IMG/VR virus record: IMGVR_UViG_3300033571_016342
Location: 1-37,397 of that record
Reading direction: 5' to 3' (one strand)
DNA length: 37,397 bases
Origin: a virus
Below are positions 1 to 37,397 of the stretch, piece by piece. The position numbers and the translations under genes were made by a program. How positions within the stretch are numbered: the stretch's first letter is position 1; each line of letters begins with the position of its first letter. The notes beneath the pieces are model-generated. The model was not told where the DNA came from and ran no database searches. It saw only the letters and a program-made list of their open reading frames with translations.

Positions 1-65
1 ACTAACAAACCATTAATATAAAGATTTGGTAGTTGTATAATCGGGTCATTTTGATATTGAGACAT
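1..65 (-). CDS. 5' fragment of a virion structural gene (split by window edge)
   Basis: An ATG at 65 preceded by GAGGA at suitable distance opens a frame reading MSQYQNDPIIQLPNLYINGL and then runs off the left edge. The wording (short hydrophilic start, then IIQLPNLYINGL) is the kind of N-terminus I recall from phage head-region proteins whose later part resembles the open-ended gene at the right edge of the window (36741..37397). It follows coat in the transcription direction, where that right-edge gene would lie if the molecule were circular. The two pieces are not in frame if joined base to base, so a short stretch, probably some tens of bases, would be missing. Function unknown; decoration or structural protein is an inference from position. 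Confidence 0.6.
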   Translation of the reverse strand, partial: MSQYQNDPIIQLPNLYINGLL

Positions 66-67
66 AA

Positions 68-81
68 TTAAATCCTCTTAA
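68..81 (-). promoter_or_regulatory. Weak SD-loop hairpin before the split structural gene
   Basis: On the minus strand TTAA-GAGGAT-TTAA places the Shine-Dalgarno GAGGA in the loop of a 4-bp A/T stem. It is much weaker than the hairpins at scaffold, portal and gp10 and may be chance. It is listed because it has the same architecture. Confidence 0.25.
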
Positions 82-86
82 AATAT

Positions 87-112
87 TAAAAACCCCTCCT
101 AAGAGGGGGTTG
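87..112 (-). terminator. Intrinsic terminator after coat
   Basis: Read on the minus strand, AACCCCCTC and GAGGGGTT form a GC-rich stem (one C bulged) over a 3-4 nt loop, followed directly by TTTTT. It starts a few bases after the coat stop codon and ends before the ribosome binding site of the next gene. It should therefore cut transcript levels between coat and the downstream head-tail genes, or require read-through. Confidence 0.85.
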
Positions 113-114
113 GA

Positions 115-1431
115 TTAACCTTGAGATAAAGGAACAATAAAGCGCATTGAATATTCTGGAACTAGTACAGAACCATGTACTTCATCATAAATCATACCTG
201 TTTGGTTTTGACCAAATAAAGAACCATAAGTTAAGCGTAATGAAGCACCAGTTTCTGGGTCATATTCATTTGCAGTATCATATGGACTTTGTTCAGGCAA
301 TTGAGGCATAGCTAAATAAAGAGAATCACCGCCACAAATACCACCAGCTCTATGAGATGGTAAACCGCTTACTTGCATACCAGCAGTAATTGGATTGTTT
401 AAGTTTTGGTTAGCACCGCCAGCCCAATTTAATGCAGGTGTAATACTAATTGTCACATTACCTAAACCATTGGCAGCAGCGTCTGCGGTAGCCCTAAATT
501 GAACTTTGTTAGCAGATACTGAATGACCAATAAAGGTTAAGTAACGCATATTTGGTTTGCCAGCAACGCCATCATCAAATTCAAATAAGTCGCCTGCAAA
601 TACTGCTTGTAGATCGTTAGCCGAAGCACCAGAGAAAGTAATTTGAGTTACATTTTGTCCAGTAGGGTCGTTAGTAGAAACTACAGTTAAAGTTTGTCCT
701 AATACGCCAGTATTACCAGAAACATGAATTGGCATTAAGTTAGATTGATAATAACTAACTCTTGGGGTTCCAAAATCACCAACTTCATAAGACATTGCTA
801 TAGCGTTGTTTCGTTCTGGTGCAAATTGGTTTAAACCGTTACCAACGATTGATGGGATAATTGTATCTGGTAAGTATACTTTCATTCCTTCAGCAACAGC
901 ACCATAGTTTTTAAATAGCATATTTGCTTGTGCTAATTGTTGGTAAGAACTAATTGCAGTTGTACCGTCTCCAAAAAATCTATAAGGACCAGAGAAAGTA
1001 TTTTGTGTTCCATTAACTTGAGAAACTACACCAGAAATCCAGTTCAATGCGATATTTTTTTCAACTAAGTTTGCAAGTTCTGCAATAGCTGACTTGCCAA
1101 AAACACGCATATAATCTTCTTCACCTTTTTCTAAGTTGAAGATTCTTTGTTGTGAAGTAACTGTAAAGCTTGTGTTGTTAGCTTGATCTGCTACTAATTG
1201 TAATACACGCTGAGCAGCTGGTTCAAAACTTGCAACGAGGCCTGCGGCACTAGTAAAACGTGGTGGTAGGTCAAAAGTAACAGTTGAACCTAAGTTTGCT
1301 TGAATTTTATCAAAGTCTTTAAATTTTTTGTTTGATGTATTGATATGACATGCCATATTCAATAGCAATCCAAGTCCTGAACGTTGATAGGTTTGGACTT
1401 GTTGTAAAATGTTATTAGGAAATGTCGCCAT
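115..1431 (-). CDS. Major capsid (coat) protein, P22 gp5-like
   Basis: A 438-aa protein whose length fits the P22 coat family (P22 gp5 is 430 aa). Its N-terminal wording, with PPRFT following VTFDLP and then AAGLVASFEPAAQ, fits P22-type coat proteins. It would form the icosahedral shell through an HK97 fold; the insertion-domain region probably corresponds to the beta-rich middle (about residues 220-340). It lies directly after the scaffold gene with a 33-base gap, the P22 order scaffold-coat, and is followed by a strong terminator. The start at 1431 has a GGGG Shine-Dalgarno eight bases upstream. Assignment rests on remembered family similarity plus synteny. Confidence 0.9.
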   Translation of the reverse strand: MATFPNNILQQVQTYQRSGLGLLLNMACHINTSNKKFKDFDKIQANLGSTVTFDLPPRFTSAAGLVASFEPAAQRVLQLVADQANNTSFTVTSQQRIFNLEKGEEDYMRVFGKSAIAELANLVEKNIALNWISGVVSQVNGTQNTFSGPYRFFGDGTTAISSYQQLAQANMLFKNYGAVAEGMKVYLPDTIIPSIVGNGLNQFAPERNNAIAMSYEVGDFGTPRVSYYQSNLMPIHVSGNTGVLGQTLTVVSTNDPTGQNVTQITFSGASANDLQAVFAGDLFEFDDGVAGKPNMRYLTFIGHSVSANKVQFRATADAAANGLGNVTISITPALNWAGGANQNLNNPITAGMQVSGLPSHRAGGICGGDSLYLAMPQLPEQSPYDTANEYDPETGASLRLTYGSLFGQNQTGMIYDEVHGSVLVPEYSMRFIVPLSQG

Positions 1432-1464
1432 TTTATAACCCCATTAATAATTAAATTAATCGGA

Positions 1465-2163
1465 TTAGACTCTGTATTTCTTTCTATAATCGCTTACTGA
1501 AAGTGGTGAGCCTGCATCCGTGCCATAAGTAGTAGGACGCAATTGGGATAATGGGGCATTCGCAACTCGAGCTTTTGTGGCATCTTCATTTTCCTTTATA
1601 GATTGAGATAGCCTTTTAACGTGTTCTAAAGCATCTTCAGGACTTTGACTTGATAGCATTTCTAATTGCATTAGACCTAATCGATTTTTTCCAAGCTCAT
1701 ATAAAACATCGCCTGCGTTATCAACGGCTTCAGCTAAAAGATGGACGACATTAGGGAATTTTTCGATTCTAATGTTGCCTGCAACTTGGTCAAAATCTTC
1801 GTACTTAGATTTACCGGACTCAATTTTTTTCATGTAAGTATCAACAATTTTTTGCGCGTACTCTGTTTCGCTTTTTTGTCGAGCTTCTTGAATCCATTCA
1901 TCTCTTAAGCGTTGAGCTTCTTCAGCAGCAATTCGTCTAAAGTCATTAGAATCTTGAGTGATTTGTTGTGGTTGTGATTGGGCTTGTTGCTCTTGTCGTC
2001 TTTTGTAAGACTCAATAGCGTCATGCTTTGCTCGCCCCACAATTTCATTTAACTCTGATTGACGAAACAAGCGTTCGTCAGACCTTGACGTGTCATTACT
2101 TTCACTTTGAGTCGGCGTAACCTCAGAAACGCCTTGCTCTAATCCTTGAGCCATATTTTCCAT
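1465..2163 (-). CDS. Scaffolding protein, P22 gp8-like
   Basis: A 232-aa highly charged, helix-rich protein with a Gln-rich stretch (about 57-70). Residues 31-50 (RLFRQSELNEIVGRAKHDAI) resemble the start of phage scaffolds of the P22/podovirus type, and the C-terminus is basic (DYRKKYRV), as expected for the coat-binding helix-turn-helix of P22 gp8. P22 gp8 is longer (303 aa). The gene sits immediately upstream of coat. The start at 2163 is preceded by AAGGA, which lies in a perfect hairpin loop (see 2167..2179); an internal ATG at codon 4 is less well spaced. It assembles procapsids and would be absent from mature virions. Confidence 0.85.
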   Translation of the reverse strand: MENMAQGLEQGVSEVTPTQSESNDTSRSDERLFRQSELNEIVGRAKHDAIESYKRRQEQQAQSQPQQITQDSNDFRRIAAEEAQRLRDEWIQEARQKSETEYAQKIVDTYMKKIESGKSKYEDFDQVAGNIRIEKFPNVVHLLAEAVDNAGDVLYELGKNRLGLMQLEMLSSQSPEDALEHVKRLSQSIKENEDATKARVANAPLSQLRPTTYGTDAGSPLSVSDYRKKYRV

Positions 2164-2166
2164 ATT

Positions 2167-2179
2167 GCAAATCCTTTGC
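2167..2179 (-). promoter_or_regulatory. SD-in-loop hairpin of scaffold gene
   Basis: Minus strand GCAAA-GGA-TTTGC: a perfect 5-bp stem with the Shine-Dalgarno GGA in the loop, ending 3 bases before the scaffold ATG at 2163. One member of the hairpin family described in the findings; candidate translational operator for a CsrA-type protein. Confidence 0.6.
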
Positions 2180-2291
2180 TATTAACCCTGCTACGGTATC
2201 TCTATAAAAGAGGCCAACGCCTAACGAACGAGTCTCGGCATATTTTTAAGTCGCATGCTTGACTTAGCTATTAACCCCGCTACGGTAATCG
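2179..2291. repeat. Direct repeat pair in scaffold leader
   Basis: GCTATTAACCCTGCTACGGT at about 2179-2198 recurs as GCTATTAACCCCGCTACGGT at about 2269-2288, one mismatch in 20, about 90 bases apart. Both lie in the gene-free stretch upstream of scaffold. They would be in the scaffold leader if transcription enters from the right. Function unknown. Confidence 0.7.
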
Positions 2292-2331
2292 GATTTAAAA
2301 TCCGCTCTGCCTATTTGGAACTAGGAGGCAC
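2290..2331. promoter_or_regulatory. Structured element upstream of scaffold
   Basis: A 15-base near-palindrome CGGATTTAAAATCCG (2290-2304; 7-base arms around one A) is followed by TGCCT...AGGCA (2308-2312 with 2326-2330), which can enclose or compete with CCTA/TAGG. In RNA this would be two adjacent hairpins at the far end of the scaffold leader. It looks faintly tRNA-like but no tRNA can be folded from it. Role unknown. Confidence 0.4.
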
Positions 2332-2380
2332 CAAGGCATTAAGTTAAATATAAATCTAAAATTACAAGTTGATTTATTTT

Positions 2381-2420
2381 TTATTAACTTTTATATTATT
2401 TTATTAACTTTTATTAACTT
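2381..2420 (+). promoter_or_regulatory. Triple TTATTAACTT repeat (candidate operator)
   Basis: The 10-base word TTATTAACTT occurs at 2381-2390, 2401-2410 and 2411-2420, the last two tandem, directly upstream of the AlpA-like gene at 2433. The 10/20-base spacing puts the copies on one face of the helix, as expected for an autoregulatory site of a small HTH protein. No clear -35/-10 was found, so promoter position is uncertain. Confidence 0.5.
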
Positions 2421-2431
2421 CAAGGACGAAG
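2418..2431 (+). promoter_or_regulatory. SD-in-loop hairpin of the AlpA-like gene
   Basis: CTTC-AAGGAC-GAAG places the Shine-Dalgarno AAGGA in a loop closed by 4 bp, one base before the ATG at 2433. Weaker than the late-gene hairpins, but with the same layout on the opposite strand. Confidence 0.4.
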
Positions 2432-2432
2432 A

Positions 2433-2630
2433 ATGATAGAAATTAATGGGAAACACTATATAACTGAAAAAGAAGCCAGTAAAAAATATGGCTATTCTGT
2501 GCCATGGTTTAGGTTGTCTAGAAAGCAAAATGATGCCCCACCTTTTTGCCGACTTCGGGAAAATGGTAAAATTCTTTACTCAATTGAAGAAACAGACAAA
2601 TGGTTTCAAAATAGATTCAATATGAGATAA
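2433..2630 (+). CDS. AlpA/excisionase-like HTH DNA-binding protein
   Basis: A 65-aa protein with the HTH_17/MerR-like plan of AlpA and phage excisionase-type proteins: YITEKEASKKYGYSVPWFRL forms the helix-turn-helix, then a beta-hairpin wing (CRLRENGKILYSIEE) and a terminal WF. Such proteins act as small transcription regulators or recombination directionality factors. It is on the plus strand, isolated inside the minus-strand late region, next to its own TTATTAACTT repeats and upstream of the large repeat field 2830-3150, so it may bind these. No integrase is present for it to assist. Start supported by AAGGA. Confidence 0.7.
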   Translation: MIEINGKHYITEKEASKKYGYSVPWFRLSRKQNDAPPFCRLRENGKILYSIEETDKWFQNRFNMR

Positions 2631-2779
2631 ATATTATAAATTGGTATATAAATTTAATATACAAATTTTGATCAATTATTAAGTAAACATTAAGTAAAAA
2701 TTTTTTTCGTCTAATAACCTTGCGTTTTGTATTTACGTTTGCACAAAATGATTATACAGTGTGCTAAAAAATGGCTTAA

Positions 2780-2803
2780 GTCTGATTATCTTGTTAATCA
2801 GAC
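2780..2803. repeat. Perfect 9-bp inverted repeat
   Basis: GTCTGATTA (2780-2788) pairs with TAATCAGAC (2795-2803) around a 6-base loop. Outer AAG/CTT can extend it with one bulge. No T-run follows, so a plain terminator for the AlpA-like gene is doubtful. It could be a protein-binding dyad. Confidence 0.55.
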
Positions 2804-2830
2804 CTTTAGAAAATAAATAATTATACGACT

Positions 2831-2872
2831 CATGTCTTGCATGTCTTGATGTCTTGATGTCTTGATGTCTTG
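2831..2872. repeat. Five tandem ATGTCTTG units
   Basis: CATGTCTTG, CATGTCTTG, ATGTCTTG, ATGTCTTG, ATGTCTTG run head to tail (unit 8-9 bases) and directly precede the 11-base array. The period is not a multiple of three and no reading frame covers it. Confidence 0.85.
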
Positions 2873-2899
2873 ATATCGGTTGACAACTTTCCAGAAAAC

Positions 2900-3030
2900 T
2901 CATCGAACTCTCGTCGAAAGCTCGTCAGATATTCGTCAAACATTCGTCAAGCTTTCGGCTAGTCTTCATCGACTATTCGACTAGTACTCGTCGAGTTTGT
3001 CAAAGTTTGTCAGAAGGCTTGTCAGAAAAT
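2900..3030. repeat. 11-base periodic TCGTCA/TCGTCG array (about 12 units)
   Basis: TCATCG or TCGTCG/TCGTCA-type words begin at 2900, 2911, 2922, 2933, 2944, 2955 (TCGG), 2966, 2977 (TCGACT) and 2988, exactly 11 bases apart, then continue as TGTCA words at about 2998, 3008 and 3020. Consensus is roughly TCGTCRAANNT. One helical turn per unit would put every site on the same DNA face. Confidence 0.8.
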
Positions 3031-3046
3031 TTCCCGTTTCTCGACG

Positions 3047-3103
3047 GAAAAAAATAAATCGCGCTCGCGAAAAAAATAAATCGCTTTTGTATAAAAAATA
3101 AAT
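3047..3103. repeat. Phased A-tracts with TAAATCGC
   Basis: GAAAAAAATAAATCGC occurs at 3047-3062 and 3069-3084, 22 bases apart (two turns), with a third degenerate A6TAAAT at about 3093-3103. TCGCG/CGCGA (3059-3070) forms a small dyad between the first two. Phased A-tracts normally bend DNA. Confidence 0.7.
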
Positions 3104-3120
3104 TTTACAAATTGCAAGGT

Positions 3121-3149
3121 AAGGCGCAAACAAAACGTTTAAGGCGCAA
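3121..3149. repeat. AAGGCGCAA pair
   Basis: AAGGCGCAA at 3121-3129 and 3141-3149, 20 bases apart, ending the repeat field before the 59-aa gene. Confidence 0.6.
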
Positions 3150-3264
3150 GCTTTTTTTTAAATTGGTCAAATATTGTTTATAAGAAAAAAGATAGCAAGC
3201 AAATCCTTGCAAAATTAACAAATCTGCCCCACATAATAATTGAACTAAAAATAGGAGAGCTAAT

Positions 3265-3444
3265 ATGGATATTAAAAAATTAGAAGAGAGAGCACAAGAG
3301 TTAACTCAGCAAATCGAGCAATCAGCAGCTAATCATCATGGTTTGTTAGGAAGACTTACGGAATTACAGCATGTAATTAACCTTATACAAAAAAGTTCTG
3401 AAGAAAAAAAAGAAACGGAAATTCTTGCAAGTAATTGCAGTTAA
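3265..3444 (+). CDS. Small helical/coiled-coil protein, unknown function
   Basis: A 59-aa frame starting MDIKKLEERAQELTQQIEQS and ending ILASNCS, almost entirely predicted helix with heptad-like Leu/Ile spacing (L6, L13, I17, L28, L31, L34, V37, I41). AGGAG lies 8 bases before the ATG and a textbook terminator (3510) follows, so it is a well-delimited plus-strand transcription unit. Not recognised. Similar short helical proteins occur as phage accessory or RNA/DNA-associated factors, but nothing here decides. Together with the AlpA-like gene it brackets the repeat field. Confidence 0.65.
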   Translation: MDIKKLEERAQELTQQIEQSAANHHGLLGRLTELQHVINLIQKSSEEKKETEILASNCS

Positions 3445-3509
3445 ATTATAATTATCACAAGCGTGATTTTGTTCTCATATCCAGTGAATTAAAACTATTT
3501 ACACGCTAG

Positions 3510-3533
3510 ACGGCGGTTTATCCGCCGTTTTTA
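3510..3533 (+). terminator. Strong intrinsic terminator
   Basis: ACGGCGG-TTTAT-CCGCCGT followed by TTTTTATTT: a perfect 7-bp GC-rich stem and T-run on the plus strand. It ends the plus-strand island two bases before the stop codon of the convergent minus-strand gene at 3535. Confidence 0.9.
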
Positions 3534-3534
3534 T

Positions 3535-3690
3535 TTAAGCACGAACAGGTGTTTTGCCAGTGCGGCCACGAGTCCAGTCAGCTTGAGAATGTTTACCCTC
3601 TCCCATTTTACCATTATGGCCTGGTGCTGGTTTATGGTCTTTTTGTAAAACTCTGCTTATTCCTTTGCTCATTGGTTTTGATTTATGCAT
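3535..3690 (-). CDS. Small basic protein, unknown
   Basis: 51 aa beginning MHKSKPMSKGISRVLQKDHK, rich in Lys, His and Gly and ending TRGRTGKTPVRA. GGAG lies about 8 bases before the ATG (3690). It is the last of a run of very small basic genes between portal and the plus-strand island. No domain recognised; the composition suggests nucleic-acid contact or a virion-packaged basic peptide (inference). Confidence 0.6.
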   Translation of the reverse strand: MHKSKPMSKGISRVLQKDHKPAPGHNGKMGEGKHSQADWTRGRTGKTPVRA

Positions 3691-3700
3691 TATAATCTCC

Positions 3701-3808
3701 TTATTTCATACATTTCTTTTTAACCATTTTTTTCATCATGGCTTTATCTTGTTTAACATCTTCATGTTCCATTTTCTTTTTAATAACTTTTTTTACCATT
3801 TTTTTCAT
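3701..3808 (-). CDS. 35-aa Lys/Met-rich peptide
   Basis: The frame starts MKKMVKKVIKKKMEHEDVKQ and ends KKKCMK; about 40% Lys. AAGGAG sits 7 bases upstream of the ATG, and its ATG overlaps the TGA of the preceding gene (ATGA), so it is probably translationally coupled. It is short enough that it might be a leader peptide rather than a functional protein. No family recognised. Confidence 0.5.
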   Translation of the reverse strand: MKKMVKKVIKKKMEHEDVKQDKAMMKKMVKKKCMK

Positions 3809-3972
3809 TTAACACTCCTTGTTTTAGATGCTCTCATATTATCAACTAAATTTGGGTAAGGTCTTCCTGCGCGTTTAGCACTGGCTTTTGCACTTGTTTT
3901 TTGTTTAGTTGATAATTCTTTTGGTTTGCCTAATTTTTTAGGTCTTGGCTTATCCCATATAGGTGTTTTCAT
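3805..3972 (-). CDS. 55-aa basic protein, unknown
   Basis: Starts MKTPIWDKPRPKKLGKPKEL and continues with a Lys/Ser/Ala-rich stretch resembling its upstream neighbour (KASAKRAGRPYPN against KGRASAKAQG). Both ends show ATGA overlaps with adjacent genes, strong evidence for a real coupled gene. It may be a distant paralogue or partner of the 86-aa protein. Confidence 0.6.
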   Translation of the reverse strand: MKTPIWDKPRPKKLGKPKELSTKQKTSAKASAKRAGRPYPNLVDNMRASKTRSVK

Positions 3973-4229
3973 TTGCAATCCCATTTTCTTAAGGCTAAAG
4001 CCTTTCTTGTAGGCCGTCCCTTTTCATCTTTCATAGGTCCCGGGTTGCCGCTCATTCTTGCGCAAAAACTTTTTCTGCGTGCAGCAGCTTTTGGAGATTT
4101 TTTGGCTTGTTCTGAACTTACTGGCGGTTTCAAGTTCATGCCTTGGGCTTTTGCTGAAGCTCTTCCTTTAGCATTCAACCCGCCAGTGGGACTTTTACCT
4201 TCTTTTCTAGTCCATGCAGCTGTTTTCAT
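3969..4229 (-). CDS. Conserved small basic phage protein
   Basis: 86 aa. Its plan (AWTRKEGKSPTGGLNAKGRA..., then PPV..., then RRKSFCARMSGNPGPMKDEK and GRPTRKALALRKWDC) matches a small basic protein I have seen encoded by many aquatic and podo-type phages near structural genes, of unknown function. I chose ATG 4229 rather than an upstream start because the family begins close to the AWTRKEGK motif. The nearly invariant RKSFCARMSGNPGPMKD segment suggests a specific binding role. Its TGA overlaps the next ATG. Confidence 0.7.
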   Translation of the reverse strand: MKTAAWTRKEGKSPTGGLNAKGRASAKAQGMNLKPPVSSEQAKKSPKAAARRKSFCARMSGNPGPMKDEKGRPTRKALALRKWDCK

Positions 4230-4230
4230 T

Positions 4231-4689
4231 TTATTCTCCAGGCCAAATAATTTTAGGCAGTGAAGAAACAAAAGTATCAGCTAAAGGTATATCTGCGCCA
4301 CTATCAATTTCATTATATTTTGCAAAGACTAAATTGTATATTTGATCACGCCATGAAATAAAAGTTTCAGCTTCCGCACGCCAAATTTGATTTACAGAAG
4401 AAACATAACTTGCAATACTTAAAGTGTTATCATAACCTTTTTCTTTAGCTGTACTATTTAATAAATCCTTTACTAAAGAATCAACGGTTATTTTAAAGTT
4501 ATTTGAATTAAATTCTTTTTCATATTGAGGTATTTCATTTTCAAGCTCTTCAATAGTAGGCTGAGGCACCCCTGGAACATCCCATTTAGTTATAATATAT
4601 GTATTATCGTCATTAGTAAGACATACCACGATACTACCAATGGCTAGCTCTTTTGGATATTTTATTTGTAATAAATCAACAATATTCAT
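4231..4689 (-). CDS. Phage protein of unknown function, tail-fibre-assembly-like
   Basis: 152 aa. A beta-type N-terminus with WDVPGVPQPTIEELENEIPQ, a wording common in phage tail-fibre assembly or tail-adjacent proteins, then a helical C-terminal half (KGYDNTLSIASYVSSVNQIW... AETFISWRDQIYNLVF) typical of a phage family in which an aromatic/Glu/Trp-Arg helix follows a GY.n..s..sY motif. It may be a chaperone or a minor virion protein. Start ATG 4689 overlaps the stop of the 46-aa gene upstream (ATGA). Only the similarity in wording is seen; no function shown. Confidence 0.55.
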   Translation of the reverse strand: MNIVDLLQIKYPKELAIGSIVVCLTNDDNTYIITKWDVPGVPQPTIEELENEIPQYEKEFNSNNFKITVDSLVKDLLNSTAKEKGYDNTLSIASYVSSVNQIWRAEAETFISWRDQIYNLVFAKYNEIDSGADIPLADTFVSSLPKIIWPGE

Positions 4690-4826
4690 TTTTTAATTTT
4701 TCCTTTTTTAGACATTGCATACGCTATTGCGGCCGCTTGTTTTGGTTTTTTCCCAGCTTTTATTTCTGTTTTAATATTTTTTTTAAACCCTTTTGAGCCG
4801 GGTTTAGCACCTTTAATTAATGGCAT
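4686..4826 (-). CDS. 46-aa KQAAAIAYA-motif protein
   Basis: Starts MPLIKGAKPGSKGFKKNIKT; the centre reads GKKPKQAAAIAYAMSKKGK. The motif P(K/Q)KQA.AIAY is a hallmark of a very common small phage/bacterial protein family of unknown function. It overlaps its downstream neighbour by ATGA and begins one base after the upstream gene's stop, so it is part of the coupled cluster. Strongly basic. Confidence 0.65.
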   Translation of the reverse strand: MPLIKGAKPGSKGFKKNIKTEIKAGKKPKQAAAIAYAMSKKGKIKK

Positions 4827-5081
4827 TTAATAACACTCCCTTGTTTCTTTTGGATAATCTTCTTCAATAATTGGCCTTAAGTGATTTGGAATTCTGCTCA
4901 TAACATTTTCAAATTTCCATTTTTCTCTTTCATGCATTGGAGGCTTTTGTTTTCTTTCATAGACTTCAATTAGCGTTTGTTGTTTTAATCGTTCTATGTA
5001 TTTTCTTTGAGCCTCAGTTCTTGTGTCTCGTGCTATAGGTTGCTTCATATAAACTTCTTCTTTCTTCTGCATTTGCTCCAT
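4827..5081 (-). CDS. Unknown charged helical protein
   Basis: 84 aa from ATG 5081, preceded by AAGGAG 8 bases upstream. The sequence is charged and helical (TRTEAQRKYIERLKQQTLIE) and ends in RIPNHLRPIIEEDYPKETRE. A later ATG (5048) would remove the region overlapping the 58-aa gene and is the alternative start. Not recognised; lies in the portal-distal small-gene cluster. Confidence 0.55.
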   Translation of the reverse strand: MEQMQKKEEVYMKQPIARDTRTEAQRKYIERLKQQTLIEVYERKQKPPMHEREKWKFENVMSRIPNHLRPIIEEDYPKETRECY

Positions 5082-5190
5082 CAAGATGTCTCCTTACCTG
5101 CTGTTCTAATTGTCTGTCAGTTAATTTATACGTTTTTTTTAATTCTTTTGGGGTAGCACTATATAAATCTTGAAACGTTACTTTACTCAT
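5014..5190 (-). CDS. 58-aa protein overlapping its neighbour out of frame
   Basis: ATG 5190 overlaps the portal stop (ATGA) and has GAGGA 5 bases upstream; the frame reads MSKVTFQDLYSATPKELKKT and ends YSTRHKN. Its last 22 codons overlap the start of the next gene by 68 bases in another frame, so one of the two starts may be wrong or the overlap is real coupling. Helical, basic, unrecognised. Confidence 0.5.
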   Translation of the reverse strand: MSKVTFQDLYSATPKELKKTYKLTDRQLEQQVRRHLDGANAEERRSLYEATYSTRHKN

Positions 5191-7262
5191 TGTGTCCTCT
5201 GTTCTTGGTGAAGTTTATGATAAGCTTGGGCATGTTTATGTTGCATATCCATGTGTTTTATAGCGAGATCTGCATTTTTAGCGTAACGTTCTGTTTGAGC
5301 TTTTAGAGCTTGTACAGCTGTTGACGACTCAGATGTGACCGCATTTGCAATAACTTTTTGACGTTCAATTTCAAGTTTGGCCATATCTACAGAAAACTGT
5401 GCTTGATCTCTTTGAGCTTTTTGTTGAAGTTCTGCCATTTTGATTTGAGCCATTTTTTGAGTTGGATCGTTTTCTTGTTGTTGCATAGCTTGTTGTTTTT
5501 GCATTTCATATTCTGCCGTCCATTCTTCTGTGAGTTTTTTGAGTTCTTCAATTCCTTTTCCTTCCATATTATCTAGTATAAATGGGAGACCTTTTTCTGC
5601 TATGAACTGTTGGAATAAAGGTGACATACCCATCATTTCTTTTACCATCATTAAGGTTCGTTGTTTTTGTACTTGGAAAGAAGCTCCTGCCTTAACAATG
5701 ACATTAAGAACGTTAGTATCAAAGTCCATTGGTAAGCCGTCTTCTTGATTGATTTTAATATATTCTCTGGCCCCATCAGGAGACAGTACAGGTATAGTTC
5801 TAGGAGTGACATAGTATTTAGGTAAGAGATCCACATAAATTTGACAAGCGCGTTGCCAGCCTTGTAAGTAGCCAACAATATATGGCATCGCGGCGGCATT
5901 AGATTGGGTGGCGGCCTCAACAATTGCAATCCCTGAAAGTTGATTGTCATTAATACCAAGAGAAGCGTCATACGAGCCCAAGACATTTTGAATAAGCGAA
6001 TCTGCGCCTTGAAAAGCATTTGTAATTTCTGGAGGAGCAGGAACTCTTTGAATTTCACGTATTGGGTTTGCGATTGGAAGTTCTGGGTTTGATTCATGTA
6101 CAGAGTTAAATACAAGTGTTGAGGCTTTTTGTACATTTTTATAAGCTTCTTGGAATTCATCCTCTTTAGGTATAGCCTCTTTTGCTACCATAAATTTATG
6201 TTGTATCGTATTTTCTATTTCATTTGCAAGGGAGATTCCAGCATAATTTTTAAGTCTTTGTGCGCCTTTAGCGTGATAAACATAGGGTCTTGTTACTTGG
6301 CGAACATTCCCAGATGTTGGGGTTTTTAAAGTTACTGAAGATCCATCAACAAAAATTAATGGTAAGAATGAATAATCAGTTTCTTCATATTCAAGTATTT
6401 GATTTTCCATTAAACGATAACGTACAATTTTTTCAAGTCTGGTTTTCCGGGGTTTACCTATGTATTTTGGTGGAAGCTCTAATCTATCCCATTCTTTAAT
6501 CATTTTATTGTACTTATCTAAAGTCATGGTTTTGCCATCACGAAGTTGTACAATTTGTGTTTCTTGAAATTTTTTTTCGTAAAAATCTACTACTAATAAT
6601 ATATTGGTTGAATCATTTTGGTAAGACCAATTAAAACCTGCAAAATCTCGTCTAAAAGAAATAGTATCTATTTTTACATCTGGGTATTGGTCTTTAAAAT
6701 CATCTTCAGTCATTGGAAAAAGTTCAAAACAAAAACGTCCATCACCTTTATGTGAGTATCTAGCTAATGGGTCAAAGCCGCACAAAGTAGGATCATATGC
6801 TCTTTCTATATTAATTACTTGATTCATAGACATAGGGTTTTCATAATCTGTTGTAACTTTTAATACAGAAAAACCGCCAGATAGTAAGTCTTTATATACT
6901 TCATAGCGCGTATTATGGTTTTGTGGGTCAAGTAATACATGCCTTAAATGTTGTTCTATTACTTTTATAGTAAGTGGATCTGCTTTATCTTGATCATCTG
7001 CAAGAACTAAAACATCTGGCTCTTGTTTAGAAAACTCACCCAAAAGGCGTGAAATGTAAGCTTCTAATACATTAAACTCTAGTTGGGGGCGTGATAATGT
7101 TTCAAGCATTGTAATATCATCTGCTGACAAGCAAGATTCAAATACAAAACGTCTATATTCATTAAATCTGTCGTAATTTTGTTTAAAATAATCATGTGAC
7201 TTTCTTACAGTCGACTTGATTCGTTCTAATCGATTTTGATAGCGTTGTGCTACTTTTTGCAT
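5187..7262 (-). CDS. Portal protein, P22 gp1-like
   Basis: 691 aa (P22 portal 725 aa). The N-terminus (RIKSTVRKSHDYFKQNYDRF... FNVLEAYISRLLGEFSKQEPD) is characteristic of the P22-type portal family. A long Gln/Lys-rich helical tail (about 570-691, repeated QQ, QKA, KHAQ) corresponds to the C-terminal barrel helix of P22 gp1. The dodecamer forms the DNA channel and the tail attachment point. The gene lies between TerL and scaffold as in P22, separated by small genes. The ATG at 7262 abuts a perfect SD hairpin (7263..7278). Confidence 0.93.
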   Translation of the reverse strand: MQKVAQRYQNRLERIKSTVRKSHDYFKQNYDRFNEYRRFVFESCLSADDITMLETLSRPQLEFNVLEAYISRLLGEFSKQEPDVLVLADDQDKADPLTIKVIEQHLRHVLLDPQNHNTRYEVYKDLLSGGFSVLKVTTDYENPMSMNQVINIERAYDPTLCGFDPLARYSHKGDGRFCFELFPMTEDDFKDQYPDVKIDTISFRRDFAGFNWSYQNDSTNILLVVDFYEKKFQETQIVQLRDGKTMTLDKYNKMIKEWDRLELPPKYIGKPRKTRLEKIVRYRLMENQILEYEETDYSFLPLIFVDGSSVTLKTPTSGNVRQVTRPYVYHAKGAQRLKNYAGISLANEIENTIQHKFMVAKEAIPKEDEFQEAYKNVQKASTLVFNSVHESNPELPIANPIREIQRVPAPPEITNAFQGADSLIQNVLGSYDASLGINDNQLSGIAIVEAATQSNAAAMPYIVGYLQGWQRACQIYVDLLPKYYVTPRTIPVLSPDGAREYIKINQEDGLPMDFDTNVLNVIVKAGASFQVQKQRTLMMVKEMMGMSPLFQQFIAEKGLPFILDNMEGKGIEELKKLTEEWTAEYEMQKQQAMQQQENDPTQKMAQIKMAELQQKAQRDQAQFSVDMAKLEIERQKVIANAVTSESSTAVQALKAQTERYAKNADLAIKHMDMQHKHAQAYHKLHQEQRTQ

Positions 7263-7278
7263 ATGACATCCTTGTCAT
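7263..7278 (-). promoter_or_regulatory. SD-in-loop hairpin of portal gene (CsrA-consensus)
   Basis: Minus strand ATGACA-AGGA-TGTCAT: a perfect 6-bp stem, tetraloop AGGA containing the Shine-Dalgarno, ending directly before the portal ATG. The ten bases ACAAGGATGT match the published CsrA SELEX consensus RUACARGGAUGU at every position from its third base on. The best single candidate CsrA-type site in the window. Confidence 0.7.
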
Positions 7279-7334
7279 TAAAGCTAATTAATAAGTATCA
7301 AGTTTATTTTAAACTGAATTTAACAAAAATTAAA

Positions 7335-7511
7335 CTAACTATAGTAATTGTCGTTAGCAGAAGTTGTATTAAATATTTTTATCAACGCTTGAGTTTGTAT
7401 AGTTTTACAAAAACTTTCAAGCATTGTTTTTTTGCTAAAAAAAGTTTCATCATATTTATTAATGTACATGGCTATTACATTTGCAATTTCTATTGCTATA
7501 TCTTGTCTCAT
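7335..7511 (-). CDS. 58-aa protein, unknown
   Basis: The frame begins MRQDIAIEIANVIAMYINKY and ends SANDNYYS; mostly helical, with one Cys. AGGAGG before ATG 7511 lies in the loop of an 8-bp hairpin (7512..7537), which argues for a real, regulated gene. It sits between two small genes and portal in the late operon. No family recognised. Confidence 0.6.
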   Translation of the reverse strand: MRQDIAIEIANVIAMYINKYDETFFSKKTMLESFCKTIQTQALIKIFNTTSANDNYYS

Positions 7512-7537
7512 AATTATATCCTCCTAGTTATATAATT
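7512..7537 (-). promoter_or_regulatory. SD-in-loop hairpin of 58-aa gene
   Basis: Arms AATTATAT and ATATAATT (8 bp, perfect) enclose a 10-base loop holding the Shine-Dalgarno AGGAGG; the 3' arm abuts the ATG at 7511. All A/T stem, larger loop than the other members. Confidence 0.5.
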
Positions 7538-7586
7538 TATTGATTAATATTTAATCACAAATTTAATATAATTTATACAATGTTTT

Positions 7587-7835
7587 TTATATTTTTTTTA
7601 AACTTTTAAAAGACTCTAAGCATGTATTATAAAAGCTATTAAAATCTTCTTCATTGCCATCACTAATTAAAAATATATTTACAACGGCACTTGCTAAAGT
7701 TTGGAAAGCCACATATATTTTTTCTTCATCGTTAATTTCATTACTATCTTTTATTTTGCTAAATAACGTTACCGTAATTTCTTTTGCTAAATTGAGTATA
7801 AAATCTGTATTTGGGTCTTTATTTTGTTCTGTCAT
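7587..7835 (-). CDS. Small acidic helical protein, unknown
   Basis: 82 aa from ATG 7835 (AGGA 6 bases upstream; an ATG ten codons earlier has no good Shine-Dalgarno). Begins MTEQNKDPNTDFILNLAKEI; an acidic, alpha-helical protein with a hydrophobic stretch (FQTLASAVVNIFLI). Not recognised. Part of the TerL-portal intergenic set. Confidence 0.5.
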   Translation of the reverse strand: MTEQNKDPNTDFILNLAKEITVTLFSKIKDSNEINDEEKIYVAFQTLASAVVNIFLISDGNEEDFNSFYNTCLESFKSLKKI

Positions 7836-7880
7836 GATTGTTCCTATAGTTTTTAAATCATCCATAAATTTTTTTACTTT

Positions 7881-8072
7881 TTATTTTTCATGTCTTACAT
7901 GTCTTTTTGCAAAAAAAAGAGCCATTTCCAAAATATCTTGACTAATTCTTGATAAAATAACAAACAGTTCTGAATCTTTGTAGTTTTGTTCGGAGATTAA
8001 AGTTTCAATATATTTTAATGTTTTTTCTGAAATTTCATATTTTATCATTTCAACTTCTAAATCACTTTCCAT
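7881..8072 (-). CDS. Small helical protein, unknown
   Basis: 63 aa, MESDLEVEMIKYEISEKTLK..., ending MALFFAKRHVRHEK. Resembles its neighbour at 7587 in length, acidity and amphipathic helix content, though no clear homology is visible. AAGG precedes the ATG by 8 bases. Function unknown. Confidence 0.5.
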   Translation of the reverse strand: MESDLEVEMIKYEISEKTLKYIETLISEQNYKDSELFVILSRISQDILEMALFFAKRHVRHEK

Positions 8073-8097
8073 ATGCTCTACCTTTTTTATTTAATAA

Positions 8098-8541
8098 TCA
8101 AAATAATCTTTTATGTAAGTCATCTATTGAATTACGGAACAATTCAAATTTTTCTATTAAATCATATGGAATTGATTCTATTTCTAGTTTTATTTCTAAT
8201 GCTTTTTGTCTTAACACATTTATTGATTCTGGCTTTAGATATTCTATTAATTGTTTAACCGGCTCAGTATCAATAAGATTTTCTATTTTTTTAAATTCTT
8301 CATAAACATTTTGCACTCCAATTGAATGAGCTTGGATTTGTTCTCTTAATTTTATAATTTCTGGGTATGTGAATGGTTTTTCTTTTCGTATGCTTTGTAT
8401 TTCCCTTACTGCAAATGTAAAATTCATGTGTAATTTTTTTATTTCTTTTTTTATTTCTTTTATTTCGTTTAAATGTTTTTGAGATTTTACAATTTCTTTT
8501 ATTAATTGTTTTTGTAATGCATTGTTAATTTCATTTTCCAT
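8098..8541 (-). CDS. Coiled-coil protein downstream of TerL, unknown
   Basis: 147 aa, Lys/Glu-rich with long helical heptads over residues 5-45 (KEIVKSQKHLNEIKEIKKEI) and 85-147. Start overlaps the end of terL by 11 bases, so coupled translation is likely. It could be a packaging accessory or head-vertex protein; not recognised. Confidence 0.55.
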   Translation of the reverse strand: MENEINNALQKQLIKEIVKSQKHLNEIKEIKKEIKKLHMNFTFAVREIQSIRKEKPFTYPEIIKLREQIQAHSIGVQNVYEEFKKIENLIDTEPVKQLIEYLKPESINVLRQKALEIKLEIESIPYDLIEKFELFRNSIDDLHKRLF

Positions 8542-10075
8542 AAGCCCTTCCTTTTATTCTATCCAATCGTTGTCCAAAGCTTGTAATATTCTTAGCTATT
8601 TGACTGTAGTCTACTGGGTCTATTTCTTTTCTAATTAATGTTTTGTCTATTAAAGCCATTTTACAGGCATCATATAAATTATCAGCCAAATCATCATGTT
8701 TATGGGTATTATTAGCAGTAATCTTACTCATATGTTCAATACACATGTTTGCATGTCTTGCACCTTCTGTAAATGATATAAGTTTACTTGCTATTATTGG
8801 TTGCATCTCTAAGAACCTTTGTGTTTTAGAGCCTGAGGCCTTTGTGCGCTTTACATCCATAATTTGTAGACCTCTAATATCTTGTAATGTAGATATAAGT
8901 GTTACACCTGTAGATTTCTTTTCTATTGCTGCAACTAAGGGTTTTATGGGATGTAACATACAGTCAGCATAAAATGATATAAACTCATCTTTTAAATCTT
9001 TTGGTTCAACTCGTATTTCCCAAGCATTAAGCCAATGTAGACCATATTGCCCAGTCTTTTGGCCAGCATTTTCAATTTCATATACTCCCCAAAAACTAAA
9101 CGCTGTAGCGTCATTGTAGCTTTTATCAGACTCAGCTGTATCAGCAACCATAAATGTAAATAATATTTTTGGTTCTTCAGGAAGAATTGTAAACCAATCT
9201 TTTTTAAATAACGCACCACCTGCGGGTATTGGGTCTTGTTGAAACTGAGAGGCAAATACATAAGGGTCACGTTCTTGTTTGATTCTTAACATTTCAAGAG
9301 AGTTTACTTCTGGGTACATTGGATTGCCGGCCTCATCAATGCTTTTTAAAATAACTTTTTCCCAGTTATAACCGTCATTTCCTTCGATTAAATATGCTGC
9401 AAGATCTGCTTCATGCACTCTTTGCCCAATAAAAATAAATGGGACTTTTTCGCTTCTTGCTCTTTGTTGTAATGTTTCTCTATAGTTTTCAATAACGGAT
9501 TGCCTGATGGTGTCTGAATGCGCCTCGTCAGGCTTTATAGGGTCGTCAATTATCATACATCCTGAAAATCTATTAACTCCGGGAACCCCACTATTTAAAC
9601 CTGTTACGGTGCCCGAAGAACCCACTGCTGCAACCGCTCCTCCTGCTGTTGTTTGGAAATACTCTTTAGCTTTTGAATCGTGTCTGATTTTAACGTCAAA
9701 CAAATACTTATAATGTGGTAATTGTATTATCCTTTTGATTGTTTCTGTGTGTTTTGCAGCAAGACTTTTGCTGTAAGAAACATATAAAAATTGTGAATCA
9801 GGGTATTGAGCCATTGCCCATGCTATCCAAAAACTTACTAAAGTACTTTTGCCTGAACCAGGGCTAACATTAATTAATAATCTTTGCGAAGGCAAATTTA
9901 AATTAAAAGCTTTTGTTAATGCTTTTGAGATTGTTATTTGGTGTGATTCTCGACCAGGCGGATAAGAAATTATAAATTGCCTTCCTGAAAGCAAAGGATA
10001 AAATGTTTTGGTAAATTCTAATAAAGACCCTTTAAGCTCTGCTGCTATCTGTTCTTTCTCAAAATCTATCTGCAT
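8531..10075 (-). CDS. terL: Terminase large subunit
   Basis: 514 aa. The ATPase domain shows Walker A SPGSGKST (71-78) and Walker B CMIIDDP (173-179); the C-terminal RNase H-like nuclease has the first acidic motif VADTAESD (D312) and a late HDDLADN acidic motif (about 476). Pumps DNA through the portal and cuts the concatemer. The start at 10075 overlaps the preceding gene by 17 bases. Gene order TerS - two small genes - TerL is unusual only for the inserted pair. Headful packaging would fit a P22-like phage and the apparently permuted window ends (inference). Confidence 0.95.
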   Translation of the reverse strand: MQIDFEKEQIAAELKGSLLEFTKTFYPLLSGRQFIISYPPGRESHQITISKALTKAFNLNLPSQRLLINVSPGSGKSTLVSFWIAWAMAQYPDSQFLYVSYSKSLAAKHTETIKRIIQLPHYKYLFDVKIRHDSKAKEYFQTTAGGAVAAVGSSGTVTGLNSGVPGVNRFSGCMIIDDPIKPDEAHSDTIRQSVIENYRETLQQRARSEKVPFIFIGQRVHEADLAAYLIEGNDGYNWEKVILKSIDEAGNPMYPEVNSLEMLRIKQERDPYVFASQFQQDPIPAGGALFKKDWFTILPEEPKILFTFMVADTAESDKSYNDATAFSFWGVYEIENAGQKTGQYGLHWLNAWEIRVEPKDLKDEFISFYADCMLHPIKPLVAAIEKKSTGVTLISTLQDIRGLQIMDVKRTKASGSKTQRFLEMQPIIASKLISFTEGARHANMCIEHMSKITANNTHKHDDLADNLYDACKMALIDKTLIRKEIDPVDYSQIAKNITSFGQRLDRIKGRAYGK

Positions 10076-10310
10076 TTTCTTCAGTAAATTCCGGAGGTGT
10101 GATTACGCAAAAATGAGTAATTCTTGAAAAATCAAATAAACAATCGACTGCTGGAGCATCATTTAATTCAAGTATCCATTCATCTAAATAATTGCTTTCA
10201 TTATAGTCAAAAGTATATTGTGCAACAAAATAAAAATTTGTATCTGTTTTAATTACTAATCTTGAATGATAAGGCGGTTTTGTTTCTGGGTATTTATACC
10301 ATTTCATCAT
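10059..10310 (-). CDS. Small protein, DUF551-like layout
   Basis: 83 aa from ATG 10310, whose ATGA overlaps the previous stop. Reads MMKWYKYPETKPPYHSRLVI, then beta strands around FYFVAQYTFDY, and ends SRITHFCVITPPEF. The order W-x-P-x-x-P near the start and I-T-H near the end recalls the DUF551 family of small phage/bacterial proteins of unknown function. Located between HTH gene and terL. Confidence 0.55.
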   Translation of the reverse strand: MMKWYKYPETKPPYHSRLVIKTDTNFYFVAQYTFDYNESNYLDEWILELNDAPAVDCLFDFSRITHFCVITPPEFTEENADRF

Positions 10311-10657
10311 TGGTTCTCTTTGTCTATTTTGTTTTTTAGCCAATTATCTACTTCTTCTTTTATCCAAAAAACTCTTCTTGGTCCAAATTGTTTTTGTTTT
10401 GGAAATTCACCTTTTTTAATTAGCATATAAATAGATGCGCTATTTAAAGTTGTGTATTCTTTTACTTGTTTTAAACTTAAATATTTTGGTAAATTGGCTG
10501 CGTTATTAGGATTTTTTTGGTCAGTAGTATTAGATATTTGTTCAATTTTTTTATCAAATCTATTTAAATATGCGTTTAATTCTAATAACTTTTCTTCTAG
10601 ATTGCCTAATTTGTTAATTATTAACATTTGCAAATCTTTTTCAGATAGATGTTTCAA
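10307..10657 (-). CDS. HTH_17/AlpA-like protein with N-terminal coiled coil
   Basis: 116 aa. Residues 1-40 form a predicted coiled coil (LIINKLGNLEEKLLELNAYL); residues 58-110 are an AlpA-type helix-turn-helix with YLSLKQVKEYTTLNSASIYM, then IKKGEFPKQ.. and the wing RRVFWIKEEVDNWLK. The start appears to be TTG 10657, since AAGGA lies five bases upstream and the next ATG is ten codons in. Lying between TerS and TerL, it may have a packaging role as well as, or instead of, transcription control; this is inference. Confidence 0.65.
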   Translation of the reverse strand: MKHLSEKDLQMLIINKLGNLEEKLLELNAYLNRFDKKIEQISNTTDQKNPNNAANLPKYLSLKQVKEYTTLNSASIYMLIKKGEFPKQKQFGPRRVFWIKEEVDNWLKNKIDKENQ

Positions 10658-10665
10658 AATAATCC

Positions 10666-11130
10666 TTAATAATCCTTTTTATATTGCGTAGCTAATTGCG
10701 CTCTTAGTGTTTCTAATTCTTGTTTGTATTGTATATTCTCTTTGGTAAGATCTTCAATAAGTTTTTGGTCGCCGTAAACTTTGGGAACTAATTTTGATGC
10801 TTGCCATTTTAAAGTATCTACTTTTAGTCGGGTCATGGCAACTTTTCCGGCGTCTATTCTTTCAACACCTTTTTCATCTATAAATGTTTCAGTTTTGCAC
10901 ATATTTTGAATTTCTTTTGCCATTAGATCGGCTTGGAAAATCCGTGCTTGAACGTATTTGCGGTAAAAATAGTCATATTTCCAAAGCCATTTATAAATTT
11001 GTGTATCGTCTGGGAATTCATCATATTTTTTACACATATCTGGTATAGAATCAAAAGATGTAGCAATCGTATCGCAAATTTTATCTGCAAGTTCTTCTGT
11101 GTATTTTGTTGGTCTTCCTCTGCCAGCCAT
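10666..11130 (-). CDS. terS: Terminase small subunit
   Basis: 154 aa. Begins MAGRGRPTKYTEELADKICD, the typical opening of phage small terminases with an N-terminal HTH (DNA recognition), then MCKKYDEFPDDTQIYKWL, an oligomerisation region, and a conserved KVAMTRLKVDTLKWQASKLV..VYGDQ segment near the C-terminus, which is typical of this family. It recognises the packaging site and loads TerL. ATG 11130 is preferred over an upstream TTG since the family starts MAGRGRP. First gene of the late operon; promoter at 11163-11191. Confidence 0.85.
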   Translation of the reverse strand: MAGRGRPTKYTEELADKICDTIATSFDSIPDMCKKYDEFPDDTQIYKWLWKYDYFYRKYVQARIFQADLMAKEIQNMCKTETFIDEKGVERIDAGKVAMTRLKVDTLKWQASKLVPKVYGDQKLIEDLTKENIQYKQELETLRAQLATQYKKDY

Positions 11131-11162
11131 AAACAACTCAAATATTGTTCAAAATAATTATT

Positions 11163-11191
11163 AATATAACTAATATGCAGATTTTTTTCAA
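11163..11191 (-). promoter_or_regulatory. Sigma70-type promoter for the late operon
   Basis: On the minus strand TTGAAA (11191-11186), 17-base spacer, TATATT (11168-11163), about 33 bases before the TerS ATG. Good match to the consensus in both boxes. It would drive terS and downstream genes unless a late activator is used. Confidence 0.6.
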
Positions 11192-11214
11192 CTTTATATC
11201 ACATTAAAACAAGG

Positions 11215-11261
11215 ACTTATCAAATATACTTAGATAAACTTAAATAAACTTGTTGACACTT
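11215..11261. promoter_or_regulatory. 10-base phased ACTT repeats (operator candidate)
   Basis: ACTT recurs at 11228, 11238, 11248 and 11258, exactly 10 bases apart, in the context ATANACTTA/AAACTTR; another ACTT lies at 11215. The last overlaps the -35 box of the rightward promoter. The layout suits cooperative binding of a repressor controlling the divergent early/late promoters. Confidence 0.5.
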
Positions 11262-11281
11262 ATTTGGAATTAAAGCATAAT
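11253..11281 (+). promoter_or_regulatory. Sigma70 promoter, rightward early cassette
   Basis: TTGACA (11253-11258), 17-base spacer, CATAAT (11276-11281), 34 bases before the ATG at 11316. Consensus -35 and 5/6 -10. Divergent from the late promoter. Confidence 0.75.
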
Positions 11282-11315
11282 GCATCTTGTAAACACAAAC
11301 AACTAGGAGACTAAA

Positions 11316-11597
11316 ATGAATCAAATTAAATTTAGAAAATATTACGTAACAGACGGAGTAATAAAAGCCAAAGTTTTTTATCACATAGAAAAATCTTGTT
11401 CAGAAATAACAAAAGTTTTTATATGCGAATATTATTATACATCGGGATTAAGAAAAATATTTCCTGATTTATATGAAAACAATACAGATTCACTAGTAGA
11501 TTATTACGAAACAGGTAGTGTTACACTTACTAAAGACCATGTTTTATTTGAAAGTGCTTTAGAAGCTGCATTGAAAAACAAAAAAAACCAAAATTAA
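11316..11597 (+). CDS. Early accessory protein, unknown
   Basis: 93 aa, MNQIKFRKYYVTDGVIKAKV...; mixed alpha/beta, basic N-terminus and acidic middle (DLYENNTDSLVDYYETG). Shares with the next two genes the leader CAACTAGGAGACTAAAATGA, though its protein is different. Being the first gene from a strong promoter and small, it has the profile of an early host-takeover or anti-defence protein; that is inference only. Confidence 0.6.
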   Translation: MNQIKFRKYYVTDGVIKAKVFYHIEKSCSEITKVFICEYYYTSGLRKIFPDLYENNTDSLVDYYETGSVTLTKDHVLFESALEAALKNKKNQN

Positions 11598-11663
11598 TTT
11601 TTTATACAACTAGGAGACTAAAATGACCGTAGAAATAGAAAAACCTTTATTTATATATGTAGA
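11589..11663 (+). repeat. Direct repeat, copy 1 (leader and first codons)
   Basis: About 75 bases covering leader, Shine-Dalgarno (TAGGAG) and the first 13-14 codons recur at 11957..12031 with only a handful of differences. Marks a tandem gene duplication. Confidence 0.85.
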
Positions 11664-11955
11664 ATACGAACAAGTTAATGGGCTTTTTCCTAAAGAACCT
11701 ATATTTGAGCGAAAAAAAGCATACAGCATTGAACAATTTGATGCATTCATAAAAGAAAATGAAAAATTTTTTGAAGAAAAAAATGTTCTTTTATCTGTTT
11801 ATTTAATTTCAAATTTAGGTAATCGAACATATCAAGATTTATATTTTCCAGCCTCAGGTTCATTCACTTTTCAAGATTCTTTAAGAATAAAACATAGAGA
11901 AATAGAAAGTGAATTTTTAGAAATAAACGTTTACAAAAACTACCTTGAAATTTAA
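11623..11955 (+). CDS. Early accessory protein A of a tandem pair, unknown
   Basis: 110 aa. First 14 residues MTVEIEKPLFIYVE are almost identical to the next gene (MTKEIEKPLFIYVE); the remainder is diverged but keeps length and general pattern (helix with EQFDAF..N..FF, strands SVYLISNLGNRTYQDLYF). Presumably a recently duplicated, fast-diverging accessory protein. No known family recognised. Confidence 0.65.
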   Translation: MTVEIEKPLFIYVEYEQVNGLFPKEPIFERKKAYSIEQFDAFIKENEKFFEEKNVLLSVYLISNLGNRTYQDLYFPASGSFTFQDSLRIKHREIESEFLEINVYKNYLEI

Positions 11956-11956
11956 T

Positions 11957-12031
11957 CAAAATTAATTTTTTATACAACTGGGAGACTAAAATGACCAAAG
12001 AAATTGAAAAACCTTTATTTATATATGTAGA
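11957..12031 (+). repeat. Direct repeat, copy 2
   Basis: Second copy of the leader and N-terminal coding repeat found at 11589..11663, 368 bases downstream. Confidence 0.85.
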
Positions 12032-12329
12032 GACATATCTTTTAGACAGCAATGAAGATCTTTCTCATAATATTTTTGACATAGCCAAACACATCTCTAC
12101 AGAGGAATTTGAGAAAAGTTTTAATGATAATTTAGAAATTATTAAAGAACATCATTTAACAATTTACATTGAAATAATTACAAATTTTAACAATAAAATA
12201 TGTCACACATTATATTTCCACAAATATGATAAACCTTTAGATCTTAAATATCATTTAAAAGAAGGATTTGATTATTTTAAAGACAAATTTTTATCATTTT
12301 ATAATATATCAGACTACCTTAAAAGCTAA
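11991..12329 (+). CDS. Early accessory protein B of a tandem pair, unknown
   Basis: 112 aa, paralogue of the preceding gene: shared N-terminus IEKPLFIYVE, then EEFEKSFNDNLEII (as EQFDAFIKENEKFF) and TIYIEIITNFNNKICHTLYF (as SVYLISNLGNRTYQDLYF). The interior has diverged strongly while the first 13 codons and leader stay near-identical, suggesting recent recombination at the front end or selection on translation initiation. Confidence 0.65.
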   Translation: MTKEIEKPLFIYVETYLLDSNEDLSHNIFDIAKHISTEEFEKSFNDNLEIIKEHHLTIYIEIITNFNNKICHTLYFHKYDKPLDLKYHLKEGFDYFKDKFLSFYNISDYLKS

Positions 12330-12354
12330 GTTGTATGATAAAATCTATTAATTT

Positions 12355-12363
12355 ATAACAAGG
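12355..12363 (+). promoter_or_regulatory. ACAAGGA at the SD of the AlpA-CsrA pair
   Basis: The Shine-Dalgarno for the gene at 12371 lies within AACAAGGAC, whose ACAAGGA is the core of the CsrA binding consensus (ACARGGA). No clear hairpin encloses it. Possible autoregulation by the CsrA-like product of the second gene. Confidence 0.35.
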
Positions 12364-12370
12364 ACTAACA

Positions 12371-12583
12371 ATGGATATATTTGACAAGCCTTTTTTAACC
12401 CTAGATGAAATAATTGGTAATAAAAAACTTAATATTCCTCCTATATTACCCATAGGAAAAGCCACTTGGTATAATGGCATGGCATCTGGAATATATCCTA
12501 AGTCCATTCAATTAGCAAAACGCAGAGTAGCTTGGAGAACAGAAGATATAGTATCTTTAATAGAAAAATTAAAAGGACAATAA
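12371..12583 (+). CDS. AlpA-family transcription regulator
   Basis: 70 aa. Residues 24-68 (ILPIGKATWYNGMASGIYPK, then SIQLAKRRVAWRTEDIVSLI) are a clear AlpA/HTH_17 domain: helix-turn-helix, Y-P turn, R-x-V-A-W-R wing. AlpA proteins activate excision or regulate mobile-element genes. Its TAA overlaps the ATG of the CsrA-like gene (TAATG), so the two are co-expressed. AAGGA precedes the ATG. Confidence 0.85.
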   Translation: MDIFDKPFLTLDEIIGNKKLNIPPILPIGKATWYNGMASGIYPKSIQLAKRRVAWRTEDIVSLIEKLKGQ

Positions 12584-12897
12584 TGTTATATAAAACAATC
12601 TCAAAGAGTGAGCCTTTACGTTTGACTAAAAACGGTAAAGATATTCTTGTAACAATAAATAAAATTAAAGGGAGTTCAATATCTTTTGGTATAGATTGTC
12701 CAATAGAAATTGATATTAATAGGCCTGATGCAATTATTCAAGACAAAAAATTGCGCAATAAAAATCAAAAATTAAAAATTAGAAAAAACAAAACCAATAT
12801 TAAAAATCCAATTGTAAACTCAAATGTTTTATCAACAAAAATTAACCCAAATGCAAACAAACCTATTTTAACTTTAAAGAAAAAAAATACTATTTAG
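12583..12897 (+). CDS. csrA: CsrA/RsmA-like RNA-binding regulator with basic tail
   Basis: 104 aa from ATG 12583. Residues about 13-50 follow the CsrA fold: DILVTINKIKGSSISFGIDC then PIEIDINRPDAI, matching V-T-V-L-G-V-K-G..V-R-I-G-V-N-A-P-K-E-V-S-V-H-R-E-E-I of E. coli CsrA, including the Arg aligned with R44 needed for RNA contact. The first strand MLYKTIS lacks the R6/R7 of MLILTRR. After residue 55 comes a Lys/Asn-rich tail (KNQKLKIRKNKTNIK) not found in CsrA (61 aa). CsrA dimers bind GGA in loops at ribosome sites, and nine or more genes in this window carry such hairpins. Overlaps the end of the convergent zinc-ribbon gene by 8 bases. Confidence 0.75.
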   Translation: MLYKTISKSEPLRLTKNGKDILVTINKIKGSSISFGIDCPIEIDINRPDAIIQDKKLRNKNQKLKIRKNKTNIKNPIVNSNVLSTKINPNANKPILTLKKKNTI

Positions 12898-13111
12898 ATA
12901 ATTCTTCATCAATCATATTTTCAATTTGTTCAACAGACAGATCTTTGTATTTTTTCTTAATTTTATTAACAGATTCTTTATAAATCCCTGATTTTTTATC
13001 AATTTTAATATTAGGCATAGAGCCTGTTCCCTGGCAGACTTTACAATCTTTTTTCATCATTCCAAGGCCTGTAACAATTCCAGAACCATTGCATATAACA
13101 CATCTTATCAT
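12890..13111 (-). CDS. DnaJ-type zinc-ribbon small protein
   Basis: 73 aa with two CxxCxGxG motifs, CVICNGSG (4-11) and CKVCQGTG (23-30), as in the cysteine-rich domain of DnaJ; the four Cys should bind one zinc. The rest is helical and Lys-rich (KESVNKIKKKYKDLSVEQIE). Start overlaps the lysozyme stop. Phages use such small zinc ribbons in late regulators or adaptor proteins; which applies here is unknown. Confidence 0.75.
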   Translation of the reverse strand: MIRCVICNGSGIVTGLGMMKKDCKVCQGTGSMPNIKIDKKSGIYKESVNKIKKKYKDLSVEQIENMIDEELSK

Positions 13112-13530
13112 TACCCTTCCCTCATCATTTCACATAATCTCATAGCGCGATTAGGTACTTGTTTAACCCATTTTGAATCTAGCATTTCACTTACCGCTTT
13201 ATCAAACTGCTTTCTAGCAACATGATTTAACATTTTTTTAAACTGCATAAAACCATGTGTTCCTAAATTAAAACACATGTTTATTAGTACATTTTGTCTG
13301 TTTTCAGATAAATCGTCAAAAAAAGATAAATTATCTTTTAAAAAGTCAGTAAAGTAATCAATATCTTGATTTAATAAATAAAAAGCTTCTTCTTTACTTA
13401 TACCTCTTGCTTCTAAATTTCTTCCAATTCCTACGGTTAACTTTCCGGACGTGCATTTATATGGAAATTGTCTGTAACCTTCATCATCTAGTAACATTTG
13501 CCGAAGTTTTGCTTTTTGAGTGTCATTCAT
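13111..13530 (-). CDS. Endolysin, T4-lysozyme-like (GH24)
   Basis: 139 aa muramidase. The catalytic triad pattern E-8aa-C-5aa-T is intact: E17, C26, T32 in DEGYRQFPYKCTSGKLTVGI, followed by GRN. Cys replaces the Asp20 of T4 lysozyme, a known variant of the family. The C-terminal half has the FNLGTHGFMQFKKML and RAMRLCEMM motifs. Length is usual for a globular endolysin without a cell-wall-binding domain; no signal peptide, so a holin is needed. It lies in the replication/RusA operon rather than beside either holin candidate. Confidence 0.93.
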   Translation of the reverse strand: MNDTQKAKLRQMLLDDEGYRQFPYKCTSGKLTVGIGRNLEARGISKEEAFYLLNQDIDYFTDFLKDNLSFFDDLSENRQNVLINMCFNLGTHGFMQFKKMLNHVARKQFDKAVSEMLDSKWVKQVPNRAMRLCEMMREG

Positions 13531-13889
13531 AAATCATCCTTAATTTCTGAAATTTTAAGTTTTAAACATCCATTTGTAACAACTTCTTTTTTTGTAACAC
13601 ACAATTTTGTAATTTGACAGTCGTTGTTTATTATTTTAGCAAATTCTAACGCATCTAGTACAATTTTTAATATATTATCTAAATCTCGTTTTCTTTTGTC
13701 GGGTGGGTGTAAATCTATTTCGACTATAACTTTTTTTTCTTCAAATTTTTTTTCTTTAAGACATAAATAATAAACAATTTCTTTATAATTTTTTGCAGTT
13801 TTGTTTACAAATACATTTTTTTTAGTCCGTATATAAAGATGGTTTACTGTACAGTTTATTGGGTACGGGAGTGTTAAGAATAGTGTCAT
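13527..13889 (-). CDS. rusA: RusA-like Holliday-junction resolvase
   Basis: 120 aa. LPYPINCTVNHLYIRTKKNV is the RusA N-terminal motif (P-x-x-x-N-H), and PPDKRKRDLDNILKIVLDAL plus NNDCQI supply the catalytic acidic residues (D-x-D...D...D). It resolves recombination or replication branches before packaging. Its start overlaps the P-like gene by 68 bases. The Shine-Dalgarno AAGGA can pair with TCCTT just before the ATG (AAGGA-ATTA-TCCTT), which would sequester it. Confidence 0.9.
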   Translation of the reverse strand: MTLFLTLPYPINCTVNHLYIRTKKNVFVNKTAKNYKEIVYYLCLKEKKFEEKKVIVEIDLHPPDKRKRDLDNILKIVLDALEFAKIINNDCQITKLCVTKKEVVTNGCLKLKISEIKDDL

Positions 13890-14187
13890 AAGGATAATTC
13901 CTTTTAGGTTTTATGGTGGATCGTTTACAGTAGTTAAAAAATTCTTGAACGGACGGAGGGAGTAATCTAGGATGATTCAAAGCTATATTTTTATAGTGCA
14001 AAATTGTTACATTTATTTCTCTATGAGTGCAACCTTGAAGACCGTTGATCCACATAGTGTAAAACAATTTTTTTTTAAAATTACTATCAATGCGGTTTGT
14101 TGGTAAAAAGTTTTTGTTCCAACGATCTTTATAAAAATTTTCAAAAATGTTAAAAATTTCTTCAACTACTTTTTTTCTTGTTTTCAT
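13822..14187 (-). CDS. Lambda P-like replication protein (helicase loader)
   Basis: 121 aa. The pattern W...L.G.T..EI (MWINGLQGCTHREINVTILH), then a short linker and LLPPSVQEFFNYCKR, is the conserved core of the lambda P / replication-P family (W..ngL.g.t..qi..gl...P.slpeF..lC), which loads DnaB at the phage origin. Shorter than lambda P (233 aa). It follows the O-like initiator and precedes rusA, as expected for an O-P module. Its 3' end overlaps rusA. Confidence 0.75.
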   Translation of the reverse strand: MKTRKKVVEEIFNIFENFYKDRWNKNFLPTNRIDSNFKKKLFYTMWINGLQGCTHREINVTILHYKNIALNHPRLLPPSVQEFFNYCKRSTIKPKRNYPYDTILNTPVPNKLYSKPSLYTD

Positions 14188-14201
14188 AGCATCCCTGCCA
14201 C

Positions 14202-14222
14202 TTATACACTAAGTTATTCACA
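14202..14222 (+). promoter_or_regulatory. Two DnaA-box-like sequences
   Basis: TTATTCACA (14214-14222) matches the DnaA consensus TTATNCACA exactly, and TTATACACT (14202-14210) differs at one position. They lie between the membrane-peptide gene and the P-like gene, about 800 bases from the iteron array. Confidence 0.45.
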
Positions 14223-14236
14223 GATATTGGGGATAA

Positions 14237-14404
14237 CTAACAAAAAAAATCATTGTCATCCTCATGTTCATTTTTATTTTTCTTGTCATAAATTTTATAA
14301 AAGGCGTCAATTTCTTTAAGTTTGGTTATAATTAAAATAACGCAAACACCTCCTATAGCAGAAACCAATCCTGCTAATAAAAAAACTTTTGTTGTGTAAT
14401 CCAT
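14237..14404 (-). CDS. 55-aa single-pass membrane peptide
   Basis: The frame starts MDYTTKVFLLAGLVSAIGGV with a transmembrane helix (about 7-27) followed by an acidic/basic tail ending EDDNDFFC. AAGGA sits 5 bases before ATG 14404. It is only 0.7 kb upstream of the endolysin in the same operon, so a holin/antiholin or spanin-like role is possible, but a lone N-terminal TM and charged tail are not diagnostic. Confidence 0.6.
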   Translation of the reverse strand: MDYTTKVFLLAGLVSAIGGVCVILIITKLKEIDAFYKIYDKKNKNEHEDDNDFFC

Positions 14405-14498
14405 AAAATTCCTTTTTTATAAAATTAATTTAAACGGGTTTGTTGGCGTTAAATTTTTGACCCCTGTACTGTTTTTCATTTTTCACCCGATCTCGTCT

Positions 14499-15479
14499 CT
14501 AAGGTACCTTAAAAACGATTTTAAGGTTATTTTTTAATATATTTTCTAACTTCTGTGGCAAATTTCCAAAATTGGAGTTATTTTTTTTCTGTTCTTCGAT
14601 ATAGGCTTTCATTTTTTTGTCATGTTTCTCTCGTGCTAATTTTTCATGTAGTTCTTTATCAAACGCTGGTTCATTAGTTTCTTGTGGTTTAGTTTCTTGT
14701 TTTTTAATGTTTTCATCAATAACAGGGGCATCATTCCAGCGTTCACCTCGCAAAAAGGTATCTGGATCTGGTGGATAACCATTTAGCCAACGGTGACAAT
14801 TCTTTTTTAAATTCTCTAGTCCTTGGGTAATTTCTTCGTATTTTTCCCATAATCGATTTTTTTTCCAAATGTCATTAGCTCGTATTTTCTTTCTTTTCCT
14901 TGGATATGCTAACCAAAATAAATTAAATAAATCTGTTATTTCATTATTGGTCAAACTTGATTTGACCTTAATATTATTATTTATATCTTTATTATATTCT
15001 TTTATATATGGGTGATGCTGGCGACATGGGGGGGGTGATGCTGGCATCATGGGGGGGGTGATGCTGGCATCATGGGGGGGGGTGATGGAAACTTCATCTT
15101 TTGTGGATAACTTTTCAGAATCCTTTGTGCACTTAGTCTTTGAAGGTTTGTTTTTTGTTTCAGGATTGTTTATTATGGTTTTAGAATCAGATTTCCTCAC
15201 CCATAAAATAATCCTTTTTTCGTTATGGTTTTCTCTTTTTATGTACCCATATTTTTCTAATAATGCTAATTTAACTTGCACATTTCTAACTTCAATTCGT
15301 GCAAGTTCTGAAAGAAATTTGTTGCTGGTAAAAATTGTTTTATCTTGTGTATATAAATTATGAAAGTAAGTCGCCAGTGCTATTGATGGCCAATCTAAAC
15401 GTTTGTCTTCTAATAAAAATCTTTGAGTCATTAAGTATTCTAAGTTACCTAATTCTTTTTTTTCATTATTGTTTTGCAT
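14499..15479 (-). CDS. Lambda O-like replication initiator
   Basis: 326 aa. The N-terminal winged-helix domain (about 15-100: DWPSIALATYFHNLYTQDKT... VRNVQVKLALLEKYGYIKR) is typical of phage replication initiators. A low-complexity Pro/Met/His linker (about 132-158) is encoded by the iterons. The C-terminal domain has FWLAYPRKRKKIRANDIWKK and the L.NGYPPDPDTFLRGERWNDAP motif common in O-like proteins and phage primosome parts. It would bind iterons and recruit the P-like loader and host DnaB. The linker frame is set by runs of 8-9 C, so slippage would disrupt the gene. Start ATG 15479. Confidence 0.8.
   Translation of the reverse strand: MQNNNEKKELGNLEYLMTQRFLLEDKRLDWPSIALATYFHNLYTQDKTIFTSNKFLSELARIEVRNVQVKLALLEKYGYIKRENHNEKRIILWVRKSDSKTIINNPETKNKPSKTKCTKDSEKLSTKDEVSITPPHDASITPPMMPASPPPCRQHHPYIKEYNKDINNNIKVKSSLTNNEITDLFNLFWLAYPRKRKKIRANDIWKKNRLWEKYEEITQGLENLKKNCHRWLNGYPPDPDTFLRGERWNDAPVIDENIKKQETKPQETNEPAFDKELHEKLAREKHDKKMKAYIEEQKKNNSNFGNLPQKLENILKNNLKIVFKVP
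14949..15110. other. Candidate replication origin (lambda-ori-like)
   Basis: Inside the O-like gene, in gene direction: a perfect DnaA box TTATCCACA (15110-15102), three to four dyad iterons (15083-15013), a roughly 43-base A/T-only-like stretch (15009-14967) that could unwind, then the inverted repeat GGTCAAA/TTTGACC (14949-14967). Lambda ori has the same order: iterons, AT-rich region, palindrome, all within O. Confidence 0.7.
15010..15088. repeat. Dyad iterons with G-runs
   Basis: Plus strand: TGATGCTGGCATCA at 15036-15049 and 15059-15072, a variant TGATGCTGGCGACA at 15013-15026 and a half copy TGATGG at 15083. Spacing is 23, 23 and 24 bases. Each full copy is a 6-bp dyad (TGATGC/GCATCA around TG). 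Copies are separated by G8, G8 and G9 runs. Confidence 0.9.
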
Positions 15480-15544
15480 TTTTTCTCCGAAATGTATTGA
15501 CTATTATTTACGCATCCTTTACACTTCGAAACGGTTTTTGGGAG

Positions 15545-15564
15545 TGATGCATGGATGCGCATCC
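15545..15564. promoter_or_regulatory. Iteron-like half-sites upstream of initiator gene
   Basis: TGATGCATGGATGCGCATCC contains the iteron half-sites TGATGC and GCATC plus a perfect 12-base palindrome GGATGCGCATCC (15553-15564). A further GCATCC lies at 15512-15517. This is the leader side of the initiator gene, so self-regulation by the O-like protein is plausible. Confidence 0.5.
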
Positions 15565-15579
15565 TTGATTTTTTATATG

Positions 15580-15912
15580 CTACATGTTTTCATCTTCATA
15601 ATCATATTCACAATCATTTATATTTTCCTTAATTATAATTTCTTTGATATCTCCAAGCCATTCTACTTGTACATAACGATCAGAAATATTCAAAACTTTT
15701 ATTAAACCAATTTTTTGTAATTTTCTAAAACAATATAAGACCGAGCCAGATCTTGCTCTTAAATATCTGCAAGCTTCACTTAAGTCTATTGCTATTAATG
15801 CTATATTGTTAGCGTCTATTTTTAAAACATGATTGTATAATAAACTTCCTAACAATAAAGTTTTTGAATTTACTTCTCGAAAATTTGTATATAAAGGAGT
15901 TGGAATCAACAT
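15580..15912 (-). CDS. Winged-helix protein, possible regulator
   Basis: 110 aa from ATG 15912 (a TTG six codons upstream is the alternative; neither has a strong Shine-Dalgarno). Residues 30-85 (LIAIDLSEACRYLRARSGSV LYCF) followed by RKLQKIGLIKV and a short wing suggest a winged HTH like that of the neighbouring initiator. It ends in an acidic tail (NDCEYDYEDEN). Probably a replication or transcription regulator; unrecognised. Confidence 0.55.
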   Translation of the reverse strand: MLIPTPLYTNFREVNSKTLLLGSLLYNHVLKIDANNIALIAIDLSEACRYLRARSGSVLYCFRKLQKIGLIKVLNISDRYVQVEWLGDIKEIIIKENINDCEYDYEDENM

Positions 15913-15991
15913 ATATTCTATGTTAACCAATAATGAAATGTTTAAAATGTTTATTTTTTTCTCCTTAACTGTTGCATTTAGTAATTTTTTT

Positions 15992-16027
15992 GTTACAATT
16001 AAGTGGTCTAATGCTTTTTATTGTAAC
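15992..16027. repeat. GTTACAAT inverted pair
   Basis: GTTACAAT (15992-15999) and ATTGTAAC (16020-16027) form a perfect 8-base inverted repeat with a 20-base spacer. A third GTTACAAT lies at 16118-16125. They flank the terminator at 16074 in a 275-base gene-free stretch; operator-like. Confidence 0.5.
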
Positions 16028-16073
16028 AAAGCTTAACTTTATCTCAGATGCATAACGAGGTCAAGTTAAATCA

Positions 16074-16107
16074 AAAAGGTGCAATTTCGGTTGCGCCTTT
16101 TTTTTTA
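16074..16107. terminator. Bidirectional intrinsic terminator
   Basis: AAAAGGTGCAA, loop TTTCGG, TTGCGCCTTTT (one G-T pair) followed by a long T-run on the plus strand; on the minus strand the same stem is followed by TTTTT. It most likely ends the minus-strand gene at 16187. Confidence 0.8.
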
Positions 16108-16186
16108 TTTAAATTTTGTTACAATTGATTCGCTTCACCGTAAACACTTGACCAAAAAGTATATTCTCCATAGGAGCGGTGAAGTT

Positions 16187-16402
16187 TTATTTCTTAGACA
16201 TATCGTAATATCTTTTTTTATAAGTTTGTTTTTTTATCCACTCGATTAAAACGTCTTCATCAAAAAAAGTATTGTGCCCAACTTTCAAAGTAATTTCTCT
16301 AATGTTATTAGTATTTTTAGATAGCATTACTCTTGCAGCCCCATAACTTGAAAAAACAAACGGGTATTTTTCAACCGCGTCAATTAATTTTATAAATGCC
16401 AT
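16187..16402 (-). CDS. Small HTH-like protein
   Basis: 71 aa from ATG 16402 (GGAG 6 bases upstream). Reads MAFIKLIDAVEKYPFVFSSY... with FFDEDVLIEWIKKQTYKK near the end, the last helix plan of HTH_17/AlpA-like proteins (recognition helix, wing, then D-x-x-x-W-I). Divergent from the recombination operon and closed by the terminator at 16074; a candidate repressor of the promoter at 16480. Confidence 0.5.
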   Translation of the reverse strand: MAFIKLIDAVEKYPFVFSSYGAARVMLSKNTNNIREITLKVGHNTFFDEDVLIEWIKKQTYKKRYYDMSKK

Positions 16403-16479
16403 TTTTATCTCCAAATCTGTTATGTATATATATTACACAAATAAAAATAAAAAAACAATAAAAAATTTAACATAAATAG

Positions 16480-16506
16480 TTGACAAAATAAAATGCATTA
16501 TATAAT
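16480..16506 (+). promoter_or_regulatory. Promoter of recombination operon
   Basis: TTGACA at 16480-16485 and TATAAT at 16501-16506, both consensus but with a short 15-base spacer; TAATAT at 16503-16508 gives 17. Located 95 bases before the ATG at 16601, leaving a leader with AAAGC/GCTTT that could pair. Confidence 0.6.
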
Positions 16507-16600
16507 ATGTATTTGTTAAATTAATTTTTAACAAGCAAAGCCAGGACAAAAAAAATGCCCCAGCTTTAAAACTTACGATTAAAAAACATGAGGCTTTATT

Positions 16601-17077
16601 ATGATTACAAATAATGTATTAAATTACAACACTCAAACGGATAATTTTGTTATGGATGACAAAAGAAATGAGTTTTATTATGATGGCAAACAAAAACCAC
16701 ATGAAAAAATTTCAAAAGAATTTAGAGATTACGCAAAACAAGTTTATATGGCAAATGCTAACTTTGATGGCGAATCCCATACTTTTAATTATGACAACTT
16801 GCATTATTCAGAACAATTAGAACTTTTAGGAAAGTTTATTAATTACGCTGACTACGATATAGATTCAGTTAATGAATTTATGCAACAACGTCTTCATTTA
16901 TTATTAAATCGCAAACTATCACCTCAGCGCATGATTAACTTTATGAAAGCTTTTATAAGTTTTATAAGAAAAGATTTGTCATTAGAAATACACGACGCTA
17001 TGAATGACATTGCCTATTATGATGTTAGTTTAAGCGATTTACGCGAATATCATCACGATCTTGCCCAAGATTATTAA
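16601..17077 (+). CDS. Unknown early protein, first gene of recombination operon
   Basis: 158 aa, acidic, helical, with ANFDGESHTFNYDNLHYSEQ and a C-terminal region SPQRMINFMKAFISFIRKDL. GAGG precedes ATG 16601 by 7 bases. Co-transcribed with exonuclease, annealing protein and SSB, so it may be a nuclease modulator or early regulator. No family recognised. Confidence 0.6.
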   Translation: MITNNVLNYNTQTDNFVMDDKRNEFYYDGKQKPHEKISKEFRDYAKQVYMANANFDGESHTFNYDNLHYSEQLELLGKFINYADYDIDSVNEFMQQRLHLLLNRKLSPQRMINFMKAFISFIRKDLSLEIHDAMNDIAYYDVSLSDLREYHHDLAQDY

Positions 17078-17101
17078 TTTTAATTATAAACGGGGTGAAT
17101 T

Positions 17102-17938
17102 ATGATAACTACTGAACAAAAACTTGATCGTTTAAAAGGACTTGGCGGCTCTGATATGCCTATAATACTAGGTTTATCCAAATACAAAACACCATATCAG
17201 TTATGGCTTGAAAAAACTGGTCAATTAGAAACTGATGATATTGAAACTGAAGCTCAATACTGGGGTAATCGACTTGAATCTGTTATACGTGATGAATTTG
17301 CATTAAGAAATAATGTTGAAATTGACACTCCCGATACTGTTGTCCACCCACTGTTTGACTTTATGCGCGGTAATGTTGACGGGTTTATTAAATCTCGTAA
17401 TGCAGTACTTGAGATTAAAACTACAGCAGGCTATAACGCTAAAGAATGGGGTGATGAGGGTACTAATCAAATCCCTTTGTATTATGCAGTGCAAGTTGCA
17501 TATTACTGTGCTATTACCAATGCAGATTGCGCGTATATTGCGGTACTAATTGGCGGTAACACTTATCGTGAGTATAAATATACTCGTGACCATGAGCTTG
17601 AACTACGTTTAATAGATGAAGCTCAAAAGTTTTGGAATTGCGTGCAAAACAACATAGAGCCAACACTTGTTTCAATTGATGATATTAAACTTAAATATCC
17701 AGAGTCTAAACCTGAAAAAGCTGTATCAGTTACGCCTGACATTGAAGATTGCTTTCAAGACTTAACAAAAATTAAAAAAACTATTAAAGAACTTAATGTT
17801 AAAGAAGAAAAGCTTAAATTTGCCCTACAAAGTCATATGCAGGATGCTGAGATTTTACAAGACAGTAACGGAAATACCCTTGCAAGTTTTAAATCAGGCA
17901 AACGTGGTAGAACTTTTTTACTAAAAGAGGTAAGTTAA
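17102..17938 (+). CDS. YqaJ/lambda-Exo-type exonuclease
   Basis: 278 aa. GLGGSDMPIILGLSKYKTPY is the YqaJ opening motif; the PD-(D/E)XK site appears as NVDGFI.....AVLEIKTT (catalytic D then ExK), followed by VQVAYYCAITNADCAYIAVL, the usual Q-motif helix. A C-terminal coiled coil (KIKKTIKELNVKEEKLKFAL) is common in the phage proteins. A 5'-3' dsDNA exonuclease that makes ssDNA for the next gene's product. GGGGTG Shine-Dalgarno. Confidence 0.93.
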   Translation: MITTEQKLDRLKGLGGSDMPIILGLSKYKTPYQLWLEKTGQLETDDIETEAQYWGNRLESVIRDEFALRNNVEIDTPDTVVHPLFDFMRGNVDGFIKSRNAVLEIKTTAGYNAKEWGDEGTNQIPLYYAVQVAYYCAITNADCAYIAVLIGGNTYREYKYTRDHELELRLIDEAQKFWNCVQNNIEPTLVSIDDIKLKYPESKPEKAVSVTPDIEDCFQDLTKIKKTIKELNVKEEKLKFALQSHMQDAEILQDSNGNTLASFKSGKRGRTFLLKEVS

Positions 17939-17939
17939 A

Positions 17940-18764
17940 ATGACAGCATTGCAAGTACAAAACAACGTAGTACTAGATATTTGGAACGATACAAATAGTT
18001 TAAAACAGATTAAAGAAGTTTTCGCCCCTAAATCAAGCGACCTTGAATTTCAATTCTTGGTCGGCCTTGGTAAGGCCACTGGGCTAAATCCTTTTTTGCG
18101 GGAGATTTGGTCAGTAAAATATAATGACAATACACCAGCACAAACTTTTATTGGACGTGATGGGTATAGAAAAGCCGCTCAAGCTCACAAAGATTATGCA
18201 AGTCATCAAGTAGATGCTGTATTTGAAAATGATGATTTTATGGTCGTTGATGGTGAAGTAAAACACAGATATAAACTTGGTAATAGAGGAAAGTTATTGG
18301 GTGCCTATTGCACTGTAAGGCGTAAAAGCCAAGAGAAACCTATGTTTTGTTTTGTTGATTTTGATGAATATTCAACTGGTAAAAGCCTTTGGAAATCGGT
18401 AAAAGAAGGCGGTAAACCTGCAACCATGATACGTAAGGTAGCTGAGGCACAAGGTTTAAGAATGTCGTTTCAAGATATTCTAGGTGGAACATATTGCCCT
18501 GAGGAATATGAAAAAGGAATCCCTGGGAAAAAAGAGGATAGCGTTGTAGAACTTAAAAATATATTAAATATAGACCATGAAACTGGAGAAATAATAGAGG
18601 AAACTATTGAAGATAAAGTAAGTAAAATTGATTCATTAATTCAACTTAAAGGATTAACTGAAGAAAGACTTGAAAAAGCTTTAGCTTATTATAAAGTGAA
18701 TACTATTCATGAACTTAATATAGAACAAGCAGATTTATTCATAAAACAACTGGAGCGTATATGA
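17940..18764 (+). CDS. bet: Redbeta/RecT-type ssDNA annealing protein
   Basis: 274 aa. The core GLGKATGLNPFLREIWSVKY then PAQTFIGRDGYRKAAQ, and KPATMIRKVAEAQGLRMSFQ, match the Bet (Redbeta)/RecT family. Starts one base after the exonuclease stop and overlaps ssb by 4 bases, giving an exo-bet-ssb recombination cassette. The C-terminal about 80 residues (from KKEDSVVELKN) are variable and acidic. Confidence 0.93.
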   Translation: MTALQVQNNVVLDIWNDTNSLKQIKEVFAPKSSDLEFQFLVGLGKATGLNPFLREIWSVKYNDNTPAQTFIGRDGYRKAAQAHKDYASHQVDAVFENDDFMVVDGEVKHRYKLGNRGKLLGAYCTVRRKSQEKPMFCFVDFDEYSTGKSLWKSVKEGGKPATMIRKVAEAQGLRMSFQDILGGTYCPEEYEKGIPGKKEDSVVELKNILNIDHETGEIIEETIEDKVSKIDSLIQLKGLTEERLEKALAYYKVNTIHELNIEQADLFIKQLERI

Positions 18765-19147
18765 TAAATGTAGTCCATCTTTTAGGACGGGTAGGGAAGA
18801 AAGATACTAAACAAGCCAAAGATAATTCTTTGGTTTTAAACTTGGCAATAGCCACAACAAAGAAAAAGATTGATTCTAGCGGCATGAAACAAAATCAAAC
18901 CACGTGGCATACCGTAACATGCTTTAAAAAACTTGCTGAAATTACTGCAAATTATGTAAACGTTGGAGATCTAATTTATGTTACAGGTGAATTAAATGTT
19001 TATACAAGCCCTGATAATAAACGTTTCGTCTCGGTTATTGCTCAAGATGTTAAATTTATATCTAAAGCACAAGATAAAACACAACCTTTAAAGCAAGAAA
19101 ATGCACCAACATTAGATTATAAATTTGATGACGATATACCGTTTTAA
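18761..19147 (+). CDS. ssb: Single-stranded DNA-binding protein
   Basis: 128 aa OB-fold SSB: MINVVHLLGRVGKKDTKQAK, LNLAIATTKKK.., TTWHTVTCFKKLAEITANYV, GDLIYVTGEL and a short acidic C-terminal tip (YKFDDDIPF), as used by bacterial SSBs to bind partner proteins. Lacks a long disordered linker. Overlaps the bet stop (ATGA). Supports phage replication and recombination. Confidence 0.93.
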   Translation: MINVVHLLGRVGKKDTKQAKDNSLVLNLAIATTKKKIDSSGMKQNQTTWHTVTCFKKLAEITANYVNVGDLIYVTGELNVYTSPDNKRFVSVIAQDVKFISKAQDKTQPLKQENAPTLDYKFDDDIPF

Positions 19148-19153
19148 TAAATA

Positions 19154-19184
19154 TAACCATTTTGTTGACACTAAAAAATGGTTA
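19154..19184. repeat. Perfect 10-bp hairpin after ssb
   Basis: TAACCATTTT (19154-19163) pairs with AAAATGGTTA (19175-19184) over an 11-base loop, seven bases after the ssb stop. No strong T-run follows; it may stabilise the 3' end or act with the next stem as terminator. Confidence 0.6.
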
Positions 19185-19210
19185 CTTTAAAATTATTATT
19201 AATCTAACAC

Positions 19211-19256
19211 ACCCGCCAAGCCTCTTAACAATGCTCAAATCGTGCGGGTATTTTTT
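19211..19256 (+). terminator. Probable terminator of the recombination operon
   Basis: ACCCGC (19211-19216) and GCGGGT (19244-19249) pair over a long 27-base loop, then ATTTTTT. The loop is large for an intrinsic terminator, hence moderate confidence, but the position after ssb and before convergent genes fits. Confidence 0.5.
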
Positions 19257-19539
19257 AAAACATTGTCATTGTCCAAGAATAATCTTGATTAGGCACATTA
19301 TTTTTATACAATTCTTTTACATTATCTAAATGTAATTTAACCATAAAATAAATAAGATTATTTAAAGTTTTATCTAACAAATAATTTGATTTTATATGGT
19401 TTATTATTTTAAATATTTGATTTATTGTTTGGTCAACCATAGAATCCGGTAAATTTTTTAAAGAATTTTCAATTAACAAATATAAATCTTTATTTATAGA
19501 TGTATCAATTTTTTTTAAATTTTCTGTAAAAATATTCAT
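19255..19539 (-). CDS. Unknown helical protein at the end of the tail operon
   Basis: 94 aa, helical, Asn/Lys/Leu-rich (MNIFTENLKKIDTSINKDLY...), without signal peptide or recognisable domain. Last gene of the minus-strand tail region, 24 bases after the fibre gene. Shine-Dalgarno weak. Could be a fibre chaperone by position; not shown. Confidence 0.5.
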   Translation of the reverse strand: MNIFTENLKKIDTSINKDLYLLIENSLKNLPDSMVDQTINQIFKIINHIKSNYLLDKTLNNLIYFMVKLHLDNVKELYKNNVPNQDYSWTMTMF

Positions 19540-19562
19540 AAAATACCAAAACTTATAAGTTA

Positions 19563-21443
19563 TTACATGCCATAAAGAAAAAAATCACCCGTAACAATAG
19601 ACCCTGATGTAAATCTTATTCTTATTGCATTAATACTTCCGGTTACTGTGTTATAACCCACTCCTTGATTTACATGAACGGCAGTACTAGAATTAAGTAT
19701 GTTTGTAGACTGGCCGCTATACCCTTTGGAAAGATTTGAGTTGCAATTATAAATACGAAAATTACCAGAGCCTTCTAACATATAACTTCCAGCTATACTA
19801 TTTAAACCAAATGCTGTTGTAAAAGTGTCTACATTGTCAGTACTAAAAGTTCTTCTAACAACTGCAGCATTATAACCTGTTGTTATCCAAGTTGCTCCAT
19901 TATCAATACTTAATTCTAAAATAAAATCTGCGGTAACTGGCGTACATCTTACACCATTATAAAATAAAACTAGTTGATCAAAGTTTTTTACAAAATTATT
20001 AAAAATTATAGAAGCACTAGTACTTGCAGTTTGATTGCCTATTAAATATAAATTTGCACCGCCACCGCTAGGACTTGCCCAAGTGCCATCACCACGCCAA
20101 AAAGTAGTAGCACTAGCACTAGTTCCTGAGTTAAGATTTGCCACAGGTAAATTTCCTGACACACCATTTGCAAGATTTACTGTATCTGATGTTAAAGCAA
20201 TTGTGCCTGTATTATCCGGAATTGTTAATGTTCTAGTTGCTAACGTATTTGCAAAATTAAATTGGGTTATATGTTGATTTGCTGTTCCTGATGTAACTTG
20301 CAGTGCGCCATTAGCTCTAGTTGTTCTTAAATTTATAATTCCTGTGCCTTTAGCTGAAATATTCAATCCTATATCGGTATCTGCCCCAGCTGCATTAATT
20401 TGTGGTGCATTTCCAGTTGTATTATTAAACAACTGAATGTTATTTACAGCAAAACCAACATAGTTAAAACCAAGTATTGTTTCACCAGTAATACTAGTAA
20501 TTTGAGTAGGTTGTCTTATAACTCCAGTTAATCCTGTTAATTGAGTAATATTACTATTTGCGCCGCTTGTTGCATATCCTGGGATAGTAAGCCCTGAAGG
20601 CAAAGAAGTTGTAATAGTTGGCGTTCCAAATCCGTCTGTGGTTGCAATAGCATTTGGTGTTGTTGCAGCAATATCCAACTGACTTAGTGTTGAATAAACT
20701 AAACCACCATTTATTGGAGTTAGATTAGCACCGGTACCACCTTTATCAAGGCTTAATGGTAAAGATAAAAGCGGTTGACCAAATTGAATAAAACTAATCG
20801 GATCCGTTCCTATCGTTGTAACAGTAGTGCCGCGAAGCCATCCAGTACCAGTTTGTGTTGAGCCATATAAAACTGCTATTAGTCCAGAGTCATTAATATT
20901 AACAGGAGTATCAAAATCAGCTGAACGAGTTAATACCCAATTAATTGCTCCATCCCCGACAGTAGTCAAATCATATACACCATTTTCTTCTTGATTGGTT
21001 TGATTTTTTACAAGAACTCTTTGATTTATAGTAGGACTATATAAATCTACCGAAAAGGCTGCTGGTGGAGCATTATTTATTAATGTTGCTCCTACACCTG
21101 CAACACCATTATCGTAATCTGCTGAAAGATTTGTAGTTGTAGCGCACACACAAGGCTCATTAGGGCCAAGGCCACCTGCAACAGAATCAACATAAAATTT
21201 ATTGGCAGCATCACTTGAGGCGCTTGGAACATTCAAATTTGTAATTTGGTTTGTACCCATATTTAAATCGCCATTAATGTTGCAATCATTAAATACAACA
21301 TTTGATGTTGTTGACAAATCTTGATCTAAATTAACATTAGTAGTTACTGTAAGTGTGCCTACATTACTTACACCAGTACCACCTTGAGCAGGTGATAATG
21401 GGCTTGTGTCATTAAGATTTATACTGTTTTGTTCTATGGTCAT
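19563..21443 (-). CDS. Tail fibre/receptor-binding protein (626 aa)
   Basis: Begins [20 protein letters not shown] then [13 protein letters not shown], a GGTG fibre motif seen again at about residue 240 ([20 protein letters not shown]). A middle domain (about 90-215) has the familiar phage-fibre wording [42 protein letters not shown]. The beta-rich C-terminal about 150 residues ([14 protein letters not shown]..., ending GDFFLYGM) differ from those of the upstream paralogues, suggesting a distinct receptor-binding tip. ATG 21443 chosen (AAGGA 9 bases upstream; earlier starts lack one). Last large gene of the array. Confidence 0.75.
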
Positions 21444-21453
21444 CTTAAAGTCC

Positions 21454-22095
21454 TTAAATAATGTTAATATTACCCTGCGGTCCGCCAACGCATGTCCATA
21501 TGGCGTTTGCTTGTGCACAAACTAAAATAATTGAATCATATCGATTTGTAGATTCTATATACCCTGTAGTAACTGTACTGACTAAACTACCGACTCTTAA
21601 CTGATAATTACCAGAGTTTATACGCCAACCACCCAATCCCAATCCTTGTATTTCAACGCGGTCACCAACTTGTGATGTAGCTGGCATTGTAAAAACAACT
21701 TGTGAGTTATTATTTGCTGTATACCCATTGTTAGCATCAATAATTTGTGTAGTTCCGGTAACTTCTGTCCAAGGAAAACCAGGTACTGCTCCAGAAATAG
21801 GAGCCCATATGGCGGTAGTTGCTGTACCAGCTGTTACACAAATATATAAAATTTGTCCTGTTGTATCCCAACATAATTGATAAGGTGTGCCTGCAACATT
21901 TCCATTAGGATCGCCTATTGAAGATTTAATAATTTGATTTTGTGCAAGCGTTAATAGCTGCCCTACCGTAGTTTGAACAGATAAACCAACATTAGATGAT
22001 GAAATATATCCTTGTACTAAATACAAAATGTCGGAGTCATTTATATTTGTTATACTAGGTAGATCTGTAATTCTTTCTTGATTAGTCGATCCCAT
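21454..22095 (-). CDS. Tail-fibre-module protein 5 (213 aa)
   Basis: The N-terminal part ([22 protein letters not shown]) resembles phage fibre or baseplate hub attachment segments, the middle carries [20 protein letters not shown], and the C-terminal about 100 residues ([20 protein letters not shown] ... [17 protein letters not shown]...) is the module shared by five consecutive proteins here. Probably a beta-sandwich fibre tip or decoration domain. AAGGA Shine-Dalgarno. Confidence 0.65.
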
Positions 22096-22105
22096 GGTAC
22101 TTTCC

Positions 22106-22690
22106 TTATACTACTGTTAAATTACCTACTGAATTTCTTACAACCCATTCAGTGTTTGCTACTGTACATAAAAGCTCTATTTGATCATATCTATTAGTTG
22201 ATGATAAAGAACCACCTACACCTGCGGTAGAACTTACATTACCAAAATGAATTAATTGACCAGCATTTTGTGCTATAGACCAACCACCCGCACCATAACC
22301 TGCGATACTAATTTCAGTTCCAAAAGCTGCTGTTGCAGGTAAGGTAAAAGTAACTAAACCGGCATTGTTTGCAACGTAAGCTGCATCTGCTGCCATAGCC
22401 TGTGAAGTACCAGTAACATCAGTCCAAGATGCACCGCCCGTTGCAGCGATAGTAATTGAGCCTGCCGCATTTGTAATTGCTATGCCACTACCAGCTGTTA
22501 ATGTAGCTGCAACAGGAGCGGTTCCTGTATCTCCTATCAATAATTGTCCATCAGTTAATGCACTTGACGCTGTAATAGCACCAGAGCCATTACCAAGTAA
22601 AATCCCGTTTTGTGTTAAAGTTGAAGCACCTGTACCGCCATTTCCTACACTAAACGGGGTAGGTGCATTTATACTATTGTTCGTTGCCAT
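22106..22690 (-). CDS. Tail-fibre-module protein 4 (194 aa)
   Basis: Two parts: an N-terminal fibre repeat (SVGNGGTGASTLTQNGILLG, LLIGDTGTAPVAATLTAGSG, ITNAAGSITIAATGG) and the shared C-terminal module (WTDVTGTSQAMAADAAYVAN ... FTLPATAAFGTEISIAGYGA..., ending NSVGNLTVV). The shortest member with both parts. Its Shine-Dalgarno lies in a perfect hairpin loop (22693..22707). Confidence 0.65.
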   Translation of the reverse strand: MATNNSINAPTPFSVGNGGTGASTLTQNGILLGNGSGAITASSALTDGQLLIGDTGTAPVAATLTAGSGIAITNAAGSITIAATGGASWTDVTGTSQAMAADAAYVANNAGLVTFTLPATAAFGTEISIAGYGAGGWSIAQNAGQLIHFGNVSSTAGVGGSLSSTNRYDQIELLCTVANTEWVVRNSVGNLTVV

Positions 22691-22692
22691 CT

Positions 22693-22707
22693 TGACACTC
22701 CTTGTCA
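22693..22707 (-). promoter_or_regulatory. SD-in-loop hairpin of fibre-module gene 4
   Basis: Minus strand TGACA-AGGAG-TGTCA, perfect 5-bp stem with AGGAG in the loop, 2 bases before the ATG at 22690. Shares the TGACA/TGTCA stem with the portal hairpin. Confidence 0.6.
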
Positions 22708-22715
22708 GTTATAAA

Positions 22716-24644
22716 TTATGTAAATGAGTTAAATTTACTATCAGAAGCGTAACTTTCTACTATCCAAACAGTATTTGCACTTGTGCAGATTAAAGTACAT
22801 GCATCTTTTGAATGTTTTGCGGTCATAGTTCCGCCAGTTGATGTACTTGATGTGCTAAAAGTTACCGTTTGGCCTGTGTTAGCTTGTACAACCCAAGCAG
22901 CCCCACCACCTCCAACGATAGTTATCCTATCGCCTACCGCGCAAGTTGCAGGTAAAGTTATCGTTGTTGCTGAAATATTTTGTGTAATGTAACGCACATT
23001 TACTAAAGCATTTTGCGTAGTTCCTGTTATAGTTGATGTTGTCATTACAGGACCAATTGTATCTATCGTAATAGAATTAGCCGCATTAGTTACTGTTATA
23101 TATGTGCCTTGTGTTAAATTTGCAGCTGCAGGAGTTCCTGCTGAAGATCCAATTATTAGCTGCCCATCGCTCATTGAACTTGATAAAATTGGTGAGCCGT
23201 TAGTATCTGTAACCATAGATGCACGTACAGTTGTTGTGCCTGTTATAAATAGTGGTACTAAATAAGCAGTACCGTTTATATTAGGTCTCCAATAACCACG
23301 CCCAGTTCCACCACTATATATGCTGCCATCGCCTCTAAAACCAACCGGATTTCCTGTAGAGCCAAAGCTTATACCAGGACCATTATCAGCGCTTGTATTT
23401 CCTGTTGAAGCTCTTCCAATAGATCCTGCACCAATTGCAATAGTCCCGCTTGCAGAGGCGCTATTAACTGATACTTGATAGCCAAACAATGAATTGTTAG
23501 AGCCTGTTGTTATTGCAACTGCACCACTAACTGCGGTAACCCCTGCTGCATAACCAAAAACAGAATTATTTGATCCAGTAGAACAGCTTGTCATTCCAGT
23601 TCCGCTAATCACGTGGTTAAAATCAGCACTGTTTAAAGCAATTAACACATTTTGGCCAATACCAATATTGTTAGTTAAAACTCCACCAGCATTTCTCCCA
23701 GCAGCTTGACCGATAAAAACATTTTGTCCACCCAAAGCACCGCCAAAAGTACGTAGGGCTTCAAACCCAATCGCAACATTCCCATCAGTAGAAGCATTTC
23801 CAGTTAATGCAAAACTACCTACTGCAACGTTTTGCGCACTTGAACCCGCCGCCCTTAAAGCTTGCGTTCCAATAGCAACGTTATTAATCCCAGTAAGTAC
23901 CGCCGAACCTAAGGCTTGAAACCCCACAGCCACACAATTTGATATAGCAGTTCCAGGAAGTACTGTTAATGCACCTGAACCGACTGCTACGTTTTGAGTG
24001 GATGATGTAGCAATATTTAAGGCAGCTGAAGATCCAACAGCTGTATTATTGGCACCCGTAGTTACAGCATTTAATGCTTGATACCCGATTCCGGTGTTTC
24101 CGGTTCCAGCTACCGCAGTATTATTAACAGCTTGGAAACCTAAACAAGTATTAAAATTTCTAGTACCAAAACCTGCGCCAACTGTAACTCCGTTAAAAGC
24201 AAAATCACTATTTATTGAGCTTGTTCCGCTTACAGCTGTGCCTGTTGTAGCATAAAATGCTAACTGTTGAGCATTTCCTGAATTTACAGTCCCACCGCCA
24301 CTAGTTGCAGCAATCGTAATAGATCCTGCTCCATTTGTTATACTAATGTTAGTGCCTGCAACTAGATTAGCTGCTGTCGGTGTAGATCCTGTAGAACCTA
24401 TGATAAGTTGACCATTCGTCATAGAGGAACTGTAAGTTGGCGTGCCAGATGAGTTAGTTACTAAAACTGCTGAGTTTGTAGAAATAAGATCTTTTACTGA
24501 GCCAGAAGTATCAGCAGCTTGCAATAAATTATTAACAATAAAAGAGCCGTTAGCACTAGTTAAACTTGGTTGTGCAACATCTGTGGCATTTTTTGTTATT
24601 GCTGTGCCAGGCGTTCCGGTTCCTAATATATTTATTGTAGGCAT
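22716..24644 (-). CDS. Large tail fibre with YadA-head-like repeats (642 aa)
   Basis: Starts like the next upstream gene (MPTINILGTGTPGTAITKNA TDV). Two copies of the SSSMTNGQLIIGSTGSTP / AANL.AGTNISITN.AGSITI unit (about 73-115 and 480-525) flank a central region (about 150-420) of GNNTAVGSSA-, NVAVGSGAL-, NVAIGFEAL- and NNSVFGYAAG-type repeats. This is the left-handed beta-roll motif of YadA/Hia autotransporter heads, also found in some phage fibres. It ends with the shared C-terminal module in diverged form. Trimeric adhesin-like fibre contacting the host surface (inference). Perfect SD hairpin upstream. Confidence 0.75.
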   Translation of the reverse strand: MPTINILGTGTPGTAITKNATDVAQPSLTSANGSFIVNNLLQAADTSGSVKDLISTNSAVLVTNSSGTPTYSSSMTNGQLIIGSTGSTPTAANLVAGTNISITNGAGSITIAATSGGGTVNSGNAQQLAFYATTGTAVSGTSSINSDFAFNGVTVGAGFGTRNFNTCLGFQAVNNTAVAGTGNTGIGYQALNAVTTGANNTAVGSSAALNIATSSTQNVAVGSGALTVLPGTAISNCVAVGFQALGSAVLTGINNVAIGTQALRAAGSSAQNVAVGSFALTGNASTDGNVAIGFEALRTFGGALGGQNVFIGQAAGRNAGGVLTNNIGIGQNVLIALNSADFNHVISGTGMTSCSTGSNNSVFGYAAGVTAVSGAVAITTGSNNSLFGYQVSVNSASASGTIAIGAGSIGRASTGNTSADNGPGISFGSTGNPVGFRGDGSIYSGGTGRGYWRPNINGTAYLVPLFITGTTTVRASMVTDTNGSPILSSSMSDGQLIIGSSAGTPAAANLTQGTYITVTNAANSITIDTIGPVMTTSTITGTTQNALVNVRYITQNISATTITLPATCAVGDRITIVGGGGAAWVVQANTGQTVTFSTSSTSTGGTMTAKHSKDACTLICTSANTVWIVESYASDSKFNSFT

Positions 24645-24647
24645 TAT

Positions 24648-24663
24648 GATTCATCCTTGAATC
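24648..24663 (-). promoter_or_regulatory. SD-in-loop hairpin of the 642-aa fibre gene
   Basis: Minus strand GATTCA-AGGA-TGAATC, perfect 6-bp stem with tetraloop AGGA, 3 bases before the ATG at 24644. Core CAAGGATG as in portal and gp10. Confidence 0.65.
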
Positions 24664-24671
24664 TGTTAAAA

Positions 24672-25349
24672 TTAAACTATAGTTAAATTGCCTGTTGGAA
24701 TACCTGTCCAAGTGGTATCTGCAGCAGTACAAATCAATCTTATTCCGCCACCTTGTTCTGTAGCTGTTAGAGAACCTCCAACGCCAACAGTAGTAGTTGA
24801 GCCAACCACTAAAACACTTTGACCCGCATTTTGAGCTAAAGTCCAAAGACCTGCACCTGCTCCTACTATTTCCATAACTGTTCCAACTGCAGCAGTTGCT
24901 GGCAATGTAAATGTTATTAAAGCAGCGTTGTTAGCAATATAGCCATTATTTGCAACCATTGTTTGGCTTGTGCCAGTTACATTAGTAAAAGAAAAACCAG
25001 CAGCTCCAGTCGCGGCTATAGTTATTGAGCCCGCAGCATTTACAATACTTATGTTACTGCCAGCTGTAAGTGTAGCCGCTGTAGGCGTGGATCCTGTAGA
25101 GCCTATTATTAATTGACCATTCGTCATTGTGCTTGAATATGTAGGGGTGCCTGTTGAATTTGTAACAAGTACTGCGCTATTTGTTGATGCAAGATTTTGT
25201 ATTGTTCCGTTGGTATCTGCTGCAATTACTAAATTGTTAGTTGTAAAAGCACCGTTTACTGAAGCCACAACTGATTTAGTATTATCAGTTACGTTTTTAG
25301 TAATTGCTTGCCCTGGGGTTCCAGTGTTAATTATATTAATAGTTGCCAT
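24672..25349 (-). CDS. Tail-fibre-module protein 2 (225 aa)
   Basis: MATINIINTGTPGQAITKNV is nearly the same start as the 642-aa fibre. It then has the unit STMTNGQLIIGSTGSTPTAA / TLTAGSNISIVNAAGSITI and the C-terminal module (FTNVTGTSQTMVANNGYIAN ... FTLPATAAVGTVMEIVGAGA..., ending IPTGNLTIV). It is essentially the 642-aa fibre without the YadA-like insertion. ATG 25349 preferred over a TTG two codons earlier because of Shine-Dalgarno spacing. Confidence 0.65.
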   Translation of the reverse strand: MATINIINTGTPGQAITKNVTDNTKSVVASVNGAFTTNNLVIAADTNGTIQNLASTNSAVLVTNSTGTPTYSSTMTNGQLIIGSTGSTPTAATLTAGSNISIVNAAGSITIAATGAAGFSFTNVTGTSQTMVANNGYIANNAALITFTLPATAAVGTVMEIVGAGAGLWTLAQNAGQSVLVVGSTTTVGVGGSLTATEQGGGIRLICTAADTTWTGIPTGNLTIV

Positions 25350-25352
25350 TTT

Positions 25353-25368
25353 CAATCATCCTTGACTG
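25353..25368 (-). promoter_or_regulatory. SD-in-loop hairpin of fibre-module gene 2
   Basis: Minus strand CAGTCA-AGGA-TGATTG: six pairs including one G-T wobble, tetraloop AGGA, 3 bases before the ATG. The core CAAGGATG again. The wobble suggests the structure rather than the sequence is kept. Confidence 0.55.
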
Positions 25369-25373
25369 TTAAG

Positions 25374-25856
25374 TTAAAAAATATCTAAATTCCCTACTGG
25401 GATGCCCGTAAAAAAAGAATTATCAGTTGTACAAATTAATTGGACGCAATCTGTTGGTAAAGTACTTTGTAAATATCCCGTAGTTCCTAAGGTGCTAGAT
25501 AACCCTTGGATATTAATTTGTTGACCAATATTTTGATTTATTTTCCATCCATTTATTGCACCAATAATCGTAATTGTTTCTCCAGCTAAAATAGATGTAG
25601 GCAAAGTAAAATTTAATATACCACCAGAATAATTTGCTATATACGCCTTATTTCCAATCATAACTTGTGTTGCTGTAGTAACAGGAGTATAAACAATGAC
25701 TGGTAATTGGGCTATTATAGAATTTTTTAATTGCTGCCAGGTAATAGCATAATCATCAGCTGCTGTGTATGGGCTTCTTCCCAAATATAATAAATCCGTA
25801 TTTATTGCACTTGATGCAGGATTAGCTGTAAAAACTTGAAAAATATTTGATGACAT
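25374..25856 (-). CDS. Tail-fibre-module protein 1 (160 aa)
   Basis: MSSNIFQVFTANPASSAINT, LYLGRSPYTAADDYAITWQQ (a short attachment segment similar in plan to the 213-aa protein), then the shared C-terminal module in diverged form (NKAYIANYSGGILNFTLPTS ... LICTTDNSFFTGIPVGNLDI F). First of five tandem paralogues. ATG 25856 abuts a perfect 8-bp SD hairpin; a TTG two codons earlier falls within the stem and is unlikely. Confidence 0.65.
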   Translation of the reverse strand: MSSNIFQVFTANPASSAINTDLLYLGRSPYTAADDYAITWQQLKNSIIAQLPVIVYTPVTTATQVMIGNKAYIANYSGGILNFTLPTSILAGETITIIGAINGWKINQNIGQQINIQGLSSTLGTTGYLQSTLPTDCVQLICTTDNSFFTGIPVGNLDIF

Positions 25857-25875
25857 TATCAAAATCCTTTTGATA
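25857..25875 (-). promoter_or_regulatory. SD-in-loop hairpin of fibre-module gene 1
   Basis: Minus strand TATCAAAA-GGA-TTTTGATA, perfect 8-bp stem with the Shine-Dalgarno at the loop, directly before the ATG. The longest contiguous stem of the family; inner A-T pairs probably open to give an AAGGAT-type loop. Confidence 0.65.
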
Positions 25876-25884
25876 TTACATATA

Positions 25885-26064
25885 TTATAACAGTAAGAAA
25901 TTCGTACTGTCTAATAATAAAAAATTACCACCATTAAGTAATAAAAAATCCCCTGATACAGGTGGCAAGGGTGGAGGCAAATTACCGGATTCACCAGCAA
26001 AAACTCCTAAAACCCCAAAATTATAATTTGGAGAAAAAAACCAATCACGAATATTGTACAGCAT
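25885..26064 (-). CDS. Small tail protein with FLLL repeats
   Basis: 59 aa from ATG 26064 (GGAG 9 bases upstream, inside the preceding gene, 20-base overlap). MLYNIRDWFFSPNYNFGVLG, a Pro-rich hinge NLPPPLPPVSG, then three repeats DFLLLNGG-NFLLLDST-NFLLL. The repeats look like a short beta-solenoid or a hydrophobic anchor at the C-terminus. Unrecognised; probably tail-associated. Confidence 0.5.
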   Translation of the reverse strand: MLYNIRDWFFSPNYNFGVLGVFAGESGNLPPPLPPVSGDFLLLNGGNFLLLDSTNFLLL

Positions 26065-26398
26065 AAAGCATAACTCCAACTTGTGCCTGTGCATTACTAG
26101 TTATCATGCTTATATTGTCTCCAGCATTTAAAGTACGTGCCGCAGGATTCATTTCAACAGTACATGGTTGTAACGTTTGTAGTGTAGGTGCTACAGCAGT
26201 TGCCCCTGTAAAATCAACCCAAACAGCAGTGCCTGGCTGATATGAAAAAACCGCAATCCAAGTAGGGTAATTATCTGGAACTGTTAAAGATGCATCAATA
26301 CCATTAAACAATAAAACATTCCATTTATCTTCGGCACTTTGAGGGGCATAAGCATTCATCCCCTGTACGTCTCTTCCAAATCTTAATAATGTTGACAT
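26045..26398 (-). CDS. Small virion/tail beta protein, unknown
   Basis: 117 aa beginning MSTLLRFGRDVQGMNAYAPQ, beta-rich, with SLTVPDNYPTWIAVFSYQPG and a C-terminal MITSNAQAQVGVMLYAVQYS. I recall proteins with the same MxTLLRFGRDVQG start and VP-x-x-(Y/F)P-x-WIA motif in tail-fibre regions of other phages, of unknown function. Follows the collar fibre by 9 bases. Confidence 0.6.
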   Translation of the reverse strand: MSTLLRFGRDVQGMNAYAPQSAEDKWNVLLFNGIDASLTVPDNYPTWIAVFSYQPGTAVWVDFTGATAVAPTLQTLQPCTVEMNPAARTLNAGDNISMITSNAQAQVGVMLYAVQYS

Positions 26399-26407
26399 AT
26401 TCTTTCC

Positions 26408-28633
26408 CTATAATTTAATAAATACATTGTAAAAAGTTGTAGGCTGCATAGTATTATGGGGTTTATTTCCGCCCGTTGAATTTAGATTTAAAGCACTTCC
26501 GCCATCAGTTGTAAAACCTGAGCTACCACCGTATGCAGGTCTTGCTGCACCAATGTTTTGATAAACTAATCTAGGGTTTGTGTGACTATGAGATGGCATC
26601 TCACCAATGCTTAATCTATGAAAATATTCACCAACAGTTACACCAGAAACTTGACTCAATATAGTTTGAGTTCCGGCTCCTGCATTTATATAAGCTAAAA
26701 TGGGGAATCCAGCTAAAGCATTAGTATATGTTGTTGCAAGATTAATTGTATTTCCTGCTATATTAGCTACATAAAATATAGTATTTGCTGTCAAATTACC
26801 AGGTAAGGTTCCTGATGTTTTTACTGTGACAGGCATGCCAACATAATAAGAAGAGCCTGATTGAACATTTAATATAAACTGTGTATTTAAACTATGAACT
26901 CCTGTGCCCGTTGCAGTAAATGTAATAGGATCGCCGTCTTGAGTAGTTGATAAGTTAAAAGTATTACCTGAAATGTTTTGTATATAGTAAGGTGTACTGG
27001 CTGCCAGTGGAGTTGGCAATATGCCAGTACTACTTACTGTAACAAGAGTGCCATTTATTAATCCTGTTATAGAAGGAACAGTTACAGTAGTAGATGAAGC
27101 GGTTACTGTAAAAGTTTGAATAACATTAGTGGCTGTAAAAGTTTGACTATATATATCAGGTAACAAAGCGTCAATGGGCACATTTCCTGCTAATACTTTA
27201 CCAAACATAGGTGTTAACGCTATGTATTTTTGATTTGTAAAGTCTTGATAAGCTGATGTGCCATAATTTGTTAAATTAGTATCAGGCGGAGTGGGGTTTA
27301 AAACATTATCATACATTTGACAAACAGGATTAAAATTTGCGCCTGTATCAAACCGTTTTGCATAATTCCATAAAAGATTATACAAAGGCCACGTATCATA
27401 ATTGTTTCTTGCCGTAGGTTTTTTTACACCAATAGATGTAGCAGGCGAATACCCTATTGTGCCATCATTCATTGGAACCCATCCAAATGGATAAAAAGCA
27501 TTAATGCTAGACCTTATATCCCCAGTTCTTGGGCTATTAATTACAGAGTCAACCATATCATATGTTGAAAAACTTAGTGTAGGCGCAACACTTCCCAAAT
27601 ATACAGATGGCATAGCAAATTCAACTTCTAGTAATTGCCCTGCAGGAAACCCTATAAGCAAATAAAATCCATCATCGCCACCCTCGCCTACATTAACAGA
27701 CACTATTGGAAAAATTCTGTTTAATTCAAATTGCTGCCAATCACTACCTAAAACAAAAACATCTGTTTGCAAATCACCGCCTAAATCCCCGCCGGTTCCT
27801 GTTGATTGATACATGGACATAATTAATTGAGTTGCTATTCCGTTAGTAACCCTTGCTTGGATTGTAGCAACATAAGGAGTGTTAATTAAGTTTGTGATAT
27901 GTAATTGAACAGGAATAGAAAAAAATTTAATTGTTTCTGCTCCAGTTGCTGTACAACTTAGCTTGCAGTAATATTCTGGGGTAACATCACCTACAAGTTG
28001 TGATGAAGAGCTAGAAGGATTTCCGGGAAATTGCGCAAATGTAACTTCTTCTACAGCCCCTCTTGCATCTTTGCAATAATTAATATCAGGCAACATAAAC
28101 CCGTCATGTTGACTTGGAGCTATTGTTTCATAATAAATTGTTAATGGTGAATAAAAATATGGCGTTTCTTTTGTTGGGTTTGTAACATCAATTGATTCTA
28201 TATTTCTCCAAAACCCATTATTAACAATTAAGTTTTGATATGTAGGTATTTCATTAGGACCTATAGTTTCACCAGGCACAAAAGGAAAATAAGCTCTTGT
28301 AAATTGTCTTTGACCATCAGAGTTATCAACTGTTATATAATATGGTTCTGAAATTTGACTATCAGTTTCTGAATATGGATAAAATCCGGGAATAACATCT
28401 ACCCCATTTATATCTTGAATGGTTCCGGCTGCTGAAAGCCTCATAGGGTTAGGCAAAGGCAAATAATTATAATTGCCTGGTTGTCCTGTTTGATAGTACC
28501 AGTTTTTTAATGTAGTTCTTGAATTGTCTGCATAACAAGTAACTATACCTGCAGCTAGCGGTAAACCGTTTTTATCTATCAACGCTTCTTGAAGAGTCGG
28601 AGAAAATATTAAAAGATTTGGGATAATAGCCAT
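26408..28633 (-). CDS. Tail fibre with collar-type C-terminus (741 aa)
   Basis: The N-terminal segment (LIFSPTLQEALIDKNGLPLA AGIVTCYADNSRTTLKNWY) is a widely shared fibre start. The middle has the tail-collar fold landmarks FGWVPMNDGTIGYSPATS and DTWPLYNLLW. The C-terminus has GEMPSHSHTNP and GGNKPHNTMQPTTFYNVFIK, the conserved H-x-H and N-(T/M)-x-P-T elements of phage collar/short-tail-fibre domains. Two related inserts around 495-620 carry LPTPLAASTPYYIQNISGNT and LPGNLTANTIFYVANIAGNT. Receptor-binding or fibre-attachment role. SD hairpin upstream. Confidence 0.8.
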   Translation of the reverse strand: MAIIPNLLIFSPTLQEALIDKNGLPLAAGIVTCYADNSRTTLKNWYYQTGQPGNYNYLPLPNPMRLSAAGTIQDINGVDVIPGFYPYSETDSQISEPYYITVDNSDGQRQFTRAYFPFVPGETIGPNEIPTYQNLIVNNGFWRNIESIDVTNPTKETPYFYSPLTIYYETIAPSQHDGFMLPDINYCKDARGAVEEVTFAQFPGNPSSSSSQLVGDVTPEYYCKLSCTATGAETIKFFSIPVQLHITNLINTPYVATIQARVTNGIATQLIMSMYQSTGTGGDLGGDLQTDVFVLGSDWQQFELNRIFPIVSVNVGEGGDDGFYLLIGFPAGQLLEVEFAMPSVYLGSVAPTLSFSTYDMVDSVINSPRTGDIRSSINAFYPFGWVPMNDGTIGYSPATSIGVKKPTARNNYDTWPLYNLLWNYAKRFDTGANFNPVCQMYDNVLNPTPPDTNLTNYGTSAYQDFTNQKYIALTPMFGKVLAGNVPIDALLPDIYSQTFTATNVIQTFTVTASSTTVTVPSITGLINGTLVTVSSTGILPTPLAASTPYYIQNISGNTFNLSTTQDGDPITFTATGTGVHSLNTQFILNVQSGSSYYVGMPVTVKTSGTLPGNLTANTIFYVANIAGNTINLATTYTNALAGFPILAYINAGAGTQTILSQVSGVTVGEYFHRLSIGEMPSHSHTNPRLVYQNIGAARPAYGGSSGFTTDGGSALNLNSTGGNKPHNTMQPTTFYNVFIKL

Positions 28634-28636
28634 TTA

Positions 28637-28649
28637 GACAATCCTTGTC
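28637..28649 (-). promoter_or_regulatory. SD-in-loop hairpin of the 741-aa fibre gene
   Basis: Minus strand GACAA-GGA-TTGTC, perfect 5-bp stem with the Shine-Dalgarno at the loop, 3 bases before the ATG at 28633. Confidence 0.6.
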
Positions 28650-28706
28650 GTTATAAAACTATTATAAAACTATTTTTTATAAAGTGTAATATTTTTGTTT
28701 AAAAAG

Positions 28707-28931
28707 CTAGATCCAATGGAAACCGTGAGCCATTAAGCCAGCTAAACCTGCCAGCCCTGTTAATAACCATTTAAAATTTGAATCTACTTTACTGTCCAGT
28801 TTATGTAAATGCAGTTTTATTTCATCTAAAGTTTTTATTATATAACTATTAGATTGCTCTAATAATGCAATGCGAGTTTCATGTGAATTAAATTCTACTA
28901 TATTATCTTTGTTTGATTTCTTTTGATTCAT
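28707..28931 (-). CDS. XhlA-like membrane protein (lysis candidate)
   Basis: 74 aa. A coiled-coil N-terminus (HETRIALLEQSNSYIIKTLD EIKLHLHKLDSKVDS) followed by one transmembrane helix (FKWLLTGLAGLAGLMAHGF). This is the plan of XhlA-type haemolysin/holin accessory proteins of phages. It lies alone between the ejection gene and the collar fibre. It could serve lysis with the endolysin, or be a virion membrane-associated protein. Confidence 0.6.
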   Translation of the reverse strand: MNQKKSNKDNIVEFNSHETRIALLEQSNSYIIKTLDEIKLHLHKLDSKVDSNFKWLLTGLAGLAGLMAHGFHWI

Positions 28932-28973
28932 TTTAATCTTTTATTTGTCAAATAAATAATATTATAGCATGTA

Positions 28974-31643
28974 TTATTTCTTTGCCAAAATTTTCATTAA
29001 AATACCGTACAATTCTTTTTTACCAAGCCCAGCTAATGCCCCAAAGCCTGGGATACCAACCGCACTACCAGCTAAGCCGCCAATTAATGCACTTTTAAGC
29101 CTTTCATATAGCTCTTTGTCTGCTACAGCTTTTTCAAGTTTAGCAGCATGTTTTAGATGTTCTTCGCCAATATATTTACCTAAGCCCTTTGTTTCTTTAG
29201 ATTGTTTTATAATTTCTGGAATTTTTTCTGCTGGTTTCCCAATTTGCTTTTGATACGCTATGCGGTTTCTTGTATTTTTTGACAATTCTTGAGCTATTTT
29301 TGCAACTCTTCCCTTTGGATTTGGATATTCAAAAGTTGATTGGATATCTGTTGGTGTAATTTTTTCTGTTTTAGATAGAATTTTAGCTATTCCAGGCTCT
29401 TCATTATATGGTACAACGTTCTTACTCCATTTTTGTTTAAAATTAAACCATTCTTTATTTTGATTTGCAGTAAGATTTTTTTCTATTATTCCATCTAATT
29501 TGTCTTGTAATTGATTAATTTGATCAATGTCATTTTCTGAATAGATACCTTCTCCCTTAGCCCTTGATGCGTGCATGCCTCTTTTTATCAATCCTATATC
29601 ACTACGAAATTTGTGTGCATTGTCAAAAGTAGGGTTTTCTAAAAAATTGTTTATTAATTCTTCTAAAACTTGCGTTTTTTTGCCTTGTGATTTAATTTTT
29701 CCTTCTGTAAAAAATTTTACATCATTTTTTTTAATTTTAAGTATTTTTTCTTTAGGAATTTTTTCTAAATGTTTTTTGGCGATATCAACTTCTTTATTAT
29801 ATTGATTTTCAATGTCATTTCTTATTTGCTGCGCATTTGATTCTGTTGTTTCTGTTTCCCCAATACCTTGTTTTTTTAAAAATTCTTCTTGTATTTTTTC
29901 AGGATTGGCAGCTTTAATCTCGCTATATTTTTGTTTACCTTTTGCATAAATATCTTTACCTTCAGCAAAAATATCTTTTATTTTATTTGCAGCTGTTTTA
30001 GCTAATTTAGTATTAAGAGCTTTTGATAAAGCCTTTCCACCAGTACGAAGTTCACCTGCTAGCGCTAGTGTTTTTGCTATAGGATTTTCGGTGTTTATCA
30101 AATCGATATTTGGCAGATGCGGCATATGTTGCCCAGTAACCGCCTCAAGTATACTTTCTCCAATATCAACCGGTGCTTTTACAAGTTCATATCCTCCTTG
30201 TACAACCCCTCTTGGATATGCAGTTGCAATATCACCAACTGTTTTAACGCCAGACCATATTTTACTTCCTAAAGAACTTGCTTCATTAAGATTTTGTTCG
30301 TTTTGCGCTATTTGTTGTTCATTAGAATCTTTTTTTTTACCTAAAACAAGCCTTCCTTGGGGTTCAAAAACTTTTTTCTGTATTTCTTTTGTAATTTCTG
30401 TAAATTCTTTTCTTGCTTCTTTGTAAGCCTCATTACTAATTAAAGATCTAGGTATATCAATATTACTTAAAGAATTTTCCATTAATACTTTTATAGCATG
30501 TACCGTAGGATTACCGCCTAATGCTGCAATTTTTTGCGGTAAATTTTCAACTTGTAACATTCGCGCAGCTAAAACTTTTCCTTTAGTTTTGGCACTTGCA
30601 AAAGGACTTAAAAATAACAATCTTCTTTTAATAGGGTTAATGTAATCTCCAAGATTTTTAGTTACATAATCATCAATAATTTCAGTTTCTTGGTGAGAAA
30701 TTGCTCTTTGTTGCTTTTGTTCTAACTGTTTGTTGGTCAATGGATAAATAGGTGTAACTTCATTTAACGAGTTATAACCCTGTTCTTTTACGATGTCTTC
30801 TAATTTCATTCCTGAATTAATTTTTTTTATAGTTTGATCTGGTGTTAATCCCACACCTTGACCATAGGCGGCCATTTGATTTTTTTGTTCTTTTGTTAAA
30901 GAATTCCAAATAGAATTTTTTTGTGAACTTTGTAATTTAGTTAAATATGCTGTAGCCGCTCTATATTTATCGGAATTTTCGCCATAAACTTGTTTTGCTA
31001 TATCAGCCTCTAATTGCGCTTTTCCTACAGTAGTCTGAGGTGTTCCTGCAATTAGCCTTAATGATCTTTCTCGTAAAGCATTAACTAAATTATTATTAGA
31101 TGGAGTCATGCCAGTTGGTTGTGGTTGCGTTATATTTTCTGGCGTTTGTCTGGGTTCTCTATATTGGCCTGATGTTGATACCGGACTATTATCACCAACG
31201 TCAAGCTCCATATCATAGTTTGGAGAAGGCTGTTGACCTCCAAAAAAATTTGCGTATTTAGGATCGCTCATCATAGCTAAAGTTTGAGCTATTTGACCTG
31301 CCTCGCCTGTAGCATTCATGTATGGATGATCTAATAAATATTGTCTTTTTGCATTTTCTTGTCTTAATTTTTCAGGTAAATATTTATTTGTAATATTTAA
31401 ACCTTGAGTCTCAGCACCTAAATGACTAGCTTGAGCACCACGAAGTCCAATTTCAGATTGTATATTAGGCCCATACCATTTGTTATAAAGCTGAGCTTTC
31501 TTAAGCTCTTCTGCAAGAGTAGGTTTAGTATATGAGGCTTTAACTGCGTTTTGATAGTCACGCATCATATTTTGAATAATGTTACCAAAAGGTGAGCCTT
31601 CTTCTGGAGTTAAAGCTCTATATGGGTGTCCTGAGAATGGCAT
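28974..31643 (-). CDS. Putative DNA-ejection/internal virion protein (889 aa)
   Basis: A long, hydrophilic, helix-rich protein (Gln, Asn, Lys, Glu); begins MPFSGHPYRALTPEEGSPFG. The C-terminus carries a Gly/Ala membrane-active helix (LIGGLAGSAVGIPGFGALAG L) and ends with Lys. The position after gp10 and a small Gly/Gln-rich gene matches P22 ejection proteins gp7-gp20-gp16; the length exceeds each of them (gp16 is 609 aa), so it may be a fusion or replacement. It would be expelled into the periplasm to help DNA cross. Assignment by position and composition only. Confidence 0.6.
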   Translation of the reverse strand: MPFSGHPYRALTPEEGSPFGNIIQNMMRDYQNAVKASYTKPTLAEELKKAQLYNKWYGPNIQSEIGLRGAQASHLGAETQGLNITNKYLPEKLRQENAKRQYLLDHPYMNATGEAGQIAQTLAMMSDPKYANFFGGQQPSPNYDMELDVGDNSPVSTSGQYREPRQTPENITQPQPTGMTPSNNNLVNALRERSLRLIAGTPQTTVGKAQLEADIAKQVYGENSDKYRAATAYLTKLQSSQKNSIWNSLTKEQKNQMAAYGQGVGLTPDQTIKKINSGMKLEDIVKEQGYNSLNEVTPIYPLTNKQLEQKQQRAISHQETEIIDDYVTKNLGDYINPIKRRLLFLSPFASAKTKGKVLAARMLQVENLPQKIAALGGNPTVHAIKVLMENSLSNIDIPRSLISNEAYKEARKEFTEITKEIQKKVFEPQGRLVLGKKKDSNEQQIAQNEQNLNEASSLGSKIWSGVKTVGDIATAYPRGVVQGGYELVKAPVDIGESILEAVTGQHMPHLPNIDLINTENPIAKTLALAGELRTGGKALSKALNTKLAKTAANKIKDIFAEGKDIYAKGKQKYSEIKAANPEKIQEEFLKKQGIGETETTESNAQQIRNDIENQYNKEVDIAKKHLEKIPKEKILKIKKNDVKFFTEGKIKSQGKKTQVLEELINNFLENPTFDNAHKFRSDIGLIKRGMHASRAKGEGIYSENDIDQINQLQDKLDGIIEKNLTANQNKEWFNFKQKWSKNVVPYNEEPGIAKILSKTEKITPTDIQSTFEYPNPKGRVAKIAQELSKNTRNRIAYQKQIGKPAEKIPEIIKQSKETKGLGKYIGEEHLKHAAKLEKAVADKELYERLKSALIGGLAGSAVGIPGFGALAGLGKKELYGILMKILAKK

Positions 31644-31652
31644 AATGTATCC

Positions 31653-32297
31653 TTATAAAAACTTAAGTCCTGCTAATCCACCCAAACCGCTTATAAAATT
31701 AGAAAATCCGCTACGTTTAGCAGCTTGATTCTGATAAGCAGCTTGAGCCTGTTGTTCTAACATTTGAGCAATATTGTTAGCCATATCACGTGATGCACCA
31801 AATCCCATGTTGGCAATTCCTTGTTGGCCTTGCAGCCCTTGGCCATACAATCCCATTACTTGATTCATATAGTTATTATAATCTTGAGCTGAAATATCAG
31901 AAGCTAATTGCATGTTTTGTTGCTCATGTTGAGGAGAGCCTGCCATGCCTCCAGCCGCTGCCGCATGTCCTGCACCTGCTAATGCCTGTCTTAATTGATT
32001 TTGAAAACCTGGGGATTCTTTATAATTAGCACCAAACTTTGCAAGCATGCCACTTGGATCATTTATAAGGCCTGAGTACTGGCCACCTAATTGCCCCATA
32101 GCGCCCATGCCTTGATTTATATATGGATTTAAATATTGCCCTGTACGCCCTTCCATCTGACCATAATATTTATTAGCCATTGATGCTGGGTCTTTCATAA
32201 AAAAAGAACCTAAAAGCCCACCTATTCCGCCGCCAAGTCCTGCTCCAAAACCATAGTTTTGAAAGTTTTGTAGATATTTACTAGTATCGAAATCCAT
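31653..32297 (-). CDS. Putative DNA-ejection protein, gp7/gp20 class (214 aa)
   Basis: A Gly/Ala/Gln/Met-rich protein: YGFGAGLGGGIGGLLGSFFM at the start (glycine-zipper-like, membrane-active), then YLNPYINQGMGAMGQLGGQY and FGANYKESPGFQNQLRQALA GAGHAAAAGGMAGS, wording I associate with a common phage protein next to tail and ejection genes. The C-terminus again is glycine-rich (FSNFISGLGGLAGLKFL). Probably packaged and ejected; inferred. Confidence 0.6.
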   Translation of the reverse strand: MDFDTSKYLQNFQNYGFGAGLGGGIGGLLGSFFMKDPASMANKYYGQMEGRTGQYLNPYINQGMGAMGQLGGQYSGLINDPSGMLAKFGANYKESPGFQNQLRQALAGAGHAAAAGGMAGSPQHEQQNMQLASDISAQDYNNYMNQVMGLYGQGLQGQQGIANMGFGASRDMANNIAQMLEQQAQAAYQNQAAKRSGFSNFISGLGGLAGLKFL

Positions 32298-32307
32298 TTC
32301 GAAATCC

Positions 32308-32706
32308 TTAAGTTAATGTAAATGTATACCACTCTGCACTTTGAATCGTTGGCGGTGTGGTCGGATTATATTTAATTATAAACTGTTTTGGGACTCGATT
32401 TGTAGAGTCAAAAACAGTTTTGCCTGAAATATCAGGAATATTTATTTGTTTTGTGTTTGTAGGGTCGTTTTGTGGCAAAGGCTTTCCTATGTAAGGCTGG
32501 TAAATATTCCTAATAGTTGTAATCTCATTTTGTGTTAATGCTGGAAATAATATTCCTTCGTTACTAAAATTTTCTTGTAATGCTTGAAAAAGAGACCCTA
32601 ACCCTAAATCAAATAAAGGATTTATATTACCCTGAGAATCAACTATTTGTTGTTCTCTAGGATAATCCGGGAATATACTTTGGGGTTTTTTTGTTTGTTG
32701 TGTCAT
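32308..32706 (-). CDS. Small tail protein following gp10, unknown
   Basis: 132 aa: FPDYPREQQIVDSQGNINPL, FDLGLGSLFQALQENFSNEG, then KPLPQ..., PDISGKTVFDSTNRVPKQFI and a C-terminal strand. In P22 the next gene after gp10 is the tail needle gp26; this protein is shorter and lacks a long coiled coil, so an adaptor or a plug is more likely. Overlaps the gp10 stop by 4 bases, so it is translationally coupled. Confidence 0.55.
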   Translation of the reverse strand: MTQQTKKPQSIFPDYPREQQIVDSQGNINPLFDLGLGSLFQALQENFSNEGILFPALTQNEITTIRNIYQPYIGKPLPQNDPTNTKQINIPDISGKTVFDSTNRVPKQFIIKYNPTTPPTIQSAEWYTFTLT

Positions 32707-34526
32707 GTTCTCACCGATACTACGCCATTAGTAACCACTATCCGACCCTGACTCCAAAACTTAACTTGTATTACTAAATCATTTACAAGACCTAATTGCC
32801 ACCATTGTAATTTATTTTTACGTTTTCCTATGCCCGGCAAAACGTTCGGCATATCGCTACCAAAAGTAGCTCCGCCATCAGTTGATATTGATAAATCAAC
32901 CCTTGGGGTTGTATAAATATATTTATTTTGTTGAGCTATCAAATAACTATAATTTGGATTTGGTAATTGTTGTTGCATTACTAATTTTTTTGTTTTTGCT
33001 TGATTAACAAGAATACTTCCATTTTGCAAAAGAATATCAATATTGGTTCCAGTTCCATTAGTAATAAATGTTTGTTGAAATACAATTTTTTTATTATCTT
33101 GTGTAATTATTCCATTACCATCTTGGGTAATCATACTTACATATTGATTTTGGGTAATAATCAATTTACCATCTTGGGTTATTAGTCTTATTGGACCTGT
33201 AGACTGTTTTTCATAATCAGTTTCTCCAGATTCAATTGTAAATCCAACATCATTCGCTACAAAATAATCTTGTGTAGCTAATCTAATATTTTTACAAGTT
33301 CTCATTCTTGGGATAATGTGGTCTTGAACAATACCAATTGAATTATTATCTTGATAAATAGTAAATACAGTATCAAATATATACATATTTCCTGTATTTT
33401 TTGACACAAAATAATATTGATTTTTAAAAAAGGCAACCTCTGCGGCAATAAAATAATTTAAATTTTGATCTGCTGCATGATAAATCTTATGTGTGCCATC
33501 AGGTAAAAAGTCTACAAATAACGATAAGTTATCTTTATAAAAATTTATATGATAAAACAAATGCCCGTCTTGCCTAAACAAAAATCCTTGTGAGTCCTCT
33601 GGAAATTGTAATTGACCAAATAAGTAATCAATACCATCTGTCGTAATCTTTTGAGGCATGCCACCTGTCGAATACATTAATATAGGACCTGATTTTTCAT
33701 TTGACGCAAGCCACACAACAATCTCATCCATATAAGCTACTGATGCTGGAGATTTACATCCATAATCAATATTAAATTGATTAGTGCGTTGATATGGAAA
33801 CAGTTGTGCTCCTGTATTAAACCAAGCCTCACTTACAGTTTGCCCCATGACAAAAATCATATTACCTTTAGATGGAAATCTAACTACTGCTTGTATTTGA
33901 TCAGGTTTTGTTTGCAATAATCCTATAGACTGCGCATCATCTGCCCAGTTTAATCCATCATTTTCTCCTGATAAACGCCACGTATTTGTTGCAGGAGGAG
34001 AGTAAAAAGAATCTTGACGCGCTGCACAAATAAAATAAGTATCATGAAATGTAATAAATCCAGGCGTAAATTTAATTGTATTTACAACTTGAAACCTAGA
34101 AGGTAAAGTAGGATCGTACAAATACAGTTGTTCATTATCTGATATTAAAATTTGAGGCTTATTGTTTTCAGCTATATATACAACACCAGAATTACTTTGT
34201 AATTGACCAATTAAAATAACTTGTGAGGTTGTTACAGTTAAAGTTTGTTGATCAAATACAATATCTATTAAAAAAACATTTTCATCAATAACAGTAATAA
34301 TTTTATTTAATTTAGAAGACGTAAAAATACCACGCCCAGTTGCTCCATTTCTTAATCTTGCAGAACTTAATGCAATTTTATATCCTGCGTAAGGAACTAA
34401 AAAATCATCGCTTTGAAACATATTATATGTTTTTTCAATAGAAATTTTAGGATATCTTCCAAAAGTAGAGCTGCCAACAATATTTAAATCGACTGACGTA
34501 TAATTTTGTCCGCGTTTTACAGGCAT
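32703..34526 (-). CDS. Packaged-DNA stabilisation/tail hub protein, P22 gp10-like
   Basis: 607 aa (P22 gp10, 472 aa). The N-terminal SSTFGRYPKISIEKTYNMFQ SDDFLVPYAGYK, FICAARQDSFYSPPATNTWR and the propeller-like repeated strands FIFVMGQTVSEAW follow the gp10 family. It closes the portal-gp4 channel and holds the tail. Residues about 440-520 hold an insertion of repeats (LITQDGKLIITQ, MITQDGNGIITQDNKKIVFQ) explaining much of the extra length. The ATG at 34526 abuts a perfect 7-bp SD hairpin. Confidence 0.85.
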   Translation of the reverse strand: MPVKRGQNYTSVDLNIVGSSTFGRYPKISIEKTYNMFQSDDFLVPYAGYKIALSSARLRNGATGRGIFTSSKLNKIITVIDENVFLIDIVFDQQTLTVTTSQVILIGQLQSNSGVVYIAENNKPQILISDNEQLYLYDPTLPSRFQVVNTIKFTPGFITFHDTYFICAARQDSFYSPPATNTWRLSGENDGLNWADDAQSIGLLQTKPDQIQAVVRFPSKGNMIFVMGQTVSEAWFNTGAQLFPYQRTNQFNIDYGCKSPASVAYMDEIVVWLASNEKSGPILMYSTGGMPQKITTDGIDYLFGQLQFPEDSQGFLFRQDGHLFYHINFYKDNLSLFVDFLPDGTHKIYHAADQNLNYFIAAEVAFFKNQYYFVSKNTGNMYIFDTVFTIYQDNNSIGIVQDHIIPRMRTCKNIRLATQDYFVANDVGFTIESGETDYEKQSTGPIRLITQDGKLIITQNQYVSMITQDGNGIITQDNKKIVFQQTFITNGTGTNIDILLQNGSILVNQAKTKKLVMQQQLPNPNYSYLIAQQNKYIYTTPRVDLSISTDGGATFGSDMPNVLPGIGKRKNKLQWWQLGLVNDLVIQVKFWSQGRIVVTNGVVSVRT

Positions 34527-34544
34527 AAAACCATCCTTGGTTTT
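34527..34544 (-). promoter_or_regulatory. SD-in-loop hairpin of gp10 gene
   Basis: Minus strand AAAACCA-AGGA-TGGTTTT, perfect 7-bp stem with tetraloop AGGA, immediately before the ATG. Core CCAAGGATGG; stem unrelated in sequence to that of portal. Confidence 0.65.
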
Positions 34545-34564
34545 GTAATGATAATATTATAACA

Positions 34565-34753
34565 CTATTGATTTCTTTTGCCGAAGAGATAGCCAATTAT
34601 TAAGGTGATTATCGGTTGAACCATGTCTTGTAATTTTTCAAATATATCATCCTTAGGGTCGATCATTTCCGACCCTATTCCAACCAATGATATAATAAAA
34701 CAAAATATTAAAATTGTTTTAGCAACTTTAAGCAATGGATCTTTATCATTCAT
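34565..34753 (-). CDS. Two-TM small membrane protein (holin candidate)
   Basis: 62 aa with two transmembrane segments (about 10-28, VAKTILIFCFIISLVGIGS, and 45-58, VQPIITLIIGYLFG), a short acidic loop (DPKDDIFEKLQD) and a basic end GKRNQ. This fits the size and topology of class II holins. No lysin gene is adjacent (the endolysin is elsewhere), so assignment is tentative. Start overlaps the preceding stop (ATGA). Confidence 0.55.
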   Translation of the reverse strand: MNDKDPLLKVAKTILIFCFIISLVGIGSEMIDPKDDIFEKLQDMVQPIITLIIGYLFGKRNQ

Positions 34754-35478
34754 CTTGAATCTATCAATTTAGCTTGTTCTATATAATATTGTAATAAATC
34801 TTTACTATATGTACTAGCTAAACATTCTAATTCATGTGAAAAATCATTATCGTACCAATTTATTTGATAAACGATTCCATCCTCATTATTTCCATAATTC
34901 CAATGAGTGGTAATTTTATTATTAATACTTTTTAAAACCTCACTTTCAGGAATACTAATTGAAAGATGACTGGTTTTTATATCTATTTGTTCATACATGC
35001 AGTAACTTTTATTATCTAATTCTAGTGCAACAACAACTCCAGACCAATGCCCATTAAAAGAGTTAGATGGCGCATACGCTAAAGTTTTGATTGAATTTGG
35101 TAAAGTAATGAAATTCCATGATAGCTTTAAGTTTTTATAATCTTTATGCCATTTAGTGCTTTGATACGAGTCATCATTTGATGACAAATCATTGTCTACA
35201 TTTTTTTTTAAGTTTATTAAATCATAAATTGTAGGATTATCCGAAGTTGCATATCCATTTTGCGCCATTTCTAAAACGCCTTTATTATGTGTTTTTAATA
35301 AATCTTTAGGCAAATTTAATTGATTATTTTTTATTATATGTACTCCATCTCCCAAATATACTATATTTTGACTTTTTAAATAATCTTGCATTTTTTCTTT
35401 TAATGATGCCTCTTTTTCTAACAAAGTAGCGGCATGTGTAACCATACTAATTGCGCATAAAATTAATATTTTTTTCAT
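34750..35478 (-). CDS. Secreted/periplasmic protein, unknown (242 aa)
   Basis: ATG 35478 (GGTGGGA upstream, one base after the preceding stop) gives a clear signal peptide MKKILILCAISMVTHAATLL with probable cleavage after THA. The mature part is acidic/neutral with KWHKDYKNLKLSWNFITLPN, FNGHWSGVVVALELDN, and a Cys pair (SYCMYEQ, LECLAS). No family recognised. A secreted moron-type protein between head-tail genes; could modify the cell envelope, exclude superinfection or be displayed on the host. No domain evidence. Confidence 0.65.
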   Translation of the reverse strand: MKKILILCAISMVTHAATLLEKEASLKEKMQDYLKSQNIVYLGDGVHIIKNNQLNLPKDLLKTHNKGVLEMAQNGYATSDNPTIYDLINLKKNVDNDLSSNDDSYQSTKWHKDYKNLKLSWNFITLPNSIKTLAYAPSNSFNGHWSGVVVALELDNKSYCMYEQIDIKTSHLSISIPESEVLKSINNKITTHWNYGNNEDGIVYQINWYDNDFSHELECLASTYSKDLLQYYIEQAKLIDSR

Positions 35479-35479
35479 T

Positions 35480-35860
35480 TTAATCCCACCATCCATCGTA
35501 AATTGAACAATCATCAACATAAGTTATTTGAGAAGTATATGATGACCCATTAGGTAAATATAATATATGATACGCGTATACATTCCACTTGCCATTAATT
35601 ATTTTAGGAGCCTCTCCCCAGTGCACCGCAGCATTACGCCATGTGTATTTTGGGAAAGTATCTATTAAACATTTTTGTTGACCATCATAATTATGATAAG
35701 AGATTATTCTTGACCAAAAAGCGTGCCCTGCCCACCATGTAATAGACTCGTTATTAACACAATTAGCTCTACTATGATGAGTTAATTTATAAAGACCGCT
35801 GTGAGAGTTTATCGCAGTAAGTATCATCCCTAATGCAATTCCCTTTTTAATTTTTTCCAT
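35480..35860 (-). CDS. Secreted Trp/His-rich protein, unknown (126 aa)
   Basis: ATG 35860 (GGAGG 5 bases upstream) leads into a signal peptide MEKIKKGIALGMILTAINSH SG. The mature region is rich in Trp, His and Tyr (SITWWAGHAFWSRIISYHNY, YTWRNAAVHWGE, YDGWWD) with three Cys. The aromatic/His content suggests a carbohydrate- or metal-binding secreted protein. It forms a two-gene set with the following secreted protein. Not recognised. Confidence 0.6.
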   Translation of the reverse strand: MEKIKKGIALGMILTAINSHSGLYKLTHHSRANCVNNESITWWAGHAFWSRIISYHNYDGQQKCLIDTFPKYTWRNAAVHWGEAPKIINGKWNVYAYHILYLPNGSSYTSQITYVDDCSIYDGWWD

Positions 35861-35932
35861 ATTTGCCTCCATGTTTCGGGGCAAATGATAAAATATTAAA
35901 TTACTAAATACAATTAATTATATGGTCGCCAA

Positions 35933-36688
35933 CTATGCAGGCCTGTAGCCCCGACCAATGTTTACGTCCCCGTAATTTAAACCACTTTGTCTATCACTTG
36001 CCAATATTGTAGCTTTTTTCATCGATAAATCAGGAGGAGACATGTACATAAGTTTTCTGGCATAAGATATTAAAATGCGTTCTGATTCTGGGTTAAACTC
36101 AACTCCATACTCACTACACATCATTTTGGCTAATCCGTAGCGAAGATATTCGATATATGATGTATCATAACCTTGGTTTGAACCCTGAATAAATGTATAA
36201 GGTACATCACGAGAAATATCAGTTAAATCTGTATCAAGTTTTACATCAGTTAAAAAAAGATTAACCATAAGCTTTAACTTATAGGCTTCAGCTGGTTTAA
36301 AATATAAAGATAAAGTACCGCCTCCTAGTTCACGGTTATAGTTCCATGAAAAAGGTAGTGAGCTTACATTGTCTACCCGAGGAGAACCGAAGTAATTAGT
36401 TCTTGTGGTAGAGTTCATTGGATAACGCACAGTGCCGATATTAAAGGTTGCACTTTCTATTTGCGATACATAAGGTAAATAATAATATTCTTCATTAGGT
36501 ATTAAATCTAATTCAATATAATTCCAGTAAGGAACTAGATCAACTTCAATTTGTTTAAAGTCTAAAAAAGAGTTTAACAAGTCTAAGCCGTCAGTAATTT
36601 GGTCTCCAGTAGGTGTTTGTAAATTTCTAGCAACTATGCCAGATAAATACCAGGCGCGGGTTATTAATTGTTGAGCGGTATAAGCCAT
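35933..36688 (-). CDS. Head-tail connector, P22 gp4-like
   Basis: 251 aa. The start MAYTAQQLITRAWYLSGIVA, with DGLDLLNSFLDF, is the characteristic N-terminus of P22 gp4-like packaged-DNA stabilisation proteins (P22 gp4 is 166 aa; longer relatives are common). It binds under the portal after packaging and accepts gp10. Preceded by a strong terminator (36706) and GAGG Shine-Dalgarno; followed by two unrelated secreted genes before gp10, whereas P22 has gp4-gp10 adjacent. Confidence 0.8.
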   Translation of the reverse strand: MAYTAQQLITRAWYLSGIVARNLQTPTGDQITDGLDLLNSFLDFKQIEVDLVPYWNYIELDLIPNEEYYYLPYVSQIESATFNIGTVRYPMNSTTRTNYFGSPRVDNVSSLPFSWNYNRELGGGTLSLYFKPAEAYKLKLMVNLFLTDVKLDTDLTDISRDVPYTFIQGSNQGYDTSYIEYLRYGLAKMMCSEYGVEFNPESERILISYARKLMYMSPPDLSMKKATILASDRQSGLNYGDVNIGRGYRPA

Positions 36689-36705
36689 AGGAACCTCTTT
36701 TAAAA

Positions 36706-36724
36706 GGGGTACAACTTGTACCCC
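36706..36724 (-). terminator. Intrinsic terminator before gp4
   Basis: On the minus strand GGGGTAC-AAGTT-GTACCCC followed by TTTT; a perfect 7-bp GC-rich stem. Sits between the right-edge structural gene and gp4. Confidence 0.8.
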
Positions 36725-36740
36725 AATTATTTACACAAAA

Positions 36741-37397
36741 TTATACATAAAATGTATAGTTAACTAAAGAAATAGTAACTGTACCTGCTGATACTCTATA
36801 ACTTATTCTAGCTGCTCCTGTTGCTACTTGAGCTAAGGCAAAATTCATGCTTGTAGTATTAGCAGTAGCACCTGCAACTGGTGCAATTACTGTTACTGCA
36901 TCACCAGTTTGAGCGGCACCTTTGATATTTAAAACATCAGCGGCAGCTGCTGCAACAAAGCGTGAATATAAACAAACAGAAGTATTATTAATTGCTGGAA
37001 CAAAAGCACTTAAAGATACTGCTGCATAAGTAGTTGAAGCACCTGCTGTAACAATTGCAACTGGCGTATCAAAAGTAAATATACGGCTATTGCCACTACC
37101 ACTAATGTACATAGGCCTAAAATTAGAAGAGCCATCAGTTGCAGCATAGCCTACTAATCTCCATGAATCATAACCAAATGGCATTGTTGGAACTGTGTTA
37201 GATGCAAGTGATAACATACCTACAGTTGATTTGTAATAACGACTGTCACCTATTACATAAACAGCATAAACAGAGTTTGCAGCAATAGTACCTGTATCTA
37301 AACCACCAGCACCAGAAACTGCTGAATCTACTAATAATGGGGCAGAAATAGTAACGTTTTGAACGTTAGGGTTATCAACACCTACACATAGATCCAT
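36741..37397 (-). CDS. 3' part of a virion structural gene (open at window edge)
   Basis: 218 residues, open at the right edge; its first Met (in MDLCVGVDNPN) is probably internal. Text such as GGLDTGTIAANSVYAVYVIG, TVPTMPFGYDSWRLVGYAAT and DGSSNFRPMYISG is found in phage head or capsid-region proteins I recall, whose N-terminus reads like the left-edge fragment. A beta-rich protein, probably a capsid decoration or head-fibre-like component. In P22 nothing occupies this place between coat and gp4. Confidence 0.6.
   Translation of the reverse strand: MDLCVGVDNPNVQNVTISAPLLVDSAVSGAGGLDTGTIAANSVYAVYVIGDSRYYKSTVGMLSLASNTVPTMPFGYDSWRLVGYAATDGSSNFRPMYISGSGNSRIFTFDTPVAIVTAGASTTYAAVSLSAFVPAINNTSVCLYSRFVAAAAADVLNIKGAAQTGDAVTVIAPVAGATANTTSMNFALAQVATGAARISYRVSAGTVTISLVNYTFYV

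Follow-up and report, generated by a model that had tools for sequence, protein, structure and literature searches.

A degenerate 11-bp repeat array in the accessory slot of a virus with P22-type head genes may be an iteron-like site

The repeat field described here lies in a non-coding slot and is built around nine degenerate 11-bp units that keep an exact register. We read it, at a probability of about 0.45, as an iteron-like, initiator-type binding array that serves as an ectopic second origin or as a decoy. We imagine that an initiator, or a related winged-helix protein, would coat these direct repeats, spaced one helical turn apart, with A/T-rich DNA flanking them. The replication gene of the virus contains an origin of its own, which is why the site is taken to be an extra one; as cargo of an accessory slot, it would work as a second origin or else titrate an initiator, and as a second site it would serve an initiator different from that of the virus. 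An earlier note on this DNA had listed several possible roles. Among them, the second origin is the one favored by our analysis, because arrays with the same core and the same period in other viruses are mostly initiator iterons, and partition, coating by the neighboring helix-turn-helix (HTH) protein, and DNA bending fared poorly.

Composition and setting of the repeat field

The window, meaning the whole stretch of DNA analyzed, comprises 37,397 bases, an entire IMG/VR virus record, and has no end repeats. The minus strand carries head genes of the P22 kind; they include an Sf6-like small terminase, the large terminase, a P22-type portal, the scaffold gene (1465-2163, minus strand), and, adjoining the latter, a capsid candidate of 438 amino acids (115-1431) whose identity comes from gene order. 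RecE/RecT, SSB, RusA, lysozyme, and replication-initiation genes were also found. As a separate observation, an abiF RNA (RF03085, 58 bits, 19212-19249, plus strand) adjoins the SSB gene and a 94-aa open reading frame (ORF). Assignment of a host by prophage search was dropped: three metagenome-assembled genome (MAG) contigs matched, with their phyla in conflict. The features in and around the field are as follows.

2379..2420, no strand: direct repeats of 10 bp, TTTTATTAAC, ahead of the HTH gene
2433..2630, plus strand: AlpA/Xis-like HTH gene, 65 aa; in relatives it is always antiparallel to the late genes and immediately before the scaffold gene
2631..3264, no strand: non-coding gap of 634 bp, the largest in the window; a variable accessory slot from the HTH gene to the next small ORF
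2780..2803, no strand: perfect 9-bp inverted repeat GTCTGATTA-TCTTGT-TAATCAGAC, which forms a hairpin in computed folds
2832..2874, no strand: five ATGTCTTG words in 8-bp tandem (starts 2832, 2841, 2849, 2857, 2865)
2900..2998, no strand: iteron-like array of nine degenerate 11-bp units, core TCGTC(A/G), register exact
2997..3024, no strand: three extra TTGTCA units at 10- and 12-bp spacing (starts 2997, 3007, 3019)
3048..3103, no strand: AAAAAATAAAT tracts every 22 bp, an A/T-rich flank (A7 at 3048 and 3070, third AAAAAATAAAT at 3093)
3121..3149, no strand: two AAGGCGCAA words, 20 bp apart (starts 3121, 3141)
3265..3444, plus strand: small ORF of 59 aa without a family match, which closes the slot

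Much of what the earlier note had seen in the letters was borne out: the five 8-base units, the two A7 tracts 22 bases apart (to which a third tract can be added), the AAGGCGCAA pair, and the non-coding nature of the field, since the small frames within the gap are not gene-like. The central array needs restating. The note had counted about 12 TCGTCA or TCGTCG words, nine of them at an exact 11-base period. The nine-unit register holds, whereas the words themselves are degenerate (in order, TCATCG, TCGTCG, TCGTCA, TCGTCA, TCGTCA, TCGGCT, TCATCG, TCGACT, and TCGTCG), so that only five exact words are present in the field. Direct repeats at a constant, helix-related spacing, as in an iteron origin, are nevertheless plain. 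The period-11 autocorrelation over 2876-2999 reaches a z of 7.6 against 1,000 dinucleotide-preserving shuffles, among which the highest value was 4.4. No other periodicity in the window is as strong; the next is a 23-bp repeat in the replication gene. The 8-bp, 11-bp, and 22-bp parts of the field are three distinct sequences rather than one.

The note had also proposed a curved DNA structure. Strong bending is not supported; in a dinucleotide wedge model, the predicted curvature is ordinary, with 6%, 17%, and 28% of genome positions bending more strongly over 63, 105, and 147 bp, respectively. The stability of the DNA is more uneven. The A-tract repeats on one side could aid unwinding, and the 3040-3180 region is moderately unstable, not exceptionally so; on the other side, 2631-2830 includes some of the genome's least stable DNA, in the bottom 0.1% of 50-bp stretches by stability. 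GC skew shows no turn at 2.9 kb. A similarity search of the field against phages and plasmids returned short, chance-level matches only, ATGTCTTG arrays were seen at three unrelated and uninformative loci, and a literature search for 11-bp iterons in phages found nothing direct.

Arrays of the same kind and the virus's own origin

Support for an initiator-type array comes from other viruses. IMG/VR was scanned for TCGTC(N6)x4, four TCGTC cores with an 11-bp period, and 104 other viral stretches were found. By profile, the array lay within a replication-initiator gene at 52 of the 104 loci, compared to 1 of 409 positions drawn at random from these loci, the initiator profiles having been built from the array-bearing genes themselves. 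Independently, PHROGs assigned the sampled array-bearing genes, apart from one without a match, either to replication initiation proteins (phrog_1408, 2149, 16167, and 270) or to DnaD-like helicase loaders (phrog_2514 and 186). The reversed core CTGCT, used as a control, gave 67 loci, with 22 of the 67 in initiator genes (Fisher P of 0.03 versus 52/104). Given that the control arrays also fall in initiator genes, the TCGTC core itself adds little specificity. By sequence association, the rule is a general one: phage arrays of degenerate 11-bp units tend to be initiator iterons, with TCGTC as one frequent version.

Not all such arrays are within genes. About 18 further loci carry non-coding TCGTCAA arrays with 7- or 11-bp spacing, adjoining A/T-rich runs; among the four that were mapped, some sit at a boundary between leftward and rightward genes. 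Those at L160, L182, L220, and L223 resemble the field in core, in 7/11-bp spacing, and in having an A/T-rich neighbor. Some of the non-coding arrays, such as that at L143, are at a junction of opposite genes near recombination-type genes, while the field is inside a late-gene region. On direct inspection, the TCGTCAA/CAG form places TGA stops on the complementary strand, and the in-gene arrays use TCGTCGA, which fits the former being a non-coding form of this type of site. Any function of these non-coding arrays is putative, as is that of the field.

The virus appears to have its main origin elsewhere, and the elements on which this likely assignment rests are these.

14499..15479, minus strand: replication-initiation gene, phrog_270
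15010..15087, no strand: 23-bp dyad iterons TGATGC-TG-GCATCA, within the replication gene
15102..15110, minus strand: perfect-match DnaA box TTATCCACA, next to the 23-bp iterons

The same design recurs in relatives, with four GTGTCACCATGACAC-type iterons after TTATCCACA in L054 and iterons at 22-23 bp in G013, G014, and G017. Searches of viral contigs found no relatives of the replication protein itself or of its 116-aa neighbor, and the former gave three partial matches in the full relatives. The 23-bp motif differs from that of the field, and a DnaA box (TTWTNCACA) is found beside the 23-bp iterons instead of near the field.

Compared to the iteron origins of phage initiator genes, such as lambda O (ori-lambda) or the DnaD-like genes, the field shares evenly spaced direct repeats and nearby A/T-rich DNA. 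It differs in being non-coding, degenerate, and 11.5 kb from the initiator gene, with no initiator adjoining, and in belonging to a virus with a separate canonical origin. No cognate initiator overlaps the field or lies beside it, the initiator at 14499-15479 having its own, different iterons. We identified no gene in the window as the binder, and no iteron clusters outside the field marked such a gene's promoter. The core and period, the non-coding position, the A/T-tract repeats on one side, and the very unstable DNA on the other argue for an initiator-type array, and the origin elsewhere, the degeneracy of the units, the absence from relatives, and the lack of a skew turn argue against it.

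Relatives, the variable slot, and other readings of the field

Searches with portal and capsid turned up 135 loci in addition to that of the window; of these 135, 82 contain homologues of the HTH gene (54 distinct). Behind this gene is a slot that varies. In about 20 relatives, the HTH stop codon is roughly 40 to 60 bp from a convergent late gene; in other relatives, the slot spans 0.2 to 1.8 kb, with genes that differ and are often accessory ORFs (L025, L034, L037, L043, L108, L127, and others). In the closest relative, L003 (portal 87% and HTH 59% identical), a small ORF occupies the place of the field. The earlier note had made conservation of the period in relatives a test of its own reading, and the period is not conserved; the field is absent from the loci, from 35 records by pattern search, and from 20 near-complete genomes searched for any periodicity. 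This absence from all sampled relatives argues that the field is cargo of this virus within the variable slot. As a separate observation, L052 has repeats of the TAATG/GTAATGTAATG type before its portal gene, at about 2561 and 3381.

A field unique to one virus, made of degenerate units, in a slot whose content turns over fast, might also be a neutral remnant: a fragment of an origin, or a minisatellite, gained in the accessory slot and now decaying without function. We consider this unlikely, as 634 bp of non-coding DNA is a lot for a compact phage to keep, and the register stays exact across nine units despite their differences in sequence.

A structured, non-coding plus-strand RNA spanning some 400 nt (about 2760-3165) is a decidedly unlikely alternative. 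The plus-strand fold has a z of -4.45, with an outer helix that closes the structure, which ends in a weak terminator-like GGC-GCAA-GC and T8. However, sub-pieces of it are mostly non-significant, known iteron arrays fold with equally strong z values, no Rfam covariance model matches over the field, no notable plus-strand promoter was found in the region, and the field is without homologues for covariation.

The earlier note had pointed to the neighboring HTH gene as a possible source of a protein that binds the field, in the manner of a plasmid maintenance locus. We regard it as very unlikely that the field is a partition or maintenance site, or an operator, which the 2433 protein or one of the window's other AlpA-like proteins would coat. 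The R1 parC centromere, the partner of ParR, does have 11-bp direct repeats like those of the field; this virus has no ParM/ParR-type genes among the proteins scanned. More broadly, about 40 scanned proteins gave no match to a partition NTPase of the ParA, ParM, or TubZ type or its adaptor (ParABS, ParMRC, TubZRC), so that the partition site is left unsupported, and no integrase was found among the window proteins scanned. The 2433 product is a short HTH protein of the excisionase/AlpA kind (phrog_66, E of 9e-4; HTH_17 and DUF1233 weakly; 42-sequence alignment), and the window has two other AlpA-like ORFs. Winged-helix proteins of this type, such as RdfS and BldC, line up head to tail along DNA and coat it with about one molecule in each turn (PMC11963761).

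The note was right that the HTH gene has repeats of its own, but their period is 10 bp, not the 11 bp of the field. In the 120 bp upstream of the gene in 45 diverse relatives, z is 9.0 at 10, 6.6 at 20, 5.1 at 30, and 0.5 at 11, and the repeated sequence varies between relatives. A 10-bp period fits winged-helix autoregulation as in RdfS and BldC (PMC11963761), and the repeats at 2379-2420 are a probable auto-operator of the HTH protein. This protein does not appear to be the obvious binder of the field, because the field differs from the 10-bp repeats in both period and sequence. Binding of the field by it is further weakened by the relatives that have the HTH gene without the field and by the TCGTC arrays elsewhere, where HTH genes were not seen as companions.

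Finally, a transcription-factor operator, with a PhoB/OmpR-type array (7-bp units, 11-bp period) at 2900-3024 and a separate 8-bp operator over a minus-strand -10 TATAAT at about 2820, is the least probable reading; the TTGTCA units resemble the pho-box half-site and an AAGACA-16-TATAAT match is present on the minus strand (2847-2820), but a dozen copies is more than such a promoter would carry, the array is followed by no -10, and promoter-like matches occur at chance (6 found, 5.5 expected).

A conserved scaffold leader and the meaning of the field

As a side result of the comparison, the scaffold gene proved to have a leader (about 2167-2344, minus strand) that is conserved as an RNA in all relatives examined. 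In most of them, this RNA consists of two tandem modules and ends at the scaffold ribosome-binding site, each module having a short covarying hairpin after CGAGAC and an H-type pseudoknot (ACCGTNGCGGGG..AATAGC). Across 46 sequences, 93.2% of cells pair versus 81.4% when shuffled, with changes on both sides in 7 of 8 pairs, and covariation is 0.406 versus 0.177 (equaled by 0 of 500 shuffles; slid controls stayed at or below 0.147); across 31 tandem sequences and 17 pairs it is 0.480 versus 0.229 (0 of 500 shuffles), the pseudoknot pairs having been picked by eye from the same alignments, so that both controls are biased toward the model. The model matches the window and nearly all full relatives, in each case checked at a scaffold leader. 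Collection-wide, each of the 19 pattern matches precedes a scaffold gene, whose product in one case is no more than 28% identical, and the RNA has no match in Rfam.

The scaffold protein of P22 regulates its own synthesis, and the obvious guess is thus that the leader is a candidate translational operator for the scaffold protein. A metabolite-binding, riboswitch-like element is another candidate. This leader is probably more interesting than the repeat field itself.

For the iteron-like array, the effect of binding could also be directed outward. Ectopic copies of the lambda origin block lambda replication (PMC4488673; PMC3349717), and in that system initiator-binding repeats without an initiator can titrate the initiator, which would be how a decoy works. 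Those copies were plasmid constructs, and the field is a candidate for a natural decoy carried by a phage. One can envision, as a long shot, that the initiator-less array titrates or handcuffs the initiators of competing phages, satellites, or plasmids with TCGTC iterons, and so serves in superinfection exclusion. If true, the precedent of the ectopic lambda origins suggests that this would be a DNA-only weapon between replicons. Should the array bind an initiator, this would make it an origin-type site apart from any cognate initiator, kept in an accessory slot. As a working rule, degenerate 11-bp arrays often flag replication-initiator genes, and this may help in finding origins in uncultured phages.

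Follow-up and report, generated by a model that had tools for sequence, protein, structure and literature searches.

CsrA is a bacterial protein that turns the translation of mRNAs on or off, and its RNA surface is formed by strand 1 of one subunit together with strand 5 of the other. In E. coli CsrA, the positions at which binding is lost most strongly are R44, V42, L2, I47, V40, L4, R6, and R7 (PMC6692469), the role of L4 and R44 in RNA binding has been described also in PMC7652899, and in RsmE, R6 and E46 form a structural salt bridge; the RNA consensus is RUACARGGAUGU with the core (A/U)CANGGANG(U/A) (PMC6692469). Host CsrA is a target worth acting on for a phage, since in Salmonella it is reported to affect the release of prophages (PMC12371270) and in Serratia CRISPR-Cas is under the control of the Rsm pathway (PMC8450108). 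CsrA of phages is already known, with csrA found in 30 of 2,517 phage genomes (1.2%; PMC7366521).

Several described homologs resemble the CsrA-like protein of the phage analyzed here. The long CsrA/RsmM-type protein p24 of Pseudomonas phage F116 (123 residues) shares with it the CsrA core, a C-terminal extension, and a gene orientation opposite to the late genes, but p24 differs in its tail and in its strand 1, which is canonical (MLILTRR). In F116 (L227; 16229-16600, 33363-33569), a late-region CsrA-like regulator is annotated besides the early-region 123-residue CsrA-like protein. The CsrA-like proteins of Lessieviruses (BcepMigl gp50 and JC1 gp47; PHROG 8397) are phage-borne as well and have R44 without the R6-E46 pair, as tested for BcepMigl, a partly similar loss (R6, E46) thus being known already from this Burkholderia phage; unlike the present protein they have no basic tail, keep R7, and are encoded between portal and capsid genes. 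PHROG 8397 is absent among the PHROG matches of the present protein, and BLASTP gave no alignment with BcepMigl gp50. RsmQ of a Pseudomonas plasmid and CsrT of a Legionella ICE are also CsrA homologs on mobile elements, with a potential role within the Csr/Rsm system of the host or against it, but they are plasmid- and ICE-borne, and RsmQ keeps the VHRE/D motif, binds GGA hairpins, and heterodimerizes with the host proteins RsmA and RsmE (PMC9928087). New here are a strongly altered version of CsrA and a pattern of hairpins at the ribosome-binding sites (RBS) of the phage clade, and the latter may be the more general finding.

The window, which is the whole IMG/VR record of 37,397 bp (33% G+C), belongs to a P22-like podovirus, in which PHROGs recognise the portal, the terminase subunits, the Hc3 head-closure protein, and DNA-ejection proteins. 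Named phages are distant, with portals at most about 24% identical to that of the window; metagenomic relatives are many, with portal identities of up to 87%, and two of them (47-48%) come from contigs of a single gammaproteobacterial bin, in which there is also a normal csrA. The portal search gave 78 viral records, of which 8 have a canonical csrA gene (49-82 bits), or 6 if only the 28 records of at least 30 kb are counted; further carriers are a phage contig from one bin and G016, which is related by its terminase, so that there are ten such relatives in total. This frequency is well above the general phage value of PMC7366521. Wherever gene order was examined, csrA of the relatives is opposite to the late genes. 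In the window, the CsrA-like gene is the last in a cassette of five plus-strand genes (11316-12897) that runs opposite to the structural genes (Table 1), and its start overlaps the end of the AlpA-type gene in the sequence TAATG. Viral contigs contained no close relative of the AlpA-type protein, for which reason the AlpA-CsrA pair was set aside as a conserved unit, and inspection by eye of the relatives gave no AlpA gene directly upstream of csrA. A nearly identical 21-nt leader, ACAACTAGGAGACTAAAATGA, is common to three cassette genes (11299-11319, 11606-11626, and 11974-11994).

Table 1. Features of the window that are discussed in the text, with positions, strand, and basis or remark
Feature	Position	Strand	Basis or remark
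Putative sigma-70-type promoter TTGACA-17-CATAAT, before the cassette	11253..11281	+	11/12 consensus match only; best of 27 sites
Cassette gene 1, unknown	11316..11597	+	Homologs adjoin terminase genes in related phages
Cassette gene 2, unknown, paralog of gene 3	11623..11955	+	Sequence comparison
Cassette gene 3, unknown, paralog of gene 2	11991..12329	+	Sequence comparison
AlpA-type helix-turn-helix gene	12371..12583	+	Pfam PF05930, 23.4 bits, above cut-off; PHROG excisionase/regulator
Shine-Dalgarno AAAGGA of the CsrA-like gene	12572..12577	+	Within the AlpA-like gene
CsrA-like gene, 104 aa	12583..12897	+	Profile, shuffle, and structure searches
CsrA core, residues 1-51	12583..12735	+	AlphaFold model, alignment
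Strand-1 equivalent LYKTIS, residues 2-7	12586..12603	+	Alignment: L4 to K, R6 to I, R7 to S
Basic tail, residues 52-104, net +14	12736..12894	+	Charge count, AlphaFold, codon bias
RBS hairpin ATGACAAGGATGTCAT of the portal gene, AGGA loop, contains ACAAGGATGT	7263..7278	-	Leader hairpin count
RBS hairpin GATTCAAGGATGAATC of gene 22716-24644	24648..24663	-	
RBS hairpin CAGTCAAGGATGATTG of gene 24672-25349	25353..25368	-	
RBS hairpin AAAACCAAGGATGGTTTT of the Hc3 gene 32703-34526	34527..34544	-	
RBS hairpin GACAAGGATTGTC of gene 26408-28633	28637..28649	-	
RBS hairpin TGACAAGGAGTGTCA of gene 22106-22690	22693..22707	-	
RBS hairpin TATCAAAAGGATTTTGATA of gene 25374-25856	25857..25875	-	
RBS hairpin CTTCAAGGACGAAG of the small HTH gene 2433-2630	2418..2431	+	

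An earlier note, made from the letters of this DNA, had placed a CsrA-like open reading frame at 12583-12897 with a core that aligns with CsrA, and both points hold: the frame starts with the ATG at 12583, preceded by the Shine-Dalgarno sequence, and the profile search against the CsrA family that the note had proposed does find CsrA, with scores below the curated cut-offs. Pfam PF02599 gave 21.9 bits (E=1.8e-4; gathering score 27), the NCBIfam CsrA equivalog 22.4 bits (E=9.3e-5; cut-off 73), and PHROGs a weak CsrA match (E=0.04). With an HMM made of ten CsrAs from related phages and one of bacterial origin, the window protein being left out, the frame scored 19.8 bits (E=5e-4 among 15,856 ORFs), in a shuffle test the real sequence reached 18.7 bits against 14.9 bits of the best shuffle (0 of 20,000 came up to the real value), and a profile comparison gave E=2.4e-5. 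Scanning with an alignment of phage CsrAs was dropped because the alignment was too variable. Profiles, shuffles, and the profile comparison agree in a homology beyond chance, and as judged by sequence the frame encodes a divergent homolog of the CsrA/RsmA superfamily, the match being weak yet above chance. A fold other than that of CsrA, the outcome named in the note as speaking against its reading, did not come up. In the AlphaFold model, for which related CsrAs served as alignment, pLDDT is about 84-93 for residues 1-40 and 75 over 41-50, strands are predicted for residues 12-16, 19-29, and 32-38, and a helix begins at residue 48; the tail is of low confidence and predicted to be mostly unstructured. 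When the predicted monomer was the query, the top 14 PDB matches of Foldseek were all CsrA/RsmA, as were the top 7 of VIA-align, and the high-probability structure matches of this model are CsrA/RsmA only. The monomer thus has the predicted fold of CsrA (strands 1-5 and a helix, with strands 2-4 central), in a test of limited independence, since phage CsrAs made up the alignment from which the model was built; prediction from the single sequence yielded these three strands again, at a pLDDT of 36. A CsrA-like core fold is supported by these predictions.

Compared with 31 other CsrA sequences, mostly viral, the protein combines conservation and loss in an unusual manner. The Arg that had been proposed as the equivalent of R44 is indeed there, as Arg47 (codon 12721-12723), and R44 is invariant in 31 of 31 relatives; A36 and P37 are invariant among these, too, R6 is present in 30, and E46 in 28 of 30. 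Like the canonical CsrA/RsmA proteins (PF02599) of G016, G052, G057, G058, G062-G065, G088, and the G099 phage contig, the window protein has the native ML start, L2, P37, V42 (as I), the strand pattern, and the dimer-core hydrophobics; unlike them it has K, I, and S at L4, R6, and R7, C at A36, and D at E46 (P-D-A in place of E45-E46-I47), carries the basic tail, and scores about 22 bits instead of 49-82. Thereby the strand-1 face of L4, R6, and R7 and the R6-E46 salt bridge are missing, and the replacement at L4, R6, R7, and A36 exceeds that in any of the 31 relatives. In a scoring by groups of residues, the strand-1 RNA face came to -1.90, the family minimum being 1.14, whereas core strands, dimer-core, and strand-5 hydrophobics were normal for the family. 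That strand 1 lacks R6 and R7 had been seen before, and I and S were found in their place, but strand 1 also contains two lysines, K4 and K8, so that positive charge has been moved and not simply lost. With the strand-5 R44 kept and L4, R6, and R7 replaced, one half of the composite pocket appears intact and the other half replaced. The tail, noted earlier as about 50 Lys/Asn-rich residues, comprises 53 residues (13 Lys, 11 Asn, 2 Arg, 1 Asp, no Glu) with a net charge of +14, whereas the next most basic stretch of 53 residues among the phage proteins compared has a net charge of +9. Codon bias is phage-like and in frame in core and tail, which together with the basic character of the tail gives no sign of gene decay. 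Pairwise identity of the core to related-phage CsrAs is about 19-33%. Searches for orthologs of the protein, which covered phages and plasmids as well as viral contigs and bacterial genomes, found none.

The leaders of the structural genes often put the GGA of the Shine-Dalgarno sequence into the loop of a short hairpin, as in the portal leader ATGACA-AGGA-TGTCAT-ATG. Among leaders with GG[AG], those in which it lies in a loop closed by at least 4 Watson-Crick pairs were counted; 15 of 35 in the window have such a hairpin, against a mean of 3.6 and a maximum of 9 in 500 shuffles, and of the 624 non-leader GGAs 9.6% are in such hairpins. In the clade, the count is 179 of 703 (shuffled mean 58.8, maximum 78 in 50 shuffles), and in unrelated viral loci, mostly of higher G+C, it is 44 of 432 against 38.5 when shuffled. 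The clade-wide hairpins are a post-transcriptional signal that can be tested, and six control phages (P22, T7, F116, VvAW1, X14, and a Vibrio phage) show no excess of them, nor does a bacterial bin. Four portal leaders keep ACAAGGATGT, which fits the CsrA consensus, with covarying outer pairs (A-T, T-A, G-C; G-C, A-T, C-G). The exact core WCANGGANGW occurs at 4 of 43 RBS GGAs of the window versus 1 of 613 elsewhere (p=8e-5), and at 46 of 1,769 versus 199 of 25,742 in the clade; across the whole window, 5 sites face 2.1 expected, which is not a significant enrichment, and only the location at the RBS is significant. Control phages were negative for this location. These data support that RNA structure at the RBS GGAs of the clade is selected. 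CsrA may be the reader of the candidate hairpins, but it need not be, since the hairpins are present also in relatives without a detected csrA and since the preference for AAGGATG (G after AAGGAT) is seen in unpaired leaders as well. For the latter reason, the excess of C..G over G..C around AAGGAT (21 to 1) was set aside as proof of CsrA recognition. A lower number of hairpins in CsrA-bearing relatives is not claimed (Mann-Whitney p=0.044, pooled Fisher p=0.17). With an altered CsrA and start-site hairpins resembling CsrA sites, the window phage may be wired into CsrA control. A more far-reaching scheme, which is unlikely on present data, would be that the clade puts its structural-gene RBSs into CsrA-type GGA-loop hairpins and thereby ties virion production to the host Csr system, and that this control is lifted or redirected by a CsrA encoded in some members, in the present case a half-disabled one.

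It is tentatively favoured here, with a likelihood just short of even, that the protein is an altered CsrA-type RNA binder of changed specificity that tunes translation in a Csr-type circuit, phage mRNAs included. As R44 was kept and a basic tail was gained, continued nucleic-acid binding is favoured, and both altered specificity and tail-assisted affinity may play a part. A divergent CsrA/RsmA protein, carried in the accessory cassette of a P22-like podovirus and probably made together with the AlpA-type regulator, would form a strand-swapped CsrA dimer, in which the strand-5 arginine and the basic tail would hold the RNA and recognise it with altered specificity; its likeliest job would be to adjust translation in a Csr-type circuit, including that of phage mRNAs with GGA-loop hairpins at their RBS. 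Points against this reading are the match below the Pfam and NCBIfam cut-offs and the lack of any ortholog in the searches. Since the protein has lost L4, R6, and R7, which E. coli CsrA requires to bind RNA, its RNA binding may also be absent altogether. A rather unlikely but live rival is a dominant-negative protein that would mix with host CsrA and relieve repression, possibly of the hairpin-bearing structural mRNAs of the phage. As each pocket combines strands 1 and 5 of different subunits, only one complete pocket, made of host strand 1 and phage Arg47, would be left in a mixed dimer; with the other pocket lost, two sites would not be bridged and CsrA repression would be relieved. Full glgC repression requires both CsrA pockets according to Mercante 2009, as cited in PMC7652899, the heterodimers of RsmQ with host Rsm proteins are a precedent (PMC9928087), and the normal dimer-core positions, the lost strand-1 face, and the hairpin RBSs fit such a function, but a pure poison would need neither the kept R44 nor the gained +14 tail, and the core has diverged from the CsrAs of related phages.

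Strand-1 loss and basic tail would also agree with a CsrA scaffold that has lost its RNA-specific contacts and been repurposed, by means of the tail, for general DNA/RNA or protein binding, for instance with the AlpA-type protein or in the virion. BcepMigl gp50, encoded between portal and capsid genes, is likewise without R6 and E46, and a virion role has been proposed for the CsrA-like protein of the Burkholderia phage JC1, of which one peptide was found in virions (PMC9144972); the window gene, however, is on the opposite strand and outside the structural operon, and Arg44 is conserved. Such a repurposing is quite unlikely. That the gene is the decaying relic of a canonical phage csrA, of which there are ten in relatives, would account for the loss of the family-invariant R6, A36, and E46 next to kept P37 and R44, but is improbable for an intact frame with a good RBS, coupling by start overlap, phage-like codon bias throughout, conserved core hydrophobics, and a tail that was gained rather than lost. 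A small basic beta protein without any homology to CsrA, resembling it by chance, is extremely improbable: the scores below the cut-offs and the low pLDDT of the single-sequence model would be expected of it, but independent profiles agree, none of the shuffles reached the real score, the alignment begins at the native ML start codon, P37 and R44 are kept, and CsrA recurs in the same phage clade. A natural CsrA in which half of each RNA pocket is replaced, together with phage mRNAs that have CsrA-like hairpins, offers a direct test of whether phages read or break Csr control.

Some further small genes of the window were noticed. The minus strand at 12890-13111 encodes a small CxxCxGxG zinc-ribbon-like protein that is similar to the central domain of DnaJ; dozens of related phages have it as a neighbor of the small terminase subunit. 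Two genes at 34750-35884 (minus strand), the first with a signal-peptide-like start, are inserted among structural genes; their homologs in L127 and L175 have other positions, which suggests movable accessory genes. The small HTH protein of 2433-2630 (plus strand) is encoded between the regions of scaffold and portal, in the orientation opposite to the late genes, and is conserved in 42 related loci. At 3969-4271 (minus strand), a DUF6321 protein (Pfam E=8e-25) is encoded that is 100% identical over 85 residues to that of a near relative, L104.

Follow-up and report, generated by a model that had tools for sequence, protein, structure and literature searches.

Five tandem genes on the minus strand of an uncultivated phage, predicted to be a P22-like podovirus, encode proteins that end in the same module of about 105 residues. 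With slightly more belief than doubt, we read this array as a modular host-recognition cassette, in which several short fibres are displayed together and carry exchangeable ends of the XD1 fold. The analysis covered the whole of the virus contig IMGVR_UViG_3300033571_016342, a stretch of 37,397 bases with no larger genome behind the record, hereafter called the window.

The phage and its tail locus

The classification as a P22-like podovirus follows from three predicted proteins: a P22-type portal (5187 to 7262, minus strand; PF16510, E = 5.5e-97), by which the clade of relatives was defined, a small terminase of the Sf6 type (PF20901, E = 9e-24), and an Hc3-like head-closure protein (32703 to 34526, minus strand; phrog_578, E = 5e-30), which starts the tail gene block. 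A large terminase, a DNA-ejection-like protein and a coat protein conserved across the clade are also encoded, and the gene order suggests that the contig is circularly permuted and represents a nearly complete genome. Among cultured phages, the best portal matches reach only 22-24% identity. At DNA level, no close relative with the array intact was found, and the portal match at 87% lies on a contig of 6.4 kb. Two module-bearing loci lie within MAGs called Sulfuricurvum and Mucilaginibacter; neither is claimed as a host, because both loci belong to phage contigs that share these tail genes and may be misbinned.

On the strand opposite to the array and the structural genes lies a gene for a RecE-like exonuclease, and the genes after it read as RecT-type annealing and SSB-type genes. 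This run ends in a single abiF RNA (window positions 19212-19249, plus strand; RF03085, 58.3 bits against a gathering score of 37, E = 1.5e-8 over the window), which is followed by a short T-run. No Abi_2 protein was found in the record, nor in the five relatives with solo abiF RNAs, which score over the cut-off in G006, G008 and G029 and just under it in G033 and G030. Since an RNA with abiF motifs from C. difficile neutralises the AbiF toxin (PMC12373285), a testable idea is that the phage RNA acts as a decoy antitoxin. Elsewhere in the window, an AlpA-type helix-turn-helix protein (10307-10657, minus strand; PF05930, E = 4e-13) adjoins the small terminase gene, and an int-alpA RNA occurs in one relative (L270, 6752-6817). 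The non-coding gap between the scaffold and portal genes (2820-3060) contains short repeats that are degenerate (gatgtcttg, ctcgtcga), is somewhat more stable when folded than shuffled sequence (z = -2.3) and has no Rfam match.

In portal-clade relatives, the tail genes follow a conserved order: gp4-like, Hc3, two small proteins, ejection-type proteins, G741, H117 and then the fibre genes, the exception being G012, in which two genes, one of them module-bearing, lie between G741 and H117. G741 (26408 to 28633, minus strand) is a conserved large tail protein with a collar-type C-terminus by weak matches; its N-terminal 150 residues are conserved in 20 genomes and, on the question of P22-type head binding, gave a weak match to a tail spike (E = 1.1). 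H117 (26045 to 26398, minus strand), immediately upstream of the array in a position conserved in relatives, is a small beta protein that matched only generic small beta-barrels and is a candidate base or adaptor. H117 subtypes, compared between the window (26045-26398) and relatives including L255, L260, L269 and L270, are decoupled from other tail genes: G003 and G020 are 88% identical in Hc3 versus 48% in H117, and G009, G019 and G020, which lack a class I fibre gene (classes are described below) after H117, share one H117 subtype (86-97%). Two small ORFs (34750-35884, minus strand), one of them with a signal-peptide-like start, lie between the gp4-like gene and Hc3; the pair has no Pfam match, recurs elsewhere in two relatives (L266, 4995-6145; L278, 8042-9105) at 25-44% identity and looks like a mobile two-gene cassette.

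The fibre genes at this locus vary among relatives in number and architecture. Other proteins encoded there carry a Gly_rich_2 C-terminal domain (PF21722, E = 7e-16), one is pectate-lyase-like (PF12708, E = 4e-13), and several match tail-fibre families, which together mark the site as a predicted host-recognition locus. The mid-domain of the Gly-rich class III proteins was considered as a divergent copy of the module and rejected (profile comparison probability 1.7%), despite weak hmmsearch scores.

Five tandem genes and their N-terminal ends

The five genes, with the sizes of 160, 225, 642, 194 and 213 residues and the positions given in the earlier note, were recovered in full. All five frames are open and start with ATG, the gaps between them measure 10-27 bp, and an AAGGA-type ribosome-binding site precedes each gene. 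Read by their N-terminal ends, the proteins fall into four classes. A160 (25374 to 25856, minus strand, like all that follow) joins a class I end of about 58 residues (NIFQVFTANP...TDLLYLGRSPY) to the C-terminal module of predicted XD1 fold. B225 (24672 to 25349) and C642 (22716 to 24644) have class IV ends (TINIINTGTPGQAITKN...IIGSTGSTP...AGSITIAAT in B225); B225 goes on directly to the module, and C642 continues with a YadA-head-like repeat stalk (residues ~130-420), which matches virion-structural and tail-spike families, then a second IIGS unit and the module. D194 (22106 to 22690) combines a class III end (MATNNSINAP...GQLLIG) with the module, and E213 (21454 to 22095) a class II end of about 105 residues (ITDLPSITN...DILYLVQGY...GDPNG...W). 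Directly after E213 comes F626 (19563 to 21443), a sixth fibre gene in the row, which has tail-fibre family matches and differs from the five in its end, lacking the XD1 module. Some fibre families matched by proteins of the array locus carry head or virion structural annotation.

The IIGSTGSTP/AAGSITIAAT units that had been noticed in three proteins are indeed common to B225, C642 and D194; A160 and E213 represent two other N-terminal types. The unit bears a weak likeness to the Pgp3 N-terminal unit (E = 0.025 for Pgp3 structures), and a Pgp3_N-type stalk unit (PF20858) in D194 stayed below the cut-off (19 bits against 27, E = 0.0015). The class II end matched no known virion anchor clearly, the other ends having been checked less thoroughly, and its comparison with the A160 end gave no support for homology. 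Relatives have orthologues of classes I, II and III, and class I, in most genomes that have it, is the first gene after H117; class IV was seen here only in the window. The ends of B225 and C642 are the closest pair of the array, and their identity (71% of residues, 66% of bases), dN of 0.27 and saturated dS of 1.94 (dN/dS ~0.14) indicate that the pair is old and under purifying selection.

Scans of viral contigs with three array proteins and one from a relative yielded about 160 loci bearing the module. Among the 19 portal-clade relatives of at least 33 kb, two have no copy, four have one, ten have two and three have three; in 50 further records, picked for carrying the module and with the count of G035 corrected for a terminal repeat, one, two, three and four copies occur in 20, 18, 9 and 3 records. 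These counts are lower bounds, since contig ends cut some arrays. The five copies of the window are the highest number seen, and rows of two to four are ordinary in the clade. The view that phages seldom keep so many paralogues in a row therefore fits the number five and has to be tempered for the clade, where two or three copies are the norm and four occur. We found no literature on tandem fibre paralogues in uncultivated podoviruses.

Fold and evolution of the shared module

That the five proteins share a C-terminal module, put earlier at about 100 residues, was borne out by a 46-row profile, which detects five copies in the record and no more (E = 6e-31 to 7e-47), and by pairwise local alignments, in which the copies are ~30-55% identical over 90-108 residues and score 9.5-32 standard deviations above shuffles. 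The C642 copy is the most divergent and is followed by a short tail; A160, B225 and E213 end at the module. The terminal W of the motif first described for the module holds in the other proteins and fails in A160, which ends in F. Across 284 copies, the module core and a GxGAGGWxIxQNxGQ segment are strongly conserved. The module belongs to no Pfam or PHROG family; two queries against 50,697 cultured phage records gave one clear match, in a Microcoleus phage, and there is a weak sequence match to CpaA repeats (E = 0.0013).

An AlphaFold model of D194, built on an 80-row alignment, reached a pLDDT of 89 overall and of ~97 over the module. When this predicted structure was superposed on known ones, the module matched a KP1 baseplate protein (Z = 12.9), CBA120 TSP4 (7rej; Z = 12.1, 2.3 A over 98 residues), the C-terminal part of the Pa223 capsid spike (9ny6; Z = 11.4, at ~8% sequence identity), the late part of an Acinetobacter phage tailspike (Z = 10.3), T4 gp9 (1qex; Z = 10.2, 2.5 A over 91 residues), the T4 baseplate protein 5iv5, which we take to be gp10 (Z = 9.6), CpaA (Z = 8.6) and StcE (Z = 6.3). 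The matched residues of TSP4, 79-185, are its domain XD1, and the model thus predicts that the module has the XD1 fold of T4 gp9/gp10 and CBA120 TSP4; XD1 of TSP4 is itself closest to T4 gp9, and XD1-like folds in CpaA and StcE are glycan-binding domains (PMC8825819). The D194 model ends at this XD1-like module, and the XD2/XD3 docking jellyrolls are absent after it. Structural relatives of D194 in BFVD are unnamed proteins of uncultured Caudovirales phages, such as A0A6J5L555 and A0A6J5L220, which are 50-55% identical.

The two parts of the fibre proteins differ in their evolution. Among 13 class II proteins, E213 included, the median pairwise identity is 65% in the N-domain and 50% in the module, and the N-domain is the more conserved part in 71 of the 78 pairs; the corresponding values for comparison are 74% for Hc3 and 66% for the G741 N-end. 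In a tree of 38 modules, class changes were compared with shuffles: class II takes 2 changes versus 12 in shuffles and all classes together 11 versus 19.7, and class I takes 7 changes for 10 rows, at least 4 of them forced by well-supported branches. The modules of B225 and C642 lie on opposite sides of a 100/100 branch despite their 71% identical N-ends. Taken together, these sequence comparisons indicate that the N-terminal ends are stable, conserved like tail structure, and that the modules diverge faster and have been exchanged between classes. The array proteins thus show the pattern of modular receptor-binding proteins, in which the N-end is more conserved than the C-end among orthologues and the C-end is exchanged. 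The earlier suggestion that fibre ends are exchanged holds over evolutionary time, as modules have moved between N-end types in the tree; exchange visibly under way inside the genome is not supported, since the array contains no exact repeat of at least 18 nt.

Possible roles of the array

According to the reading that we favour, the five short fibre proteins, together with a sixth that ends differently, would be translated separately from closely spaced genes. The different classes of N-end would go to different or nested tail sites, and since there are four classes of attachment end, these sites would probably be occupied simultaneously. An XD1-type beta-sandwich would close each fibre and form its outer end, where it would most likely contact surface glycans; over evolutionary time, the C-terminal ends would swap between N-ends and between phages, with the N-ends staying fixed to the virion. 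We infer here the incorporation into virions, the trimers, the simultaneous display and the glycan contact. The branched or multi-receptor tail proposed beforehand is plausible in view of the orthologous N-terminal classes, the tail-fibre locus, the Gly_rich_2 and pectate-lyase-like neighbours and an XD1 fold as in TSP4.

Whether the module is a tip or a structural part is the main point of competition. Its C-terminal position, its faster divergence and the other endings found at the locus favour a tip; core conservation, the tiny A160 and precedent favour an assembly domain, which we consider rather unlikely but worth serious weight. In that case, XD1 would close or dock trimers, as in gp9, gp10 and TSP4, and the array would build a branched or bundled adaptor, with short proteins such as A160 as hubs or spacers and receptor specificity residing in C642, F626 or G741. 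In gp10 and TSP4, XD1 is internal, beside protein-protein docking domains, and appears to be a spacer, not a tip; its function in phages is incompletely understood, possibly that of a spacer (PMC8825819). A160 has little beyond its N-end and module, the core and the conserved segment persist across the 284 copies, and at ~50% identity the module could be conserved enough for a structural role. However, each of the five modules stands at the C-terminus, with little if anything after it that it could space apart, the D194 model has no further domain, and family searches gave no gp10 family match in the array. The modules moreover evolve faster than the N-ends, and genes of the same classes elsewhere end in other, tip-like domains.

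It is improbable that the fibres decorate the capsid and not the tail: the Pa223 capsid spike does end in an XD1-like fold, and some matched fibre families are annotated as head or virion structural, but in relatives the array comes after the tail genes for Hc3, ejection and G741/H117 and is well separated from the coat gene in gene order, and its neighbours at the locus resemble tail-fibre or depolymerase genes. We give very little credence to the reservoir for recombinational switching put forward in the earlier note, read here as one gene in use whose tip would be replaced from the others. Modules do move between N-end classes across phages, and a RecE-like exonuclease followed by a putative RecT-type annealing gene is encoded, but the array has no shared exact stretch of 18 nt or more, dS is saturated with the N-ends under purifying selection, each gene has its own ribosome-binding site, and the N-end classes are conserved as separate orthologues. 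Least credible of all are redundant or decaying duplicates with one functional member, since, for all the variation in copy number between relatives, five frames are open, C642 keeps its 642 codons, the B225/C642 ends have a dN/dS of ~0.14, and relatives contain classes I, II and III as well.

Modular host recognition by several proteins with swapped ends is already known, best in the Ackermannviridae, where tailspikes, as in Kuttervirus, have conserved N-ends and exchangeable receptor ends (PMC8432352, PMC11414711). The cassette that we favour resembles CBA120 TSP1-4 and T4 gp10/gp9 in that one phage has several host-recognition proteins with conserved N-ends and exchangeable ends, and its combination of N-end stability and module exchange resembles what was proposed for Kuttervirus tailspikes (PMC8432352). 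It shares the XD1 fold with TSP4, there found in an anchoring protein (PMC8825819) and here predicted from sequence. In CBA120 and T4, XD1 sits close to the N-terminus, with XD2, XD3 and large tailspike domains after it; in the window, by contrast, five proteins of a P22-like podovirus, all but one of them short, have the fold at their C-terminus, and neither XD2 nor XD3 is seen. The Pa223 spike (9ny6) is likewise a phage spike protein that ends in an XD1-like fold, but it is located on the capsid and shares ~8% sequence identity. The beta-sandwich domains of the metalloproteases CpaA and StcE have the same fold and are described as glycan-binding (PMC8825819), but they belong to secreted bacterial proteases with no phage context. 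The novelty lies in the P22-like background, in an XD1 placed at the C-terminus, in the shortness of the proteins and in a copy number that varies at a single locus.

It is possible, though we would not count on it, that this widespread clade turned the XD1 of gp9/gp10, which T4 and CBA120 have as an internal spacer, into a swappable receptor-binding tip, with up to five fibres per tail in different sockets. Host recognition by several fibres has been studied closely in a small number of cultured myoviruses, and the present clade has almost no cultured relatives. Its natural series of arrays, from zero to five copies at one locus, allows the evolution of fibre number, socket and tip to be addressed, and also the question of whether XD1 is a tip or a spacer.
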